Origin: an uncultured Bacteroidota bacterium
GTDB taxonomy: Bacteria > Bacteroidota > Bacteroidia > Bacteroidales > UBA12077
Assembly: GCA_913055635.1 (NCBI GenBank)
Contig: CAJXLK010000010.1
Coordinates: 1-64,000 of the forward strand
Reading direction: 5' to 3'
Length of the DNA stretch: 64,000 nucleotides
This document shows, in pieces, positions 1 through 64,000 of this stretch (position 1 is its first letter; each line of letters starts with the position of its first letter). A program made the translations under genes and the position numbers. Below the pieces are notes generated by a model, which searched no databases, was not told the DNA's origin, and saw nothing but the letters and a program-made list of their open reading frames with translations.

Positions 1-1267
1 CCTGAAAATTTGCCCAGCCTTTCCAGTTACACCGCTGGAGCCTGAAACCACGTTTGATGTTGGATATGTTAGCTTCTATACCACTTCTCCATTTTTTTAG
101 CCGGGTTTCCATGTTCATGCTTGATACCTGATTTTTCAAGCTGCCTACAATCTTATTGAAAACCACATTGATAACACCTTTGCTTTTGGCATATTCCATG
201 TTCCCAAGACTTGCATATCCGCCATCATCAGTAGTATCGCGCGGTATTTTCCCGTATGTGTCAATAATTCTGTCAAGGGTAGGACCATATAGGGTTTTGT
301 CAGCGGGATTGCCCTTCAGTACCTGGCAATCCAGGACCAGATTGCTTTTACCCGTGGCCAGGCTGATCTTATGGCCAAATGAAGGCTTGCGTCCCCCTTT
401 AATAATAATATCGGTATGCTGCTCATATATGGAAAATACTTTTTCCCGGTTAGGTACCTTTTCACCTTTGATCTCTTTACGATAGGCTACATCATATACC
501 TGATTCATAACCGGCAGAAGCTTTTCAAGCTTGGCAAAAATTGCCAGGGTCTTCAGGTCAACGCAATTTTGCTTTTTTTTTATGACGTTCGATACTTGAT
601 TGATGCTCTTGGTAAATGTAATGAGCTGTTTCTGAAACAATGCCTCTCTTTTGTCCCTGGACTTGGTCACATTAATTTTGAAATAGGTCTTTTTCCCGCC
701 ATTGGTATAATCCCGGATAGAGAGACCACCTATTTGCTCGGATAAATCTTTCAGATGTTTGTGAGACTCCCTGATGCAATCCCAGATCAAAGCATTGTTG
801 GTTGGATATTGTATGTTGCTTTCAACCTCTGTGGAATCTTGTCGAAGCTTTTCTATATCTTCAAGGCCTTCGCTTATAGCGATTTTATTAAGTTCAACCA
901 GTATTTGTTGAAGACTTTCAGGTTGAATACGTGATATATACTTTTGGAAAGCTTGAAAGCTATAGGGCCGGTATACATCAATTTTAACAAACAATTCACA
1001 TATACGGGAATCTTCTTGGTGGTACTCCAGTTCTCTGTAATTCAGTCCTTTCAGCTCTTTGTATATAGCCGCCCTTACAATTTGCTCAATACTGGGGGTG
1101 TCTTTTCTTCCAAAACGGGAAGCAGGTTCCTGGCCAACAATATCTTCTTTTACTATATTAAGCAAGTGTGGATGTTTCTCTAAAACGGTGTCTATCAGGC
1201 CTAACTCAGGATCGTTCTTCCAGTTGGGCTTTTCGAATCGTATCTTGAAGTCTTCAAATACTTTCAT
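1..1267 (-). CDS. ISNCY-type DDE transposase, 3' end beyond window
   Basis: An open frame of 422 codons runs from an ATG at 1267 to the left edge without a stop, so the C-terminus is missing. It should catalyse cut-and-paste or copy movement of an insertion sequence. Candidate catalytic residues: D144 in QDSTEVESNI, D347/D348 in DTTDDGGY and E398 in RSGIEANISNIKR. The stretch VFSIYEQHTDIIIKGG (from residue 277) and the terminal RSGIEA...LKR-like block are characteristic of the ISNCY transposases. No frameshift or internal stop is seen, so the copy may be functional. No terminal inverted repeat could be fixed on the side toward the Crp/Fnr gene. Family assignment is from sequence pattern recall, not a search. 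Confidence 0.85.
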   Translation of the reverse strand, partial: MKVFEDFKIRFEKPNWKNDPELGLIDTVLEKHPHLLNIVKEDIVGQEPASRFGRKDTPSIEQIVRAAIYKELKGLNYRELEYHQEDSRICELFVKIDVYRPYSFQAFQKYISRIQPESLQQILVELNKIAISEGLEDIEKLRQDSTEVESNIQYPTNNALIWDCIRESHKHLKDLSEQIGGLSIRDYTNGGKKTYFKINVTKSRDKREALFQKQLITFTKSINQVSNVIKKKQNCVDLKTLAIFAKLEKLLPVMNQVYDVAYRKEIKGEKVPNREKVFSIYEQHTDIIIKGGRKPSFGHKISLATGKSNLVLDCQVLKGNPADKTLYGPTLDRIIDTYGKIPRDTTDDGGYASLGNMEYAKSKGVINVVFNKIVGSLKNQVSSMNMETRLKKWRSGIEANISNIKRGFRLQRCNWKGWANFQ

Positions 1268-1552
1268 CGTTTTTGATCAAATATAAAAATCAAATTATAG
1301 GATACAAAGCTAAATGTCCCGTATTTTCTCATATTATAGTTTATAGACAGACTCTAATTAACAAAGGTAAAGGGCTAACTAAACAATGTAGCGAAGGGCT
1401 GCCCTTATCAACAGAGGTAAAGGCTATCCAATTAACGATGGCGAATGACAATCTTTATTCGATTTGTTTATTGATAATTGCCCGGGATTTTTTTTGTTGG
1501 TTTGCGGATGAGTTGTTACCCCAATTAGATAAATTTTAGGCTGAAAAAACTT
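1268..1552. other. Intergenic stretch between transposase and Crp/Fnr gene
   Basis: About 285 bases without a convincing gene. It contains a near direct repeat (AACAAAGGTAAAGG near 1360 and CAACAGAGGTAAAGG near 1410) and a short palindrome AAGGGCTGCCCTT at 1394-1406. The end of the insertion sequence must lie here, but no terminal repeat pair can be named because the other end is outside the window. Confidence 0.4.
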
Positions 1553-2257
1553 TTAACCGAAAGCGTTGGAGATTTTTTCGAGCTTTTTGGTATCGAGGAT
1601 CTTAATTTTACGGCCTTTTAGATCGATCAGCTCATCCTGTTTGAATTCGGAAAGCAGGCGAATCACCGATTCGGTGGCGGTACCCACGATATTGGCCAGT
1701 TCTTCCCGCGTCAGTGAAATGCCGAGTTCATTGTTTTCGTTCACGCCAAAATTGTCCTTAAGTTTGATCAGTACTTCGGCCAGGCGTTCACGTACTGTTT
1801 TTTGTGCGATATCGGTGATATAAGAGTTGGCTTCACCCAGTTCCTTGCAGCTTTGCTGGAGCACATCCAGGGCAAAATCGCCATTGCTGCGGATAAGGGA
1901 TATCAATAAATCACCGGGGATAAAACACAGTTCACTGTCCTGCAATGCTTTGGCTGAAGAACAGGCCAAATCGCCACTCAGGATGGAACGGTAACCAATG
2001 ATGTCGCCCGGTTTGGCGAAATAGACGATTTGTTCCCTGCCGTCAATGCCGGTCTTGTAAATTTTAACCACCCCTGAGTTGATGCAGTACATTCCGTTGG
2101 TGCGGCTGCTCTCATGGTAGATCTCAGCTCCTTTCTTATAGAGGCGGCAATTTTTCTCTTCCCTCAGCTTTTCCTTCTCCTGGTCGGTCAGATTCTTAAA
2201 TACCGTGTCGTTGCGTTCAATGCAATCAGTAGAATGTGTTGAATGATTTCCGTTCAT
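1553..2257 (-). CDS. Crp/Fnr family transcriptional regulator
   Basis: A 234-residue cytoplasmic DNA-binding regulator. Residues about 20-140 form a cyclic-nucleotide-binding-type beta-roll (LYKKGAEIYHES, GVVKIYKTG, FAKPGDIIGYRSIL), followed by a long dimerisation helix and a C-terminal winged helix-turn-helix (SLTREELANIVGTATESVIR). Cysteines are scattered and do not form the N-terminal four-Cys cluster of true FNR oxygen sensors, so an iron-sulphur role is not supported; the ligand is unknown. It is divergent from the osmC-family gene, with 141 bases between the two starts, and could control it. Start ATG at 2257. Confidence 0.92.
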   Translation of the reverse strand: MNGNHSTHSTDCIERNDTVFKNLTDQEKEKLREEKNCRLYKKGAEIYHESSRTNGMYCINSGVVKIYKTGIDGREQIVYFAKPGDIIGYRSILSGDLACSSAKALQDSELCFIPGDLLISLIRSNGDFALDVLQQSCKELGEANSYITDIAQKTVRERLAEVLIKLKDNFGVNENNELGISLTREELANIVGTATESVIRLLSEFKQDELIDLKGRKIKILDTKKLEKISNAFG

Positions 2258-2271
2258 CGTTTATAACTTTG
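2239..2271 (+). promoter_or_regulatory. Putative Bacteroidetes-type promoter for osmC-family gene
   Basis: TTG at 2239-2241 and TAACTTTG at 2264-2271 match the -33/-7 pattern TTG...TAnnTTTG. The 22-base gap is slightly longer than usual. The box overlaps the start region of the divergent Crp/Fnr gene. Confidence 0.4.
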
Positions 2272-2398
2272 CAAATTCTTCACCCTGCCGGCTAAAATTG
2301 ATTACCGGAGCCAATCTTCAATGAAGGCCCTCGACCATTAAACAAAATTAATATAATTTTGTTAAAAAGATTTTTTAACCCATTAAATATTTAAGTAT

Positions 2399-2833
2399 AT
2401 GGATACTTCAATTAGCCTTAAGCATCTGGAAAAAATGCAGTTTGAAAGTGAAATCAACGGCCATCGCATCGTGTTGGATGCCGATGAGAGTGTTGGTGGG
2501 GAAGACCGCGGACCGCGGCCGAAGCCCCTGATGTTGCTTTCATTGGCCGGGTGCACCGCCATGGACGTGATTTCCATATTGCGGAAGATGCGGGTTCAGC
2601 TGGATGATTTCAATGTGGAAGTGCAGGCTGATCAAACCGATGAGCATCCCAAACACTATCATAAGATGAACGTGGTTTATCATTTTGAAGGAAAGGATCT
2701 GCCACTGGATAAGATCAAGAAAGCAGTAAACCTTTCTGAAACCCGTTATTGCGGAGTGACAGCTGTTTATAAAGAAGCCGTTGAGATGACCACGGAAATC
2801 CGGGTAAACGGTGAGAAGGTGGAAATGAATTAA
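2399..2833 (+). CDS. OsmC family protein (peroxide/redox-related)
   Basis: A 144-residue protein of the OsmC/Ohr fold. The family's two reactive cysteines are visible as C52 (LAGCTAMDV, start of the central helix) and C118 (SETRYCGVTAV). Members reduce organic hydroperoxides or act as small redox proteins in the cytoplasm. This one looks more like the YhfA/OsmC-like branch than Ohr, but the substrate cannot be told. It stands alone, divergent from a Crp/Fnr regulator and convergent with pheS. Confidence 0.9.
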   Translation: MDTSISLKHLEKMQFESEINGHRIVLDADESVGGEDRGPRPKPLMLLSLAGCTAMDVISILRKMRVQLDDFNVEVQADQTDEHPKHYHKMNVVYHFEGKDLPLDKIKKAVNLSETRYCGVTAVYKEAVEMTTEIRVNGEKVEMN

Positions 2834-2835
2834 TG

Positions 2836-2859
2836 AGGGAAGAAGTAAATGTCTTCCCT
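2836..2859. terminator. Hairpin between convergent osmC-family gene and pheS
   Basis: AGGGAAGA (2836-2843), an 8-base loop and TCTTCCCT (2852-2859) form a perfect 8-bp stem just after the OsmC-family stop. There is no long T-run, so it may be a weak terminator. Confidence 0.4.
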
Positions 2860-2914
2860 TACGCAGGAAAATGATGGCATTCAATCACTCAATCATTTCG
2901 TCATTGCTCTTATT

Positions 2915-3934
2915 TTACATTTTGGCGCGGAACTGTCCGAGGAAGCTTAAATCGTTCTCGAAGTAGAATCGTAGGTCGTTGACCCCGAACTTTAGCTGGG
3001 CGATGCGTTCGATGCCCATGCCGAAAGCAAAGCCGGTGTATTGGGTGGGGTCGATGTTGGAGCTTTCCAGGACGTTGGGATCAACCATGCCGCATCCCAG
3101 AATCTCCAGGAATCCGGTATACTTACAAATTTTACAGCCTTTGCCTCCGCACAGGGTGCAGGAGATGTCCATCTCGGCCGAAGGTTCGGTAAACGGGAAG
3201 TACGAGGGCCGCAAACGGATCTGCGTTTCCGGGCCGAACATCTCTTTGGCAAAATAAAGAAGTGTCTGCTTCAGATCGGCAAAGGAAACATTTTTGTCGA
3301 TGTAAAGCCCTTCAACCTGGTGAAAGATGCAATGGGCGCGGGCACTGATGGCTTCATTGCGGAAGACCCTTCCCGGTGAAATGGTGCGGATGGGAGGCTG
3401 CATGGTCTCCATCTCCCGGACCTGGACCGATGAGGTGTGGGTGCGCAAAAGAATATCCGGGTTGCGGGTGATAAAAAAGGTATCCTGCATGTCCCGGGCC
3501 GGATGTTCCTCGGGAAAATTCAGGGCCGAAAAATTGTGCCAGTTGTCCTCTATCTCCGGACCCTCCGAAACAGTATAACCCAGGCGGGAAAAGATGTTGA
3601 TAATCTCTTTGCGGGTCAGCGAAATGGGATGACGGCTGCCCGTCTCCATGGGATAGCCCGGCCGGGTAATGTCATCGATCTGCCTTTTGGAAGTGCTGCT
3701 TACCTCCGACTTCAGCTCATTGACTTTCTCATAGGCACGGGTTTTTAGCTCGTTGATCTTTTTGCCCACTTCCGGCTTTTCTTCCTTGGGTATTTGTTTG
3801 AACTCATCAAACAAATCATTGAGCAACCCTTTGCGGCCCAGGTATTTGATGCGGAAATTTTCGATTTCTTCCGGGTCTTCTGACTGGAAATTTTCGATGT
3901 CCTGCAGGTATTCGTTGATCTTATCTATCATCAT
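2915..3934 (-). CDS. pheS: Phenylalanine--tRNA ligase alpha subunit
   Basis: A 339-residue class II aminoacyl-tRNA synthetase subunit, the normal length for PheS. It contains an N-terminal coiled-coil tRNA-binding arm (about residues 1-90), then the catalytic core with HPARDMQDTFF, the Zn-like CTLCGGKGCKICKYTGF loop, and the terminal motif 3 FGMGIERIAQLKFGVNDLR. With PheT (not in the window) it charges tRNA-Phe. Its ATG overlaps the stop of the upstream small gene in an ATGA junction (3931-3934), so translation is probably coupled. Confidence 0.98.
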   Translation of the reverse strand: MMIDKINEYLQDIENFQSEDPEEIENFRIKYLGRKGLLNDLFDEFKQIPKEEKPEVGKKINELKTRAYEKVNELKSEVSSTSKRQIDDITRPGYPMETGSRHPISLTRKEIINIFSRLGYTVSEGPEIEDNWHNFSALNFPEEHPARDMQDTFFITRNPDILLRTHTSSVQVREMETMQPPIRTISPGRVFRNEAISARAHCIFHQVEGLYIDKNVSFADLKQTLLYFAKEMFGPETQIRLRPSYFPFTEPSAEMDISCTLCGGKGCKICKYTGFLEILGCGMVDPNVLESSNIDPTQYTGFAFGMGIERIAQLKFGVNDLRFYFENDLSFLGQFRAKM

Positions 3935-4236
3935 AGGATGTTTTTTTCTTTGAAATAATTGATGATGGCTTGTTTGTAAATCTGTTCTTCAGCTTCGGCT
4001 TCATCCGGATATCGCTCGTGGATTTGTCGGCGCTGATCTGCATCCATGTAATTCATCAGGTAGATCGAAGCAAAATTAAAAACTTTTGTCTTGGTTTCCT
4101 GATCCAATTGCTGAAATCCGTAACCCAGTTCCTGAACCCCTACCATAAAAAGGACATCATATACCTCGCCCGGCAATCTGAACTGTTGTTGAACCAGCTC
4201 CTGTATTTGTTTCCAGTATTTTTCTGTGTCTTCCAT
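3931..4236 (-). CDS. Small acidic protein coupled to pheS, function unknown
   Basis: A 101-residue soluble protein from ATG 4236 (MEDTEKYWKQIQEL). An upstream ATG at 4281 would add a low-quality hydrophobic leader and is not preferred. The protein looks all-helical and acidic near the C-terminus (RYPDEAEAEEQIYKQAIINYFKEK). There is no signal peptide or membrane helix. Its stop overlaps the pheS start by four bases, so it belongs to the pheS transcript. I do not recognise the family. Confidence 0.75.
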   Translation of the reverse strand: MEDTEKYWKQIQELVQQQFRLPGEVYDVLFMVGVQELGYGFQQLDQETKTKVFNFASIYLMNYMDADQRRQIHERYPDEAEAEEQIYKQAIINYFKEKNIL

Positions 4237-4384
4237 CAATAAGCCATTAGCAAAGAACAATGGACAATGAATAATGGGCACTGATTAAGGGTCTGACCAG
4301 AGGCAGTTGCCCGTTTAGACAAATAAAAGTCCGGATTTAATAATCCGTATGAAATTTTCATCAAATTTTGGCGCAAATTTAGCG

Positions 4385-4392
4385 TATTTTTG
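4385..4392 (+). promoter_or_regulatory. Candidate -7 box upstream of histidine kinase
   Basis: TATTTTTG fits TAnnTTTG, 48 bases before the kinase start. No convincing -33 element was fixed. A short palindrome, CGGATTTAATAATCCG, lies nearby at about 4333-4348. Confidence 0.35.
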
Positions 4393-4439
4393 ATTTTTAT
4401 GGATATCTTCACTAACTTGCATTATCTCAAAGATTTATC

Positions 4440-5786
4440 ATGAGAGCCGGTCGCTATAGAATCAATTTATTGTTATTCAGTCATTTACTTTTCATCCTCT
4501 GCACCCTGTCCTTCTCACTACAGGGGTCCGGTTGGCATGACCCCCCTGATGTTTATTCTTCTTCGGATCGTCTGGGAGTCACCGAAAAAGATTTCAAGGG
4601 TATTTCATCCCAGACAGCGGATAATGGAGTTACGGCGGATAACGGGGTTTTTGAATTTTCTGCCGGTCCCGATTTAATGGGTTTCGCCCATCCCTTCTGC
4701 TCTTTCTTCACCGTGAACAACATCACCCAAAACCTGCCTGAATTTCTAACTGACCCGCAATACAATTTATTGCATCTTTTTCTTGCCGGGTTGGTTGTTT
4801 TGCTTTTTATGATTTACCGGGAAAGGAATATTCGGAAGCGCAAGGATGAGCTGAGGCGGATGATACAGTCGCGCTCACGTGAACTCGAATTTCAGCAGGA
4901 GGAGCTGCGCACCCAGATTGAATTCACCACCATCCAGAACCATAAGATCGAGAAACAAAACGAAGAACTGAGGTCGCACCGGCAACAGCTGGAGGAGCTT
5001 GTCAATAAGCGAACCGCCGACCTGGAGGCTGCCAAGAAACGGGCCGAGGAGTCGGATCGGCTAAAAAGTGCTTTCCTGGCAAATATGAGCCATGAGATCC
5101 GTACCCCCATGAATGCGATTGTCGGATTCACCAACATCATGCTGGAAGAGCACCTTTCCGAAGAGGAACAAAACGAGCTGCTGGAGCATATCCATGACAG
5201 CAGCAACTACCTGCTCAAACTCATCGAGAACATCATCGATATTTCCAAGATGGAATCAGGCGAGCTGAAATTCAAGTTCCGGCCGGTCAATGTCAACGGT
5301 TTTATGGATGAGCTGTACAATGATTACATTGCTCACAAAGAGACGCGTCAGAAAAACCTGAGCATCAAAGTCAGCAAGGAAGCCCCTGACCGGGATGTTT
5401 ACCTGCATACCGATATTTACCGGGTGAAGCAGATCCTTGGCAATTTGGTGGAGAACGCCTTGAAATTTACCTATGAGGGCAATATAGAAATTGGATACCA
5501 TTTATCGACCCTGGATGATACCCCGGCGGTTAAATTTTATGTGAGCGATACCGGCATTGGGATGACCCCCCAACAGCAGGAACATATTTTTGAGATATTC
5601 CGCAAAAACAGCAACAACCAGACCCATTTATACGATGGCACAGGCATTGGACTGAGCATCTGCAAGAAGATCACCCGGGCCCTGGAAGGCCATATAGATG
5701 TATCATCTGAAGCCGGCGAAGGTTCCGTCTTTACAGTAACCATCCCGCATCATCCCGCCACTAAGCCTGTACAATCTGAGGTGTGA
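4440..5786 (+). CDS. Membrane sensor histidine kinase
   Basis: A 448-residue kinase with an N-terminal signal/anchor segment (8-26), a short extracytoplasmic region, a membrane helix at about 110-125, a long coiled coil (130-205), a HisKA domain with phospho-acceptor H218 in MSHEIRTPMNAI, and a HATPase domain (N box NLVENALKF, G1 DTGIGM, G2 GTGIGLSIC). It autophosphorylates and passes phosphate to a response regulator; none is encoded next to it. The roughly 85-residue outer segment matches no sensor domain I know and contains a small duplication (TADNGV twice, near 59-70). The last codons lie in the first unit of a 68-bp tandem repeat. Confidence 0.92.
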   Translation: MRAGRYRINLLLFSHLLFILCTLSFSLQGSGWHDPPDVYSSSDRLGVTEKDFKGISSQTADNGVTADNGVFEFSAGPDLMGFAHPFCSFFTVNNITQNLPEFLTDPQYNLLHLFLAGLVVLLFMIYRERNIRKRKDELRRMIQSRSRELEFQQEELRTQIEFTTIQNHKIEKQNEELRSHRQQLEELVNKRTADLEAAKKRAEESDRLKSAFLANMSHEIRTPMNAIVGFTNIMLEEHLSEEEQNELLEHIHDSSNYLLKLIENIIDISKMESGELKFKFRPVNVNGFMDELYNDYIAHKETRQKNLSIKVSKEAPDRDVYLHTDIYRVKQILGNLVENALKFTYEGNIEIGYHLSTLDDTPAVKFYVSDTGIGMTPQQQEHIFEIFRKNSNNQTHLYDGTGIGLSICKKITRALEGHIDVSSEAGEGSVFTVTIPHHPATKPVQSEV

Positions 5787-5945
5787 ATGCTTAGCACTTT
5801 TTAACATTCTTGAGCCATCCGATCCCGGGGATAGATGTACAATATGATGTGTAAAAACTTAGCATTTTTAACGCCCCCGACGCATCCGGGCCGGTGGGAT
5901 TCATATACAATCCGAGGTGTAAAAGCTTAACACTTTTTAACCCGC
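5769..5945. repeat. Three-copy tandem repeat, period exactly 68 bp
   Basis: Units start with GTACAATCTGAGGTGTGAA (5769), GTACAATATGATGTGTAAA (5837) and ATACAATCCGAGGTGTAAA (5905). Each continues with a CTTAgCAcTTTTTAAC-like block, so the spacing is 68 and 68. The remaining part of each unit is less conserved. The first copy overlaps the end of the kinase gene, the last stops about 20 bases before the patatin-gene -7 box. Confidence 0.85.
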
Positions 5946-5963
5946 ATTGCAAACAGAGATTCG

Positions 5964-5971
5964 TATCTTTG
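5964..5971 (+). promoter_or_regulatory. Candidate -7 box for patatin/barrel gene
   Basis: TATCTTTG is a perfect TAnnTTTG box, 80 bases before the start codon. The nearest upstream TTG (5947-5949) is only 14 bases away, shorter than the usual spacing. Confidence 0.5.
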
Positions 5972-6050
5972 TAGTAAGCCGCTTTGTTGTGATGAGCAAA
6001 TGGTGTCCCTGGATTAAATTTATAGCGGAAAATACAGGCATTTCAGCAAT

Positions 6051-8348
6051 ATGAAAAGAGGGAAACTTTTTATCCTGGTTGTTTTTTTGTTGTTGCACAC
6101 CCTGGCGAGTGGGCAGGATCAGAAGGTGGGTCTTGTCCTGAGCGGAGGAGGCGCCAAAGGACTGGCCCATATTGGCGTTATTAAAGCCCTGGAGGAGAAT
6201 GATGTAGCCATCGACTATGTGGCGGGTACGTCGATGGGCGCCATCATTGGTGGACTATATGCCGCCGGCTATTCGCCTGAAGAGATGGAGGAGCTGACTA
6301 CATCGAGCCGGTTCGTACGGTGGGCCAATGGCATTGTTCCCGAGAAATACATTTACCATTTCAAAAAAAACGATCAGTATCCTTCCCTTTTCACCTTCAA
6401 CATTGAAGTGGAGGATTCTGTGCCACGGGCCAAGCTCCCTTCCAGCCTGGTGAGCACCCACCTGATGGATTTTCATTTTCTGCGTTATATGGCCCCGGCC
6501 AATGCCCGGGCCAACAATGATTTCGACCGGCTTTTCGTGCCCTTTCGTTGTGTGGCTACTGATATCACCCACAACAAAGAAGTGGTATTTAAAGAGGGAA
6601 GCCTGGCCAGGGCTATCCGCGCATCCATGACTTTTCCCTTTTATTACCGGCCATTGGAGTCAGATAGCATCGTCTATTTTGACGGGGGCATGAAAAACAA
6701 TTTTCCGGCCGATGTAGTCCAGAAAGATTTTAACCCGGATTACCTGATTGGCAGCAAAACGGCCAAAAATGCACCGCGGCCCGAAACGGACGATATCCTG
6801 CTCCAGGTGCAAAACGTTTTCCTCGGCAATACCGATTATCAGCTGCCGGACTCCACAGGTTACCTCATAGATATCAACATGGATTCGACCAACCTGTTTA
6901 ATTTCCAGCGGGCACAACAAATCATTGATAAGGGTTATCGCACCACATTGCGCAACCTTGACAGCCTGATGCAAAAAATACCTGCCCGGCGGCCGAAAGA
7001 GGTGGTTCAGCAACGCCGTGATGATTTCCGGGAAAAATTGCCGAAGCTCAGGTTTGGAGCTACCCGCATCAAGGGGGTAGAGACCAGCCAGAAAAATTAT
7101 ATCAAGCGTTATCTGAACACCTCCCGTCAGAGTTTCAAAATCGAGGAGTTCAAGAACAATTATTTTAAGCTGCTTTCCGACGACAACATCAGCACAATCT
7201 ACCCGGTGGCCCAATACGATTCGACCAGCGGGTATTTCAACCTGACCCTGAATATTGACCAGGAGAGCCGTTTTCAGACGAGCATCGGGGGCAACATATC
7301 CTCGAGCAGCATCAACCAGGGTTTTGGTATGGTCCGTTACAATCACCTGGGTCAATACTCCAAGCGGCTGCTGGCCAATGTATATTATGGCCGGCTATAC
7401 AGTTCAGCCAAACTGGAAGGACGCATCGATTTTCCCTATTCTCCCGAGTTTTATTTGCGGTCGGCTTTTGTACTGAACCGCTGGGATTATTTCAGCGGAT
7501 CCAATGAACCCTTTTTTGAGGATGTCAGGCCTGCCTACCTGATTTATAGCGACCATTTCTTCAAAGGGGAGATCGGTCTGCCCTCTAGTTACAATGGGAT
7601 CTTTAAAACGGGCATCAACCTGGGCAATACCACTTCGGAATATTACCTGGAGGACAAATTCCGGAAGAGCGATACGGCCGAAATTACCGACTTTAATTAC
7701 CTCTCGGCCTTCATTGCTTATGATATGAACACGTTGAATTACCGGCAATATCCCAGCGAAGGCAATATGTTCCAGGCCAAACTTTCTTATGTGCGGGGAA
7801 AGGAAGAATATACACCGGGGAGCAATACCTATCAAACCACCCGCGCCACCAACCAGCACAGCTGGTTCAATTTTCACTTCCAGTATGAAACTTACCTGGA
7901 TGTCAGCAAAAGGTTTAATTTGGGGCTGCAGATGCAGGGCAACTATTCCAACCGCGAATTTTTTTCCAATTACTATGCCACCCTGTTGCATGCTTCCAAT
8001 TACAATCCCATACCCCATAGCAAAACACTGTATTTGCCCAATTATATTTCTAACCATTATCTGGCCGGTGGAATCAAGCCTGTATTGGAGTTCAATGAAA
8101 AATTTCAGTTGCGCGCTTCGGGGCACCTTTTCTATCCCTATAAAAAAATCATGGAGCAGCCCGATAAATCCGCCGCCTATGGCCAGCGTTTATCCCACTA
8201 TCATACCATGTACAGCGGATCGGTGGTTTACCATACGGTTTTTGGCCCGGCCAGCCTCACCGTAAACTATTATGAAAAGCGCAATAAAAATTTTTATTTT
8301 CTTTTTAATTTCGGCTTTATTTTATTCAATGAACAGGGTATAAAATAA
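6051..8348 (+). CDS. Patatin-like phospholipase with outer-membrane barrel
   Basis: A 765-residue two-part protein. After a signal peptide (1-21) comes a patatin domain with oxyanion hole SGGGAKG (31-37), nucleophile S61 in GTSMG, and catalytic D211 in DGG, so the lipid hydrolase dyad is complete. Residues about 315-390 resemble one POTRA-like domain, and 400-765 are rich in alternating aromatic strands, as in the Omp85/BamA-like surface-antigen barrel. This is the architecture of the PlpD type Vd autotransporters; here the hydrolase should act at the outer membrane or be displayed. The flippase gene follows after 6 bases, so the two are probably co-transcribed. Confidence 0.92.
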   Translation: MKRGKLFILVVFLLLHTLASGQDQKVGLVLSGGGAKGLAHIGVIKALEENDVAIDYVAGTSMGAIIGGLYAAGYSPEEMEELTTSSRFVRWANGIVPEKYIYHFKKNDQYPSLFTFNIEVEDSVPRAKLPSSLVSTHLMDFHFLRYMAPANARANNDFDRLFVPFRCVATDITHNKEVVFKEGSLARAIRASMTFPFYYRPLESDSIVYFDGGMKNNFPADVVQKDFNPDYLIGSKTAKNAPRPETDDILLQVQNVFLGNTDYQLPDSTGYLIDINMDSTNLFNFQRAQQIIDKGYRTTLRNLDSLMQKIPARRPKEVVQQRRDDFREKLPKLRFGATRIKGVETSQKNYIKRYLNTSRQSFKIEEFKNNYFKLLSDDNISTIYPVAQYDSTSGYFNLTLNIDQESRFQTSIGGNISSSSINQGFGMVRYNHLGQYSKRLLANVYYGRLYSSAKLEGRIDFPYSPEFYLRSAFVLNRWDYFSGSNEPFFEDVRPAYLIYSDHFFKGEIGLPSSYNGIFKTGINLGNTTSEYYLEDKFRKSDTAEITDFNYLSAFIAYDMNTLNYRQYPSEGNMFQAKLSYVRGKEEYTPGSNTYQTTRATNQHSWFNFHFQYETYLDVSKRFNLGLQMQGNYSNREFFSNYYATLLHASNYNPIPHSKTLYLPNYISNHYLAGGIKPVLEFNEKFQLRASGHLFYPYKKIMEQPDKSAAYGQRLSHYHTMYSGSVVYHTVFGPASLTVNYYEKRNKNFYFLFNFGFILFNEQGIK

Positions 8349-8354
8349 ACGCTT

Positions 8355-9839
8355 TTGCAGCAGTATAAACGATTAGCAGGACAAACAGCACTTTACGGGC
8401 TTGGCACCATTGTGCCGCGTTTTCTCAACTACGTTGTTTTAACCCCCTTTTACACCAACATTTTTACGGTTGAACAATATGGCATTGTCACCAACTTGTA
8501 CGCCTATGTGGTGTTTCTGCTGATACTGCTCACCTACGGTTTGGAAACGGGTTACTTTAAGTTTACCAAGTCAGAAAACGATCCCGGTCGGGTCTATTCA
8601 ACCATCATGGCCTCGCTGTTCACCACATCGGTGATGTTTATTGCCGTGGTGTTGATATTCAACCCTTCCATTGCCCGTATACTTGAATATCCCAACCGGG
8701 AATACCTGATTGTGCTTTTCTCTCTTGTGGTTGCCATTGATGCTTTTTCAGCCGTGCCTTTTGCCAAACTCCGGTATGAGAACAAAGCCAAGAAATTCGG
8801 TTACCTCAAGATTTTTAATGTCCTGGTCAACCTCTTGTTCAATTTCATATTCTTCATCCTTTTCCCCTGGTTGCTTAAAAAGGAAGGATTTGGTTTTGTA
8901 GCGGCCCTTTATGATCCCTCCATCGGGGTAGGTTATGTGTTTTTATCGAATTTGATGGCCAGTTTTCTCACCCTGGTTCTTTTACTACCTGAAGTCAATA
9001 TTTCAGTCAGGCTGGTTGACCGGGCATTGCTCAAACGGGTACTCAAATATTCCATGCCGCTATTGGTGGTCGGCTTGGCTGGCACCATCAATGAAGTGGC
9101 CGACAAAGAGCTGATTAAGCAATTGGTACCCGATTCCGAGCAACCCATGAGGCAGTTGGGCATTTACGGGGCCAACTACAAGCTGGGTATGCTGATGACC
9201 ATCTTCATTCAGATGTTTCGATATGCCGCTGAACCCTTTTACTTTTCTAAGATGAAGGATTATGACGCCCGCGAGGTTTATGCGCGGGTGATGAAATTTT
9301 TCACCATCTTCGGACTGTTGATTTTCCTGGGGGTATTGCTGTACCTGGATATTTTCAAATGGTTCATCGCGCAAAAGCACCATGTAGGGTTACATATCGT
9401 ACCGATCATATTGATGGCGAACCTTTTCCTCGGGGTCAATTACAACCTTTCCATATGGTATAAGCTTTCGAATCTGACGCGTTATGGTGCTGTCATTGCC
9501 CTGGTTGGTGCTGGTATTACCTTATCGATGAACTTTTTGCTGGTGCCCGTTTATGGGTATGAAGGTGCTGCCTGGGCGACACTGATCTGTTATTTTTCCA
9601 TGATGGTCATTTCTTACTTTATGGGCCGGCGGCATTACCGCATCCCCTATCCGGTTGGTTCAATTTTTGTATACATCGCCATTGCTCTGGGCATCTTTTT
9701 TGCAACAAAGTACATACATTATCCCGGCACATTCTTCAAATATCTTATTAATTCCTTATTTTTGTTTGCATTTATCGGGGTCGTTTTCACACGGGAAAAG
9801 ATCCGCCTGGAAGATGTGCGGGAATTTTTTAAAAGGTAA
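8355..9839 (+). CDS. Oligosaccharide flippase / polysaccharide biosynthesis protein
   Basis: A 494-residue integral membrane protein of the MATE/MVF-like polysaccharide transporter superfamily, with about 14 hydrophobic helices and the N-terminal signature GQTALYGLGTIVPRFLNYV. It probably flips undecaprenyl-linked sugar units across the inner membrane. The start is a TTG at 8355, six bases after the previous stop; no ATG fits the conserved N-terminus. Downstream lies a cluster of five palindromes, and no glycosyltransferases are adjacent, so the polymer cannot be named. Confidence 0.88.
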   Translation: MQQYKRLAGQTALYGLGTIVPRFLNYVVLTPFYTNIFTVEQYGIVTNLYAYVVFLLILLTYGLETGYFKFTKSENDPGRVYSTIMASLFTTSVMFIAVVLIFNPSIARILEYPNREYLIVLFSLVVAIDAFSAVPFAKLRYENKAKKFGYLKIFNVLVNLLFNFIFFILFPWLLKKEGFGFVAALYDPSIGVGYVFLSNLMASFLTLVLLLPEVNISVRLVDRALLKRVLKYSMPLLVVGLAGTINEVADKELIKQLVPDSEQPMRQLGIYGANYKLGMLMTIFIQMFRYAAEPFYFSKMKDYDAREVYARVMKFFTIFGLLIFLGVLLYLDIFKWFIAQKHHVGLHIVPIILMANLFLGVNYNLSIWYKLSNLTRYGAVIALVGAGITLSMNFLLVPVYGYEGAAWATLICYFSMMVISYFMGRRHYRIPYPVGSIFVYIAIALGIFFATKYIHYPGTFFKYLINSLFLFAFIGVVFTREKIRLEDVREFFKR

Positions 9840-9849
9840 AATGACAGGA

Positions 9850-9988
9850 CCCCGCTTAGCGGGGTCGGAAAAAAAACTACCCCCGCTAAGCGGGGTCAAA
9901 AGAATGGCAACCCCGCTTAGCGGGGTCAGAGGAAAATCACTACCCCCGCTTAGCGGGGTCAGAAAAATGATTACCCCGCTAAGCGGGG
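9850..9988. repeat. Cluster 1 of 15-bp palindrome CCCCGCTnAGCGGGG (5 copies)
   Basis: Copies at 9850-9864, 9881-9895, 9911-9925, 9944-9958 and 9974-9988, spaced 30-33 bases. Each has 7-bp arms and a single central base that gives it a direction: T, A, T, T, A. Most are followed by GGTC or GGTA and separated by short A-rich spacers. It fills the gap between the flippase gene and dut. Confidence 0.95.
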
Positions 9989-10007
9989 TATAAAAAAATC
10001 ATCGAAT

Positions 10008-10442
10008 ATGAAAGTACGCATCATCAACACCTCAAAGAATCCTTTGCCGGAATACAGTACGGAGTGGTCATCCGGACTTGATTTGCGGGCCAACATCGAA
10101 GAACCGGTGCTGTTAAAGCCCCTGGAGCGCACTTTGGTCCCCACCGGCCTGTACATTGAACTGCCTCCGGGATATGAAGCTCAAATCAGGCCACGCAGCG
10201 GGCTGACCCTTAAAAAAGGCATCACCGTGCTGAACACGCCCGGCACCATCGATGCCGACTATCGGGGGGAGATTGGCATCATCGCCATCAACCTTTCCAA
10301 CGAAAATGTGGAAATAACCTCCGGCGAAAGGATTTGCCAGATGGTGATATCGCGGATCGAAAAAATCGAACTGGAAGAAGTCTGTCAAATCAACGAAACC
10401 CCTCGTTCGGAAGGCGGCTTTGGACATACCGGAACCCACTAA
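10008..10442 (+). CDS. dut: dUTP diphosphatase
   Basis: A 144-residue trimeric dUTPase that hydrolyses dUTP to dUMP and PPi, keeping uracil out of DNA and feeding dTMP synthesis. All five family motifs are present: [31 protein letters not shown] and the C-terminal arm [10 protein letters not shown]. The start ATG follows the palindrome cluster by 19 bases. The nucleotidyltransferase gene begins 11 bases after its stop. Confidence 0.98.
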
Positions 10443-10453
10443 TTTAAAACACC

Positions 10454-11458
10454 ATGAAAATTATCATTCCGATGGCCGGCAAGGGCAAACGCATGCGGCC
10501 ACATACCCTGACAACGCCCAAACCCCTAATCAAGATTGCCGGCAAAACCATCGTCAACCATTTGCTCTACGAGATCAAGGATGTACTGGATGAGCCGATT
10601 GAAGAGATTAATTTTGTTATCGGCGATTTTGGCGATCACGTTGAAGAAGAACTCAAGGCCCTCGCCAGGGAGCTGGGAGCAAAACCCAAAATTTCCTATC
10701 AAACCACCGCCCTGGGAACGGCGCATGCGGTGCATTGTGCGTCCGACTCGCTCAATGGCAAAGTCATTGTTGCCTTTTCCGATACCCTTTTCAAAGCCCA
10801 GTTTAAACTCGATACCGCTTCCGACGGCATTATATGGACCAAAAGGGTGGAAGATCCCAGCGCTTTTGGTGTGGTTAAGAAGGATGGTGAAGGCATTGTG
10901 GACGGCTTTTACGAGAAACCTTCTACCCCTGTCTCCGACGAAGCCATCATTGGCGTTTATTATTTCCGTGAAGGTGAGGTGCTCAAAAATGAAATTGAGT
11001 ACCTGATGGAGCACCGCATCATGGGCAACGGCGAATATCAGCTGACCGATGCCCTGGAAAACATGAGGGATAAGGGCCAGCGCTTCACCACCTCTGTGGT
11101 CGATCAATGGTACGATTGTGGCAACAAGAATGCTACCGTGTCCACCAACCAGGAGATCCTCAAATATATGGATCGGCAGGACCTGCGGTCGGATTCGGCC
11201 CGCATCCAAAACAGCCTCGTGATCGAGCCCTGCTTCATCGGGGAAAATGTTTCCATAAATAATTCCGTCATCGGACCTTATGTATCGATCGGGGATAATA
11301 CCGAAATTGATAATGCGTTAATAAATAACTCTGTGATTCAATCGGAATCTGTGTTAAAAGGTGTTAACGCTGAAAACTCTATGGTAGGCAATCACGTTAA
11401 TATTGAGGGCAACCCCACCGATCTGAGCGTGGGTGATTATACGGACATCAAGTTGTAA
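10454..11458 (+). CDS. Sugar-phosphate nucleotidyltransferase
   Basis: A 334-residue cytoplasmic enzyme. The N-terminal Rossmann-like domain carries the nucleotidyltransferase signature GKGKRMRPHTLTTPKPL (about 9-25) and is followed by a C-terminal left-handed beta-helix of hexapeptide-like turns (SINNSVIGPYVSIGDN, residues about 258-310). It should make an NDP-sugar from NTP and sugar-1-phosphate for envelope polysaccharide; which sugar is not readable (RmlA-, GalU- or MPG-like). It sits in the conserved dut / nucleotidyltransferase / TPR / DUF4292 / EnvC-like gene order of Bacteroidetes. Confidence 0.9.
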   Translation: MKIIIPMAGKGKRMRPHTLTTPKPLIKIAGKTIVNHLLYEIKDVLDEPIEEINFVIGDFGDHVEEELKALARELGAKPKISYQTTALGTAHAVHCASDSLNGKVIVAFSDTLFKAQFKLDTASDGIIWTKRVEDPSAFGVVKKDGEGIVDGFYEKPSTPVSDEAIIGVYYFREGEVLKNEIEYLMEHRIMGNGEYQLTDALENMRDKGQRFTTSVVDQWYDCGNKNATVSTNQEILKYMDRQDLRSDSARIQNSLVIEPCFIGENVSINNSVIGPYVSIGDNTEIDNALINNSVIQSESVLKGVNAENSMVGNHVNIEGNPTDLSVGDYTDIKL

Positions 11459-11893
11459 CATACCGGTTGAAGAAGAGAACCTGCTTTGGGTTAATCCCCC
11501 TGCCCCCATCAGGTCTTTTGATACGCCTCGTTGCGGGAATAGGGGTAAACCATATGGGTTAAATCCAAATGTGGTTGATTGTAATAAATGTCTTTTATTC
11601 AATCGGCGATTGAAAAGGAAGATCATTGGTTTAGTTTTATTAAACGCTAAATGTTCGTTGCGATGGTGAAGGGGATCATTATTTAATTGTTCATTAATCA
11701 TTAGCCTACAAATTTAATGGTCAACCTTCTTTTAGAATACAGACACAATATATACCCTGGAGGTTCCATGTGGAACATTAACTACATGGAGGTGATTATC
11801 AAAACAATAAAGAGGTAAAGGCCTCTGGTAAAACCCATTGCTCATGGAACCTTCCCTTTTAAATTAAATATAAGCTATTTGGAACGCAGCATT
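11459..11893. other. Long intergenic region with GGTTCCAT-type hairpin
   Basis: About 435 bases without a convincing gene; short open frames here lack family features. GGAGGTTCCATG (11759-11770) can pair with CATGGAACCTTCC (11843-11855), framing a roughly 70-base loop that holds a smaller hairpin (AGAGG/CCTCT). The left arm continues into GGTTCCATGTGGAACA (11762-11777), one base off a parS core. It forms the leader of the TPR lipoprotein gene. Confidence 0.5.
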
Positions 11894-13720
11894 ATGGATT
11901 TATCAGGCAAATATCATCCCGGCAGGATCATCGGTCTACTGGCCCTTGGCTTTTTTATAGTCACGTCGGCTTGTTCTACCTTTCAAAAAACCGGAACTTC
12001 TCAGAAGGATGAGCCCGCGGAGCGTTCATCCGGAATGGTGCTTGAGGGCGATTCAGCCCTACGTGAGCTTTCAGATGAGAAGCAAATTGAATACGAGTTC
12101 AAATTTGTAGAAGCCACCAAGCTTCGGTTGTTGGGACAATCCAGCGAGGCGTTGCAGCTTTTTGAAGAGTGCAGCAAACTCCATCCCCACGCGCCCGATC
12201 CGTATTACCAGATGTCAATGATTGCCAAAAAAATCAGCGAGAACCGGCAGGCGCTTGATTATGCGAAAAAAGCTGTTCAGTATGGTCCGGACAACAAATG
12301 GTACCGCCTACACCTGGCTAACCTTCACCTGGAAGCCAATAACCAGGACAGCGCCCTGATGCAATATGAATACATTGCAGAAACACAACGCGTGGAGGAC
12401 CTTGATATATTGTTTCGCCTGGCCCGGTTAAATCAGCGGCAAGACAACTACGAGGAGGCCCTCAGGTATTATGACCGGATTGAAGGGCAGGTGGGATTTA
12501 ATCGTCAGCTCGCGGTGCTTAAGAAGATGATCTACACCCGCCTTGGAAACAAAGAGAAAGCCGTGGAAGAGGTACAAAAACTGGTGGACCATTATCCTGA
12601 CAATACCCGATATATCGGTATGCTGGCTGAGCTATACGCCAGTTTTGAAGAGTATGACAAAGCCGATCAGATGTATGATAAGCTCTTTTCCCTGGACAGC
12701 ACCAACAACCTTGGCCAGCTTTCCCTGGTGAAATATTATAACCAGCAACAAAAATATGACCGGGCACTGGAACTGCTGCGAAAGCAGGTGATTCCAAACC
12801 CCAATATTGACTACCGCGACAAGATGCTGATGTTGATGAAATTCATCCAGGACCAGGATCGGTTGAACAAGTATCAAAGTGATATCGGTGCGGCATTGGA
12901 CTCGCTTTCCAAATATCATGCTAACCGCAATGAAGTGCATGCCCTTTATGCCGATTATTATTTAAAGCGCCAGGAGTACCGTTCATCCATTGAGCATTTA
13001 AAGACCCTGGCCGAGCAGGAACACAGCCAGTACATATACTGGGACCAGTTGTTATCGGTCTACAGCATCACTTCTCAGTTTAAAAACATGTACCGGTTTG
13101 GGCAAAAGGCCATTGACCGTTATCCCAATCGTCCGCGGATCTACCTGCTCACCGGTATTGGTGCCAACCAGCTGAACAAAGCCGATTCGGCCCTCAAACT
13201 GCTAAATGAGGGATTGTCCTATGTCGGCAATGACAACGAGATGAAGACTCAGTTTGATATTCATCTTGCTGAAGCCTACTACAAAAAGGGCAATTACCCG
13301 AAAACATGGAAACATTATGATCGGGTGCTGAAGAAGGACCCGGATAACATCATGGTGCTCAATAACTACAGTTATTACCTTTCTCAGCAGGATACACTGC
13401 TCAACCGCGCTGAACGGTATATAAAGAAGGTCATCAAAAAGAAACCGGAAGATGCCATATACCTGGACACCTATGCCTGGGTACTCTATAAGAAAGGTAA
13501 ATATGGCAGGGCGCGTCAATACATTCAAAAAGCCATTAAGTTCGGCGGGTTTGATGATGCAGATGTGGTAGAGCATTACGGGGATATCCTGTTCAAGACC
13601 GGCAATGTGAATCAGGCTGTCGAGCAGTGGGAGAAATCGCAAAGTCTGGGCAATCGTTCTGATCAGATTCAATACAAGATTGATCATCAACAATTGCCGC
13701 CCGATGGCCATAAGGATTAA
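11894..13720 (+). CDS. TPR-repeat lipoprotein
   Basis: A 608-residue protein starting at ATG 11894 (a TTG at 11879 is in frame but less likely). A signal sequence ends in TSAC with lipidated C27, then tetratricopeptide repeats run over most of residues 70-595 (for example PDPYYQMSMIAKKISENRQAL, PENDAIYLDTYAWVLYKKGKYG-like helices). TPR arrays bind protein partners; the position upstream of the DUF4292 lipoprotein and EnvC-like gene suggests an envelope assembly role, which is inference. The lipobox has T at -3, acceptable for this phylum but not ideal. Confidence 0.85.
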   Translation: MDLSGKYHPGRIIGLLALGFFIVTSACSTFQKTGTSQKDEPAERSSGMVLEGDSALRELSDEKQIEYEFKFVEATKLRLLGQSSEALQLFEECSKLHPHAPDPYYQMSMIAKKISENRQALDYAKKAVQYGPDNKWYRLHLANLHLEANNQDSALMQYEYIAETQRVEDLDILFRLARLNQRQDNYEEALRYYDRIEGQVGFNRQLAVLKKMIYTRLGNKEKAVEEVQKLVDHYPDNTRYIGMLAELYASFEEYDKADQMYDKLFSLDSTNNLGQLSLVKYYNQQQKYDRALELLRKQVIPNPNIDYRDKMLMLMKFIQDQDRLNKYQSDIGAALDSLSKYHANRNEVHALYADYYLKRQEYRSSIEHLKTLAEQEHSQYIYWDQLLSVYSITSQFKNMYRFGQKAIDRYPNRPRIYLLTGIGANQLNKADSALKLLNEGLSYVGNDNEMKTQFDIHLAEAYYKKGNYPKTWKHYDRVLKKDPDNIMVLNNYSYYLSQQDTLLNRAERYIKKVIKKKPEDAIYLDTYAWVLYKKGKYGRARQYIQKAIKFGGFDDADVVEHYGDILFKTGNVNQAVEQWEKSQSLGNRSDQIQYKIDHQQLPPDGHKD

Positions 13721-14148
13721 GGGGATTAGAAAATAAAGCCCCGGCGGCCATTAAAATACAAGGTACCTGGATAGACACCGGATGGCCATAGGAATTATAA
13801 CATTATGAATGATTATCAGATAACAGGGAGCGGGAAAAAGTGGCCGCCTGATGGGGAGATTAAGGGTAATGGAAATTATCGCCGCTGATTATATGATTGG
13901 AGGGCTTTGGAAATTATTAGCCGATGGCTATATTATATGGTTGGAGGGCTTTGGAATTTACCAGCCGATGGCTATGTAGATTGAGGGTATCAAAAGTAAC
14001 CGTTCAATAGCCATCCATATTGAAGGCTTTAGGAATAGCCCTTTAATCAACAAAATCTGCCATGGTTGTCCTGGTGGGGAACCAGGAGCATTTGTGGGTG
14101 GATATGTACTTTTCTTTGGGTTATGATTGGCGGTTGAAAAGAAACACC
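13721..14148. repeat. Intergenic region with about 44-bp tandem repeats
   Basis: Two well-matched units begin at 13891 (ATATGATTGGAGGGCTTTGG) and 13935 (ATATGGTTGGAGGGCTTTGG), each ending in AGCCGATGGCTAT; a decayed third unit lies just upstream (GGAAATTATCGCCGCTGATT at about 13871). Related scraps (GATGGCCATA, ATAGCCATCC) flank them. The rest of the 428 bases shows no gene; an in-frame ATG at about 14062 upstream of the DUF4292 start would give a non-signal leader and is rejected. Confidence 0.7.
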
Positions 14149-14952
14149 ATGAAGACCAAATATTTTTTACCGGTTTTACTGATTGTGCTCATGGCAGGGT
14201 GTGGGCCCACCCAACGCCTGACGGAATTTAGTCGGGATTTACCTGAATCCGCCTCAGGGCGGTACAACGCTGCCCTGGAGCACCGTGCCGATGCCGATGC
14301 CCTCGTCATTAAAAATATTGACATCAGTTACCAGCAGCCTGGTCAGTCGGCCAATCTTTCAGGGGCCATCAAGATTTCACCCGGCCGGGCCATACTGCTT
14401 TCTCTTCGCGCACCCCTTGGCATAGAAGTCAGCCGCATTTTATATACCCCCGACAGCGTAACCATGGTGGACCGGCGAAATAAAGCGGTACACTTTGCCG
14501 ATTACAAAAAGCTGGCCGGGAAGCTGCCCATCGAATTTGATTTCCAGGTCCTGCAGACCCTCTTCACCGGTAATATTCCCGATGGCTTCCGCAACCGGCG
14601 GATGCCCAATCCCCGTACCTATCAGGACAGCACCAATAAGGAGATGTATCTGGGCACTTTTGCCGCTCCCCGTAAAAGCCGCCTGATGGATTTTTACGGA
14701 TGGATATACCCCGATATTGTAAAGCCCTCCTATCTGGTTTTTTACAGAAAAAATGCCGTGGAAAAACTAAAGATCAGGTATCAATCGTATCAAGAGGAAG
14801 GGGCGTATCATTTTCCCGAAAAGGTAAAGGTTGTTTATCAGAAAGAGCAGCATGAGCGGACCCTTGAACTGGACCTGAACCGCTATATTGTGCAAAAATC
14901 GGTGGAGATGGATTTGGGGATCCCCTCTTCCTATAAATCAATTCGATATTGA
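14149..14952 (+). CDS. DUF4292 lipoprotein
   Basis: A 267-residue protein chosen from ATG 14149, which gives a clean lipoprotein signal MKTKYFLPVLLIVLMAGC with C18. The mature part is beta-rich and resembles the LolA/LolB-like fold proposed for DUF4292 (GAIKISPGRAILLSLRAPLGIEVSR; LVFYRKNAVEKLKIRYQSY), so it could carry or insert lipids or lipoproteins at the outer membrane. The family name is from recall. Its TGA overlaps the next ATG (TGATG at 14950-14954), so it is coupled to the EnvC-like gene. Confidence 0.85.
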   Translation: MKTKYFLPVLLIVLMAGCGPTQRLTEFSRDLPESASGRYNAALEHRADADALVIKNIDISYQQPGQSANLSGAIKISPGRAILLSLRAPLGIEVSRILYTPDSVTMVDRRNKAVHFADYKKLAGKLPIEFDFQVLQTLFTGNIPDGFRNRRMPNPRTYQDSTNKEMYLGTFAAPRKSRLMDFYGWIYPDIVKPSYLVFYRKNAVEKLKIRYQSYQEEGAYHFPEKVKVVYQKEQHERTLELDLNRYIVQKSVEMDLGIPSSYKSIRY

Positions 14953-16130
14953 TGATGAAAAAATTGCTGCTGATAAGTGCCATGGTTTTCTTAGCTGTTC
15001 CTGTCCTTCAGGCGCAGACCAAACAGGAACTGCGGGAGAAGATTGCCCAAAATGAGCAGGAAATTCAGACCGCCAATGATATCCTCGACGAAACAAAAGC
15101 TTCCCGGAAATCGACCATGAATGAGCTGTATGTTTTGCAAAAAAGGATTGATCTGCGGGATGACCTCATCAACAACCTCAATCAGCAAATTGACAACATC
15201 GAGCAGCAGATACGGGTGAACCAGAAGGCCAAGAAAAAACTGCAGAGCGACCTGAAGAAACTCAAAGATCAGTATGCCCGCATCATCAAGGCAGCCTACA
15301 AACATCACAAAGGATTTGACCGGCTGATGTTTCTGTTGAGCTCGGAAAGCTTCAACCAGGCCTACAAACGGTATAAATACCTCCATCAATATGCCAAGTA
15401 CCGGCGGAACCAGGCCAGTAAGATCAAAGCCAAAGCGGAAAAGCTCGAATATAAGATACAGGAATTTAAGAGCCTGAAAAATGACAAAAAGGCGATCCTT
15501 AGCCAGAAGCAATCGGAGAAATATAAACTCCGGTATGAAAAAAGGCAGGTTCGCAAGAAAATTGGGAATTTAAAAGAGAAAGAGGAGGAACTCAGGAAAG
15601 ACATTACCAGTAAGAAAAAGATGATTGCTCAACTGGAGGAGGAGATCCAACGGATTATTGAGGAGGAGAAGGAAGAAACCAATGTGTGGAGTGATCTTTC
15701 AGAGTCCCAGAAAAGAATTTCCGCGGCTTTTGAAAAGAACAAGGGCTCACTGCCCTGGCCTATTACCAATGGCATCATCACCCAGGAGTTTGGTGAACAC
15801 GGCCATCCGGTGCTGGAAGGTGTCAAACTCAACAACAACGGAGTGGATATAAGCACTACCCGGCATTCCAAGGTCAAGTGTCTTTTTGATGGAATTGCCC
15901 GGCGGGTTGTTTCCATTCCCGGGGCCAACCTTACTGTAATCGTGCGCCACGGCAATTACCTGTCCGTCTATTCTAACCTGGTGGATGTCAATGTGGAGCC
16001 TGGCGATCGCATTGCCAAGGGTCAGGTCATCGGTCAGGTTTACAATGACCAGGAAAGCAATAAAAACGTCCTTCACCTTGAGATATACCACGAAAACCAA
16101 AAGCTGAACCCTGAAAAGTGGCTTGAATAA
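14952..16130 (+). CDS. EnvC-like murein hydrolase activator (degenerate M23)
   Basis: A 392-residue periplasmic protein: signal peptide (to about AQA at 20), a very long coiled coil (about 25-255), and a C-terminal LytM/M23 domain (about 275-390). The zinc ligands of active M23 enzymes look lost: the usual HxGxD site reads NNNGVDI and the HxH site reads VLHLEI. That pattern is typical of EnvC/NlpD-type activators, which switch on cell-wall amidases at the division site rather than cut peptidoglycan themselves. Start: ATG 14952 (or 14955), overlapping the previous stop. Last gene of the envelope run. Confidence 0.9.
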   Translation: MMKKLLLISAMVFLAVPVLQAQTKQELREKIAQNEQEIQTANDILDETKASRKSTMNELYVLQKRIDLRDDLINNLNQQIDNIEQQIRVNQKAKKKLQSDLKKLKDQYARIIKAAYKHHKGFDRLMFLLSSESFNQAYKRYKYLHQYAKYRRNQASKIKAKAEKLEYKIQEFKSLKNDKKAILSQKQSEKYKLRYEKRQVRKKIGNLKEKEEELRKDITSKKKMIAQLEEEIQRIIEEEKEETNVWSDLSESQKRISAAFEKNKGSLPWPITNGIITQEFGEHGHPVLEGVKLNNNGVDISTTRHSKVKCLFDGIARRVVSIPGANLTVIVRHGNYLSVYSNLVDVNVEPGDRIAKGQVIGQVYNDQESNKNVLHLEIYHENQKLNPEKWLE

Positions 16131-16224
16131 GGCAAATTTGTCATTGAAATGTTCAAATTTGTTCCTTTAAATTGTAACAAATCATTAAATTTACAGTATA
16201 AATATTCATACAATCCATAAACAT

Positions 16225-16620
16225 ATGGAGAAACGTATTGACATCGAATCTAAAATAGACAACATAAACGAAGTCGAGAAGTTTGTCGACGAATTTTCAG
16301 AGGAGAATGAGATCCATAGCGATATATATGGAAAAATTCTCATAGCTACCGTCGAAGCTGTCAACAACTCCATTGTACACGGAAACAAAGAGGACGTTAA
16401 CAAGAAGGTTTTTCTCAGTTTCAGTATGGATGATGAGAATATTTTCATCCAGGTGGAAGACCAGGGCGATGGGTTTGACTACACGAACCTTCCTGATCCG
16501 ACCAAACCTGAAAACATTGAAAACATCCACGGTCGCGGCATCTACCTGATGCAGCATCTGGCTGATGAAGTGGAGTTTTATAAAGAGGGTACCCTGGTAC
16601 AAATGAGTTTTAAGCTCTGA
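16225..16620 (+). CDS. RsbW-like anti-sigma/serine kinase, HATPase family
   Basis: A 131-residue stand-alone GHKL ATPase. The N box EAVNNSIVHGNKED, G1 VEDQGDGFDY and G2 IHGRGIYLMQHL mark it as an RsbW/SpoIIAB-type serine kinase rather than a histidine kinase, since no HisKA domain is present. Such proteins phosphorylate a STAS antagonist and hold a partner in the alternative state. No STAS gene is in the window, but two SpoIIE phosphatases are encoded at 43920-47915. It lies two bases upstream of ybeY, an arrangement I believe is common in Bacteroidetes. Confidence 0.88.
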   Translation: MEKRIDIESKIDNINEVEKFVDEFSEENEIHSDIYGKILIATVEAVNNSIVHGNKEDVNKKVFLSFSMDDENIFIQVEDQGDGFDYTNLPDPTKPENIENIHGRGIYLMQHLADEVEFYKEGTLVQMSFKL

Positions 16621-16622
16621 TC

Positions 16623-17048
16623 ATGGGGGTGCTCATTCATCACTACCACACTGGTTATCAACTTCCCGAAGACAATCATCTGATTGATTTACTAGGCCTT
16701 GTTGTTCAAAAGGAGGAACAACAGGTGGGCGACATCAATGTTGTCTTCACCACCAATGAGGAAATTTTGGAATTAAACCGCAAGTACCTGGACCACGATT
16801 ATTATACCGATGTCATTGCTTTTCATTATGATAACGGGGAAGTGGTTGAAGGGGATGTTTTCATCAGTCTGGACAAAGTCAGTGAAAATTCTGAGGCATT
16901 TAACGCCACTTTCACCGATGAAGTGGTTCGCGTAGCGGTACATGGTGTGTTGCACCTGGTGGGCTATCATGACAAAACCTCCGACGAGAAGGCTGCCATG
17001 CGCGCCCGCGAAGACTGGTATATTGACTACTTCCACCGCAATTATTGA
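16623..17048 (+). CDS. ybeY: Endoribonuclease YbeY (rRNA maturation)
   Basis: A 141-residue zinc-dependent endoribonuclease for 16S rRNA 3'-end maturation and ribosome quality control. The metal-binding signature HGVLHLVGYH (H-x3-H-x5-H) is intact and preceded by the typical LNRKYLDHDYYTDVIAF block. It is translationally close to the RsbW-like kinase (2-base gap). Confidence 0.97.
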   Translation: MGVLIHHYHTGYQLPEDNHLIDLLGLVVQKEEQQVGDINVVFTTNEEILELNRKYLDHDYYTDVIAFHYDNGEVVEGDVFISLDKVSENSEAFNATFTDEVVRVAVHGVLHLVGYHDKTSDEKAAMRAREDWYIDYFHRNY

Positions 17049-17492
17049 TTTAATCCCCCGGCTTTTTCTTCTGGCGCTTTTTTTAAGGTCTTAACGCCCT
17101 TTAATCTTGAAGCTTTCACGGCACCCCTTTACCGCTGTGTTGTCTTTTAACAAAGTTTACCCAATTGAGTGAACATCTTCCTCCCTACTCCCTACTGCCT
17201 ACTCCCTACTCTTTACTCCCTTACTCCTTACTTCCTCACTCCCTACTTCTCCCTACTACCTACTTCTTTACTTCTTCACTCCCTACTCCCTTACTCCCTA
17301 CTTCTCCTTACTCCCTACTGCCTACTTCTCCTTACTCCCTACTGCCTACTCCTTACTTTCTCACTCCCTACTCCCTTACTCCTTACTTCTTCCTTCATTC
17401 TTCTTCTTCTTTTTTCACCCGATTGTATTAATTTTGCCATTTGGTAGAGAACCTGATGCGGTTCTAACTTGTTGCGAAAATAAAGGAGTACT
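17049..17492. repeat. Degenerate ACTCCCT heptamer tract
   Basis: From about 17180 to 17415 the + strand is nearly pure C/T with A at almost regular spacing: units ACTCCCT, ACTGCCT, ACTCCTT, ACTTCTT and ACTCCCTT, roughly 28-30 copies. The 130 bases before it hold nothing recognisable. Open frames across it encode only Pro/Leu/Thr/Ser/Tyr and are not genes. The mnmG promoter sits directly downstream. Confidence 0.9.
17429..17436 (+). promoter_or_regulatory. Candidate mnmG -7 box
   Basis: TAATTTTG matches TAnnTTTG, 56 bases before the mnmG start and 14 bases after the end of the heptamer tract. The start codon is preceded by AAAGGAGT, a good ribosome-binding site for this phylum. Confidence 0.45.
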
Positions 17493-19367
17493 ATGAATCC
17501 GACATATGATGTAATAGTAGTGGGTGCCGGACATGCCGGAAGCGAGGCAGCTGCAGCCGCAGCCAACCTCGGATCACGGGTTTTGCTGATCACCATGGAC
17601 ATGACGAAGATTGCCCAGATGTCATGCAATCCTGCCATGGGTGGCATTGCCAAGGGACAGATCATACGTGAGTTGGATGCTCTGGGTGGATACAGTGGTG
17701 TTGTAACGGATCAGAGCATGATCCAGTTCAGGATGCTGAACCGGAGCAAGGGCCCAGCTATGTGGAGTCCCCGGGCACAATGCGACCGGATGAAGTTTTC
17801 GCGGAAATGGCGCGAACAACTGGAGCGCATCCCCAACCTGGATTTCTGGCAGGACAAGGTAGAACGGCTGTTGATCAAAAATGATACCGTTTATGGAGTG
17901 GTCACCGACCTGGGCATATCCTTCCACGGGAAAACCGTTATTGTAACGGCCGGTACCTTTTTGAACGGCCTGATGCATATTGGTTCGACCCAAATCGAAG
18001 GGGGTCGGGCAGGTGAAGCTGCTGCCAAAGGCCTTTCCGGTCAGCTTTTGGCCCATGGATTTGAAACCGGGCGCATGAAAACCGGAACCCCTGCCCGGAT
18101 CGACGGGCGGACCATCGACTACAGTCAACTGCGTGAGCAACCGGGCGATGACAAACCCGGGCAGTTTTCCTTTATGCCCCTTGAGGGGGTACTCGAACAC
18201 GAACGCAGCTGCTACATCACCTTTACCGACCGCAATGTGCATGGCATTTTAGAGAAGGGGTTTGATCAGTCGCCGATGTTCAATGGCACCATCGACAGCA
18301 TCGGACCGCGCTACTGTCCGAGCATTGAAGATAAGATTGTCACCTTTTCGGAAAGAAATTCCCACCAGTTGTTCCTTGAGCCGGAAGGGGAGCATACGGT
18401 TGAATGTTATCTTAATGGCTTTTCTTCATCCTTGCCCTGGGAAGTTCAGTATGAAGGCATACGCAACTTGCCGGGATTTGAAAACGCCAAAATTTTCCGG
18501 CCCGGTTATGCCATTGAGTACGATTATTTTTCGCCGACTCAGCTGCAGTATACCATGGAAACCAAGAAGATCAGCAACCTCTTTTTGGCCGGTCAGGTCA
18601 ATGGCACCACCGGGTATGAAGAAGCCGGCGCCCAGGGCATCATTGCAGGCATCAATGCCCATCAGAAGGTGAACGATCTGCAGGAGTTCATCTTAAATCG
18701 CGATCAGGCCTACATTGGTGTATTGATTGATGATCTGATCACCAAAGGGGTGGATGAGCCTTACCGCATGTTCACCTCGCGGGCCGAATACCGCCTGATG
18801 CTGCGACAGGACAATGCCGATGTTCGCCTTACTGAATTAAGTTATAACCTGGGCCTGGCCAGCCAATACCGTTATGATTTGCTCACCGGGAAGGTACAGC
18901 ACCGTGACCATGTCCTTTCGTTCATCCGCCAACACAGCACTTCACCTGAAGAGATCAATCCCTTGCTAAAAAATCTGGATACCTCTGAAATCAAACAAAA
19001 ACGCAAACTGGTTGACATTCTGCTGAGGCCTCAGGTCAACATTTATCAACTCATTGAACATGTTCCCGGGTTGCACAGCATATATGAACGCCTGCCCGGA
19101 AGGAGGGATGAGATCATGGAAGCCGCCGAGATCCTGATCAAATACAGCGGGTATATTGACCGGGAAAAAGAAATCGCCGGTAAACTGAACCGTTTGGAAC
19201 ATCTGCGCATCGGCCCCGACTTCAATTACGACAAGCTGCAATCGTTATCCTTTGAAGCCCGGCAGAAACTCAACCGGGTCAAACCCCGTACAATTGGACA
19301 GGCTTCACGCATCAGCGGGGTTTCCCCTTCTGACATCAGTGTGTTGTTGATTCATTTTGGACGATAA
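17493..19367 (+). CDS. mnmG: tRNA uridine-5-carboxymethylaminomethyl(34) synthesis enzyme MnmG
   Basis: A 624-residue FAD protein, standard length. The N-terminal dinucleotide fold VGAGHAGSEAAAAAANLG, SCNPAMGGIAKG, and the later GQVNGTTGYEEAGAQG block are family hallmarks. With MnmE it installs the cmnm5 group on U34 of certain tRNAs. ATG 17493 follows AAAGGAGT. Just after its stop there is a parS-type palindrome. Confidence 0.98.
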   Translation: MNPTYDVIVVGAGHAGSEAAAAAANLGSRVLLITMDMTKIAQMSCNPAMGGIAKGQIIRELDALGGYSGVVTDQSMIQFRMLNRSKGPAMWSPRAQCDRMKFSRKWREQLERIPNLDFWQDKVERLLIKNDTVYGVVTDLGISFHGKTVIVTAGTFLNGLMHIGSTQIEGGRAGEAAAKGLSGQLLAHGFETGRMKTGTPARIDGRTIDYSQLREQPGDDKPGQFSFMPLEGVLEHERSCYITFTDRNVHGILEKGFDQSPMFNGTIDSIGPRYCPSIEDKIVTFSERNSHQLFLEPEGEHTVECYLNGFSSSLPWEVQYEGIRNLPGFENAKIFRPGYAIEYDYFSPTQLQYTMETKKISNLFLAGQVNGTTGYEEAGAQGIIAGINAHQKVNDLQEFILNRDQAYIGVLIDDLITKGVDEPYRMFTSRAEYRLMLRQDNADVRLTELSYNLGLASQYRYDLLTGKVQHRDHVLSFIRQHSTSPEEINPLLKNLDTSEIKQKRKLVDILLRPQVNIYQLIEHVPGLHSIYERLPGRRDEIMEAAEILIKYSGYIDREKEIAGKLNRLEHLRIGPDFNYDKLQSLSFEARQKLNRVKPRTIGQASRISGVSPSDISVLLIHFGR

Positions 19368-19368
19368 A

Positions 19369-19384
19369 CGTTCCACGTGGAACA
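19369..19384. promoter_or_regulatory. parS: parS-type ParB-binding palindrome
   Basis: CGTTCCACGTGGAACA contains the perfect 14-bp palindrome GTTCCACGTGGAAC around the CACGTG core. It differs from the Bacillus parS (TGTTTCACGTGAAACA) only by a symmetric change. It lies in the 31 bases between mnmG and the adenine deaminase start. Confidence 0.8.
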
Positions 19385-19398
19385 TAAATTTTTGTGAT

Positions 19399-21030
19399 AT
19401 GACAACCAGTACAGTAGAAGGTTATTTGGTCGATATCCTGGGCCATCAAAATATTCCGGCCCGGGTACACATTCAGGGCAACAAAATCAGTAAAATTGAG
19501 CGGCTTCAGCAACCCTCCGATTCTTTTTATATCTTGCCTGGATTGGTCGATAGCCATGTGCACATTGAAAGCAGCATGCTATCGCCTGAACAGTTTGCCC
19601 GCCTGGCCGTCATCCATGGCACGGTGGGTACTGTTTCCGATCCCCATGAGATTGCCAATGTCCTGGGAAGAAAAGGCATTGAATTCATGGTGGAGAGTGG
19701 CAACCGGGTGCCCATGAAGTTTAACTTCGGTGTGCCCTCTTGTGTCCCGTCCACCCCTTTTGAGACCTCCGGGGCCGTTTTAGACAGTGGCGTTGTGGAA
19801 GAGATGCTCCAGGACAGCCGTTTCAAATATCTGTCTGAGATGATGAATTTTCCCGGGGTCTTGCAGGAAGATGAAGAGGTGATGCTTAAAATCGGGGCCG
19901 CCCAGCAAAACCATAAGCCCATAGATGGACATGCCCCGGGGTTGCGGGGCAACGACCTGAAGAAATATGTCGGGGCCGGCATTTCCACCGAACATGAATG
20001 CAGCACTTATGAGGAAGCCCTGGAAAAGATCCGGGCAGGAATGACCATACAAATCCGCGAGGGGAGTGCCGCCCGTAATTTTGATGCCCTTTATCCATTG
20101 ATTGATCAGTATCCCAACCAGGTGATGCTTTGCTCTGACGACCGCCATCCGGATGATTTGATGGCCGGCCATATCAATGCCCTCCTTAAAAAAGGACTTA
20201 AATACGGGTTGAACTTTTACCACCTGCTGAAGGCCGCTACCATCAATCCCGTGCGCCATTACGGACTGGACATTGGATTGTTGCAGGAAGGCGATCCGGC
20301 TGATTTTATTTTGATCGATCATCCCGACACCTTCAACCTGGAAAGCGTTTTTATCAACGGCGATCTGGTTTTCGACGGGAGGGATGTTTTGTTTGAGCCC
20401 GAAAGCGGTGAAGCGCCCAATGTCATGAATGCCCGCAAAACGACCGCTGCTGATTTTAAGGTGCCGGCCCAGTCCTCAAAGGTGCGTGTCATCCATGCCC
20501 AGGACCATGAGCTCTATACCACCTCTTCTGTGGAGTCCCTGCCGGAAAAAGAAGGTTACCTGACGGGTGATCCCGGGCGCGATATATTGAAGGTGGCTGT
20601 AATCAATCGCTATCACCGTCAATCTCCGGCTGTGGGATTCATCAAAAATTTTGGGTTTAAGCATGGGGCCCTCGGTACAAGCATTGCCCATGACAGCCAC
20701 AATCTGATGGTGGTTGGAACCGATGACGAAACCATCTCCCAGCTCATCAATCAACTTATTGATCAGAACGGCGGCCTTGTCGCCACTGACGGCAATACCT
20801 GGCAGAGACTGCCGCTTGAAATTGCCGGGTTGATGACCCATCAGACCGGTCAACAAGTGATCGACCGGTACAAAAAGCTGTCTGATTTGACCCGCAAGAT
20901 GGGCTGCAGCCTTGCTTCACCCTTTATGACCCTCTCTTTTATGGCCCTGCCGGTGATACCGGAAATGAAGATTACCGATAAGGGGCTTTTTGATGTGGGG
21001 CGGTTTAAACCGATCAGCCTTTATGCATAA
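19399..21030 (+). CDS. ade: Adenine deaminase
   Basis: A 543-residue amidohydrolase converting adenine to hypoxanthine and ammonia in purine salvage. The metal-binding strand PGLVDSHVHIESSML and the later CSDDRHPDDL, HGALGTSIAHDSHN blocks are those of the Ade family. ATG 19399 is preferred over an in-frame TTG at 19357, because the latter would run back through the parS site and into mnmG. No purine transporter is adjacent. Confidence 0.95.
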   Translation: MTTSTVEGYLVDILGHQNIPARVHIQGNKISKIERLQQPSDSFYILPGLVDSHVHIESSMLSPEQFARLAVIHGTVGTVSDPHEIANVLGRKGIEFMVESGNRVPMKFNFGVPSCVPSTPFETSGAVLDSGVVEEMLQDSRFKYLSEMMNFPGVLQEDEEVMLKIGAAQQNHKPIDGHAPGLRGNDLKKYVGAGISTEHECSTYEEALEKIRAGMTIQIREGSAARNFDALYPLIDQYPNQVMLCSDDRHPDDLMAGHINALLKKGLKYGLNFYHLLKAATINPVRHYGLDIGLLQEGDPADFILIDHPDTFNLESVFINGDLVFDGRDVLFEPESGEAPNVMNARKTTAADFKVPAQSSKVRVIHAQDHELYTTSSVESLPEKEGYLTGDPGRDILKVAVINRYHRQSPAVGFIKNFGFKHGALGTSIAHDSHNLMVVGTDDETISQLINQLIDQNGGLVATDGNTWQRLPLEIAGLMTHQTGQQVIDRYKKLSDLTRKMGCSLASPFMTLSFMALPVIPEMKITDKGLFDVGRFKPISLYA

Positions 21031-21475
21031 GAATGAAGGCTGAGGGTTTTAACTGGCCGGCCATTATTAAATGATATTACTCTGTTGGGTGAAGCTTGGT
21101 TTGCGTGTTGTAATTAAAACTCTACCTAAAGCTCAACTGATGATCCGGCCCGTTCGTCATCATATCCGCATGCTTTATGCGCGACTCTGTTGTTTTGATT
21201 ATGCTTGCTGATTGAATTTTATTGAAAATTATACCTAAAAGCTTTTTGAATTTATTTTTAGCCTTGCAGCTTGAAGCCTGGATGGTGGAAACAAAGTAGT
21301 CTTTATTAACATCAGCTGACTTAAAAGAAACGCAAATAGCGATTCAATCAACCGGCATTTGGAATTTAACCCAGGCTTTTACATTTCTACATACGTTGGA
21401 TTGCCATGCCATAATGGTTGACTTTGATCTATCGTTGGCTGGAATAGCAAAACCTTCAATTTTTCATGAGGAATC
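21031..21475. other. Intergenic region between ade and uvrC
   Basis: 445 bases, A/T-rich in the middle. I see no gene, RNA or repeat here; the only structure is the short palindrome TGGCCGGCCA at about 21053-21062 after the ade stop. Confidence 0.5.
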
Positions 21476-23278
21476 ATGGCGCAAAAGAAACATGACATGC
21501 CGGAAAAAGTCACCACTTTACCCCATAAGCCTGGTGTTTATCAATTTTTCGACCGCCATGGGGAAGTCATATATGTGGGCAAGGCCAAGAACCTAAAGAA
21601 GCGGGTGGCCAGCTATTTCAATAAGGGCCGTTATGAAAGTCATCGTTTGGCGATATTGGTTTCCCGCATCGAGGACATCCAGTTCATTGTGGTGGAATCG
21701 GAATCGGATGCCCTGTTGCTGGAAAACAACCTGATCAAAAAATACCAGCCGCGGTATAATGTTCAGCTGAAGGATGATAAGACTTTTCCCTGGATCTGTA
21801 TCAAGAATGAGCCTTTTCCCCGTGTTTTTTCCACCCGGAATGTGGTAAAAGACGGGTCGCTGTACTTTGGTCCATATACTTCGGCCAACATGGTTCGGGT
21901 GCTGCTGGAACTGATCCGTCGGTTGTATCCCCTGCGGACCTGCACTTACCAGTTGACCCCGGAGAACATTCAAAAGGGGAAGTTTAAGGAATGTCTGGAG
22001 TATCACCTGGGCAACTGCAAGGCGCCCTGCATTGGTCTGCAGTCGGAAGCCGACTACAATGCTTCCATCGAAAACATCAAACGCATTTTGAAAGGCGATA
22101 TCCAGGAGGTGATTGATTATATGGGGGAGCTGATGAATGATTATGCCGCCAGTCATCAGTTTGAGGAAGCGCAGTCGGTAAAGGAAAAGATCAGGATGCT
22201 GGAGAAATACAAGAGCCGGTCGACGGTGGTGAACACGCGGATTCACAACGTGGATGTTTTTTCGCTCCTGGAGAAGGGCCGGCAGGTGTATGTGAATTAT
22301 CTGAAAGTGGTTTCCGGGCGCATCGTGCAATCGCATACCATTGAGCTTAAGCGGAAGCTGGAAGAGACCCCGGCCGATTTGCTGGTGGTGGCCATCACCG
22401 ATATCCGCCAGCGGTTGGAGAGCGAAAGCCGTGAAATTGTAGTGCCCTTTGAGATCGATTATCCCATGCAGGGGCTGAAAATGACCGTTCCCCAGAAAGG
22501 CGACAAGAAGAAGCTGCTGGAGCTTTCTGAGCGAAACCTCAAATATTACCATTTTGAGAAGGAGAAGCGCAATGAAAAGATCCGGGCCAAATTTTCACAG
22601 AACAAGGAGCTGGAGCAGTTGCAGCATGATTTAAGGATGGAGCAGCAGCCCCGTCACATTGAATGCTTTGACAATTCCAATATCCAGGGGCAGTACCCGG
22701 TAGCTGCCTGTGTGGTTTTCCGCAACGGCAAACCTTCGCGCAAGGAATACCGCCATTTTAATATCCGCAGTGTGACCGGTCCGGATGATTATGCTTCCAT
22801 GAAGGAGGTGGTTTATCGGCGTTACCGACGGTTGATCAACAACGGGGATGAGCTGCCCCAGCTGGTGGTGATCGATGGGGGCAAGGGCCAGCTTTCGGCG
22901 GCCCGGGAATCCCTTCAGGAACTGGGCATACAGGACCAGGTGGTGATCATTGGCATCGCCAAGCGGCTGGAAGAGATCTTTTTTCCGGGCGATTCGCTGC
23001 CCCTGTACCTGGACAAGAAATCCTCCAGCCTTAAGACCATCCAGCACCTCAGGGATGAAGCCCACCGCTTCGGCATACAGTTCCACCGCCAAAAACGCAG
23101 CCAGCATTTCACCAGCACTGAGTTGGAGAAGATCCAGGGCATTGGCCCTAAAACGGCCCGCAAACTGCTGGAAAAATACGGATCGGTCGCTGAAGTGCGC
23201 AAACTCGATGCCCGGACTCTGGAAGAGGAGGTGGGAGCCTCCAGGGCCCGCGCCATTGTGGAACATTTTAAAGAATAA
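21476..23278 (+). CDS. uvrC: UvrABC system protein C (excinuclease)
   Basis: A 600-residue nucleotide-excision-repair nuclease. It has an N-terminal GIY-YIG domain (PGVYQFFDRHGEVIYVGKAK), a UVR coiled coil near residue 205-240, the UvrC RNase H-like endonuclease core (IECFDNSNIQGQYPVA), and terminal helix-hairpin-helix motifs (IQGIGPKTARKLLEKYGSV). It makes the 3' and 5' incisions around lesions found by UvrAB. Start ATG at 21476 follows GAGGAATC. Confidence 0.98.
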   Translation: MAQKKHDMPEKVTTLPHKPGVYQFFDRHGEVIYVGKAKNLKKRVASYFNKGRYESHRLAILVSRIEDIQFIVVESESDALLLENNLIKKYQPRYNVQLKDDKTFPWICIKNEPFPRVFSTRNVVKDGSLYFGPYTSANMVRVLLELIRRLYPLRTCTYQLTPENIQKGKFKECLEYHLGNCKAPCIGLQSEADYNASIENIKRILKGDIQEVIDYMGELMNDYAASHQFEEAQSVKEKIRMLEKYKSRSTVVNTRIHNVDVFSLLEKGRQVYVNYLKVVSGRIVQSHTIELKRKLEETPADLLVVAITDIRQRLESESREIVVPFEIDYPMQGLKMTVPQKGDKKKLLELSERNLKYYHFEKEKRNEKIRAKFSQNKELEQLQHDLRMEQQPRHIECFDNSNIQGQYPVAACVVFRNGKPSRKEYRHFNIRSVTGPDDYASMKEVVYRRYRRLINNGDELPQLVVIDGGKGQLSAARESLQELGIQDQVVIIGIAKRLEEIFFPGDSLPLYLDKKSSSLKTIQHLRDEAHRFGIQFHRQKRSQHFTSTELEKIQGIGPKTARKLLEKYGSVAEVRKLDARTLEEEVGASRARAIVEHFKE

Positions 23279-23760
23279 CCCTCGGGCCTTTTCCGGGGCT
23301 TTATTGCGAACCATTCCCAAGACAATTTTGTGAATCATTCCGTGCCCAACCTGTCGATTTTTCCAGGGAATCATGTTGCGGCCATTTCCATGGAATAACC
23401 TGCTTTCCGGGGAACTGGTCCGTGGCATCGGCTGCGGATTTTTTTTGCAGCTTCAACAGCCATGGGCCAGAATGGCCTTGGCTTCATCAACCATTACGCC
23501 TTTGCCGGGAAAGACATTGCATTTTACTCGGTTTGGCATACCGGGCCTTGTAAAGCATTCAGCTTTTTTGGGCGATGGCATGCCTTTTTTAGGTTGTCGG
23601 CCCATCACGGGTTGGGGGCATATGAATGCAGTCCTTTTCAGTCTCCGGCAATACAACAGGTGCGGACCGGCTGCTGAAAGATGGTGAAAGGTAAAGCAGG
23701 GGGTGTGGGAAATTTTGTCTTTGTATGGCAAATGACCATGCAGGGGGCGAAAGGTGCTCC

Positions 23761-23776
23761 TGTTCCACGTGGAACA
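23761..23776. promoter_or_regulatory. parS: parS-type palindrome, perfect 16-mer
   Basis: TGTTCCACGTGGAACA is a fully symmetric 16-bp site, expected to load ParB and, through it, condensin. Confidence 0.85.
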
Positions 23777-23855
23777 AAGTTTTGGAAAGGGTTGAATCAG
23801 CCCAAGGGTTGGCTGTGGCTAAAGGGGGTGGAAACCGTTTGACAGGCCATGGTAT

Positions 23856-23886
23856 AAAAAGACCCGGACGCGTAGTTCCGGGTCTT
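23856..23886 (-). terminator. Terminator of S41 protease gene
   Basis: GACCCGGA (23861-23868) and TCCGGGTC (23877-23884) form an 8-bp stem that extends with AA/TT pairs. On the minus strand it is followed by five or more T (complement of 23856-23860). It lies 40 bases past the S41 stop. Confidence 0.8.
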
Positions 23887-23905
23887 AATGGGGGTTTCAC
23901 TGATT

Positions 23906-23921
23906 TGTTCCACGTGGAACG
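23906..23921. promoter_or_regulatory. parS: parS-type palindrome
   Basis: TGTTCCACGTGGAACG has the same 14-bp core, with only the last outer base different. It is 145 bases from the previous site and 5 bases from the S41 stop codon. Confidence 0.82.
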
Positions 23922-23925
23922 GGGC

Positions 23926-25623
23926 TTATTCTTTCACATTTTTGATGTTGTCGCGGGGGTAATCCCCCTGGATGATGTCCTGGTATAAGTTGGTATCGAT
24001 GGAGATCTCCACGGCCTTTTCAAGCTGTTTGTCTTCCTCCAGGCCGGCACGGATTTGACCCTTTTGATAGTAGTAGCGGCCGGCGATTTCTTGTTCGAGG
24101 CGTTCCTTGATTGAGTTTTCATACCGCTTCAAATCCTGCTGTTTGTCGTGGGCCATCTTTTTCTCGAGTTCATTCAGCGTGGATTCGGCCTGGGCATAGT
24201 AATCCTCTTCCTTGGCCACTTCGATGAGTTTTTCCAGCTTTTCCTCGCTTTCGGTGGTGTAATCCCACTGTTTGCCCTGGAGGAATTCAGAGAACTGGTT
24301 GAAGGTTTCATCGCTGACCTCATATTCATCCACCGGGGGGATGGTGTCGTTGTTGAGGGCATATTGGGTTGCGAAATCAAAGACCAGGTTTTTGGTGATC
24401 AGGCTTATTTCCATTTTGCTCAAATCGCGTTGTTCGACTTCCACGTCGGGACGGATGCCACCGCCGTCGAATACGGTTCGGCCATGGCGGGTGGTGAATT
24501 GGTGCACGAGTGAATCGGGAATTTCGCCAACGCTGCCGTCGTCGTTGCGGTTGGAGTAATCCTTGGCCTGAATGCAACGGCCACTGGGGATATAGTATTT
24601 GGCGGTGGTGACCTTCAGCTTGGAGTTGTAGCTTAACGGCCGGGTGGCTTGTACCAGGCCTTTGCCGAAGGTTCGGCGCCCTACGACGACTCCACGGTCC
24701 AAATCCTGCACGGCACCGGCCACAATCTCGGAGGCTGAAGCCGAGGCGCGGTTGACCAGCACCACCAGGCGAACGTTGGTGTCAAGGGGCTGCTTTTGGG
24801 TGGGGTAGCTTTGGTTCCATTTTTCGACCCGGCCTTTCGTCGAGACGATCTTCTGCCCTTTGGGGATGAAAACATTGGCCACATTGACCGCTTCCTGGAG
24901 CAACCCCCCGGGATTGCTGCGCAGGTCCAATACCAGGGCATTCACCTGATGGGCCCCGGTGAGCTGCTGGTAGGCTTCCCGCACCTCCTGACCGCACCCC
25001 TGGGTGAACTTGGTCAGACGAATGTAACCGGTGCCCTGCTCCGGGTTGGTCATTCCATAATAGGGCACGCTGTTGATGTGTAAGTCTTTACGAACCACCT
25101 GCTTTTCCAGAGGCTCGTCACGGCCCATGCGGTCAATGGTGATGGCAACCTCGGTGTCGGGAATGCCCTTGAGCTTGTTGCTGACCTGTTTCAGCTCCCA
25201 GCCCTTGATCGATTCACCATTGATCGCTTTGATGAGATCGCCCGTGCGCAATCCCGCCTGATCGGCCGGAAAATCCTTGTAGGGCTGACTGATTACCGCA
25301 TAATCGCCTTCCTTTCGGATCAGGGCCCCAATGCCCCCATAGTCGCCCGTAGTCATGAACTTGAAATCATCCATGTCCTTCTCCGGAATGTATTTGGTAT
25401 AGGGATCCAGACTCTCTAGCATCGACTCAATGCTGGTCTCCACCAACTTCTGTGGATTGATGTCGTCCACATAAAAAATGTTGAGTTCCCTGAACAGCGA
25501 ATAATAAATGTCAAGGCTTTTGGAGATCTTGAAATCATCCTTCTGGCTGAATCCAACCATGATCACCGCCCCCAGCAAAACGAGGCCAATGATCCATCTT
25601 TTTGATTTCGCAATGTACTTCAT
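23926..25623 (-). CDS. C-terminal processing peptidase (S41 family)
   Basis: A 565-residue membrane-anchored periplasmic protease from ATG 25623 (MKYIAKSKRWIIGLVLLGAV). Order: N-terminal membrane helix, PDZ domain (about 75-165; GGIGALIRKEG, DLIKAINGES), then the S41 core with LDLRSNPGG, catalytic Ser in RASASASEIVAGA and Lys in RTFGKGLVQ. The helical, charged tail (430-565) is common in Bacteroidetes members. CtpA-type enzymes trim or degrade envelope proteins. An in-frame upstream ATG at 25695 gives a polar leader and is not favoured. Confidence 0.93.
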   Translation of the reverse strand: MKYIAKSKRWIIGLVLLGAVIMVGFSQKDDFKISKSLDIYYSLFRELNIFYVDDINPQKLVETSIESMLESLDPYTKYIPEKDMDDFKFMTTGDYGGIGALIRKEGDYAVISQPYKDFPADQAGLRTGDLIKAINGESIKGWELKQVSNKLKGIPDTEVAITIDRMGRDEPLEKQVVRKDLHINSVPYYGMTNPEQGTGYIRLTKFTQGCGQEVREAYQQLTGAHQVNALVLDLRSNPGGLLQEAVNVANVFIPKGQKIVSTKGRVEKWNQSYPTQKQPLDTNVRLVVLVNRASASASEIVAGAVQDLDRGVVVGRRTFGKGLVQATRPLSYNSKLKVTTAKYYIPSGRCIQAKDYSNRNDDGSVGEIPDSLVHQFTTRHGRTVFDGGGIRPDVEVEQRDLSKMEISLITKNLVFDFATQYALNNDTIPPVDEYEVSDETFNQFSEFLQGKQWDYTTESEEKLEKLIEVAKEEDYYAQAESTLNELEKKMAHDKQQDLKRYENSIKERLEQEIAGRYYYQKGQIRAGLEEDKQLEKAVEISIDTNLYQDIIQGDYPRDNIKNVKE

Positions 25624-25732
25624 GTCAGGTCTTGTTTTTAGTCGTTTTAATAGAGATAACCAAGAATTGTTGGCTTTATTGTCATCGCCCGGCAAAAATA
25701 AAGGGTCTTGGCCATAATAACAACCCTGCCGG

Positions 25733-26125
25733 CTATGGTGTTTGCGAATGGATGGCTTTTTTTAACCGGCCCAGCATTTGTTCGACCGCAGCGCTCATGG
25801 CTGAAAAAGCCACCTCTTTTTTGGGGGTGTAGATCAACAAAATGGAGAGGGTCTGTGGGACTTGAGCCAGGGAAGCCTTAAAGGGGTCTTTCTGCAGGCG
25901 AAAGGCCTCCCGCATTTTGCGTTTGATGCGGTTGCGGTGTACCGCCCGTTTGAATTTTCTTTTCGGTACGCTGAAAGCAATTTGCAGGTGGAAATCGTCC
26001 CGGCCTTCCTCCGAAACCAACCAGAGCACCTTGAAAGGATACACATAAAGGCTGTGGCCTTGGGTTACCAGTTCCTGAAGCCTCTTTTGGCTGTTTAGCC
26101 GCTCCTTCTTGGGAAATCTGCTCAT
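25733..26125 (-). CDS. rnpA: Ribonuclease P protein component
   Basis: A 130-residue basic protein. The RNR signature is visible as FKRAVHRNRIKRKMREAFR, preceded by FSVPKRK. It binds the catalytic RNase P RNA and helps process tRNA 5' ends. Start ATG 26125 (MSRFPKKERLNSQK) is preferred over 26155. rpmH and dnaA, its neighbours in many bacteria, are absent; in Bacteroidetes rnpA is usually found, as here, between hemD and an S41 protease gene. Confidence 0.95.
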   Translation of the reverse strand: MSRFPKKERLNSQKRLQELVTQGHSLYVYPFKVLWLVSEEGRDDFHLQIAFSVPKRKFKRAVHRNRIKRKMREAFRLQKDPFKASLAQVPQTLSILLIYTPKKEVAFSAMSAAVEQMLGRLKKAIHSQTP

Positions 26126-26156
26126 AGGCAGGGGTCTGTTGGTGGCCCGGCCCACG

Positions 26157-26192
26157 AAAAAAAAAGGTTACCAGCCTCACCGGTAACCTTTC
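26157..26192 (-). terminator. Terminator downstream of hemD
   Basis: AAGGTTACC (26164-26172), a 9-base loop and GGTAACCTT (26182-26190) form the stem. On the minus strand nine T residues follow (complement of 26157-26165). It separates hemD from rnpA. Confidence 0.85.
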
Positions 26193-26209
26193 GCGGGAAA
26201 TGGCATCAC

Positions 26210-26950
26210 TTATTTTCCATTGTTCAGGTATTGCTCAATGGCCATCGTCATGGATGGCGCCTTGGAGGTGGGGGCTTTTAGATCAATGCGCAGGCCCGCA
26301 TCTTTGACCGCCTTGATTGTCTTGTTTCCGAAAGCCGCAATGTGGGTTGAGTTTTGGGTGAACTCCGGGAAATTCTCCAGCAACGACTTGATGCCCGAAG
26401 GACTATAGAATACAAGCATGTCGTAGTTGACATCCGAAAGATCCGAAAGATCACTGCATACGGTTCGATAAAATACAGCCTTGGTGTACTTGATCTTGTT
26501 GCGGTCCAGCTTACGCGGTATTTCTTCCTTGTGGCTGTCGGAAAGAGGTACCAGGAATTTTTCCTTCTTGTGCTTCTTGATGATTTCCAATAAATCATTG
26601 AAATTGCCGTTGCCGTAAAATATCTTGCGCTTGCGGTATACAATGTATTTTTGCAGGTAGAAGGCCGTGGCCTCGCTGGTGCAGAAATACTTCATCGAAT
26701 CCGGCACGTTGACCCGCAGCTCCTCACAGATGCGAAAGAAATGATCAATGGCCTTCCTGCTCTTAAAGATGATCGCGGTGTGGTCGAGGATGTTGATCCT
26801 CGATTTCCGGAATTCTTTGCTGGGAATCCCTTCCACATGAATGAATGGGCGAAAGTCCACTTGCAAATCATACTTCTCTGCCAGATCGAAAAAAGGGGAT
26901 TTGCCGTTTTCGGGCTTTGGCTGGGAGACTAGAACCTTTTTGATTTTCAT
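26210..26950 (-). CDS. hemD: Uroporphyrinogen-III synthase
   Basis: A 246-residue cytoplasmic enzyme that closes hydroxymethylbilane to uroporphyrinogen III in haem/corrinoid synthesis. The family is poorly conserved, but the two-domain pattern is clear: KVLVSQPKP near the start, ILDHTAIIFKSRKAIDHFF, and the second-domain block MLVFYSPSGIKSLLENFP with IAAFGNKTIKAVKDAG. ATG 26950 is chosen over 26962. No other hem genes are adjacent. Confidence 0.85.
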   Translation of the reverse strand: MKIKKVLVSQPKPENGKSPFFDLAEKYDLQVDFRPFIHVEGIPSKEFRKSRINILDHTAIIFKSRKAIDHFFRICEELRVNVPDSMKYFCTSEATAFYLQKYIVYRKRKIFYGNGNFNDLLEIIKKHKKEKFLVPLSDSHKEEIPRKLDRNKIKYTKAVFYRTVCSDLSDLSDVNYDMLVFYSPSGIKSLLENFPEFTQNSTHIAAFGNKTIKAVKDAGLRIDLKAPTSKAPSMTMAIEQYLNNGK

Positions 26951-26994
26951 CTTATATGACACAATTTAGGATTTACCGGATAGGTTGGTGGTCG

Positions 26995-28257
26995 CTAGGA
27001 TGATAATTGCCTGATAAATACTTCGAAAACAATTATTAAGGGTAAAAATTCAAGAGCACAAAGATACAAAAAGAAATAGAATAAAGAAACCCTTTCTTTG
27101 GCGAAAATTTGTAACCCCCTGATTATGTGGGTTAAAAAGATTAATCCTGCTGCAATGCCCCCGATCATCAGAATGGGCCCCTGGTATTGCTGGTGGATGA
27201 AGTGAACCACTACGGCAACCGGGAAAAGCGCCAGACCGATCATTTTCCGGTACAGGTTGTAGTTGTGGAAATATTCCTGGAATACATTTTGCCTGAGGAA
27301 AACAAAGCCAATGATGTGGATCATTAAGAAATTCCATACATACCAGGCGATGAGAAAACCTGACAGGGCCAACCAGAGCTGGGGTCCGGTCAGATTATCG
27401 GGTGTGAGCCCGTTGGTTTGAAAAGCCTGCAAAGCCACCAGGCCACCGGAAACAAAAAAGTTCAGGTTTAACAGCAAGGCGGCCCGCTGGGTGAGGGAAT
27501 TTTTTCCATGGTAGAGGGAAGCGGCGTAATTGTAGAAATGAAAGCTTCTGATCAGGTTTTCAAAGTATTTTCTGTAGAACAGGCGGGTCCAGCCGATCAG
27601 GATAAGTGCGCCAGCCAGCACCAGGGTGATCCAGTCGGGGACGGGTTTTTCGGGTTTTTCCACGGGATGGATGCCATCGGCCGGCACCTGCTGAATGGCT
27701 TGTCTTGTTTGAGAGGGCTGGCCAGGGGCACCCTCTTTATCGGGGTGGCCTGAGGGGGCTGATGTTCCGGCCGGGATGTAAATTTCTTCTGTTCGTACTG
27801 TATCTGCAGGTCGGGAGCAGGGAATGCTGTAAAGAAAATTATAATGGGCCGGATCATTCTCCAGTCTTTGACCAATGGGCAGTTCGGTAACCCCCAGTAT
27901 GTCGTACAGGCTGCTGATGCTGTCGGTTGCTTTTTTTTCTCCGGCAGATGCCGGGGCGGAGGTGCCTGCATCGGCTGTGGTGGTGGAAGCAGCCTTTTCC
28001 TCTAGGGGTCTTTGAAATGCTTCTGCGCTGTCTGCTTTCCGATCAGGCGGGAGTTCTGCCGGGCGCGACAGCTGATCCTCCCGAAGGGTGTCGCGTGGAA
28101 TCGAATCGGGCCGGATATCCGGGGTATCGGTTACCTGGCCTGGTGCAACGGTATCGCTCACCCCAATGCTGTCCCTGATCGTATCCCTGGCGGGCTCTTT
28201 ATAATATATGCCGCAAGCATCCGGCCAATTAATGCATTTATTCAGATCCTTTGGCAT
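26995..28257 (-). CDS. DUF4271 membrane protein with long disordered N-terminus
   Basis: A 420-residue protein. Residues 1-205 are soluble and rich in Pro, Asp, Thr, Ala and Glu (DTIRDSIGVSDTVAPGQV...), with no signal peptide. Residues about 210-420 hold six or so membrane helices of the DUF4271 type (ILIGWTRLFYRKYFENLIRS; YVWNFLMIHIIGFVFLR; LCALEFLPLIIVFEVF). The gene next to hemD is the common place for this family; function unknown. ATG 28257 is preferred over TTG 28269. Divergent from the ECF sigma gene. Confidence 0.85.
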   Translation of the reverse strand: MPKDLNKCINWPDACGIYYKEPARDTIRDSIGVSDTVAPGQVTDTPDIRPDSIPRDTLREDQLSRPAELPPDRKADSAEAFQRPLEEKAASTTTADAGTSAPASAGEKKATDSISSLYDILGVTELPIGQRLENDPAHYNFLYSIPCSRPADTVRTEEIYIPAGTSAPSGHPDKEGAPGQPSQTRQAIQQVPADGIHPVEKPEKPVPDWITLVLAGALILIGWTRLFYRKYFENLIRSFHFYNYAASLYHGKNSLTQRAALLLNLNFFVSGGLVALQAFQTNGLTPDNLTGPQLWLALSGFLIAWYVWNFLMIHIIGFVFLRQNVFQEYFHNYNLYRKMIGLALFPVAVVVHFIHQQYQGPILMIGGIAAGLIFLTHIIRGLQIFAKERVSLFYFFLYLCALEFLPLIIVFEVFIRQLSS

Positions 28258-28474
28258 CCGGTCCCCCAATCGTGTTTAAAATGCAAATATATAGCAGGAT
28301 TTTCAAACTTAAAAAGATTAAAGGCCACCAGCATACAATAATTTTTAAGGCCATTGTATATTTTTGAAAATTAGCGTACCTTCCCCACGCTGATGCCGGC
28401 CTGTAAATTTTTTACCCGGGGGTGTAACTATTGCCCCTGGATATTCGTCCTATATCCGAATTTGATTGTATGGT

Positions 28475-28960
28475 ATGACAGCAGCTGAGTTCAACAAATG
28501 TGTGGATGAGCACTCGGACAATGTGTACCGCTTTATCCTGAAAAATATACGGGATGAAGAAAAAGCCCGGGACATTGTGCAGGATACCTTCGAGAAATTG
28601 TGGGTAAAGGCGGATAGTGTGTCTTATGAGAAGGTCCGTTCCTACCTTTTTTCAGCAGCTTATCACACCATGATCGATGCCATCCGGAAAGAAAAAAAAA
28701 TGAAGTCCCTGGAAGAAGTGGACGAAAACCCCCCTTCCTACCAACAATCCTACAAAGGTTTGAGTGATATACTGGACACGGCGCTGCGGCGTCTTCCGGA
28801 GACTCAACGCTCGGTGCTGATGCTGCGTGATTATGAAGGCTACAGCTACCAGGAAATCGGCGAAATAACCGGCCTGAATGAATCGCAGGTCAAAGTTTAC
28901 ATCTACCGCGCCCGGGTAGCGATGAAAAATTTTATTGGCAGCCTGGAAACCGTACTCTAG
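28475..28960 (+). CDS. ECF-type RNA polymerase sigma factor
   Basis: A 161-residue sigma-70 family protein with region 2 (about 8-75: NVYRFILKNIRDEEKARDIVQDTFEKLW) and region 4 (about 100-152: ALRRLPETQRSVLMLRDYEGYSYQEIGEITGLNESQVKVYIYRARVAM split over two helices). Region 3 is absent, as in ECF sigma factors. It probably directs transcription of its own cluster under control of the anti-sigma protein encoded 63 bases downstream. ATG 28475 is preferred over TTG 28466. Confidence 0.95.
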   Translation: MTAAEFNKCVDEHSDNVYRFILKNIRDEEKARDIVQDTFEKLWVKADSVSYEKVRSYLFSAAYHTMIDAIRKEKKMKSLEEVDENPPSYQQSYKGLSDILDTALRRLPETQRSVLMLRDYEGYSYQEIGEITGLNESQVKVYIYRARVAMKNFIGSLETVL

Positions 28961-29023
28961 AAGCCTCAAAAAAGATTATTCGCCCGGGCATTCGATTAAG
29001 AATGGATATAAGGAGGAAAAAAT

Positions 29024-30184
29024 ATGGAACGCATTGGCATACATAATTATGAATTATATGTCACCGATTATTTGGAGGGATCCCTTCCTGCAGATCAGGA
29101 GCGTGAGATGGAGCGGTTTTTGAATGAATATCCGCATATTCGCCAGGAAATTCAAGAAGCCGGCCGGGTTCATCTGGTCCCGGAAGAACAACCGTTTGAT
29201 GATAAAAAGCACCTGAAAAAAACTTTGACACTTAATGACAAAGGCTATACCCCTTTTGACGAGATGTGTATATCGCGGATGGAGGGGGAGCAGACCCCAG
29301 CTGAAGCCCGAGCTTTTGATCGACTGCTGGAACAGTCTCCCCGGCGGCAAAGCATTTATCGCCTCTATGAACAAACCCGGCTCGATCCGACTGAGCGCAT
29401 TGTTTTCAGGAACAAGCAAAGGCTGAAGAAAAACCAGCCGGGAACCCTTCTTCGACCCAGAACCTATTCCTACATGGCCATGGCTGCTTCCGTGCTGTTG
29501 ATTGTTGCTCTTTACATTTTTCTGCCTTCGCCCGATCAGCTCGATGCCCCGGATGCCAGCCCCGCTTCTGTGGCCCGGGTTCAGCTGCCATCAATGGCCA
29601 CCCCGGGAACCGCCCCGGAAATCCTTTCCGAACCTGGTTATGAAGATTTAAGTCCATCTGATATAGATTATAATCAGTTGTCATCTCAATTGATGATTGA
29701 AGCAGAAAAAAATTACTCCAATGCTTCAGATGAAAAATTATTAACCGCAGATAAACAGGATAATATAAAAGAAAATAGCTCCATGTCAAAGGCCGATCCC
29801 CTGAAAGATCAGGTCCTCCCCAAACCGGAGGCCAACCTGCAGCGGATGCAGGCCCTGGCCGGGGTCGATGTGCCCGAAGGATCCCTGCTGGCCCGTCTGC
29901 AACGCCCCAGTCTCCAGTGGAACGATTCTGCTGTCAGGTCCGGTGAATATACTGCCGCCGATAAACTGGAACGTTTCCTGGAAAGACGGGTCAATATGGC
30001 CAGTGCTGAAAATGCCGGCAATCAAAAGTTCAGCCTTTGGGACATCGCCGGGGCCGGCCTCGAAGGCCTCAGCAAACTTACCGGCAAAGAACTTGCCCTT
30101 GAACGCCGCTACAACAACCAGGGCAAACTGCAAACCCTCGCCCTGCAAACCGAATCCTTCAGCCTGACCACCCGACTGGATTAA
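29024..30184 (+). CDS. Membrane anti-sigma factor
   Basis: A 386-residue protein behind a strong AAGGAGGAAAAA ribosome-binding site. Residues 1-145 are cytoplasmic and helical (NYELYVTDYLEGSLPADQER, typical of Bacteroidetes anti-sigma N-termini), a single membrane helix spans 149-167, and the periplasmic remainder is Ser/Pro/Asp-rich with little recognisable fold. No zinc-binding HxxxCxxC is present. Its position after the ECF gene supports the role. After its TAA the same reading frame continues into a 25-codon tandem repeat. Confidence 0.85.
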   Translation: MERIGIHNYELYVTDYLEGSLPADQEREMERFLNEYPHIRQEIQEAGRVHLVPEEQPFDDKKHLKKTLTLNDKGYTPFDEMCISRMEGEQTPAEARAFDRLLEQSPRRQSIYRLYEQTRLDPTERIVFRNKQRLKKNQPGTLLRPRTYSYMAMAASVLLIVALYIFLPSPDQLDAPDASPASVARVQLPSMATPGTAPEILSEPGYEDLSPSDIDYNQLSSQLMIEAEKNYSNASDEKLLTADKQDNIKENSSMSKADPLKDQVLPKPEANLQRMQALAGVDVPEGSLLARLQRPSLQWNDSAVRSGEYTAADKLERFLERRVNMASAENAGNQKFSLWDIAGAGLEGLSKLTGKELALERRYNNQGKLQTLALQTESFSLTTRLD

Positions 30185-30189
30185 TGGAT

Positions 30190-30440
30190 TAAACCCTGTA
30201 GCCCATTTCAGCGGTATCCCATAAGAAATATAGGTTAAAATTGCCTGATCCTGGATGAATTGACCAAAGCCTGTAGCCCATTTCAGCGGTATCCCACAAG
30301 AAATATAGGTGAAAATTGCCTGATCCTGGATGAATTGATCAAAGCCTGTAAATTGTTACAGGGGTATAGAAATTATAGGTATAACTGGAAACCAGATGAT
30401 CCTGACGAATTGATCAGAGCTTGTAACATTTTACAGGGGC
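30190..30440. repeat. Tandem repeat, period exactly 75 bp (25 codons)
   Basis: Units align at TGTAGCCCATTTCAGCGG (30197), the same at 30272, TGTAAATTGTTACAGGGG (30347) and TGTAACATTTTACAGGGG (30422): spacings 75, 75, 75. Units 1 and 2 are almost identical, unit 3 diverged, unit 4 partial. The repeat is in frame with the upstream anti-sigma gene and encodes, for example, DELIKACKLLQG / DELIRACNILQG, but unit 1 contains a TAA. It occupies the whole gap to the barrel gene. Confidence 0.9.
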
Positions 30441-30494
30441 CCCTCGTCCTACTTCCGAACTTAAATATTCGTTAACCCTATAAAATTGATCGCC

Positions 30495-31451
30495 ATGAAA
30501 CGATATGTAGTGATGCTGCTTTTGATCTTGACCACTGCTTCATATGCAGTTGCCCATCCATCTGTAAACCAGCCGTCAAATGTCATTAATGATGGCCCGG
30601 TGCTCATGCCGGCTGACACCGTTGAACCCAAAAAAGATACCACCCGCATCAAATTCAAGGATAAAGAGGTGCGCATTACCGAAGACGAGAAAGGTACCGA
30701 CATTGAAGTGAAAGAGGAATCGGAGGAATGGGATTTTGATGATGAAGACTGGGGCCATGAATGGGATGATGACGAAGGGCCCAACTTTGATTTTGATTTT
30801 GGAGAAGAAGACGATTTTGATGTCCATTGGGCCGGATTCGAATTTGGACCCAATAACTTCCTCAGCAACGATTTTTCCATGAACCTGAAACCTGAAAATC
30901 AATTCATGGAGTTGAATACCGGGAAGTCGTGGAACATCAACGTCAACTTTTTGGAGTATGATTTGAACCTGATTGGTGAAAATTTTGGCATTGGGACGGG
31001 CCTGGGCATTGAGTTCAATGATTACCGTTTTGACAACCAGCTGCCCATTGTCAAAGAAGGTGGAGGCATTCAGGTTGATTCCAGTTACCACGGGAATGAT
31101 TATAGCGTTAGCAAGGCCAAACTGACAACCACCTACCTGACGGTCCCGTTGATTCTTGAATATCAGGTCAAACCTGGAGGGGGGGATAACAAGCTGTTTT
31201 TAAGTGCCGGTATCATTGGTGGGGTTAAGATTGGCTCACACACCAAGGTTAAATTTGACCGCGATGGGGACAGCAAAAAGAACAAGGAGCGCAGCGATTT
31301 TTATCTTTCCCCTTTCCGCTATGGATATACCGTTAGGGCCGGTTATGGTTTTTTGAAGCTTTTTGCCAACTACTATGACACCGCCCTATTCCAAAGTGGC
31401 AAGGGCCCGCAGATCCATCCCTTTACGCTGGGCTTCATGATTAGTTTTTAA
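30495..31451 (+). CDS. Outer-membrane beta-barrel protein with acidic segment
   Basis: A 318-residue exported protein from ATG 30495 (a TTG at 30486 is in frame). Signal peptide about 1-20 ending AVA; residues 64-109 are extremely acidic (DFDDEDWGHEWDDDEGP and following); residues about 120-318 show alternating strands of an OmpA/PorT-like barrel ending in an aromatic residue (HPFTLGFMISF). It is the likely target or signal partner of the ECF/anti-sigma pair, by position. The acidic stretch could bind divalent metal; that is inference. Confidence 0.82.
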   Translation: MKRYVVMLLLILTTASYAVAHPSVNQPSNVINDGPVLMPADTVEPKKDTTRIKFKDKEVRITEDEKGTDIEVKEESEEWDFDDEDWGHEWDDDEGPNFDFDFGEEDDFDVHWAGFEFGPNNFLSNDFSMNLKPENQFMELNTGKSWNINVNFLEYDLNLIGENFGIGTGLGIEFNDYRFDNQLPIVKEGGGIQVDSSYHGNDYSVSKAKLTTTYLTVPLILEYQVKPGGGDNKLFLSAGIIGGVKIGSHTKVKFDRDGDSKKNKERSDFYLSPFRYGYTVRAGYGFLKLFANYYDTALFQSGKGPQIHPFTLGFMISF

Positions 31452-31478
31452 GCGTTTTTTTCAGACCCCGTTTCAGGC

Positions 31479-31594
31479 CCCGCTAAGCGGGGACGAACTC
31501 CCCGCTTTTTTTGAACCCCGCTAAGCGGGGTTTTTTTGCGATTCCCCGAACCCATCCCTTATAGCAGGATGTGTTTTGACCCCGCTAAGCGGGG
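31479..31594. repeat. Cluster 2 of palindrome CCCCGCTnAGCGGGG (3 copies)
   Basis: Copies at 31479-31493, 31516-31530 and 31580-31594, all with central A. Half-elements (CCCCGCTTTTTTT at 31500-31512, TTAGCAGGGTC near 31611) suggest decayed copies. It follows the barrel gene. Confidence 0.95.
31514..31537 (+). terminator. Palindrome copy acting as intrinsic terminator
   Basis: AACCCCGCT / AGCGGGGTT around 31514-31532 is followed by an uninterrupted T-run to 31537. This has the form of a rho-independent terminator for the ECF/anti-sigma/barrel transcript. Confidence 0.75.
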
Positions 31595-31695
31595 TTGGCT
31601 TTAGCAGGGTCGGGTTCATTTCCATCTCTGTTTTGAATTTATTAATTTTACCTTTTCCAATTTCAAAGCACATTAACATTTAAAACCATACCCTT

Positions 31696-32409
31696 ATGAG
31701 ACTACTATTGATCAGCAATTCCACCAATGCCGGTGAAGGCTATCTGGAACACGCTTCCGAACGCATCCGTGATTTTTTGGGTGGCCAGGTGAACAAGGCC
31801 TTGTTCATTCCTTATGCGGCCGTCAGTTTTTCTTTTGATGAATATCAGGAGAAAGTGCAGAAACGCTTTGATGAGTTTGGCGTAAAGGTGGATCCCCTGC
31901 ATAAATATGACCATGCCGACAAGCGAAAAGCCGTTGAAAATGCCGAAGCGATTGTCGTTGGCGGTGGCAACACGTTCCACCTGTTGAAATATCTCCAGCA
32001 GGAGAAGCTCATTGAAGTGATCCGCCACAAGGTGCTGGACGGCATACCCTACATTGGATGGAGCGCGGGCTCCAATGTGGCCTGCCCCACCATTTGCACC
32101 ACCAACGATATGCCCATCACCGAACCGGAAAATTTCCATGCCCTCAACCTGGTGCGCTTCCAGATTAACCCGCATTACCTCGATGCCCATCCTCAGGGAC
32201 ATGCCGGAGAAACCAGGGAAATGCGCATCAAGGAATTTTTGATTGTCAATCCCTATATCTATACCGTTGGATTGCGCGAAGGCAGCATGTTTTTAATAGA
32301 AAACGGCCAGATCCATTTGCTGGGCGATAAGAAAGCCCGCATCTTCAAGGGTGAAGAGCAACCCTCCGAACTGGCACCCGGCGACGATTTCGATTTCCTC
32401 TTTGAATAA
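31696..32409 (+). CDS. pepE: Dipeptidase E (alpha-aspartyl dipeptidase)
   Basis: A 237-residue serine peptidase of family S51, normal length. Nucleophile S123 lies in GWSAGSN; the preceding VVGGGNTFHLLK and the histidine in INPHYLDAHP complete the expected site. It cleaves Asp-Xaa dipeptides in the cytoplasm. It has its own strong terminator and no operon partner. Confidence 0.95.
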   Translation: MRLLLISNSTNAGEGYLEHASERIRDFLGGQVNKALFIPYAAVSFSFDEYQEKVQKRFDEFGVKVDPLHKYDHADKRKAVENAEAIVVGGGNTFHLLKYLQQEKLIEVIRHKVLDGIPYIGWSAGSNVACPTICTTNDMPITEPENFHALNLVRFQINPHYLDAHPQGHAGETREMRIKEFLIVNPYIYTVGLREGSMFLIENGQIHLLGDKKARIFKGEEQPSELAPGDDFDFLFE

Positions 32410-32431
32410 CCGTTCTTTCCCGTTTTCTTTT

Positions 32432-32476
32432 AGGGCGGCCCAAAACCAGACAAACTGTTTTTGCCGCCCTTTTTTT
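32432..32476 (+). terminator. pepE terminator
   Basis: AGGGCGGC (32432-32439) pairs with GCCGCCCT (32463-32470); inner AAAAC/GTTTT pairs extend the stem; seven T follow (32470-32476). Confidence 0.9.
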
Positions 32477-32731
32477 GCCTCCCGTTAAGCCATGAAACCC
32501 TGCACCTGCCTTCCGTTGGATATGAAAATCTGAAAAAATTCACCCGGCCCTGTAACGATCCCACCCCCAGCAGCGTCCTATCCAAAGCACCTGTTTATGA
32601 ATTGATCTATGGATCACCAGCTCAATCCCTGCATTCATTTTTATGGCTCGGGGCAGGCTTTTAATCATTCTATCATTTAATCATTCAAGCATTTATTCAT
32701 TCGAGCATTTATTCATTTAACCATTACCCCA
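32477..32731. other. Intergenic region ahead of ABC permease
   Basis: No gene seen. The last 65 bases (about 32665-32728) are a low-complexity run of ATCATT, CATTTATTCATTC and GCATTTATTC units ending at the permease start. Confidence 0.5.
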
Positions 32732-35152
32732 ATGCTACGCAACTATTTGAAAACCGCACTGCGGAATCTGTCAAGAAACTGGACCTATACCCTGACCAAT
32801 GTGGTGGGGTTGTCCATTGGTCTGGCGGCCAGCATGTTTATTCTTGTTTTTGTGTTCCATGAGCTCAGCTATGATGATTTTCACAACAAGTCCGAGCGCA
32901 TTTACCGGATGGGGGTTGACGGGAAATTCGGGGAGAATGGTTTTCGGATGGCTGTTACACCAGCGCCCATGGCTCAGGCGATGCTGGATGAATATCCCTC
33001 GGTGGAGCAGGCTGTACGTTTGCGCGAATCCGGCGATTGGTTGGTGCGTTACGGAGAGAAGAAGTTCAATGAGGATTACTTTTTTTTCGCCGATTCGACG
33101 TTTTTTGAGGTCTTTTCTTTTCCGCTGCTCAGGGGGAATCCGAAAACAGCCCTGGCCCGACCCAACAGTGTGGTCATGACCCGTTCGGCTGCGCATAAAT
33201 ATTTTGGCGATGCCAATCCCATGGGAAAAGTCCTCCGGGTGGGCCGAGATACCACGGTATACACGGTTACCGGAGTGATGGAGGACATCCCCCAAAATTC
33301 CCATTTTCATTTCGACATGCTGGGTTCGCTCAACAGCCTGCGCTCAAGCCAAAATGCCTTCTGGTTGTCTCATAATTTTTATACCTATGTGTTGCTGGAA
33401 GCCGGGACTGATCCCGGCGCTTTCACGGCCAGGCTGGATCAGCTGGTCGATAAATATGTGAGTTCCCAGGTGCAGGAAGCCCTGGGTGTTTCGATGGAGG
33501 ATTTTATGGGCTCAGGCAACCGGGTGGAATATTTCATGCAGCCGATTCCGGATATACACCTGACGTCTCATTTGCAATACGAAGTAGAGGCCAACAGCGA
33601 CATCAAATACGTTTATATCTTTTCGGTGATTGCCGTTTTGATCCTGTTGCTGGCCAGCATCAACTATATCAATCTGGCCACGGCCAAATCGACCAACCGG
33701 GCCGTGGAAGTGGGGATGAGGAAGGTCGTCGGGGGTACCCGCCGTTCCCTGCGCGTGCAGTTTCTTCTGGAATCGTTTTTGATCACCCTGATCTCCCTGG
33801 GGGTAGCTGTTATCCTGGTGGAGGTGCTGATGACCCCCTTCAACAACCTGGTTCAACTTGATTTGAGCGTGCCTTATTTTGACTCCTGGTTTGTCATTCC
33901 CGGGTTGTTGCTTTTGGTGGTTTTGGTGGGTTTGCTTTCCGGGGCTTATCCTTCCTTTTTCCTTTCCTCCTTCAACCCGGTATCGGTGATGAAAGGCGGC
34001 TCCAGGCACGGAACGGGAAGCGGCCTTGTGCGCAAGATTTTGGTTACCGGACAGTTCGTTATCTCTATTGCCATTCTCCTGGCCACTTATACCGTCTATG
34101 ATCAGCTGAGTTATATGCAGGAAAAAGACCCCGGTTTTGACAAGAAGAACATTGTCTGCATCAATCGTTCCGATGGACTGGGCGACAGCATGGAAGCTTT
34201 TAAGCAGGAAGTCGCCCGCCAGCCTGATGTGGTGGCCATCTCCAATGCCAATACCATTCCCGGAAGGAACTTCTCCAACAACGGCTTTTTTCTGCCCGGA
34301 TCGAACAACACCAAACTGTTGCACCAGGCCTGGGTGAGCTATGATTATCAGAAGGTTTTTGGCTTTGAGATGGCCCAGGGGCGCTTTTTCTCACGCGATT
34401 ATCCTTCTGATTCCTCGGCCATGGTCATCAATCAGACGGCCGCCAGAAATCTGGGATTTGGCGATGATGCCCTGGGGAAGATCATTCTCCGGCCCTCCGG
34501 CCCCAACGCTCAGATGCGCGAATATACCGTAATCGGGGTGGTCAGGGACTTCCATTTTAAGTCGATGCACCAGGACATTGATCCGGCCTGTTTCAGCCTG
34601 ATGCGGGGCAATTATGAGGGCTTTGTGGTGGCACGCCTGCAGGGGGATGCCCCCTCTTCCAGCATCGCCGGGCTGCAGGACGCCTGGGAGTCGTTCACCA
34701 GCGCGTATCCTTTTGAATACTTCTTTTTCCGGGAGGATTATAACCGGCTCTACGCCTCGGAAGCGCGAACGAGTAAAATCCTGATGGTGTTTTCCCTGAT
34801 ATCGGTCGTTATCGCCGGGCTCGGACTGCTGGGGCTCATTTCTTTCACCACCATGAAGCGGCAAAAAGAGATCGGCATCCGCAAAAGCTTTGGCTCTAAC
34901 ACCCCCAACATCGTGATGCTCTTGAACCGGGAAATCGTGCTGCTGGTGTTCTATGCCATGCTTATCGCCTGGCCTGCCGCGTATGTTTTCCTGAGCCGCT
35001 GGCTGCAGGACTTTTCATATCGTACCCCCATCGATTGGACCATGTTTGCGGTGATTCCCCTGCTCATCCTGGTCCTTTCCCTGGTGGTGGTTTCATACCT
35101 GTCGCTGCAGTCGGCCCTGAAAAATCCGGCCCATACCCTGCGGTATGAATAA
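32732..35152 (+). CDS. FtsX/MacB-like ABC transporter permease
   Basis: An 806-residue inner-membrane permease of the Bacteroidetes type with two fused FtsX modules. First module: N-terminal LRNYLKTALRNLSRNWTYT, membrane helix about 22-42, periplasmic MacB-like domain (50-285), then three helices (about 290-420). A second periplasmic domain (about 455-680) and three more helices (690-800; SLISVVIAGLGLLGLISFTTMKRQKEIGIRKSFG) follow. Such permeases work in mechanotransmission or efflux, not channel transport. The probable ATPase gene is 425 bases downstream. Confidence 0.92.
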   Translation: MLRNYLKTALRNLSRNWTYTLTNVVGLSIGLAASMFILVFVFHELSYDDFHNKSERIYRMGVDGKFGENGFRMAVTPAPMAQAMLDEYPSVEQAVRLRESGDWLVRYGEKKFNEDYFFFADSTFFEVFSFPLLRGNPKTALARPNSVVMTRSAAHKYFGDANPMGKVLRVGRDTTVYTVTGVMEDIPQNSHFHFDMLGSLNSLRSSQNAFWLSHNFYTYVLLEAGTDPGAFTARLDQLVDKYVSSQVQEALGVSMEDFMGSGNRVEYFMQPIPDIHLTSHLQYEVEANSDIKYVYIFSVIAVLILLLASINYINLATAKSTNRAVEVGMRKVVGGTRRSLRVQFLLESFLITLISLGVAVILVEVLMTPFNNLVQLDLSVPYFDSWFVIPGLLLLVVLVGLLSGAYPSFFLSSFNPVSVMKGGSRHGTGSGLVRKILVTGQFVISIAILLATYTVYDQLSYMQEKDPGFDKKNIVCINRSDGLGDSMEAFKQEVARQPDVVAISNANTIPGRNFSNNGFFLPGSNNTKLLHQAWVSYDYQKVFGFEMAQGRFFSRDYPSDSSAMVINQTAARNLGFGDDALGKIILRPSGPNAQMREYTVIGVVRDFHFKSMHQDIDPACFSLMRGNYEGFVVARLQGDAPSSSIAGLQDAWESFTSAYPFEYFFFREDYNRLYASEARTSKILMVFSLISVVIAGLGLLGLISFTTMKRQKEIGIRKSFGSNTPNIVMLLNREIVLLVFYAMLIAWPAAYVFLSRWLQDFSYRTPIDWTMFAVIPLLILVLSLVVVSYLSLQSALKNPAHTLRYE

Positions 35153-35577
35153 TGACAGGAAAGACGTCCGTTCAATGAACGGGCTAAACAGATTGCGGAT
35201 GAAATATGGAAATCAGGGTCATTGAATTGATTCAGATGATAAATTGAAAAAAGCCCTTTTTATAGATCTTCAGTTGTTTTGTTTCCAGAGACGTAAGTTT
35301 TTTCAAAACCTGCATCCAGTAACCTGCACAATAAGGACATGATTATTCCATGCAGGTTCCATACGGCCAAAAAATTAAATAAAAGATAACCGTATGAAAC
35401 CCTCATGCACCGACTAGCACAAAAGGTAATGAATAAAACATGAGGGTTCCATGGCAGAGGTTACCGAGACCAACGAATTACATACTATTATTATATTGAA
35501 ATACAAACTTTTAATTAAACTTTATACGAATAAAATACAATTTGTTTAAATTTAACCGTCACTAAATTTTATTGATT
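35153..35577. promoter_or_regulatory. Leader with competing hairpins ahead of ABC ATPase gene
   Basis: Three arms are visible: CATGCAGGTTCCATACGG (35349-35366), CCGTATGAAACCCTCATG (35390-35407) and CATGAGGGTTCCATGG (35439-35454). The middle arm can pair with the first (15 of 18) or with the third (13 of 14), not both. The last 90 bases before the start are A/T-rich. No gene is seen in the remaining sequence. Confidence 0.5.
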
Positions 35578-36270
35578 ATGGCACAAATGGTTCAGACGAA
35601 TCAACTCGTTAAGGTTTTTCGCACTGACGAGATTGAGACCACGGCCCTGAACAAAGTGGATCTTACCGTGGAAGAGGGCGAATTCACCGCTGTTATGGGG
35701 CCCTCCGGCTGCGGTAAGTCAACTTTGTTGAACCTTCTTGGTTTGTTGGATAACCCGACGTCAGGGAACTTATACTTTATGGATCAGGAAGTATCCCGGC
35801 TGAAAGAGAAAAAACGGACCAATCTCCGTAAAGGCAATATTGGATTTGTTTTTCAGAGCTTCAACCTGATTGATGAGCTGAGTGTTTATGAAAATGTGGA
35901 ATTGCCCCTGCTTTACATGAAGGTGCCTTCTTCCGAGCGGAAAAAGAAGGTGGAGGATGTACTTGAGCGCATGAAGATGTCGCACCGCCGCAAGCATTTC
36001 CCTCAACAGCTCTCCGGCGGGCAACAGCAGCGGGTGGCAGTGGCCCGGGCCCTGGTGGCCAACCCGAAGTTGATCTTAGCCGACGAGCCCACCGGCAACC
36101 TGGATTCGGCCCACGGCGAAGAAGTCATGAACCTGCTCAAGGAGCTCAATGATGAAGGAACCACCATTGTGATGGTCACCCACTCGCCTTCAGACGCCGA
36201 ATATGCCAGAAGAATCGTGCATCTTTTTGATGGTCAGATTGTCTCGGAGAATGTAACCAAATTGTTGTAG
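35578..36270 (+). CDS. ABC transporter ATP-binding protein (LolD/MacB type)
   Basis: A 230-residue ATPase from ATG 35578 (TTG 35572 also in frame). Walker [11 protein letters not shown]-loop [10 protein letters not shown], signature [15 protein letters not shown], Walker [14 protein letters not shown] and the switch histidine in MVTHSP are all intact. The family pairs with FtsX/MacB-like permeases, so the upstream permease is its likely partner. A DUF2807 protein gene follows after 18 bases. Confidence 0.95.
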
Positions 36271-36288
36271 CAGAAAAAGAAGTGTATT

Positions 36289-36990
36289 ATGCAGCTGGAT
36301 AAACGATTGATAGTGAGTTTGATTATTTTCATGGTGCCGTTTCTGGCCCAGGCCCAGGAAATCGAAGACCGGTCGTTCAAGGAATTTGAAAGCGTGCGGA
36401 TATTTGGGAAGATGACCGTAAAGATGATTCCCGGCACCGAGCCCGGTGTTCACATTGAGGCCAAAGGGGTGAGCCTGGAGAAAATCAAAACCTCCCTGGA
36501 GGATGGAGAGCTAAAGGTAAAGCTGTCCAAACTCTTCAGCAATCCGGAGGTTTATGTGGAGATCACCCATAAGGATCTGGAAAGCATAGAGGCTTTGGGA
36601 GACGCGGATGTAAGCTTTGCCAGGCCCCTGGTCAAGGAAGAATTCAGTGTAGAGTCGACCATGGGTTCGGTGGTGGAGTTGACCATCGAGGCCCAGGAGC
36701 TGAATTTAAAGGCCTATCAGGGGGGACAGGTTTTGATTGATGGTTCGGCCCGGGCGTTGGAGGCATATGTGAACACTGGCGGGATCCTTTCCGCAACGGA
36801 TTTGATCTGTCAGGGCGTTGATGTACGGATGAATACCGGCGGCAAGGGTGAGCTGACGGTGAAGGAAGAATTGGAAGCCACCATCAATACGGGTTCCAGC
36901 TTCAGCTATTATGGCAACCCGGCGCAAACCAATGTCAAGACATCCCTGGGCGGAACGGTTTCAGCCTGGGATGAAGACAAGAAGGAATAG
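36289..36990 (+). CDS. DUF2807 (GIN-domain) exported protein
   Basis: A 233-residue protein with signal peptide (to about AQAQ at 24) and a parallel beta-helix-like GIN domain (FESVRIFGKMTVKMIPG, LESIEALGDADVSF, INTGSSFSYYGNPAQTNVKTSLGG). These adhesin-like proteins are exported to the cell surface or periplasm; their partners are unknown. It shares a transcript with the ABC ATPase gene. Confidence 0.88.
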   Translation: MQLDKRLIVSLIIFMVPFLAQAQEIEDRSFKEFESVRIFGKMTVKMIPGTEPGVHIEAKGVSLEKIKTSLEDGELKVKLSKLFSNPEVYVEITHKDLESIEALGDADVSFARPLVKEEFSVESTMGSVVELTIEAQELNLKAYQGGQVLIDGSARALEAYVNTGGILSATDLICQGVDVRMNTGGKGELTVKEELEATINTGSSFSYYGNPAQTNVKTSLGGTVSAWDEDKKE

Positions 36991-37162
36991 CCTTTCATCG
37001 GGTATGCCCGCAGAACAGGTCGGCGGTTCATGAGTGGCCTGACCCCTGGAGGCCCCCATCTGGTTTTCTTTGGAGGCGCTGCCGAAAGTGGGCCAGGGAA
37101 AACAGGCTATGGATGTAGCTTCAAAGGGGCTTTTTGGCCTGGAGGGATCATTGCAAAATTTA

Positions 37163-38422
37163 TTACTGCTGCTGGGCGTTTTCAGCATCGACCACTTTAT
37201 AGAGTTTGTCGGAGCGCCTGACGGTTTGATCGATGGGGATGGAACATTTGATGCCCCGCGGCGACTCCTCTACCTGTCGGTCGTCAACCCGTATTTCTCG
37301 TACCGTATCTTCAATGACTCCCGATGTGGGACCAATGATCATGATCTGATCGTTGACCCGCACCGTATTGGCTTCTGCCAGCAATTCGGCCACGTTGATG
37401 CGTTTGTAGTAGTTGGTGATCTGGCCCACCAGTATTTTCCGCCGGGTGGCCCTCGACCCGTAACGGTGGCTCCATTCGCCCAGGCGCTGGCCCAGGTAAT
37501 AGCCGTCCCAGAAGCCCCGGTTAAAAACGGTTCTCAGGCGCTGTTGCCACTGCTCGATCTTGTCTTCCGTGTAATCTCCTTCAAACCAGGCATCGACGGC
37601 TTCCCGGTAAACCGCGGTGACGGTTTTGACATATTCGGGCGAACGGCCCCGGCCTTCTATCTTGAGCACGCTGACCCCCGCATCCAGGATCTTGTTGAGG
37701 AAATGCACCGTTGACAGGTCCTTGGCCGACATGATGTACTCATGGTCGATCTCCAGCTCATTGCCGCTCTGTTTTTCTGTTACAATGTACGATTTGCGGC
37801 AGGTTTGCAGGCATTTGCCCCGGTTGGCCGAATGATTCTTTTCATGCAGGCTCAGGTAGCATTTGCCTGAAATGGCCATGCAAAGAGCTCCATGCACAAA
37901 CAGTTCGATCTGAACCAGTTGACCGGAAGGCCCCGTGATGTTTTCCCGCTGAATGGCCCGGGTAATTTTTCGTACATGTTCCAGGGTCATTTCCCGGGCC
38001 AGCACCATCACATCAGCATAGGCGGCAAAGAACCGCAGGCTTTCCAAATTGGTGATGTTGACCTGGGTGGAAACATGCACTTCCATACCCACCGAATGCG
38101 CATACTGAATGGCCGCCAGGTCACTGGCAATGATCGCGGTGATCCCGTTTTTTTTGGCTGCATCAATGATGCGGCGCATATCCTCCAGCTCTTCGTCATA
38201 CAACACCGTGTTGACCGTTAGATAGGTACGTACCCCACGCCGGCGGCAAATCTCCACAATGGCCTTTAGGTCATCCAGGGTGAAATTGGTGCTGGATTTA
38301 CTGCGCATGTTCAGCTTCCCTACACCAAAGTAAACAGAAGCTGCCCCACCTTGTATGGCCGCCTGAAGGGAGGCATAGGACCCCACCGGCGACATGATTT
38401 CAATTTCCGCTCGCTGCATCAT
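37163..38422 (-). CDS. U32 family protein, TrhP-like
   Basis: A 419-residue member of the collagenase-like peptidase U32 family. The N-terminal TIM-barrel part (IMSPVGSYASLQAAIQGGAASVYFG) is followed by the four-cysteine cluster GALCMAISGKCYLS ... NRGKCLQTCRKSY (about 178-209), characteristic of tRNA/rRNA-hydroxylating members such as TrhP and RlhA, which bind an Fe-S cluster. Function in this host is most likely 5-hydroxyuridine formation in tRNA, by family. The start is one of two adjacent ATGs at 38422/38419. Confidence 0.9.
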   Translation of the reverse strand: MMQRAEIEIMSPVGSYASLQAAIQGGAASVYFGVGKLNMRSKSSTNFTLDDLKAIVEICRRRGVRTYLTVNTVLYDEELEDMRRIIDAAKKNGITAIIASDLAAIQYAHSVGMEVHVSTQVNITNLESLRFFAAYADVMVLAREMTLEHVRKITRAIQRENITGPSGQLVQIELFVHGALCMAISGKCYLSLHEKNHSANRGKCLQTCRKSYIVTEKQSGNELEIDHEYIMSAKDLSTVHFLNKILDAGVSVLKIEGRGRSPEYVKTVTAVYREAVDAWFEGDYTEDKIEQWQQRLRTVFNRGFWDGYYLGQRLGEWSHRYGSRATRRKILVGQITNYYKRINVAELLAEANTVRVNDQIMIIGPTSGVIEDTVREIRVDDRQVEESPRGIKCSIPIDQTVRRSDKLYKVVDAENAQQQ

Positions 38423-38442
38423 TTCCAGTGTTTAATGCAGTG

Positions 38443-38474
38443 CAAAGTTAAAAATTCCCGGCGGTTTATCTTTG
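38443..38474. promoter_or_regulatory. Divergent -7 boxes between U32 gene and unknown gene
   Basis: CAAAGTTA at 38443-38450 is TAACTTTG on the minus strand, 21 bases before the U32 start. TATCTTTG at 38467-38474 faces the plus strand. Confidence 0.45.
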
Positions 38475-38717
38475 CCATCCAGGGTTCTGAATCCCGATCA
38501 CATACCCCCTGTTCCTCCTGCTTCTAAAGCTCAATTGCCGGCATTTATGAGTTGTTCTTTTTTCCCTCAGCATCTCTTGCCCCATCGCCCAAACATTTTT
38601 TTTAAAGATGGATGTCTGCCTGGCCATTTAATCACTCATAGGTCAGCAGCCAGTGGTTCCCCGGAAAAAAAAGCTTGACAAAGGCGAAGAATTTTAATAA
38701 CTTGAGTGAACAAAAGG

Positions 38718-39440
38718 ATGCGGATCATGGGACATATCATTGAAATATGCGGCTGCATCAAAAAGCAGGAAAACCTGGCCACCCTCGAGCACAATGTCCT
38801 TGATAATACGTGGGTGCTTGAAACCACACGGCCATTCCCCGGCTATCACGGAAAAAATCTGCCCGATGAGTCCAATCCCCGCTCCCTTTTTTTTATGCTC
38901 GATGAAGCGCTTTCGTTTGAAGATATTTTGCGCATCACGGCCAAAGTGAAAAGGCACTTTCAGGGCGATTTTGATGCGACGGGCGGCAGCATATTTTTTA
39001 AACCCTATACTTACCAGGCGATCAGGCTGAAACATCTTTCCTCCTTTGACCATATTCCACAGTTGCAACACCTCTATGCCCGTGAAGGGGTAAAATTTAT
39101 GAAGTACCACCAGCTGGAGCGGGAAGCCATTATCCGGGTAAAAAAGGTATTTGAATTGATATGCCCCGAGGAAGGGATTTATCAGGACCGGGAAAACGAC
39201 GTGAAATACTATTTTGAAATACCGGATCAGCTAAAATGGCAAGATTTTAAAGAATATACCGCCCGGGTCAAGAACAATGTCATTGACCACAATTTTGATG
39301 CAGCCCTGGGAATTTTTTACCGTCACCGCGGCATTGTGGATGCGGTTCGGATTTTTGACCGCCACGCCAGTCTGGAAAAAGTCAGGTTGCTGCGGGATAA
39401 ATATCTGGAGGTTTTCCGTCGGGCACATACCGCCCATTAA
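38718..39440 (+). CDS. Protein of unknown function
   Basis: A soluble protein of about 240 residues without signal peptide or membrane helix. It is rich in basic and aromatic residues, with blocks ENDVKYYFEIPDQLKWQDFK and GIFYRHRGIVDAVRIFDRH. Two cysteines sit near the N-terminus (EICGCIKK). The start is uncertain: GTG 38706, ATG 38718 or ATG 38727; AAAGGA at 38713-38718 best fits the last. It stands alone between the divergent U32 gene and the AsmA-like gene. I do not recognise the family. Confidence 0.75.
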   Translation: MRIMGHIIEICGCIKKQENLATLEHNVLDNTWVLETTRPFPGYHGKNLPDESNPRSLFFMLDEALSFEDILRITAKVKRHFQGDFDATGGSIFFKPYTYQAIRLKHLSSFDHIPQLQHLYAREGVKFMKYHQLEREAIIRVKKVFELICPEEGIYQDRENDVKYYFEIPDQLKWQDFKEYTARVKNNVIDHNFDAALGIFYRHRGIVDAVRIFDRHASLEKVRLLRDKYLEVFRRAHTAH

Positions 39441-39564
39441 ATCAGATTGTTGCTGCTTTCCCCCCGATTGCTTGCATTTACCTGCCCGTTGTATCATTTT
39501 GGTATGGTTTTCGTTTTAATGTAAAAGGATGTTTTTTATCATTGCAGGCAAAATGTAATGGCAC

Positions 39565-42252
39565 ATGAGGGTGATTAAATCCATAGGGATCGGCTTGTTT
39601 TTTGCATTGGTCATTATCTTATCCACGGCTTTTATCATTTCCTTTGTTTATGAGGATGAAGTTTCGGAATTGTTTCTCCGGGAAATGAATAAGCGGACCG
39701 AAGCGGATATCCGGGCCGGAGAGGTGAATCTTTCTCTTCTGCGGAAATTTCCCAGTGCCACCGTTGAATTTCGTTCCTTTGAGTTGTATGCTGGCCAGAG
39801 CCAGGGTGAAGTTCGCGATACGGCCCTGAGTTTTACCGCCGGCCATCTTTTTTTCCAGTTTGATGTGGTCGATATTTTTCGTGAAAACTATAAGCTGGAA
39901 AAGGTTGAGGTGGACCATGCCAGGCTGGCCTATTCAGCAGCGGACAAAGATGCTTTGCCACGATTTAACCGGCAAGGAGGGAAAAGCATCAATTTCGATG
40001 TGGAAGAACTGGTATTTAATGAACTGCACTATCAGGTGAACAATGCCCGGGAGGATTTGCATCTGGAAGGTCATGCTGATGAGGCTGAATTCAGCGGTAA
40101 TTTTGACCTCGAACGCTTTACCATGGAGGTGGATTCCCGGCTTTTCATCGAAAAGTTTTCTGTAGGCGATCTGGATTATATCCGCGAAAAGGATGTGGAT
40201 TTACAGGTGAATCTTTCTGTCACGCCGGATCAATACCGGATTGAGGACGGTATTTGTCGTTTTGAACGGATTCCTTTCGTTACCGAAGGGGTCTACCACA
40301 GAAAAGAGCAAACCCTGCGGTTGAATTTAAGGGGGACAAATCTAGATATAGATGAATTACAGGTTTATATTCCGTGGAACTTAAAGCAGAAGTTGAAACC
40401 TGTAGTGGTGCACCAGGGACAGCTGGATTTTTATGCCAAAATACAAGGCCCTGTTAATGAAGGCAGACCCAATGTTCAGGCGGACTTTAGCTTAAACAAC
40501 GGCCAGGTTACCCTTCATCGCGATGACATTGAGCTGGATCACATCTCATTAAGCGGTTATCTCTCCAACGGGCGGTATAAGAATGCGGAAACATCCGAGG
40601 TATCGTTCAACAACATCTATGCGGAAATGAAGCGCAATACCCTGGAGGGAAATCTTAAAATTACTGATTTCAAAGATCCTCAGATAATTTCTGAGGGTCA
40701 TTTGAAGTTGTATCCCAGGGATATGGACGTTCTTTTTCCGGATCGGCCGGTTTGGCAAAAAATGCGGGGTTGGGTGAACGTACGCTACAAATACAGCGAT
40801 GCCCTGAGTGCCCTGTCTAACATCGATGAAAGCATTCAATATGGCAACCTCACCCTTGATGCCAACCTTAACGGGGTTGCGATCCAGGACGGGGGGTATC
40901 AATTGCAGGAGTTGAATGGATTTTTATACCTCAACCGCGATTTGCACCTGGATAGTGTAGAGTTGGTTCTGAACAACAACGCGATGGTGGTTGACGGTAC
41001 CATCTATGGCATCCATCGCAACCTGAGCGATTCGACCAGCCCTTACCGCTTTGGTGGTGACCTCTACAGCCGGCGGCTGAACCTGAGAAGTTTATTTCAT
41101 CACCCTGAAAATGCCGGCGATTCCCTTATAAACTTTCAGTTTCCCCGAAAGATGAAGGGAACCCTTGATTTTGCCATCGGACAACTTGCCATGAAACGGT
41201 TCCAGGCCCAAAAGGTGCAGGGACGCCTGCAGATCGGCCCCGATCACTTGAAACTGAATGACGTCGAATTGAACGCCTTTAGCGGTAAGGCCTTCTTTCA
41301 GGCAGATTTGAAAAGCCAGCCCGCTCCCCAGCCACCCCTCCTGCTCGATGCAAAATTTTTCCTCGAGCGGGTCAATATCCACCGGATTTTTCAATCCTTT
41401 AACAATTTTGGCCAGGATTACATCACTGCCCAAAATATACAGGGTGAACTCAGCGGCGAAATGACTTTTAACTCCCAGATGAACCACCATCTGCAGGTTC
41501 ATAAAGAATCGGTCAGCAGTTTTAGCGATATTGTAGTTGATAATGGTGAATTGATTGATTTTGAGCCATTAATGTCTATATCCAATTTTGTGAACGTGGA
41601 TGAATTGCGCCACGTTACCTTTTCGCAGTTGTCCAATCAAATTACCATTAAAGATCAATTCGTTCGGATTCCGGAGATGCAGATCAATTCATCCTCCTAT
41701 GACATCCAGGTATCGGGTTACCATCGCTTCAACAACCGTTTTTCCTATGATGTAAGCTTGCTTCTTTCCCAGATTCTGTCAAAAAAAGCCCGGCAAACGG
41801 ATCGTTATAGTTCGGAATTTGGCAACATCCAGGAGGACGGGGTAGGCCAAAGCCGCCTGTTTTTGAAGGTACATGGTACCCCTGAACAATATGCGATTGA
41901 ATACAACAAGGAAGGCCTGCGTCAAAAGATCCGCTCTGATCTGCAGCGGGAAAAAGAGGAGTTAAAGCATATCCTGCACCAGGAATTTGGCTGGTTCGAA
42001 AAGGATACCGCCACTGGCAACCCTCCCGGAAGTCCGCAACAAAAGTTTAATATTCAATGGGAAGAAAGTACGGTATCTGAGGATGCGCTCAATCCCGAAG
42101 GCACGGATCCGTCGGGGCAAGCAGGTTCGCGAGGCCCCCGCCCGAAAGAGGAGAAGGAAAGCGAGGCTACGCCGGCCAATAAGAAAGGTGAGGCCACCGG
42201 CAAGCAAGATTCAGGTTTTATCATTAAATTTGAAGAAGATACCTTGAGGTGA
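39565..42252 (+). CDS. AsmA-like large envelope protein
   Basis: An 895-residue protein with one N-terminal membrane helix (about 5-28) and a long beta-rich periplasmic body. The AsmA-type N-terminal block is REMNKRTEADIRAGEVNLSLLRKFPSATVEF, and the C-terminal AsmA_2-like region is around 560-790 (GKAFFQADLKSQP, GELSGEMTFNSQ). The tail (820-895) is charged, Pro/Gly-rich and probably disordered. AsmA-like proteins are thought to bridge the membranes and move phospholipid to the outer membrane. It is monocistronic. Confidence 0.88.
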   Translation: MRVIKSIGIGLFFALVIILSTAFIISFVYEDEVSELFLREMNKRTEADIRAGEVNLSLLRKFPSATVEFRSFELYAGQSQGEVRDTALSFTAGHLFFQFDVVDIFRENYKLEKVEVDHARLAYSAADKDALPRFNRQGGKSINFDVEELVFNELHYQVNNAREDLHLEGHADEAEFSGNFDLERFTMEVDSRLFIEKFSVGDLDYIREKDVDLQVNLSVTPDQYRIEDGICRFERIPFVTEGVYHRKEQTLRLNLRGTNLDIDELQVYIPWNLKQKLKPVVVHQGQLDFYAKIQGPVNEGRPNVQADFSLNNGQVTLHRDDIELDHISLSGYLSNGRYKNAETSEVSFNNIYAEMKRNTLEGNLKITDFKDPQIISEGHLKLYPRDMDVLFPDRPVWQKMRGWVNVRYKYSDALSALSNIDESIQYGNLTLDANLNGVAIQDGGYQLQELNGFLYLNRDLHLDSVELVLNNNAMVVDGTIYGIHRNLSDSTSPYRFGGDLYSRRLNLRSLFHHPENAGDSLINFQFPRKMKGTLDFAIGQLAMKRFQAQKVQGRLQIGPDHLKLNDVELNAFSGKAFFQADLKSQPAPQPPLLLDAKFFLERVNIHRIFQSFNNFGQDYITAQNIQGELSGEMTFNSQMNHHLQVHKESVSSFSDIVVDNGELIDFEPLMSISNFVNVDELRHVTFSQLSNQITIKDQFVRIPEMQINSSSYDIQVSGYHRFNNRFSYDVSLLLSQILSKKARQTDRYSSEFGNIQEDGVGQSRLFLKVHGTPEQYAIEYNKEGLRQKIRSDLQREKEELKHILHQEFGWFEKDTATGNPPGSPQQKFNIQWEESTVSEDALNPEGTDPSGQAGSRGPRPKEEKESEATPANKKGEATGKQDSGFIIKFEEDTLR

Positions 42253-42460
42253 CCCCGGCCGGATAAAATAAATGGCTGATGTCCCATTTTCCGGTTTACC
42301 GGTTGCCCCGGGTGGGGCCTTTTAACCGGAATCGATCCCGATTGCGGAATGACCATCGGGGCCATAGGTCAACCCACTGGTTTTAGGATGGGAAGGTTCA
42401 TCCCAATAACGGGTGTTCACCCCTTGCCTTTGAGCGCACCAATGACAAACCCTGCTACCC

Positions 42461-43606
42461 ATGAATATATATCGCCGCAAACAACGCTGGAAAATTTTTT
42501 TAATGATTACTGCCCTGTTCATTGTAGTGGGCTCTTTTTGGTACACCAGCAATCTGACGCGTGAGCTGGCGCAGGAGGAGCGCAAAAAGGTGAAGCTTTG
42601 GGCCCGCGGGATGAAGGAACTTACTCAGACCCGCAACCTCGACAAGGATTACAGTTTCATCCTGGAGGTGATCAAGAACAATGAAACCGTGCCCATGATC
42701 CTGACCGATTCGAATAAACGGATGATCTCCATGCGCAACGTTGAAGTCAGAGAAAACAACAAGGAAAAGATTGACCGGTTGATTGAGGAGATGAGCCAGC
42801 AGCACGAGCCCATTGAGATCAGTCTGCCTCAGGGCCGGCAATACATCTTTTACAAAGATTCCACACTGCTCAAGCGCCTTTCCTTTTTTCCGGTGATCCA
42901 GCTGGGGGTGGTGGGATTATTTCTGCTTATTTCCTATTATGCCTTCAGCACCTCACGTAAGGCTGAACAAAATCAGGTCTGGGTTGGTATGTCGAAGGAG
43001 ACGGCCCATCAGCTGGGAACACCCACCACCAGCCTGCTTGCCAACCTGGAGTTGTTGCGGATGAAACTGAGCGATCAGACCATTGTCCGGGAGATAGAAA
43101 AAGACATCAACCGGCTGGAGAAAATTACCGAACGGTTTTCCAAGATTGGCTCCCAACCCACCCTTGAACGCCAACCCCTTTATCCTTTGTTGTCCAATGC
43201 CGTCTCTTACATCCGGTCCCGTGCCTCCAGCCGGGTTCAGTTTGACTTGCAGGCCCCCGACGGAAAAGACCTGACCGTGCCGTTGAACCAGTCGCTTTTT
43301 GAATGGGTCATCGAGAATCTGCTGAAAAATGCCATTGACAGCATGAACGGTGCAGGTACCATTGCCATTCGTATGTTTTTGAAAAACAGCCATGTGGTGA
43401 TTGATGTTTCGGATCAGGGCAAAGGCATCCCCAAATCAAAGCAAAAAACCATTTTCCGGCCGGGTTATACCACCAAAAAGCGGGGATGGGGCCTGGGCCT
43501 TTCCCTGGCCAAGCGGATCGTTGAACAGTACCATCGCGGCCGTATTTACATCCTGCATTCCGAGATTAACAAAGGCACCACCCTGCGGGTTATGCTGAAA
43601 GGCTGA
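42461..43606 (+). CDS. Membrane sensor histidine kinase, AHQLGTP-type
   Basis: A 381-residue kinase with two membrane helices (about 11-29 and 139-160) framing a roughly 110-residue outer sensor region. The phospho-acceptor is probably H183 in SKETAHQLGTPTTSL, a variant H-box frequent in Bacteroidetes. HATPase motifs: ENLLKNAIDSM, DQGKGIP, GWGLGLSLAKRIVE. No response regulator is adjacent, so the partner is unknown. ATG 42461. Confidence 0.92.
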   Translation: MNIYRRKQRWKIFLMITALFIVVGSFWYTSNLTRELAQEERKKVKLWARGMKELTQTRNLDKDYSFILEVIKNNETVPMILTDSNKRMISMRNVEVRENNKEKIDRLIEEMSQQHEPIEISLPQGRQYIFYKDSTLLKRLSFFPVIQLGVVGLFLLISYYAFSTSRKAEQNQVWVGMSKETAHQLGTPTTSLLANLELLRMKLSDQTIVREIEKDINRLEKITERFSKIGSQPTLERQPLYPLLSNAVSYIRSRASSRVQFDLQAPDGKDLTVPLNQSLFEWVIENLLKNAIDSMNGAGTIAIRMFLKNSHVVIDVSDQGKGIPKSKQKTIFRPGYTTKKRGWGLGLSLAKRIVEQYHRGRIYILHSEINKGTTLRVMLKG

Positions 43607-43919
43607 TGGGTCATTTGGGGCCCCCTGAACCCTATAAAAAGGCATTGATGTTATTTCCACCCCTGGCTTCTCCAACAATCCTATGGAGCGCTTTGATGCC
43701 TTTTTGTACCTGGTTGTCTTGTTAAGCCCGGGCCCCTGGCCTCAACTATAACCCGAAAGTACTGATATTGAATCCCTGGCTTTTCCGATAACCCCAACGA
43801 AAGCCCTTGTGAAAGGGCCCACACCTCATTTTTATTCTTCCGCAGAAGCCGCCAGGACAAATCCCGGCGATATGCGGGCAGTCAGCTGTGGTGGAATATT
43901 TGCCCGAAGGGGACTGCGG
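43607..43919. other. Convergent intergenic region
   Basis: 313 bases between convergent genes. AAAAAGGCAT (43636-43645) and ATGCCTTTTT (43696-43705) form a symmetric 10-bp inverted repeat with a 50-base loop; with A-run and T-run outside, it could terminate both strands. A second short stem GGGCTTTCG-like/AAAGGGCC lies near 43800. No gene is seen. Confidence 0.5.
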
Positions 43920-46259
43920 TCAGTTATTGGAAGAAGAGCCGTTGCCGCTGTATTTGAAGCCCAGCACCATGATGTCGTCGATTTGCCCCCATGAATCCAT
44001 CCAGTTGTTGAGGGTTTGTTCCAGGTTGTGCTTTTGCTTTTTCATGTTCTGGTGGTCATTATTGAGCAGTGTTTCTTTAAATTTCCGCTTACCGAATTTG
44101 GTACCCTGTTCGCCCCCGAATTGATCGGTAAAGCCGTCGGTGAAAAAGTAAAGCTGGTCATTGGGATGAAGTGGTTGTTCCTGAACGGTGAAGGGGGTTT
44201 CCTGATATACTGAATGCACGCCGATGGGCATGCGGTTGGCTTTCAAATCGATGAGCTCATTGTTGCGAATGATGTACATGGGGTTATAAGCCCCGCTGAA
44301 ATAGAGCAGATGGCTCCGGGTATCAATAATGGCCAGGGCCATATCCATCCCGTCGCGCGAGCCCCGTTTTTTAACACTCTGATGAAGGGCATCAATCAGG
44401 TTCCGCCTGAGCTGGTTCAGGATTTCGCCGGGATCCAGCACCTTGTTTTGATTGATGATTTCATTGAGAAAGGCCACCCCGAGCATGCTCATAAAGGCTC
44501 CGGGCACACCATGACCGGTGCAGTCGGCCGCGACAATGATCACCTTCGAGTCGATCTGGTTGATCCAGTAAAAATCGCCACTAACAATGTTTTTGGGCTG
44601 ATAAAAAATGAAATAATCGGGGAAGATTTTGCGAATGGTTTTTTCCTGGGGAAGCACCGCGCTTTGTATTCGGCTGGCATATTCGATGCTTTCGGTGATG
44701 ATCCGGTTTTGCCGGGCTATTTTATCGCGTTGTCGGGTGGCTGTATTTCTCTGGGCCTCGATTTCATCGCGTTGGTTTTCTATTTCCTGTTTTTGCCGGG
44801 CCAGTTTCTGGTTGGCCCGGACCTTGCCTTTGTAGCTTTTGTAAATCACGATCAGCAGGGCCAAAACCAGCACAAAACCGATTATAAAGGAATAGGTCAG
44901 GATGCGTTGCCTTTTCAGGCGGGCCTGCTGTATGGCTTCCTGCTTTTTCTGTTTGTACCGGAGGGCTTCCTGTTTTTGTTCAAATTCATATTGCATCTCC
45001 AGTTCTGATATGCGTTGGTTGTTCAGGCTGTCTTTCAGGGCAGCGTAGGTGGTATAATACGCAAGGGCCTTTTGGTGGTTATTGGATTGCCGGTAGGTTT
45101 GATACAGGTCGTGGTATATTTCCTTAATCTGTTCCCGTTGGTTTTGCTTGCGTGCCCGGGCAAGGGCCTGGCGGAAATAGTTGCGGGCCTGGCTGTGGTG
45201 GTCTCTTTGCATGTAGTTTTCTCCGATATGGCGGAGTATAGAGGGTATCTCAATCCGGTCGCCCATTTCCCTTTTCATGGAAAGCGAACGCTGAAGGTAA
45301 TCGAGGCTTTTTTGATAATCCTGCTGGTTAAGGTGGATCCGTCCCATGGTAAAGTAAGTGTTGGCAATGCCATAGCGGTTGCCGGTTTTCTTGTTGCGCT
45401 CAAGCACCCGCCTGGAGTATTCAAGGGCTTTATCGGGCTGGCCCGATTGGGAATAGATCAGGCTGTATTCTTTCAGGCACAGGGTGACTCCGGTCTCCAC
45501 CCCTTCATCCCGGGCAATCTGTTGATAAATATTCAGGGCCCGGTCCAGGTATTCCAGGGCCTTGTCGTAGGCTTCATTGAGCTTAAAAAGCCTTGAGATG
45601 TTCAGGGCCGTCCAGGCCTTACCTTCCGGGTAGGAGGTTTCTTCATAGATCGAGAGGGCCTTCAGATGAAACTGAATGGCATCATTGTATTTGCCGAAGG
45701 TACGGTAGATGCTTCCGATATTGGTCAGGCTCCGGGCCACTTCCTTTTGGTTTTCAATTTTTCTGTTGATTTCCAGGGCTTTCTGATAATGTTCCAGTGC
45801 CTGGTTGAAATCGCCCTGGAGCTGGTAGGTGTTGCCGATGCGGTTCAAAGTCAGCGCCAGGGTCATCTGTTCATTGGTTTCGCGCGATAGTTGACGGGCC
45901 TTTTTCAAATACCGCATGGCCGAATCATAATGGTTGAGGTTGTAGTGGGCGTAGCCCAGATGATAGTAGCTTTCGGCCGTTCTGGGTTTAAAATCGCCCG
46001 AGCGACTGAGCCGAAGGGCTTCTTTGGCGTGGTTAATCGCTGTACGGGTGTCCCGGGCTGTTTCATATTTGGCCTTTTCCAGCAGCTGTTCAATTTTTTC
46101 CAGCGAATCCTGCCGGCGCCCCGACAGGCTGTCGGAGGCTGTCTCTTCGGCATGAAGATTGACCGGAGTCACCGGGAGCAGGAATATCAAACACAGGACC
46201 AATGCAAGGCGGGATGAACAGAAAGACAAAAGAATGGCAAATGGATTGGTTCGGACCAT
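43920..46259 (-). CDS. TPR sensor with SpoIIE-type PP2C phosphatase
   Basis: A 779-residue protein (ATG 46259; ATG 46292 also possible). Signal peptide (about 1-37), a TPR array (about 50-400, e.g. AESYYHLGYAHYNLNHYDSA, ARSLTNIGSIYRTFGKYNDA), a membrane helix (about 470-490), a coiled coil (495-545), and a cytoplasmic SpoIIE phosphatase with metal-binding SGDFYW, ADCTGHGVPGAFMSM, RDGMDMA, TDGFTDQFGG and DDIMVLGF. It should dephosphorylate a serine/threonine-phosphorylated partner in response to something sensed by the TPRs. A similar phosphatase gene lies upstream, on the same strand. Confidence 0.92.
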   Translation of the reverse strand: MVRTNPFAILLSFCSSRLALVLCLIFLLPVTPVNLHAEETASDSLSGRRQDSLEKIEQLLEKAKYETARDTRTAINHAKEALRLSRSGDFKPRTAESYYHLGYAHYNLNHYDSAMRYLKKARQLSRETNEQMTLALTLNRIGNTYQLQGDFNQALEHYQKALEINRKIENQKEVARSLTNIGSIYRTFGKYNDAIQFHLKALSIYEETSYPEGKAWTALNISRLFKLNEAYDKALEYLDRALNIYQQIARDEGVETGVTLCLKEYSLIYSQSGQPDKALEYSRRVLERNKKTGNRYGIANTYFTMGRIHLNQQDYQKSLDYLQRSLSMKREMGDRIEIPSILRHIGENYMQRDHHSQARNYFRQALARARKQNQREQIKEIYHDLYQTYRQSNNHQKALAYYTTYAALKDSLNNQRISELEMQYEFEQKQEALRYKQKKQEAIQQARLKRQRILTYSFIIGFVLVLALLIVIYKSYKGKVRANQKLARQKQEIENQRDEIEAQRNTATRQRDKIARQNRIITESIEYASRIQSAVLPQEKTIRKIFPDYFIFYQPKNIVSGDFYWINQIDSKVIIVAADCTGHGVPGAFMSMLGVAFLNEIINQNKVLDPGEILNQLRRNLIDALHQSVKKRGSRDGMDMALAIIDTRSHLLYFSGAYNPMYIIRNNELIDLKANRMPIGVHSVYQETPFTVQEQPLHPNDQLYFFTDGFTDQFGGEQGTKFGKRKFKETLLNNDHQNMKKQKHNLEQTLNNWMDSWGQIDDIMVLGFKYSGNGSSSNN

Positions 46260-46311
46260 AGGGCGGATTTGTTGGGTACAATACGGTATCATCAAAATGC
46301 TGGAGCAACCC

Positions 46312-46371
46312 GTATGAAAAAGGCCTGCAGCACCGATTCGTCCTACCTACAGGCATGATCATTATTCATAC
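46312..46371. repeat. Stem-loop between two SpoIIE phosphatase genes
   Basis: GTATGAA (46312-46318) pairs with TTCATAC (46365-46371), and GCCTG (46323-46327) with CAGGC (46350-46354). The loop contains GCACCGA, shared with the leader at 35390-35454. Confidence 0.55.
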
Positions 46372-46409
46372 AGGTTCTTTATGTTTATGTTAATTTGGGC
46401 TTACCCGGG

Positions 46410-47915
46410 TTATACCTGGAATCCCAATACCGTGATGTCATCAATTTGCTGGTATTTATCGCTCAGCCACTCCTGCATGGTTTGTTCCAGGATTTGCTTC
46501 TGCTTCTGCATGGGCTTTTGGTGGTGTTCCAGGAGCATGCGTTTAAAGGGAACCAGTTTGAATTTTTTGCCTTTGGGTCCGCCAAACTGATCGATGTAGC
46601 CATCTGTGTAGAGATAGAAACGGTCTCCTTCGTTGTATGTGGTTTCCAGAATGGAAAACGGATGCATCTTATAATGAAAAGAGATGGGCATGCGGTCGCC
46701 CTTGAACTCGTATATCCTGGGCTCCTGTTCGTGTTGATGGTTGGGGATGTAGCACAGTGAATTGTTTGCTCCGGCGTATTTGAGCATCCCTTTTCCCGTG
46801 TCGATCTGAACGATGGCCATGTCCATCCCGTCACGCGTTTCATACAGGGTGCCTTTCTGGTGGAGCGCCCCGATGATGGCATCTCTCAGGCGGTTGAGGA
46901 TCTGATCGGGTTCGGTGATGCCTTCCTTGTTGACAATCTCATTGAGAAAGCTGGAGCCGAGCATAGTCATGAAAGCCCCTGGCACCCCATGACCGGTACA
47001 GTCGGCCACGGTCATCACCAGTTTGCTGCCGGTCCATGCGGCCCAGTAAAAATCACCACTGACATGTTCACGGGGTTTGAACATCACAAAATGATCGCGC
47101 ACATGAGGCGCCACCACCTCTTCATGGTTGATCAGGGCTACCTGGATCTTCTGGGCGTACAACAAGCTGTCCGTCAAGTCTTTGTGGACATCCTCCAGGG
47201 AGTTGACCTGGTTTTCTATTTGATGGCTCTTTTTGGTGAGCTCCGCATTTTTATGTTGGATCTGTTCATGGGCGTTTTTTAGGTCATCATAGGCATCGCT
47301 GAGCTTCTGGCTGGTGACGAAGTAATCGCCCATGAAATTGGTGATCCACACGTTAAAGGTGCTTAAGATGAGCAAAAAGATGGAGGTATACAGGCCTACC
47401 ATCACAAATTCACCCTGGGCCCAATAGAGGAGGGCATTAAGGATCAGGGCCAGTATGCCGCTGTATATAACCGTGCTTTTGCTAATTTTTAAAAGGCTCA
47501 GGCTGTTCACAAAAACGATCAGAAAAGAGATGATCAGGGTGAACTCCAGTTTGGTCAGAAGGATCTGTGGTTCTTCGACCATGACCACCGGCAGGGCGAT
47601 CAAAAAAACGATCATCAGATCAATGGTGGAGGTGGCGTATTTGATCCAGGAACGATACTTGCCCGATTTAATGGCCAGATGAAGCCCCACCATAAAAGGC
47701 AGCAACACCACAAACCCGATTAAGGCACGATAATGGCTCAGGGAAGCCACCAGCTGAATTTGCTTAAAAAAAATGGCCAACACATCCAACAGGGCCAGGA
47801 GCAATACAATTAAAAAGCGGAATTCATTGATGATGAATTCTACCTGCCGTTCTTTACTGAGAGAAGCAGATCTTGGGAAAGCATTCCGGGATATGTTTTG
47901 CAGGGATGCGTTCAT
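46410..47915 (-). CDS. Polytopic membrane SpoIIE-type PP2C phosphatase
   Basis: A 501-residue protein with six or so N-terminal membrane helices (about 33-205), a coiled coil (about 208-260) and a C-terminal SpoIIE phosphatase (265-501) with SGDFYW, ADCTGHGVPGAFMTM, RDGMDMA, TDGYIDQFGG and DDITVLGF. All metal-binding aspartates are present. Its catalytic half is clearly paralogous to the neighbouring phosphatase, while the sensory halves differ. It probably acts in a partner-switching or stress circuit with RsbW-like kinases. It ends 118-151 bases before the next phosphatase gene. Confidence 0.93.
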   Translation of the reverse strand: MNASLQNISRNAFPRSASLSKERQVEFIINEFRFLIVLLLALLDVLAIFFKQIQLVASLSHYRALIGFVVLLPFMVGLHLAIKSGKYRSWIKYATSTIDLMIVFLIALPVVMVEEPQILLTKLEFTLIISFLIVFVNSLSLLKISKSTVIYSGILALILNALLYWAQGEFVMVGLYTSIFLLILSTFNVWITNFMGDYFVTSQKLSDAYDDLKNAHEQIQHKNAELTKKSHQIENQVNSLEDVHKDLTDSLLYAQKIQVALINHEEVVAPHVRDHFVMFKPREHVSGDFYWAAWTGSKLVMTVADCTGHGVPGAFMTMLGSSFLNEIVNKEGITEPDQILNRLRDAIIGALHQKGTLYETRDGMDMAIVQIDTGKGMLKYAGANNSLCYIPNHQHEQEPRIYEFKGDRMPISFHYKMHPFSILETTYNEGDRFYLYTDGYIDQFGGPKGKKFKLVPFKRMLLEHHQKPMQKQKQILEQTMQEWLSDKYQQIDDITVLGFQV

Positions 47916-48278
47916 ACAAAATTCAGGCTCAAAGCGAATTTATGAAAAATCATTGAAAGGTACGTCATTTTGGGGATAAAATTGAATTTCATTTATGACA
48001 GGCCGGGTTTTTTTGATGATTTGCCCGATTATTTTGGTGATCAATACCTCGGATTTCATTAAAACCCTGAAATCACTGTTTTCAGTGAGCCCCTGTTCCT
48101 TTCCCCCAGATTTTCCCTTTCTTTTTCCCTTCCCTCTCGCCTCTTTTCCTCTCCATTTCCCTACTCCATACTCCCTACTCCGTACTCCCTACTTCTTCAT
48201 TCCCTACTCCTTACTTCTTCACTCCCTTACTCCCTACTCCCTTACTCCCTACTTCTTCACTCCTTACTCCCTACTTCT
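47916..48278. other. Intergenic region with second heptamer tract
   Basis: The first 140 bases show no gene. From about 48156 to 48325 the + strand is the same degenerate ACTCCCT/ACTTCTT heptamer repeat as at 17180-17415. It runs past the tyrS stop codon into the gene's 3' end. Confidence 0.9.
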
Positions 48279-49619
48279 TCATTCCCTACTCCCTACTTCT
48301 TCACTCCCTACTTCTTCTTCCTCCTTCTCGCTGACCTTAACAATGAAATAGTTTTTCTTTCCTTTCTGCACCAACAGGTATTTATCGTTCAACAGCCATT
48401 CGGGGTCAATGGTTGTCTCGAGGCTTTGGACTTTGCCTTTATTGATGTTGAGGCCTCCCCCTTTGATCAGGCGTTTTACTTCGCCTTTGGATCCAAATAT
48501 CCCGGTTTCCTCGGCCAGCAGTTGCTGCACGCCGATGCCCTCTTTCATTTTGCCACGGGCTATTTCATGAACCGGCACGCCCTCAAATACGGAAAGAAAT
48601 GTTTGTTCATCAAGGGCCTGGAGTTCCTGACGGGTGGATTTGCCAAAGAGGATTTTGCTGGCGGCCACTGATTTATTGTATTCTTCCCGGGAGTGCACCA
48701 TGACAGTAACTTCTTCAGCCAGCTTTTGCTGAAGGATCCGGCGGTGTGGCTCAGCGCGGTGGGCCTGGATCAATTCGTCAATTTCTTCCCGCGAGAGGGT
48801 GGTAAAAATCCGAATGTGTTTTTCTGCATCTTCATCGCTGACATTGAGCCAGAACTGGTAAAACTTATAGGGTGAGGTGTAGGCCGGATCGAGCCATATG
48901 TTGCCTTCCTCGGTTTTGCCGAATTTCCCCCCATCGGCTTTGGTTACCAGAGGACAGGTCAGGGCATAGGCCTCTCCTCCCAGTTTCCTGCGGATCAATT
49001 CGGTGCCGGTGGTGATGTTGCCCCATTGATCCGATCCGCCCATCTGCAATTTGCAGTTCTTATCGCGGAACAGGTGATAAAAGTCGGTGGCCTGAACCAA
49101 CTGGTAGGTGAATTCCGTAAATGACATGCCCTGGACGGCATCTTCACCCAGACGTTTTTTGACCGAATCCTTTGACATCATGTAGTTGACCGTCACATGC
49201 TTACCAATGTCGCGGATGAATTCAAGGAACGAATAATTTTTTATCCAGTCGTAATTGTTGACCATTTCAGCGGCATGGGCATCTCCGGAATGAAAGTCCA
49301 GGAAGTTGGAGAGCTGTTTTTTGAGGGCGGCCTCATTGTAGCGGAGGGCTTGCTCATCCATCAGGTTGCGCTCCTTCGACTTGCCCGAGGGGTCGCCGAT
49401 CATACCGGTGGCCCCACCCAGCAACACAATGGGCTTGTGGCCTGCCCGCTGAAAATGTTTGAGCAACATCACCGAGGTCAGGTGGCCGATGTGCAACGAA
49501 GGGGCCGTCGGATCAATCCCTACATAGGCCGTGGTGATCTCTTTATTGAGCTGTTCTTCGGTTCCGGGCATGATGTTGTGCAGCATGCCCCGCCAGCGGA
49601 GTTCTTCTACAAAATTCAT
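48279..49619 (-). CDS. tyrS: Tyrosine--tRNA ligase
   Basis: A 446-residue class I synthetase from ATG 49619 ([11 protein letters not shown]). HIGH signature as [12 protein letters not shown], tyrosine-site [13 protein letters not shown] loop as [10 protein letters not shown], and a C-terminal S4 RNA-binding domain (about 370-432). The normal end, near KKNYFIVKV, is followed by a repeat-encoded tail [15 protein letters not shown], because the gene runs into the heptamer tract. That tail is unlikely to matter for catalysis. An in-frame ATG at 49640 is not favoured. Confidence 0.97.
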
Positions 49620-49637
49620 AGCTATTTCAGTTTGGGG

Positions 49638-49664
49638 CAAAGTTAAAAATCGGGGGCAAATATA
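49638..49664 (-). promoter_or_regulatory. Candidate tyrS -7 boxes
   Basis: On the minus strand, TATATTTG (49664-49657) and TAACTTTG (49645-49638) both match TAnnTTTG, 38 and 19 bases before the ATG. Which one is used cannot be told. Confidence 0.4.
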
Positions 49665-49694
49665 CGAACCTCCTTGAAAAGTAAATCTCCCGGT

Positions 49695-50225
49695 TTAAAG
49701 AGATTTTACTTGTTCTTCCTTTTCATCCAGTTCCTCTTTCAGGTCATCAAAGTGCAGGTAAGGAAAGATACTGGGGGCAAATTCTGACAATGGCCGGTAA
49801 AGCAGCGAATTTTCCTTTTTTTCTGGAGGCAGAAAATGGTATTTGTCGTTGGCCTTATTGACCAAAACAAGGATGATGCTGAGGATAAAAGCCGTCTTGG
49901 CTATGCCAAAAACCACCCCGGCCAGCCGGTTGATAAAGCCCAGGGCAATGGCCTGGATTAGCTTTTCAATGATCCGTGCCAGCAAATGTACCGCCACAAC
50001 TATTAGGATGAAGGTCAGGGCAAAAGACAATATGCTTAGATAATTCTGGGAGATGGAGAAATGTTCGGTTAACCATTCCGCAGTGAAATGGGAAAAATGG
50101 ATGGCTCCATAAATCCCCAACAATAGCGCTGCCAGGGTCGAAAGCTGTAGAATGAAGCCCTTGCTGAAACCCCGGTAGGCACTCCAGATAAGCAGTACAA
50201 TAAATACCAGATCAAACCAGTTCAT
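49695..50225 (-). CDS. CvpA family membrane protein
   Basis: A 176-residue inner-membrane protein with four hydrophobic helices and the family opening NWFDLVFIVLLIWSAYRGFSKGFILQL. The charged C-terminal tail is cytoplasmic. In other bacteria CvpA affects colicin V production, biofilm and envelope stress; the exact activity is unknown. It is divergent from the tRNA gene. Confidence 0.93.
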   Translation of the reverse strand: MNWFDLVFIVLLIWSAYRGFSKGFILQLSTLAALLLGIYGAIHFSHFTAEWLTEHFSISQNYLSILSFALTFILIVVAVHLLARIIEKLIQAIALGFINRLAGVVFGIAKTAFILSIILVLVNKANDKYHFLPPEKKENSLLYRPLSEFAPSIFPYLHFDDLKEELDEKEEQVKSL

Positions 50226-50330
50226 AACCCATTTGTTTTGGGCCTAAAAATATAAAATTCTATGGTTTGCCATACCCTTTGACCTTACTTTTAACAGGCA
50301 TCCTGTGGTGGGATATTATCGCAACAGGAT

Positions 50331-50361
50331 TTTGTTAATTGGCGGAATTGTAATATTTTTG
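50331..50361 (+). promoter_or_regulatory. tRNA-Arg promoter
   Basis: TTTG at 50331-50334 and TATTTTTG at 50354-50361 are separated by 19 bases, the consensus Bacteroidetes arrangement. The tRNA begins 13 bases after the -7 box. Confidence 0.75.
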
Positions 50362-50373
50362 CTCCCAATGCAA

Positions 50374-50445
50374 GGCCCCATAGTTCAAGGGATAGAATAG
50401 GAGTTTCCTAAACTCTAGATTCAGGTTCGAGTCCTGATGGGGCCA
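50374..50445 (+). tRNA. tRNA-Arg(CCT)
   Basis: A complete cloverleaf: acceptor GGCCCCA/TGGGGCC with discriminator A, anticodon stem GGAGT/ACTCT around loop TTCCTAA (anticodon CCT), and T-arm TCAGG-TTCGAGT-CCTGA. The 3' CCA is not encoded. It reads AGG codons. Confidence 0.95.
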
Positions 50446-50479
50446 CCTTCCACCTTCCCCGGCCGGGAAGGTTTTTTTT
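50446..50479 (+). terminator. tRNA-Arg terminator
   Basis: ACCTTCCC (50452-50459), loop CGGCC and GGGAAGGT (50465-50472) are followed by eight T (50472-50479). This is a textbook intrinsic terminator. Confidence 0.93.
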
Positions 50480-50865
50480 GATCGTTCCGACATAGGTGTT
50501 GCCACGCTTAATCCCGTCTGCATGGATCAAAAATGCATCGAATTGCATTCAGCTCGTTCCTGCCGTGTTCAATAATGTGTCCTTGTCAGATTGATCAACA
50601 ATTATTTAAGCATGCCTTTATTGGGGTAAAGGCCAACCTTTGATCTTAAAGTTTTACTTTAAAAACGAATTGAAGGTGGATAAGGAGGGTATTTTTCAGT
50701 GAAAAATATTATATATAACCAAGTATATCAATTAATAAATAATAGTTAATTGATGTAATGGTAAAAGAGTGGTTTCGGTATCCCGAATCAGATGTTTATA
50801 AATACCTCACAAACCTTTGTTTAATAGTTCTTAATAATTAATCAATTAAACCAAATATATAATAA
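50480..50865. other. A/T-rich intergenic region
   Basis: About 385 bases, markedly A/T-rich over the last 200. It holds a 19-base palindrome TATTTTTCAGTGAAAAATA (50690-50708) and several ATTAATTAA-like runs next to the corA stop. No gene or RNA is recognised. Confidence 0.5.
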
Positions 50866-51732
50866 TTACAACCATTTTTTCCGCTTGATCAGAAACGTCA
50901 TCCACAATGCGACAATCAACATCAGGGCCCATACTGCCGGATAGCCATAAACCCAATTCAATTCGGGCATGTATTTGAAATTCATGCCGTAGATTCCAAC
51001 AATAAAAGTCAGGGGGATGAACAGGGTGGCCACAATGGTGAGGGTTTTCATAACCCGGTTCATGTTGTTGTTCATGTTGGCCATGTTCATCTCCAGCAGG
51101 GTCGTTTGTAGCTCTTTGGAGGTAACCAGGGATTCACTGATGTGCTGGGTGTGGTCGTAAACATCCCGGAAATAATTGCGGATCTGCTTATCCTGGAACC
51201 GGATTTCCAGGTTTTGGATGCAGCTAACCGCCTGGCTGGTGGCGGTGATATATTTGCGCAGATAAACGATGTGCTTTTTAATGGTGTGGATGGTTGTGAT
51301 GTGGTTGTCTTCAGGATGATCGATTAAAAGGTCTTCGGTGGATTCTATCTCATCGCTGATACGGTCCATGACGGAGAAATATTGATCGATGATATAATCG
51401 ATCAGGATGTAGAACAGGTATTCCATGTTTTTTTGCCGGACCCGGCCCCCCGATTGGCTTAATCTTTGTTTGATGCGGATCAGCATATCTTTGGGGCCTT
51501 CCTGAAACGTCAACAGGTGGGTTGGGGAGAGGATCAGACTGATCTGCATGAGTTGAAGGGTGTCGTTTGGGTGTTCGTATGTCGGAAATTTCAGGGTGAA
51601 AAAGAGCGACTGCTCAATGGGTTCACATTTGGGCAGGTGGTCGGTATTGATGATGTCTTCCAGGATGAGGGGGTGAATGTTGAAATATTGACCCACCTCC
51701 TGTATGGTGGAAGTATCTTGCAGACCCATCAC
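50866..51732 (-). CDS. corA: CorA family magnesium transporter, 5' end probably disrupted
   Basis: The 288-codon frame covers most of a CorA channel: cytoplasmic alpha/beta domain, long helix, and two C-terminal membrane helices with the GMN selectivity motif (GIYGMNFKYMPEL). CorA proteins are usually 310-360 residues. The same frame stays open for 54 more codons upstream (51733-51894), encoding a typical CorA N-terminus (AGTTPGEL ... NQWIDVMGLQD), but this part has no ATG/GTG/TTG and is closed by TAA at 51895-51897. A TTG in the next frame (51905) leads into AAAATTAAAAGG, so a one-base loss in the A-run or a -1 shift would join the parts. It carries Mg2+ or Co2+/Ni2+. Confidence 0.85.
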   Translation of the reverse strand: MMGLQDTSTIQEVGQYFNIHPLILEDIINTDHLPKCEPIEQSLFFTLKFPTYEHPNDTLQLMQISLILSPTHLLTFQEGPKDMLIRIKQRLSQSGGRVRQKNMEYLFYILIDYIIDQYFSVMDRISDEIESTEDLLIDHPEDNHITTIHTIKKHIVYLRKYITATSQAVSCIQNLEIRFQDKQIRNYFRDVYDHTQHISESLVTSKELQTTLLEMNMANMNNNMNRVMKTLTIVATLFIPLTFIVGIYGMNFKYMPELNWVYGYPAVWALMLIVALWMTFLIKRKKWL

Positions 51733-51985
51733 ATCAATCCATTGGTTTATTCCGGTTGGTTCAGCCGGCAGGCCCAGGGGCAGAGAAATCTGGTTGTGTT
51801 CAAAGAAGTCCTTGCTGTATCGGAGGTGTTCGATGGTGGCAGGAAAGATTTCCCGCGCCGGAGGCTCCAGCTCGCCGGGCGTTGTGCCGGCCTTTTAATT
51901 TTCAAAGCCTCTTTTTACCGCTGGACAAATTTGGATTTGGCAGGCCCGGGTCAATTGCTATATTTGTTTTTAAATTGATTGATCT

Positions 51986-53338
51986 ATGACGGGTTGGATA
52001 TTTTATGGGCTGGCCGGATTGTTTTTTCTTCTCAGCCAGTATGCCGCCATTGAGTCGTGGCGTGAGCGGGAAGGCCGTGCTGCCCGGCGTTTTTTTGTAG
52101 CGGGTATGCATTTGCCTTTGCCATTTGTGGTTTTGGGTCTGCTGGATGTTTCCGGTGCCTGGGCGCTGGGAATATTAGGTGTCCTGGTTCTGGTGGCTGG
52201 TGATATGTTTTTCCCCCGTCGGGGTGGCACCATCGGCGAGGGCATTGTTCCGCGGGGCCGGATTGACGAGCGCGACACCATGTTTTCGAGGGTGGATCTG
52301 GTGGCGGGCACACGGCCTTACCAAGCCTATTATCACCGGCACCCCGGCCGCAAGAAGGGAGATGACCGTCTGAGGGCCAATCCGGGTCTGCTCTCATCGG
52401 CCGCTTCCTTTTATGACCCCCATATCTTTCCTGCTGCCCGGGCCAATTTTGAATTGATTGAATACAACCGGGCGTATGTCGATGGAGAAGTGGCTGAGCA
52501 GCAGCTATCGGTTGACCCTTGTTTTTTGGCACGATACCTGAAGCAGCTGGCCCGCAAATACGGGGCCGTCAGTGTTGGCATCACCCGCCTGCAGGATTAC
52601 CACCTATACAGCTACCGGGGGCGCCGCCATCATTACGGCGAACCCGTCGACAATGACCATGGCTATGCATTGGCCCTGACCGTGGAAATGGATCATGATT
52701 ACGTACGCAATGCCCCCTATGCCCTTTCTGTGCTGGAATCGTCCCGGCAGTATATTCGTTCCGGGCTGCTGGCCTTGTGGCTGGCCCGGATTATTAGAGA
52801 TATGGGCTATGCTGCCCGGGCCCACATCGATGGCGAATATGAGGTGGTTTGCCCGCTGGTGGCCCGCGATGCAGGTCTGGGCGAAATCGGACGGATGGGT
52901 TTGCTGATGACCCCTGAATTGGGACCGAGGGTGCGCATCGCGGTGGTAACCACCTCGGCGCCCCTGCAAGTGGATGATCGGCAGGAGCGTTATTCCATGA
53001 TCGATTTTTGCCTGAAGTGCCGCAAATGTGCCGATGTGTGCCCTTCCCGTGCCATCCCGTTTGGCGGGCGCGAAAACATTGACGGGGTGTGGCGCTGGCA
53101 AATTGACCAGCAGGCCTGTTTCACCTACTGGACCCGCACGGGAACGGATTGCGCCCGTTGCATGAGCGTATGCCCCTTCTCCCATCCCAATACCCCCCTC
53201 CACAATCTGGTGCGCCAGGGCATCAACCATTCAGGGCTTTTTAGAACATTTGCCGCCCGGATGGATGATTTTGCCTATGGCCGCAAACCCAAACCCCTGA
53301 CACGGACAGAGGTGATGCGGGCTGAAGGGTTGGATTGA
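51986..53338 (+). CDS. Membrane-anchored reductive dehalogenase-like Fe-S protein
   Basis: A 450-residue protein with three N-terminal hydrophobic segments (about 1-22, 40-55, 58-75) resembling an RdhB-type anchor, joined to a catalytic part like RdhA/QueG. Two 4Fe-4S motifs: C342-x2-C345-x2-C348-x3-C352 (CLKCRKCADVCP) and C378-x10-C389-x2-C392-x3-C396 (CARCMSVCPF). The block VSVGITRLQDYHLYSYRGR suits the corrinoid-binding fold. No Tat signal is present, so the catalytic part is probably not exported by Tat. Putative reductive dehalogenases with N-terminal membrane helices are known from genome mining; activity and substrate here are inference. QueG itself is soluble and shorter. Confidence 0.78.
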   Translation: MTGWIFYGLAGLFFLLSQYAAIESWREREGRAARRFFVAGMHLPLPFVVLGLLDVSGAWALGILGVLVLVAGDMFFPRRGGTIGEGIVPRGRIDERDTMFSRVDLVAGTRPYQAYYHRHPGRKKGDDRLRANPGLLSSAASFYDPHIFPAARANFELIEYNRAYVDGEVAEQQLSVDPCFLARYLKQLARKYGAVSVGITRLQDYHLYSYRGRRHHYGEPVDNDHGYALALTVEMDHDYVRNAPYALSVLESSRQYIRSGLLALWLARIIRDMGYAARAHIDGEYEVVCPLVARDAGLGEIGRMGLLMTPELGPRVRIAVVTTSAPLQVDDRQERYSMIDFCLKCRKCADVCPSRAIPFGGRENIDGVWRWQIDQQACFTYWTRTGTDCARCMSVCPFSHPNTPLHNLVRQGINHSGLFRTFAARMDDFAYGRKPKPLTRTEVMRAEGLD

Positions 53339-53541
53339 ACCCTGAAAACCGGGGCGGTTTCCACCCTTATCGTTTTCAACCACCTCCCGCCTACCGGGAA
53401 AGGTTTTTCTTTGACCAAGCCGGTAGCCGCGCATGACTGGAGTTTTGCAGTCATTGTGAAGAGCCTTGGAATGAGGTCAAATCAGGCCATCAGGGCGTCA
53501 CGCGCCAGGGAGCAAAAGATTCAACCGGTTTGGTTATTTCA

Positions 53542-53581
53542 CCTGGTCAGGCCTGACCAGGAAAAGAGATCAGGCCTGATC
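53542..53581. repeat. Paired palindromes sharing TCAGGCCTGA core
   Basis: CCTGGTCAGGCCTGACCAGG (53542-53561, perfect 20 bp) and GATCAGGCCTGATC (53568-53581, perfect 14 bp) lie between convergent genes, 12 bases from the polA stop. No T-run follows. The preceding 200 bases hold nothing recognisable. Confidence 0.8.
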
Positions 53582-53592
53582 CGGAAGCCGGT

Positions 53593-56370
53593 TTAATGGG
53601 CCTCCAGCCAGTTGTTGCCCGTGCCGGTTTCCACGGTAAGGGGCACATCCAGTTGATGGGCATTTTCCATCTTTTCTGTCACCATCCCCCGCAAATCCTC
53701 CAATTCGGGCCGGTAAACGTCGAATATCAGTTCGTCGTGGACCTGGAGTATCAGTTTGCTCTGCAGCAGCTTTTCCTGCAGCACCCGGTGAATGTTGAGC
53801 ATGGCAATCTTGATGATATCGGCCGCCGAACCCTGTATGGGTGCATTGATGGCATTGCGCTCGGCCATCCCCCGCATCGTTGCATTGCGTGAATTGATGT
53901 TTTCGAGGAACCTTTTTCGGCCATAGATGGTTTCTACATACCCCTTTTCACGGGCCTTTTCAATGCACTGGTCCATGTATTGTTTGACCTGCGGGAAGTT
54001 TTTAAAATAGGCGTCGATCAACTCCTTGGCTTCTTTGCGCGTGATGTTCAGCCGTTGTGATAAGCCATAGGCCGAGATGCCATATATGATGCCAAAATTG
54101 GCGGTTTTGGCTTTGCGGCGCTGGTCTTTCGAGACCGCCTCCATGCTGTCGAGGTGGAATATCTTGGCCGCCGTGGAGCTGTGAATGTCCAGGTTGCTGC
54201 GAAAAGCCTCAATCAGGTTTTTGTCGCCACTCATGTGGGCCATGATCCGCAACTCGATCTGGGAATAATCGGCCGCCAGAAGAATATGGTCCTGGTCGCT
54301 GGGCACGAAAGCCTTCCGGATTTTGCGCCCCCGCTCTTCCCGTATAGGTATGTTCTGAAGGTTGGGGTTGTATGAGCTGAGCCGGCCGGTGGCTGCAATG
54401 GCCTGGTTGAAAGAGGTGTGTATTTTGCCCGTCTGCGGATGGATCAATGCCGGCAGGGCTTCCACATAGGTGGACAACAACTTGCGCACGGAACGGAATT
54501 CAAGCACTTTCTCTATGATCGGATGCTTGTCGCTGAGCTGCTGCAGGGTTTCTTCACTGGTGGAATACTGTTTGGTGCGTGTCTTTTTGGGGTTGTCCAC
54601 AATTTTCATCCGTTCGAACAAAACCTGTCCCAGCTGTTTGGGGGAATCAATGTTGAAAGTGACCCCGGCCATCTCATGCACCTGTTTTTCAATTTCTCCC
54701 AGCTCCTGGCGAAGTTCCCCGGCATAATGCTTCAGCTCCTGTTCATTGATCTTAACCCCGTTCAATTCCATGCGCATCAGCACATAGATCAGGGGCATCT
54801 CCATGCGGCTGGCCAGGTTCCAAAGGTGATGATTCTTAAGCTCTTTCTCAAGGATGTTTTTGAGTTGCCAGGTCAGATCGGCGTCTTCACAAGCATACGG
54901 GGTAACCTTTTCGACCGGTACTGAGCGCATGCTGCTTTGGCCTTTGCCCTTCTTGCCAATTAGCTCTTCGATGCCAATGGGCGTATAGTTCAGATATTGT
55001 TCGCTGAGCACCGTCAAATTGTGCCTTTGCTCGGGCTGCAACAGGTAATGGGCAATCATCGTATCGAAAATCGCTCCTTTTACCTGAATGCCATACCGAT
55101 GCAAAACCAGCATGTCGTACTTGATGTTTTGGCCCACTTTCCGGATCCCTTCATCTTCGAAGACCCCTTTAATCTGCTGAATAATCCGGCCGGTGGCATT
55201 GGAATCCTCCACACACGGCAGATAAAAGGCCTGGTCGTTCCGGTAAGCGATGGATATACCTACCAGTTCAGCCTGCTGGGGATTAACCGAGGTGGTTTCC
55301 GTATCAAAACAAAAGGCCGGGGCTTTCTGGAGCTTTTCTACCAGTTCCGCCCTTTTTTCACGGGTGTCGATGAGCTGATAATCCTTGTCGGTGGTGTCAA
55401 TGCTTGCTTTTTTGGTTGCTCCGGCCGGTTGCTGATTGCTGGCGGATTCTTCAAACATGGATTGCTGAACCCCTTCTGAGCTGGTCGTTTCGCTGAGGTC
55501 TTTGTTGAAGAGGCGTTTGGACAGCGTTTTGAATTCCAGTTCCTGGAAAAGCTGCATCAACATTGCTTCATCGGGCTGCTGGCGTTCAATATTTGAAGTA
55601 TTTATTTCAGTGGGAACATTTAGTTTTATTTTAACCAGCTCTTTACTTAAATATATTTGATCTTTATAATTAATTAAATTTTCTTTTTGTTTTCCCTTTA
55701 AGTCATCTATATTGTTATATAAATTTTCCACCGAACCATATTGCCCGATGAGTTTTTTGGCGGTTTTTTCACCAATGCCCGGGGCCCCGGGTATGTTATC
55801 CGATTTATCGCCCCACAGGGCCATGATGTCGATGATTTGATCGGGATGTTCGATGCCGAATTGTTCACATATGCTTTCCCGGTCAATGACTTCGGCCTGG
55901 TTGCCGGAGCGCTTGGGTTTGTAGAGGTAGATGCCTTTCTCCAGCAATTGCCCGTAATCCTTGTCGGGGGTCATCATGTAGGTCTCAAAGCCTTTTTCTT
56001 TGGCTTGATGGGCAATGGTCCCGATGACATCATCGGCTTCATAGCCTTCCACCTGGATCATCGGGATGTTGAAAGCCTTCAGGATGTCTTTGATCCAGGG
56101 GATCGACTGCTGGATGTCTTCAGGCATCTTCTCCCGGTTGGCTTTGTATTCGGGGTAAAGGTCATTGCGGAACGTAGCCTCCGAGGGATCAAAAGCAACG
56201 GCAATGTGGGAAGGATTTTCTTTTTCAAGGACTTCCACCAGCGTATTGGTAAATCCCAGGATGGCCGAGGTGTTTAAACCTTTGGAATTGCGCACGGGAT
56301 TTTTGATAAAGGCATAATAAGCCCGGTAAATCAGGGCATAAGCATCCAGCAGGAATAATTTCTTTGCCAT
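53593..56370 (-). CDS. polA: DNA polymerase I
   Basis: A 925-residue three-domain polymerase: 5'-3' exonuclease (1-290; FLLDAYALIYRAYYAF, GDKSDNIPGAPGIGEKTAKKL), 3'-5' exonuclease (about 335-520; CFDTETTSVNP with D and E retained, so proofreading is plausible), and the polymerase domain (530-925) with motif A AADYSQIELRIMAHMS, motif B RRKAKTANFGIIYG and motif C LQVHDELIFDV. It fills gaps and removes RNA primers. It is monocistronic, convergent with the dehalogenase-like gene. Confidence 0.98.
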   Translation of the reverse strand: MAKKLFLLDAYALIYRAYYAFIKNPVRNSKGLNTSAILGFTNTLVEVLEKENPSHIAVAFDPSEATFRNDLYPEYKANREKMPEDIQQSIPWIKDILKAFNIPMIQVEGYEADDVIGTIAHQAKEKGFETYMMTPDKDYGQLLEKGIYLYKPKRSGNQAEVIDRESICEQFGIEHPDQIIDIMALWGDKSDNIPGAPGIGEKTAKKLIGQYGSVENLYNNIDDLKGKQKENLINYKDQIYLSKELVKIKLNVPTEINTSNIERQQPDEAMLMQLFQELEFKTLSKRLFNKDLSETTSSEGVQQSMFEESASNQQPAGATKKASIDTTDKDYQLIDTREKRAELVEKLQKAPAFCFDTETTSVNPQQAELVGISIAYRNDQAFYLPCVEDSNATGRIIQQIKGVFEDEGIRKVGQNIKYDMLVLHRYGIQVKGAIFDTMIAHYLLQPEQRHNLTVLSEQYLNYTPIGIEELIGKKGKGQSSMRSVPVEKVTPYACEDADLTWQLKNILEKELKNHHLWNLASRMEMPLIYVLMRMELNGVKINEQELKHYAGELRQELGEIEKQVHEMAGVTFNIDSPKQLGQVLFERMKIVDNPKKTRTKQYSTSEETLQQLSDKHPIIEKVLEFRSVRKLLSTYVEALPALIHPQTGKIHTSFNQAIAATGRLSSYNPNLQNIPIREERGRKIRKAFVPSDQDHILLAADYSQIELRIMAHMSGDKNLIEAFRSNLDIHSSTAAKIFHLDSMEAVSKDQRRKAKTANFGIIYGISAYGLSQRLNITRKEAKELIDAYFKNFPQVKQYMDQCIEKAREKGYVETIYGRKRFLENINSRNATMRGMAERNAINAPIQGSAADIIKIAMLNIHRVLQEKLLQSKLILQVHDELIFDVYRPELEDLRGMVTEKMENAHQLDVPLTVETGTGNNWLEAH

Positions 56371-56467
56371 GGCATTTAGATTTGAACATTTGGCTGGTAA
56401 AAGATAAGAAAAATTCAGCTCAAACCGAAACCCCTCCGGCTATGGAATGGGGGTCATTGAGCCGTTG

Positions 56468-56920
56468 TTATGGGTTGTCGCTGGCGAACCATTCGGCATA
56501 GGAGGTGGCGGTTTCATCCAGCCTCACCCGGTAAAGGCTGACGCCTTCGGGCAATTTACCGGCAATGCGGTGGGCAAAATCGGCCACCAGGTTTTCACAG
56601 GTAGGTTGATAATCAACAATATAGCATTTGTCGAGCATACTGCGGAATGCGCCGGTTTCTTCTCCCATTGCCGCCCGGTTGAGGATCACGGCATGGTCGA
56701 GCTGGCTGACAATTTCCCGGTTGACCACCTCCTTGAGGTCACCGAAATCCATCACCATCCCGTTTTTGGGATTGGATCCCTCACTGGTTGGGGTGCCGAT
56801 CACCGTTACATACAATTTATAACTGTGCCCGTGCAGGTTGCTGCATTGTCCGTTGTAATTCCAGAGGGCATGGGCCGCCTCGAAATCAAATACCTTGGTC
56901 ACTCTGATTTTACTGGCCAT
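56468..56920 (-). CDS. queD: 6-carboxytetrahydropterin synthase (QueD/PTPS family)
   Basis: A 150-residue enzyme of the 6-pyruvoyl-tetrahydropterin synthase fold. The zinc ligands are H16-like FEAAHAL and HGHSY, and the catalytic Cys is in QCSNLHGH. It makes the queuosine precursor CPH4 from dihydroneopterin triphosphate. The function is by family; a true PTPS activity cannot be excluded. Other queuosine genes are not adjacent. Confidence 0.92.
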   Translation of the reverse strand: MASKIRVTKVFDFEAAHALWNYNGQCSNLHGHSYKLYVTVIGTPTSEGSNPKNGMVMDFGDLKEVVNREIVSQLDHAVILNRAAMGEETGAFRSMLDKCYIVDYQPTCENLVADFAHRIAGKLPEGVSLYRVRLDETATSYAEWFASDNP

Positions 56921-57005
56921 GTTAAAAAAATTAATACATGTTTTACCAGAAGCATGTCTGGCAATGACTTCCGGTTGACGCTTCTAAATCCTTTCTGGCC
57001 GGGGA

Positions 57006-57311
57006 TTAGGCACTGTTGGAGGTACACCTGCCAACGCAATGAACAATATTGCTCAGGCTGTTGTCTTTAAGATAGTAATAGGTGTTTTTACCTTCTCTTT
57101 TGGAACACAATACGCCTTTGTCCTTGAGTATCCCCAGATGATGGGAGGTGGTGGATTGTTCTATGCCGAGTAGTTCATGGATCTGGGTGACAGTCAGTTT
57201 TTTCCCTCCCTCCAGGTGGCTCAGTATCGAGATCCGCAATGGATGCGCGATGGCCTTGAGCATATTGGCTGCCTCTTCCAGCTGTTCTGGTGTCAAATCT
57301 TTGATTTGCAT
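57006..57311 (-). CDS. ArsR-type winged-helix regulator
   Basis: A 101-residue DNA-binding protein: MLKAIAHPLRISILSHLE, LTVTQIHELLGIEQSTTSHHLGILKDKGVL and the wing REGKNTYYYLKDN. The ELCVCDL metal site of ArsR/SmtB is absent, but the C-terminus has HCVGRC, which could bind metal or be redox-active. Targets are unknown; it is divergent from the polyprenyl synthase gene. A TATATTTG box lies at 57348-57341 on its strand. Confidence 0.9.
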   Translation of the reverse strand: MQIKDLTPEQLEEAANMLKAIAHPLRISILSHLEGGKKLTVTQIHELLGIEQSTTSHHLGILKDKGVLCSKREGKNTYYYLKDNSLSNIVHCVGRCTSNSA

Positions 57312-57525
57312 GCTCTGATGGTTGTAAACTTTAACTAATGCAAATATATAAATATATTGTTGATATTAATAAAGGGTTGAACTTCCAGGTCCTTAAAAAA
57401 TATGCTTTTACAACATATTTTGTCCGCCAGTCTTATTCCCCACTCCTTTTCTCCGGGCGGTGGGGTGCAATTTATTGTAAGGTGGATGTATTTAATTATT
57501 AAATTTGACCCAAACGATTAGTCAG

Positions 57526-58509
57526 ATGGCCCAAGATGAATTGGTTCGTATAAAAGCGCCCATCCGCGAGGAGATGAAGCATTTTGAGTCCCATTTCCGG
57601 GATTCCATGAAAACGAGTGTCCCCTTGCTCAATGTCGTCCTCAATCATGTCATTCGGCGCAAGGGCAAACAGATGAGGCCGATGTTTGTCTTTTTGACGG
57701 CCCGTATGCTGGGGCAGATCAATTCATCTACCTATACAGCCGCCTCTTTGGTTGAATTGTTGCACAATGCAACCCTGATCCATGACGATGTGGTGGATAA
57801 GTCCTACCGGCGCCGGGGCTACTTTTCGATACATGCCTTATGGAAATCCAAAATTAGTGTATTGGTGGGTGACTTTTTGCTTTCGCGGGGCCTGTTGTTG
57901 TCGGTGCGCAACAAGGAATATGATTTGCTGGAGATTGTCAGCCATGCCGTAGAACAGATGAGTGAAGGCGAGCTGCTCCAGGTGCGCAATTCGCGAAAGC
58001 TGTACATTTCGGAGGAAGCCTATTTTGATGTGGTGCGCAAAAAAACCGCTTCCCTGATTGCATCCTGTACTGCCTGCGGGGCTCGTTCGGTGGGGCGCGA
58101 TGAATCGGTTATTGAAACTTTGCGCGCCTTTGGGGAAAAAGTGGGCATTGCCTTTCAGATAAAGGATGATCTGCTCGATTATGAACGTTCGGGCGTTATT
58201 GGCAAGCCGGCCGGAAATGATATCAAGGAAAAGAAGGTGACCCTGCCGTTGATCTATGCTTTGAATCAGGCCGGGGAAAAGGACCGTAAAGCCATAAAGC
58301 GTTTGTTTGGCCGTTCAAGGAAAAACGGACGGCAGGTTAATGAAATCATCGATTTTGTGCGCCGGCACAACGGCCTGGAACTGGCCCGCGACAAGATGAA
58401 GCAGGTTAAGGATGAAGCCCTCCGGATGCTCGCCCCTTATTCCAACGACAACCCGGGCTATAATTCCATGGTCGATCTGGTGGAGTATACCATCAACCGC
58501 ACCCAGTAA
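57526..58509 (+). CDS. Polyprenyl diphosphate synthase
   Basis: A 327-residue trans-isoprenyl synthase from ATG 57526 (TTG 57505 in frame, less likely). First Asp-rich motif IHDDVVDKSYRRRG and second QIKDDLLDYE are intact, with GKQMRPMF for substrate binding. It elongates farnesyl or geranyl diphosphate; by family probably an octaprenyl-type product for menaquinone side chains. Chain length cannot be read with confidence. Confidence 0.92.
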   Translation: MAQDELVRIKAPIREEMKHFESHFRDSMKTSVPLLNVVLNHVIRRKGKQMRPMFVFLTARMLGQINSSTYTAASLVELLHNATLIHDDVVDKSYRRRGYFSIHALWKSKISVLVGDFLLSRGLLLSVRNKEYDLLEIVSHAVEQMSEGELLQVRNSRKLYISEEAYFDVVRKKTASLIASCTACGARSVGRDESVIETLRAFGEKVGIAFQIKDDLLDYERSGVIGKPAGNDIKEKKVTLPLIYALNQAGEKDRKAIKRLFGRSRKNGRQVNEIIDFVRRHNGLELARDKMKQVKDEALRMLAPYSNDNPGYNSMVDLVEYTINRTQ

Positions 58510-58528
58510 CCTTACCATCAACACTACC

Positions 58529-58623
58529 CCCCGCTTAGCGGTATCCAAATTACCCCGCTTAGCGGGGTCTGACAAGACTACTCCCCCCGCTTAGCGGGGT
58601 CTAAATTACCCCGCTTAGCGGGG
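58529..58623. repeat. Cluster 3 of palindrome CCCCGCTnAGCGGGG (4 copies)
   Basis: Copies at 58529-58541 (partial, ends GCGGTATC), 58553-58567, 58585-58599 and 58609-58623, all with central T, spaced 24-32 bases. It fills the convergent gap between the polyprenyl synthase gene and deoC. Confidence 0.95.
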
Positions 58624-58647
58624 TTTAGCTAGTCGCTTCAGGCAGGG

Positions 58648-59514
58648 TTAAAAATACTGGATGTCGGCTTCGCGGATATGGCTCAGCAAGTCATTGGCCA
58701 GGCGGCTGGCCCCGATCCGGAACAGGGAGCTGTTCAGCCACTGATCGCCCAAAACTTCATGGACAATGGCATAGTAGGAAAGGGCGTCGGCAGCGGTAGA
58801 GATGCCCCCGGCCGGCTTGATCCCGGTGGGACGGCCGGTTTGCTTGTAAAAGGCTTTGATGGCCTGGGCCATCACGTATACCGCATCATAGCTGGCGGCA
58901 GGCTCAACCTTTCCCGTGGAGGTCTTGATGAAGTCCGCCCCGGCCTCCATGGCAATCAAGCTGGCCAGCTGGATATGCCGATAGTCATTGAGCATGCCGG
59001 TCTCCAAAATGACCTTCAGCTTTTTCTGGCCAATAGCTTCCTTGATTTCTTCGATCTCCCGGTATACCTCCTCGTATTTGCCTTCCAAAAACAGAGCCAC
59101 CGGAAGCACCACATCGACCTCATCCGCCCCGTGGTTGATGATCTCCTTGCATTCGGTCTTCTTAACACTCAAATAGGTCTGGGATGTGGGAAAGTTGCCC
59201 CCGACCGAGGCGATTTGTATGCCTTCTACTTCCAGTTCTTTTTTGACCGTCTCTACCAACGGAGGATAAACACAAATGGCCGCTACGTTGGGCATGTCTT
59301 CGTAGTGGGTGCCCAACCGGTTGACCTTGGTGCACAGCCGGGTAATAAATGTTTCTGTGTCGTCTGTATTTAAGCTTGTTAAATCAAGTAACCTGAACAA
59401 CAACTTTAAGTTTTCCGGGTTGAAATATTGATGGCTGTTGTTGGCAATTACTTTAACTTTTTGTTCAATTCCTTCTTCTAATGATAATGAGTATTTGTCA
59501 GTTAAATTTTCCAT
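58648..59514 (-). CDS. deoC: Deoxyribose-phosphate aldolase
   Basis: A 288-residue TIM-barrel aldolase converting 2-deoxyribose-5-phosphate to acetaldehyde and glyceraldehyde-3-phosphate. The Schiff-base lysine is in DFIKTSTGK, with VDVVLPVALFLEG and GIKPAGGIST around the barrel. The N-terminus is longer than in E. coli, like other Bacteroidetes members. Last gene of a dtd-mazG-deoC operon (6-base gap). Confidence 0.96.
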   Translation of the reverse strand: MENLTDKYSLSLEEGIEQKVKVIANNSHQYFNPENLKLLFRLLDLTSLNTDDTETFITRLCTKVNRLGTHYEDMPNVAAICVYPPLVETVKKELEVEGIQIASVGGNFPTSQTYLSVKKTECKEIINHGADEVDVVLPVALFLEGKYEEVYREIEEIKEAIGQKKLKVILETGMLNDYRHIQLASLIAMEAGADFIKTSTGKVEPAASYDAVYVMAQAIKAFYKQTGRPTGIKPAGGISTAADALSYYAIVHEVLGDQWLNSSLFRIGASRLANDLLSHIREADIQYF

Positions 59515-59520
59515 ACTTAT

Positions 59521-59844
59521 TTATTTGAGTTTGGGGTTGTTTTGATGCCGTTGGGGATCCCTTTGGGATTTTTTTTCCAGGTTTTTTTCAAGGGCCCCGG
59601 TTAAATCCACCCCGGTTTGATTGGCCAGGGCAAGGACCACAAAAAGCACATCCGCCAGTTCATCTTCCACCTCATTCGGATCGCCCTCCTTGAAGGATTG
59701 ATCCCCGTAATGGCGATTGATTACCCGGGCCAGTTCACCGACCTCTTCAGTGAGCATGGCCAGGTTGCTTAACTCATGGAAATACCGGACCCCGTGTTTT
59801 TTGATCCACTGATCCACCAATTGCTGGGCTTCGTTTACCGTCAT
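59521..59844 (-). CDS. MazG-like nucleotide pyrophosphohydrolase
   Basis: A 107-residue single-domain NTP-PPase. The Mg2+-binding EExxE..ExxD pattern is visible in TEEVGELARVINRHYGDQ and NEVEDELADVLFVVLALA. It probably sanitises non-canonical (d)NTPs in the cytoplasm. It sits between dtd and deoC with 12- and 6-base gaps. Confidence 0.93.
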   Translation of the reverse strand: MTVNEAQQLVDQWIKKHGVRYFHELSNLAMLTEEVGELARVINRHYGDQSFKEGDPNEVEDELADVLFVVLALANQTGVDLTGALEKNLEKKSQRDPQRHQNNPKLK

Positions 59845-59856
59845 AGGGCTGCGGGG

Positions 59857-60312
59857 TTAAAGGTTTTTGTTTTTCGAGTCAATCATCAGGGTCACTGGCC
59901 CGTCGTTTTCCAGGGCAACCTTCATATAGGCTCCAAATTCCCCGGTCTTTGCTTCTTTGCCGATGATCTGGCCCATCTGGCGGGCAAATTGTTCGTAAAG
60001 GCTTTGAGCTTTTTGCGGTGGGGCTGCCCGGCTGTAGGAAGGGCGGGTTCCCTTTTTGGTTTTTGCATGCAGGGTGAACTGGCTGATCACCATGACTTCT
60101 CCATCGGTCTCCAGAATGGAATGGTTCATTTGACCGTTGTCGTCTTCAAATATCCTGAGCTTGCTGATTTTTCCCGTGAGCCACTCAATGTCTCCCGGTT
60201 CGTCTTCCTCTTCCACACCGAGGAGAATGAGCAGACCCGCTCCGATCTCGGATCTGACCTCGCCTTCAATGGACACACGGGCATGATTAACCCTTTGTAC
60301 CAACGCGCGCAT
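59857..60312 (-). CDS. dtd: D-aminoacyl-tRNA deacylase
   Basis: A 151-residue enzyme that removes D-amino acids (notably D-Tyr) and glycine mischarged on tRNA. Family signatures: N-terminal MRALVQRVNHARVSIEG, SQFTL, and the cross-subunit GP motif NDGPVTLMIDS. First gene of the operon with mazG and deoC; the grouping suggests housekeeping of tRNA and nucleotide quality. Confidence 0.97.
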   Translation of the reverse strand: MRALVQRVNHARVSIEGEVRSEIGAGLLILLGVEEEDEPGDIEWLTGKISKLRIFEDDNGQMNHSILETDGEVMVISQFTLHAKTKKGTRPSYSRAAPPQKAQSLYEQFARQMGQIIGKEAKTGEFGAYMKVALENDGPVTLMIDSKNKNL

Positions 60313-60466
60313 AAATTATGGTTTTGAGTGCCTTGTTAAGAGCATAAAATTAGTGAATACGGTGAAAATAAAAAAGGGCCTGCAAAATTCCTGTTGGTTT
60401 TGTTCCGAATATTTGTTTTATTTAAACGTGTTTTTATTGTGATGCTTCATTTCAACTTCATCCATT

Positions 60467-61933
60467 ATGCATTTCATTGACCTTTCTGTTTTCATTCTTT
60501 ATATGGTAACCATGCTGGGGGTGGGTTATTTTTTCCTGCGGAAGAACAAGGACACCGATGATTATTATGTAGGAGGCCGCAGCATGGGCAGTTTTCATGT
60601 AGGGTTATCTGTGGTGGCCACCGATGTGGGGGGCGGTTTTTCCATTGGTTTAGGTGGTTTGGGTTTCATCATGGGCATTGCCGGTTCGTGGATGCTGTTT
60701 ACCGGATTGATTGGAGCCTGGCTGAGTGCGGTATTTTTGATTCCGCGGGTCAGCAAGTTATCGGCAAAGATAAAGCTTTTCACTTTTCCCCAAATCTTTG
60801 AACAGTTTTACACCCCGCGGGTGGCTTTGCTGGCGGGGATCATTTCAGCCATTGGTTATATGGGTTTCACCAGTTCCCAGATCCTGGCCGGTGCCAAGCT
60901 GGCTTCGGCCACCTTTGTTGACCTGGAGCTGAACCATGCCCTGGTGATCATGGGAGTGATCGCAGTGGTTTACACGGTGATGGGTGGTTTGAAAGCGGTG
61001 ATCTATACCGATACCATTCAATGGATGATCCTGATGGTGGGGTTGATTTTCATTGGCATTCCCCTGGGCTATCATGCCATTGGGGGTATTTCGGAGATCC
61101 GCGATACGATACCGGGTGAGTTTTTATCCCTGTCGAATGTTTCGTGGCAGGAGCTGGTTAATTGGGGCATCACCATCATTCCCATTTGGTTTGTTGGAAT
61201 GACTCTTTATCAGCGGATTTATTCCACACGGAGCCGCAAGGAGGCTCAAAAAGCGTGGTTCATTGCCGGGTTGTTTGAGTGGCCTTTGATGGCAATGATG
61301 GGGGTCATCCTTGGGCTATTCGCCCGTGTTGGCCTGGAGAATGGTATGTTTGCCCATCTGGGTTATGCCAACTTGCAAAGCATTGATTCGGAGATGGGCT
61401 TGCCCTTGTTGCTGCGCACGGTTCTGCCGGTCGGACTGATGGGGCTGATGATGTCGGCCTATTTTTCGGCCATCATGTCTACGGCCGACAGTTGCCTGAT
61501 GGCCTCATCCGGAAACATCCTTACCGATATCCTGGACAAGATTTTTCACTTCAACCCCGATTCAAAGAAGGTATTGCGGGTGTCTCAGTTGCTGACCCTG
61601 ATCATTGGCACATCGGCCGTTCTGCTGGCCCTGAGCATGCAGAATGTGCTCCAGCTGATGCTTTATTCCTATGCCTTTATGGTTTCCGGGTTGTTCATCC
61701 CCATACTCGGAGCGTTGTTCTGGAGAAGAAGCAGTCCGGTGGCGGCGTTCTGGTCGATGCTGATCGGCGGGGGAACCACCCTTTATTTGACCGTGGCCGG
61801 ATGGAAACTGCCCTATGGCCTGGATCCCAATATTTTCGGTATTGGCGCGGGACTGCTCCTTTTCATTTCCCTGACCTTTATCTTCCCCCGAAAAGCAAAT
61901 GTTTCATCCATGGAACCGGCTACCATGAAATAG
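60467..61933 (+). CDS. Sodium:solute symporter (SSS family)
   Basis: A 488-residue inner-membrane transporter with about 13 helices. The family signatures DDYYVGGRSMGSFHVGLS near the start and GLMGLMMSAYFSAIMSTADSCL (about 325-346) are clear. It couples Na+ influx to uptake of a solute that cannot be named (sugar, amino acid, nucleoside). It is alone, convergent with the DUF4249 gene. Confidence 0.94.
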   Translation: MHFIDLSVFILYMVTMLGVGYFFLRKNKDTDDYYVGGRSMGSFHVGLSVVATDVGGGFSIGLGGLGFIMGIAGSWMLFTGLIGAWLSAVFLIPRVSKLSAKIKLFTFPQIFEQFYTPRVALLAGIISAIGYMGFTSSQILAGAKLASATFVDLELNHALVIMGVIAVVYTVMGGLKAVIYTDTIQWMILMVGLIFIGIPLGYHAIGGISEIRDTIPGEFLSLSNVSWQELVNWGITIIPIWFVGMTLYQRIYSTRSRKEAQKAWFIAGLFEWPLMAMMGVILGLFARVGLENGMFAHLGYANLQSIDSEMGLPLLLRTVLPVGLMGLMMSAYFSAIMSTADSCLMASSGNILTDILDKIFHFNPDSKKVLRVSQLLTLIIGTSAVLLALSMQNVLQLMLYSYAFMVSGLFIPILGALFWRRSSPVAAFWSMLIGGGTTLYLTVAGWKLPYGLDPNIFGIGAGLLLFISLTFIFPRKANVSSMEPATMK

Positions 61934-62140
61934 CCCGGGGTTTACACGAGGCTTTACCGGCCCGAAGACCATTGGCCAGCTCCAGGTCTTTTAGCGGGCC
62001 CGCGGATTTTTTACTGGCCAGCCATGTTTTTGGCCGATCAAAAGAATTTTCACCCCCTGGGGTTTTTCGGGCGGGGATACTTGCCCGGCCAGCTTACTTC
62101 TGCTGGCCGGCAAAAAGCTTTGTCAGGGCCCACATGTGCA
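61934..62140. other. Convergent intergenic region with strong hairpin
   Basis: CCGGCCAGC (62085-62093) pairs with GCTGGCCGG (62102-62110) across an 8-base loop. There is no clear T-run on either side. Nothing else is recognised. Confidence 0.55.
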
Positions 62141-63022
62141 TTACCACTTTTTCACCTTCTCGTAAGGATCGTCCACACGAAGGCTCAGGCGGGTGATCGA
62201 ATAAGCCCTGAAAAATCCAACGGGGCCGTTGCCCCCGCTTATATTGGTTCTGACATTGGCGCGGGGCCCACTGAATAAGGGATTGGAAGGGCCCGCCTCA
62301 TTGGTCAGCTCAATGATGTATTTGTAATACTCCTGGGTGATGCCATTGGCTTCGAGGGTGATGACATCGCCGGGGCGGACCACTTCATCCTTTTTGGATT
62401 TTTCCAGGCTCTGGACCATTACCCCGGGCACATAATTGCCGTTGAAGGTCATATCTTCCTGGATCACGTATTCGTCAATGGTATCGGTCAGGAGGGTGTC
62501 GTTTTTATGGACCTTAAAGAGGTAGTAATTTTCTTCAGGCGGGTCCTGGGCAAAGAGTTCAAGGCCCCACATCTTCATGATGCCCCCGGCAAATTCCTGG
62601 TATACGAGTTCAAGGGAGTCAACCCGGGCAATGGAATTGATCCTGGAGGTGGCCTGGTAATGTTCGCTGTGCCCGTCGGCATCGATGTCGACCCGGTCAA
62701 TGCTTAAATGATAGGTACGACCGATTACCCCGAAAAAGTCGGGATCCGTTTGGTATAAGCCGGGTATGGTGTCATTTTCCCTCAGCCGGTGGTCATTGAT
62801 CATGACCTTAGCCCCGGTGACGGGTTGGGCTGGTTGGTTGGAGAAATAATCCATGGTTTGGGTTAGTTTAACGTAATGGCGGGTGGTATCGGTGGTGATT
62901 TGTCCGTCGACCACCAAACGGGTATAGGTGCTGTCCAGATCTACACTCACCTGCTCGGTGCAGGCCCCCGGCAATATGGCTGTTGCTGCGGCTAAAATCA
63001 GTCGAAAGGTTATCTTTTTCAT
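62141..63022 (-). CDS. DUF4249 lipoprotein
   Basis: A 293-residue lipoprotein: signal MKKITFRLILAAATAILPGAC with lipidated C21, then a beta-rich body (VVDGQITTDTTRHYVKLTQT). DUF4249 proteins in Bacteroidetes usually follow a TonB-dependent receptor gene, as here (17-base gap), and are thought to form its surface partner. Substrate unknown. Confidence 0.9.
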   Translation of the reverse strand: MKKITFRLILAAATAILPGACTEQVSVDLDSTYTRLVVDGQITTDTTRHYVKLTQTMDYFSNQPAQPVTGAKVMINDHRLRENDTIPGLYQTDPDFFGVIGRTYHLSIDRVDIDADGHSEHYQATSRINSIARVDSLELVYQEFAGGIMKMWGLELFAQDPPEENYYLFKVHKNDTLLTDTIDEYVIQEDMTFNGNYVPGVMVQSLEKSKKDEVVRPGDVITLEANGITQEYYKYIIELTNEAGPSNPLFSGPRANVRTNISGGNGPVGFFRAYSITRLSLRVDDPYEKVKKW

Positions 63023-63039
63023 GGCTTCAGGCTTTCGGG

Positions 63040-64000
63040 TTAAAATTTAAAATTGTAGGTGACCGAGGGAACCACTGAAAACAGGTAGGTTTTTTCGGCC
63101 ACTGTTTTATAGGGGTCTTGTTCATCCTGGACAAAGTTCATGGCCCAGGTATTTTTTTGTCCATAGGCGTTGTAGAGGGAAAAGTTCCATTCGCCCTCCC
63201 ATTTCTGGTCGGGTTTGTCTTTGGCGTGGATGGTGAGGGAAAGGTCGAGCCGGTGATAATCGGGCAGGCGGTAGGCGTTGCGGTCGGAGTAGACCGGTAC
63301 GATTTTACCTTCCGACTCATAACGGCCAATGGGGAAAGTTACGGGCTGTCCTGAGGTATAGACCCAGTTGGCCGACAGGGCCAGGCGTTGTGTCAGCTGG
63401 TAATTGGCCACCAGGGTCAGGTTATGGGGTCGATCGAAAGGCGCGCGATATGGGTTTCCGTCATTGATGGCTCCTACCGTGCGGGTGGTTTTGGAGTAGG
63501 TATAGCTGAGCCAGCCATTGATCTTTTCATCCTTGTAGCGGGCCATCAGTTCAAGCCCGTAAGAATGGGATTGACCAAAGCGCAATTCGCCCTCCAGTTT
63601 CGGGTTCAGCAGCATGTTGGCATGGTCTTTAAAATCGATGGTATGCTGCATCTTTTTGTAATACCCTTCAAGGGATAGTTCCACCTTATTGGTGAACAGG
63701 TTCCTGAAATAGCCCAGGGCAAACTGGTCGGCGATTTGGGGTTTGACATTTGGACCAGCAGGAAACCACAGATCGAGCGGGGTTCCGGCACGGGTGTTCT
63801 GAGCCAGCTGAACATGCTGGCGGGTGCGGGAGTAACTTGCCTTCATGGAATTTTGCCGGTCAAACTGATATTTGATGCCCAACCTTGGCTCCAGGCCCAT
63901 ATAGGTGTTGTAGATCTCCCCCGAACGGTGGGCCGTAGAATCGACCACTTCATAGCGGTCGTTGTAGTGAAACACGGTATCCTTGCCCATATTCTGAAAG
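63040..64000 (-). CDS. TonB-dependent receptor, C-terminal part (5' end beyond window)
   Basis: The final roughly 320 residues of an outer-membrane TonB-dependent transporter; the frame runs open off the right edge (…FQN before the first internal Met). Barrel-strand features: LGIKYQFDRQNSMKASYSRT, YTYSKTTRTVGAIN, RPHNLTLVANYQLTQRLALS, and the terminal aromatic YNFKF. Plug and TonB box are not in the window. Paired with DUF4249, it imports an unknown ligand. Confidence 0.92.
   Translation of the reverse strand, partial: FQNMGKDTVFHYNDRYEVVDSTAHRSGEIYNTYMGLEPRLGIKYQFDRQNSMKASYSRTRQHVQLAQNTRAGTPLDLWFPAGPNVKPQIADQFALGYFRNLFTNKVELSLEGYYKKMQHTIDFKDHANMLLNPKLEGELRFGQSHSYGLELMARYKDEKINGWLSYTYSKTTRTVGAINDGNPYRAPFDRPHNLTLVANYQLTQRLALSANWVYTSGQPVTFPIGRYESEGKIVPVYSDRNAYRLPDYHRLDLSLTIHAKDKPDQKWEGEWNFSLYNAYGQKNTWAMNFVQDEQDPYKTVAEKTYLFSVVPSVTYNFKF

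Follow-up and report, generated by a model that had tools for sequence, protein, structure and literature searches.

Hybrid putative reductive dehalogenases (RDases) with N-terminal transmembrane helices were collected by Atashgahi 2019, many of them from Marinilabiliales and other Bacteroidetes, and the class has also been credited to Jochum 2018 (PMC6797604). Their function was still given as putative in the 2023 PceA2B2 paper and likewise in an Aarhus Bay paper. TMHMM placed about half of the published hybrids inside and half outside (PMC6797604), and the question was raised of how hybrids with an "exoplasmic" C-terminus are exported without Tat. In the PceA2B2 complex of Desulfitobacterium hafniense, the menaquinone head lies near K489, H495, R499 and D515 of DhPceA, while the PceB glutamates E61 and E63 lie between helices 2 and 3 at the outer face (PMC10624902).

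The window analysed here, a stretch of 64,000 nucleotides, contains at 51986-53338 (+) an intact ORF with an ATG start that encodes a 450-aa protein, in which three N-terminal transmembrane helices are fused to an RDase catalytic domain (Table 1). The AlphaFold2 model, built from a 49-row alignment (pLDDT 92.3, pTM 0.90), places the helices at residues 2-26, 30-52 (kinked) and 57-75 and the catalytic domain from about residue 85. Two Fe-S motifs follow, FeS1 as C342-x2-C-x2-C-x3-CP (CXXCXXCXXXCP, C342-P353) and FeS2 as C389-x2-C-x3-CP (CXXCXXXCP, C389-P397). The protein carries no twin-arginine motif, a Pfam search returned no TAT_signal match, and the N-terminus had no Pfam match above cut-off. 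The neighbouring genes, a CorA-type gene upstream (50866-51732, -) and polA downstream (53593-56370, -), are both on the opposite strand, and the hybrid gene stands alone at its locus without an adjoining rdhB. The flanks of about 80 loci revealed no recurrent gene partner and local synteny only; a MATE transporter was seen near 5 of 20 loci of anchorless homologues. Elsewhere in the window, inspection by eye identified two adjacent genes (43920-46295 and 46410-47915, both -) whose C-terminal halves resemble SpoIIE-type phosphatases; one of them has TPR repeats and the other membrane helices. The pattern TTTGN{19,21}TANNTTTG, which we take to be the Bacteroidetes promoter consensus, was matched five times in the window versus 0.92 expected. 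With one such match, TTTG-N19-TATATTTG, ending 19 bases before its ATG, the hybrid gene looks like a single-gene transcript and probably has its own promoter.

Table 1. Features of the hybrid RDase gene in the window, with related loci elsewhere
Feature	Position	Strand	Basis or remarks
Bacteroidetes-type promoter-like element TTTG-N19-TATATTTG	51936..51966	+	pattern match
Whole gene: hybrid (anchor-fused) RDase, 450 aa	51986..53338	+	ORF, profile, structure and relatives searches
Transmembrane helix 1, about residues 2-25; in register with RdhB helix 2	51989..52060	+	AlphaFold2 helices; weak profile alignment to RdhB
E-x-E motif (E27, E29), positively charged helix 1-2 loop, predicted cytoplasmic	52064..52072	+	family rows, charge bias
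Transmembrane helix 2, about residues 30-52; in register with RdhB helix 3	52073..52141	+	AlphaFold2; weak profile alignment
Transmembrane helix 3, about residues 57-75, then positive charges	52154..52210	+	AlphaFold2, charge bias
IDERDTMF signature (residues 93-100), catalytic-domain start; common to anchorless sister proteins, whose N-terminus is here	52262..52285	+	alignment
Predicted catalytic Tyr256, aligned with SmPceA Y246	52751..52753	+	alignment, 49/49; Y246 role PMC10624902
Arg317, aligned with SmPceA R305 and NpRdhA K488	52934..52936	+	alignment, 48/49 R, 1 K; R305 role PMC10624902
FeS1 motif CLKCRKCADVCP, residues 342-353	53009..53044	+	sequence, alignment
C378 and FeS2 motif CARCMSVCP (residues 389-397)	53117..53176	+	sequence, alignment
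C-terminal helices with putative menaquinol pocket: H400, H406, R410, D427, Y431	53183..53278	+	alignment to 8q4h_A; PMC10624902 residues; 48/48 hybrids
Anchorless homologues	L038, L039, L041-L047, L049, L051-L056, L058-L061		Clostridia including Romboutsia, Terrisporobacter; Propionigenium maris
Canonical organohalide-respiration cluster	L099:7301-12000 (G000:C1, about 109-114 kb)		similar in L091, L092

The NCBIfam reductive dehalogenase profile TIGR02486 matched the protein with an E-value of 2.5e-42 (145.9 bits), a score below the cut-off of 160.35 that we took as the mark of a divergent class, that is, of a distant RDase and not a classical respiratory RdhA. A sequence search of the PDB returned NpRdhA, a protein of 700 aa whose N-terminal part is duplicated and which ends in a reductase module, at 6e-41, followed by SmPceA (5e-35), DhPceA (3e-26) and QueG (8e-6). 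Given the E-values for TIGR02486, NpRdhA and the PceA proteins, together with 65 relatives found in named genomes, the family match is, by sequence comparison, far beyond chance. Fold comparison of the model gave the same order, with Z 37.9 for NpRdhA, 36.5 for DhPceA (8q4h_A; rmsd 2.6 over 350 residues, model residues 85-450) and about 33 for SmPceA, compared to about 15 for QueG and about 7 for the human B12 chaperone MMACHC. In the alignment of 49 relatives the eight cluster cysteines and Y256 are invariant (49/49 for Y256), and R317 is Arg in 48 rows and Lys in one, so that the Tyr/Arg pair has Arg at the Lys/Arg position, as do SmPceA (R305) and DhPceA (R396). Identity with QueG was rejected on the profile score (E 1.7e-9, 37.2 bits against a cut-off of 200, far under the RDase score), on the fold and on the tree, where QueG forms a separate clade. 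The sequence-only reading, an RdhB-like anchor fused to an RdhA-like domain with two Fe-S motifs, no Tat signal and no local rdh partner, was thus borne out by the three helices with their conserved E-x-E, the RDase fold, the motifs and the ORF map; the profile search it had proposed did not give QueG as the best match, the structural comparison sided with the RDases, and the catalytic residues it had asked about are in place. Taken together, sequence and model make a reductive dehalogenase chemistry a likely prediction.

The sequence-only reading had also suggested a new type of corrinoid-dependent enzyme, and this part did not hold, as the class is already published (PMC6797604). The protein is a further member of that class, to which it belongs with near certainty, because it shares the architecture of the published hybrids without difference: three N-terminal helices, E-x-E in the first loop, no Tat signal, no rdhB and two Fe-S motifs. 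The published hybrids mostly measure 440-490 aa, a range that includes this protein, and are common in Bacteroidetes (Marinilabiliales) and other groups. A hybrid is present in 18 of the 25 genomes of the GTDB family and in about 21 of the 198 genomes sampled from the order (19 long matches, 2 partial); in the same sample an RdhB like the one encoded by this genome was found in three, plus one doubtful case. At the same locus of a genus relative (G004, L004:299-1639, L070; 68% identity) the hybrid gene contains one in-frame TAG, and that of another genome of the order (G148) contains two TAA; either these genes are pseudogenes or the stops are errors of the assembly. Hybrid RDases are common in anaerobic Bacteroidota, yet our literature search found no reported activity, substrate or assay for any of them.

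The sequence-only reading had noted the absence of rdh and cobalamin genes nearby, which is correct for the window but not for the genome. About 111 kb into contig G000:C1 a canonical cluster encodes a Tat-type RdhA (494 aa) and a 103-aa E-x-E RdhB, along with an FMN-bind/4Fe-4S membrane protein (RdhC/RnfG/NosR-like) and a divergent MarR regulator. This RdhB had no match to solved structures and no Pfam match above cut-off. In the limited stretches examined of related clusters in G004 and G011, both contained the regulator and RdhB and one the start of an RdhC-like gene. Two cobalamin riboswitches were found beside BtuF/BtuC/BtuD-like and BtuB-like (TonB-B12-like) genes, which makes corrinoid import likely. 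As CobS was not detected in this genome, import or salvage of the corrinoid was assumed, not de novo synthesis. A methyltransferase corrinoid protein (MtgC/MtaC-like) and an MttB-like methyltransferase adjoin the import genes (L108:87-2568), representing another corrinoid-dependent system. A Marinifilaceae RDase induced by 2,6-dibromophenol, described in an ISME 2026 paper, was rejected as evidence for hybrids, as its gene comes with a Tat signal and rdhB.

Among hybrids with a full or nearly full N-terminus, Lys and Arg cluster in the helix 1-2 loop and just behind helix 3 in every case examined (34/34 and 54/54, overlapping sets). Because this excess marks cytoplasmic segments, the catalytic domain should be cytoplasmic, which we consider very likely. 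In contrast to the mixed inside and outside predictions of the published list, the family alignment thus points to inside only; such a uniform inner-face topology, if true, would remove the question of export without Tat. Within the helix 1-2 loop, E27 is present in 55 of 55 rows and E29 in 52 of 55. The RdhBs encoded beside Tat-RdhA in this genome and two relatives have their E-x-E laid out as in PceB, between helices 2 and 3, whereas in the hybrids it lies between helices 1 and 2, at the predicted inner face. A profile alignment set helix 1-loop-helix 2 of the hybrids on helix 2-loop-helix 3 of RdhB, weakly (probability 48%, E 1.8e-4 for one comparison), and since this agrees with the charge bias, the E-x-E hairpin appears to have been relocated to the inner face along with the catalytic domain.

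In the alignment to 8q4h_A (with a chain numbering offset of 48 that held for each of the eight residues checked), the DhPceA menaquinone residues K489, H495, R499 and D515 correspond to H400, H406, R410 and D427 of the hybrid, position 400 being His and not Lys as in DhPceA. These four residues and Y431, which may correspond to DhPceA Y520 with a shift of one residue, are invariant in 48 of 48 hybrids. They can be compared with an anchorless clade of 20 proteins from Clostridia, Propionigenium maris and one deltaproteobacterial bin, which start at IDERDTMF and possess neither helices nor a leader; lacking a leader, they are presumably cytoplasmic. The literature search found no description of this clade as RDases. 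In the tree, the hybrids and the anchorless proteins are each split off by a supported branch (96/90 and 96/99), and the Tat type is separate from both; the node that joins hybrids and anchorless proteins carries a support of 92/70 with a long-branch warning. Across 19 anchorless proteins, position 400 is Gln in all, position 406 is His in none, position 410 is mixed and Asp is found at position 427 in two, with Y431 kept in 10. Judging from the alignment, exported RDases do not strictly conserve the pocket either: in the Tat-type RdhA encoded by this genome the His is retained, but the two remaining pocket positions are occupied by Lys and Gln. The joint occurrence of anchor and pocket residues supports a quinol as electron donor.

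The best explanation, to which we assign a probability of roughly 55%, is a corrinoid-dependent, anchor-fused RDase that would work at the inner face of the cytoplasmic membrane as an inside-out menaquinol:organohalide oxidoreductase. Together with the final helices of the catalytic domain, the anchor would make up a quinol pocket resembling the one in PceA2B2 but situated on the cytoplasmic side, from which electrons would pass through two [4Fe-4S] clusters to a base-off corrinoid, which in turn would reduce a natural organohalide to the dehalogenated product and halide. Because quinol oxidation and substrate reduction would take place on the same side of the membrane, the step should be electroneutral, and the enzyme could act as an electron sink, a detoxification step or a terminal reductase drawing on the quinone pool. 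More tentatively, and with the odds somewhat against it, the whole hybrid class may consist of such inside-out oxidoreductases, with the RdhB hairpin shifted by one helix, the E-x-E loop and quinone pocket cytoplasmic and Tat export not needed; joint loss of anchor and pocket would then have given rise to the cytosolic sisters of Clostridia and Fusobacteria, or the reverse.

An alternative explanation is that the RDase faces the cytoplasm and receives its electrons from a soluble donor such as ferredoxin or flavodoxin, the helices serving as an anchor only. In this genome (99% complete) MenD was not detected and MenB and MqnC gave only weak matches below cut-off, which is why we hold the quinol step itself at even odds. 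Some use of quinone, possibly obtained by salvage, is hinted at only by NqrB and by a MenA-like prenyltransferase that scored below cut-off. RnfD (Rnf) is present, the sister clade manages without anchor or pocket residues, and a fermentative lifestyle was proposed for some relatives (PMC6797604). However, a soluble donor leaves unexplained why the five pocket residues and E-x-E are invariant, and in anchored forms only, if the quinone site is unused. We regard a soluble donor as unlikely, though it is the foremost competitor of the inside-out quinol-fed enzyme. The same observations bear on the earlier suggestion that the protein is non-respiratory. That suggestion carries little weight, given that a canonical rdh cluster and genes for corrinoid import lie at other loci of the genome and that the hybrids all keep the menaquinone-pocket residues, but with no convincing match for the quinone genes looked for, the protein may still be non-respiratory.

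Less probable again is a corrinoid enzyme with the RDase fold that carries out epoxyqueuosine-reductase-like or another reduction instead of dehalogenation. No RDase substrate is known in the hybrid class, QueG has the same fold at its lower Z, and D282, invariant in the alignment, replaces an Asn found in NpRdhA and in SmPceA (N272, next to the active site). Against this, sequence, fold and tree all place the protein much nearer to RDases than to QueG, the Tyr/Arg pair is retained, and the genome encodes its own, separate QueG-type gene (L003). The classical topology, in which the catalytic domain would lie on the outer side, as in the TMHMM predictions for about half of the published hybrids, is very improbable in view of the cytoplasmic charge bias in 54 of 54 hybrids, the missing Tat signal that a cofactor-loaded domain would need, and the leaderless anchorless sister clade.

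Compared to PceA2B2 of D. hafniense (8q4h; PMC10624902), the inside-out enzyme proposed here shares the catalytic fold, the Tyr/Arg pair, the cluster ligands, the aligned menaquinone-pocket residues and the E-x-E loop, but consists of one chain instead of two, has E-x-E between helices 1 and 2 instead of 2 and 3, is predicted on the opposite face and lacks Tat. NpRdhA (4ras, 6zxx), a catabolic cytoplasmic enzyme, is the best fold match and likewise has no Tat and a Tyr with a basic residue, but this residue is Lys where the hybrid has Arg, and there is no membrane anchor. QueG (5d08, 5d6s) shares the corrinoid/two [4Fe-4S] fold at a distance. The anchorless homologues, sister to the hybrids in the tree at 34-47% identity, have IDERDTMF in common with them but no transmembrane helices, and have mostly lost the pocket positions. 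They offer soluble versions for assay, one of them in P. maris, strains of which, from burrows of bromophenol-producing animals, reductively debrominate according to a statement in PMC6315191 citing Watson 2000; the anchorless RDase L058 of P. maris DSM 9537 is a candidate for the debrominating enzyme. Through the comparison with these systems, two questions posed in the literature, those of topology and of electron source, become testable at the level of single residues.
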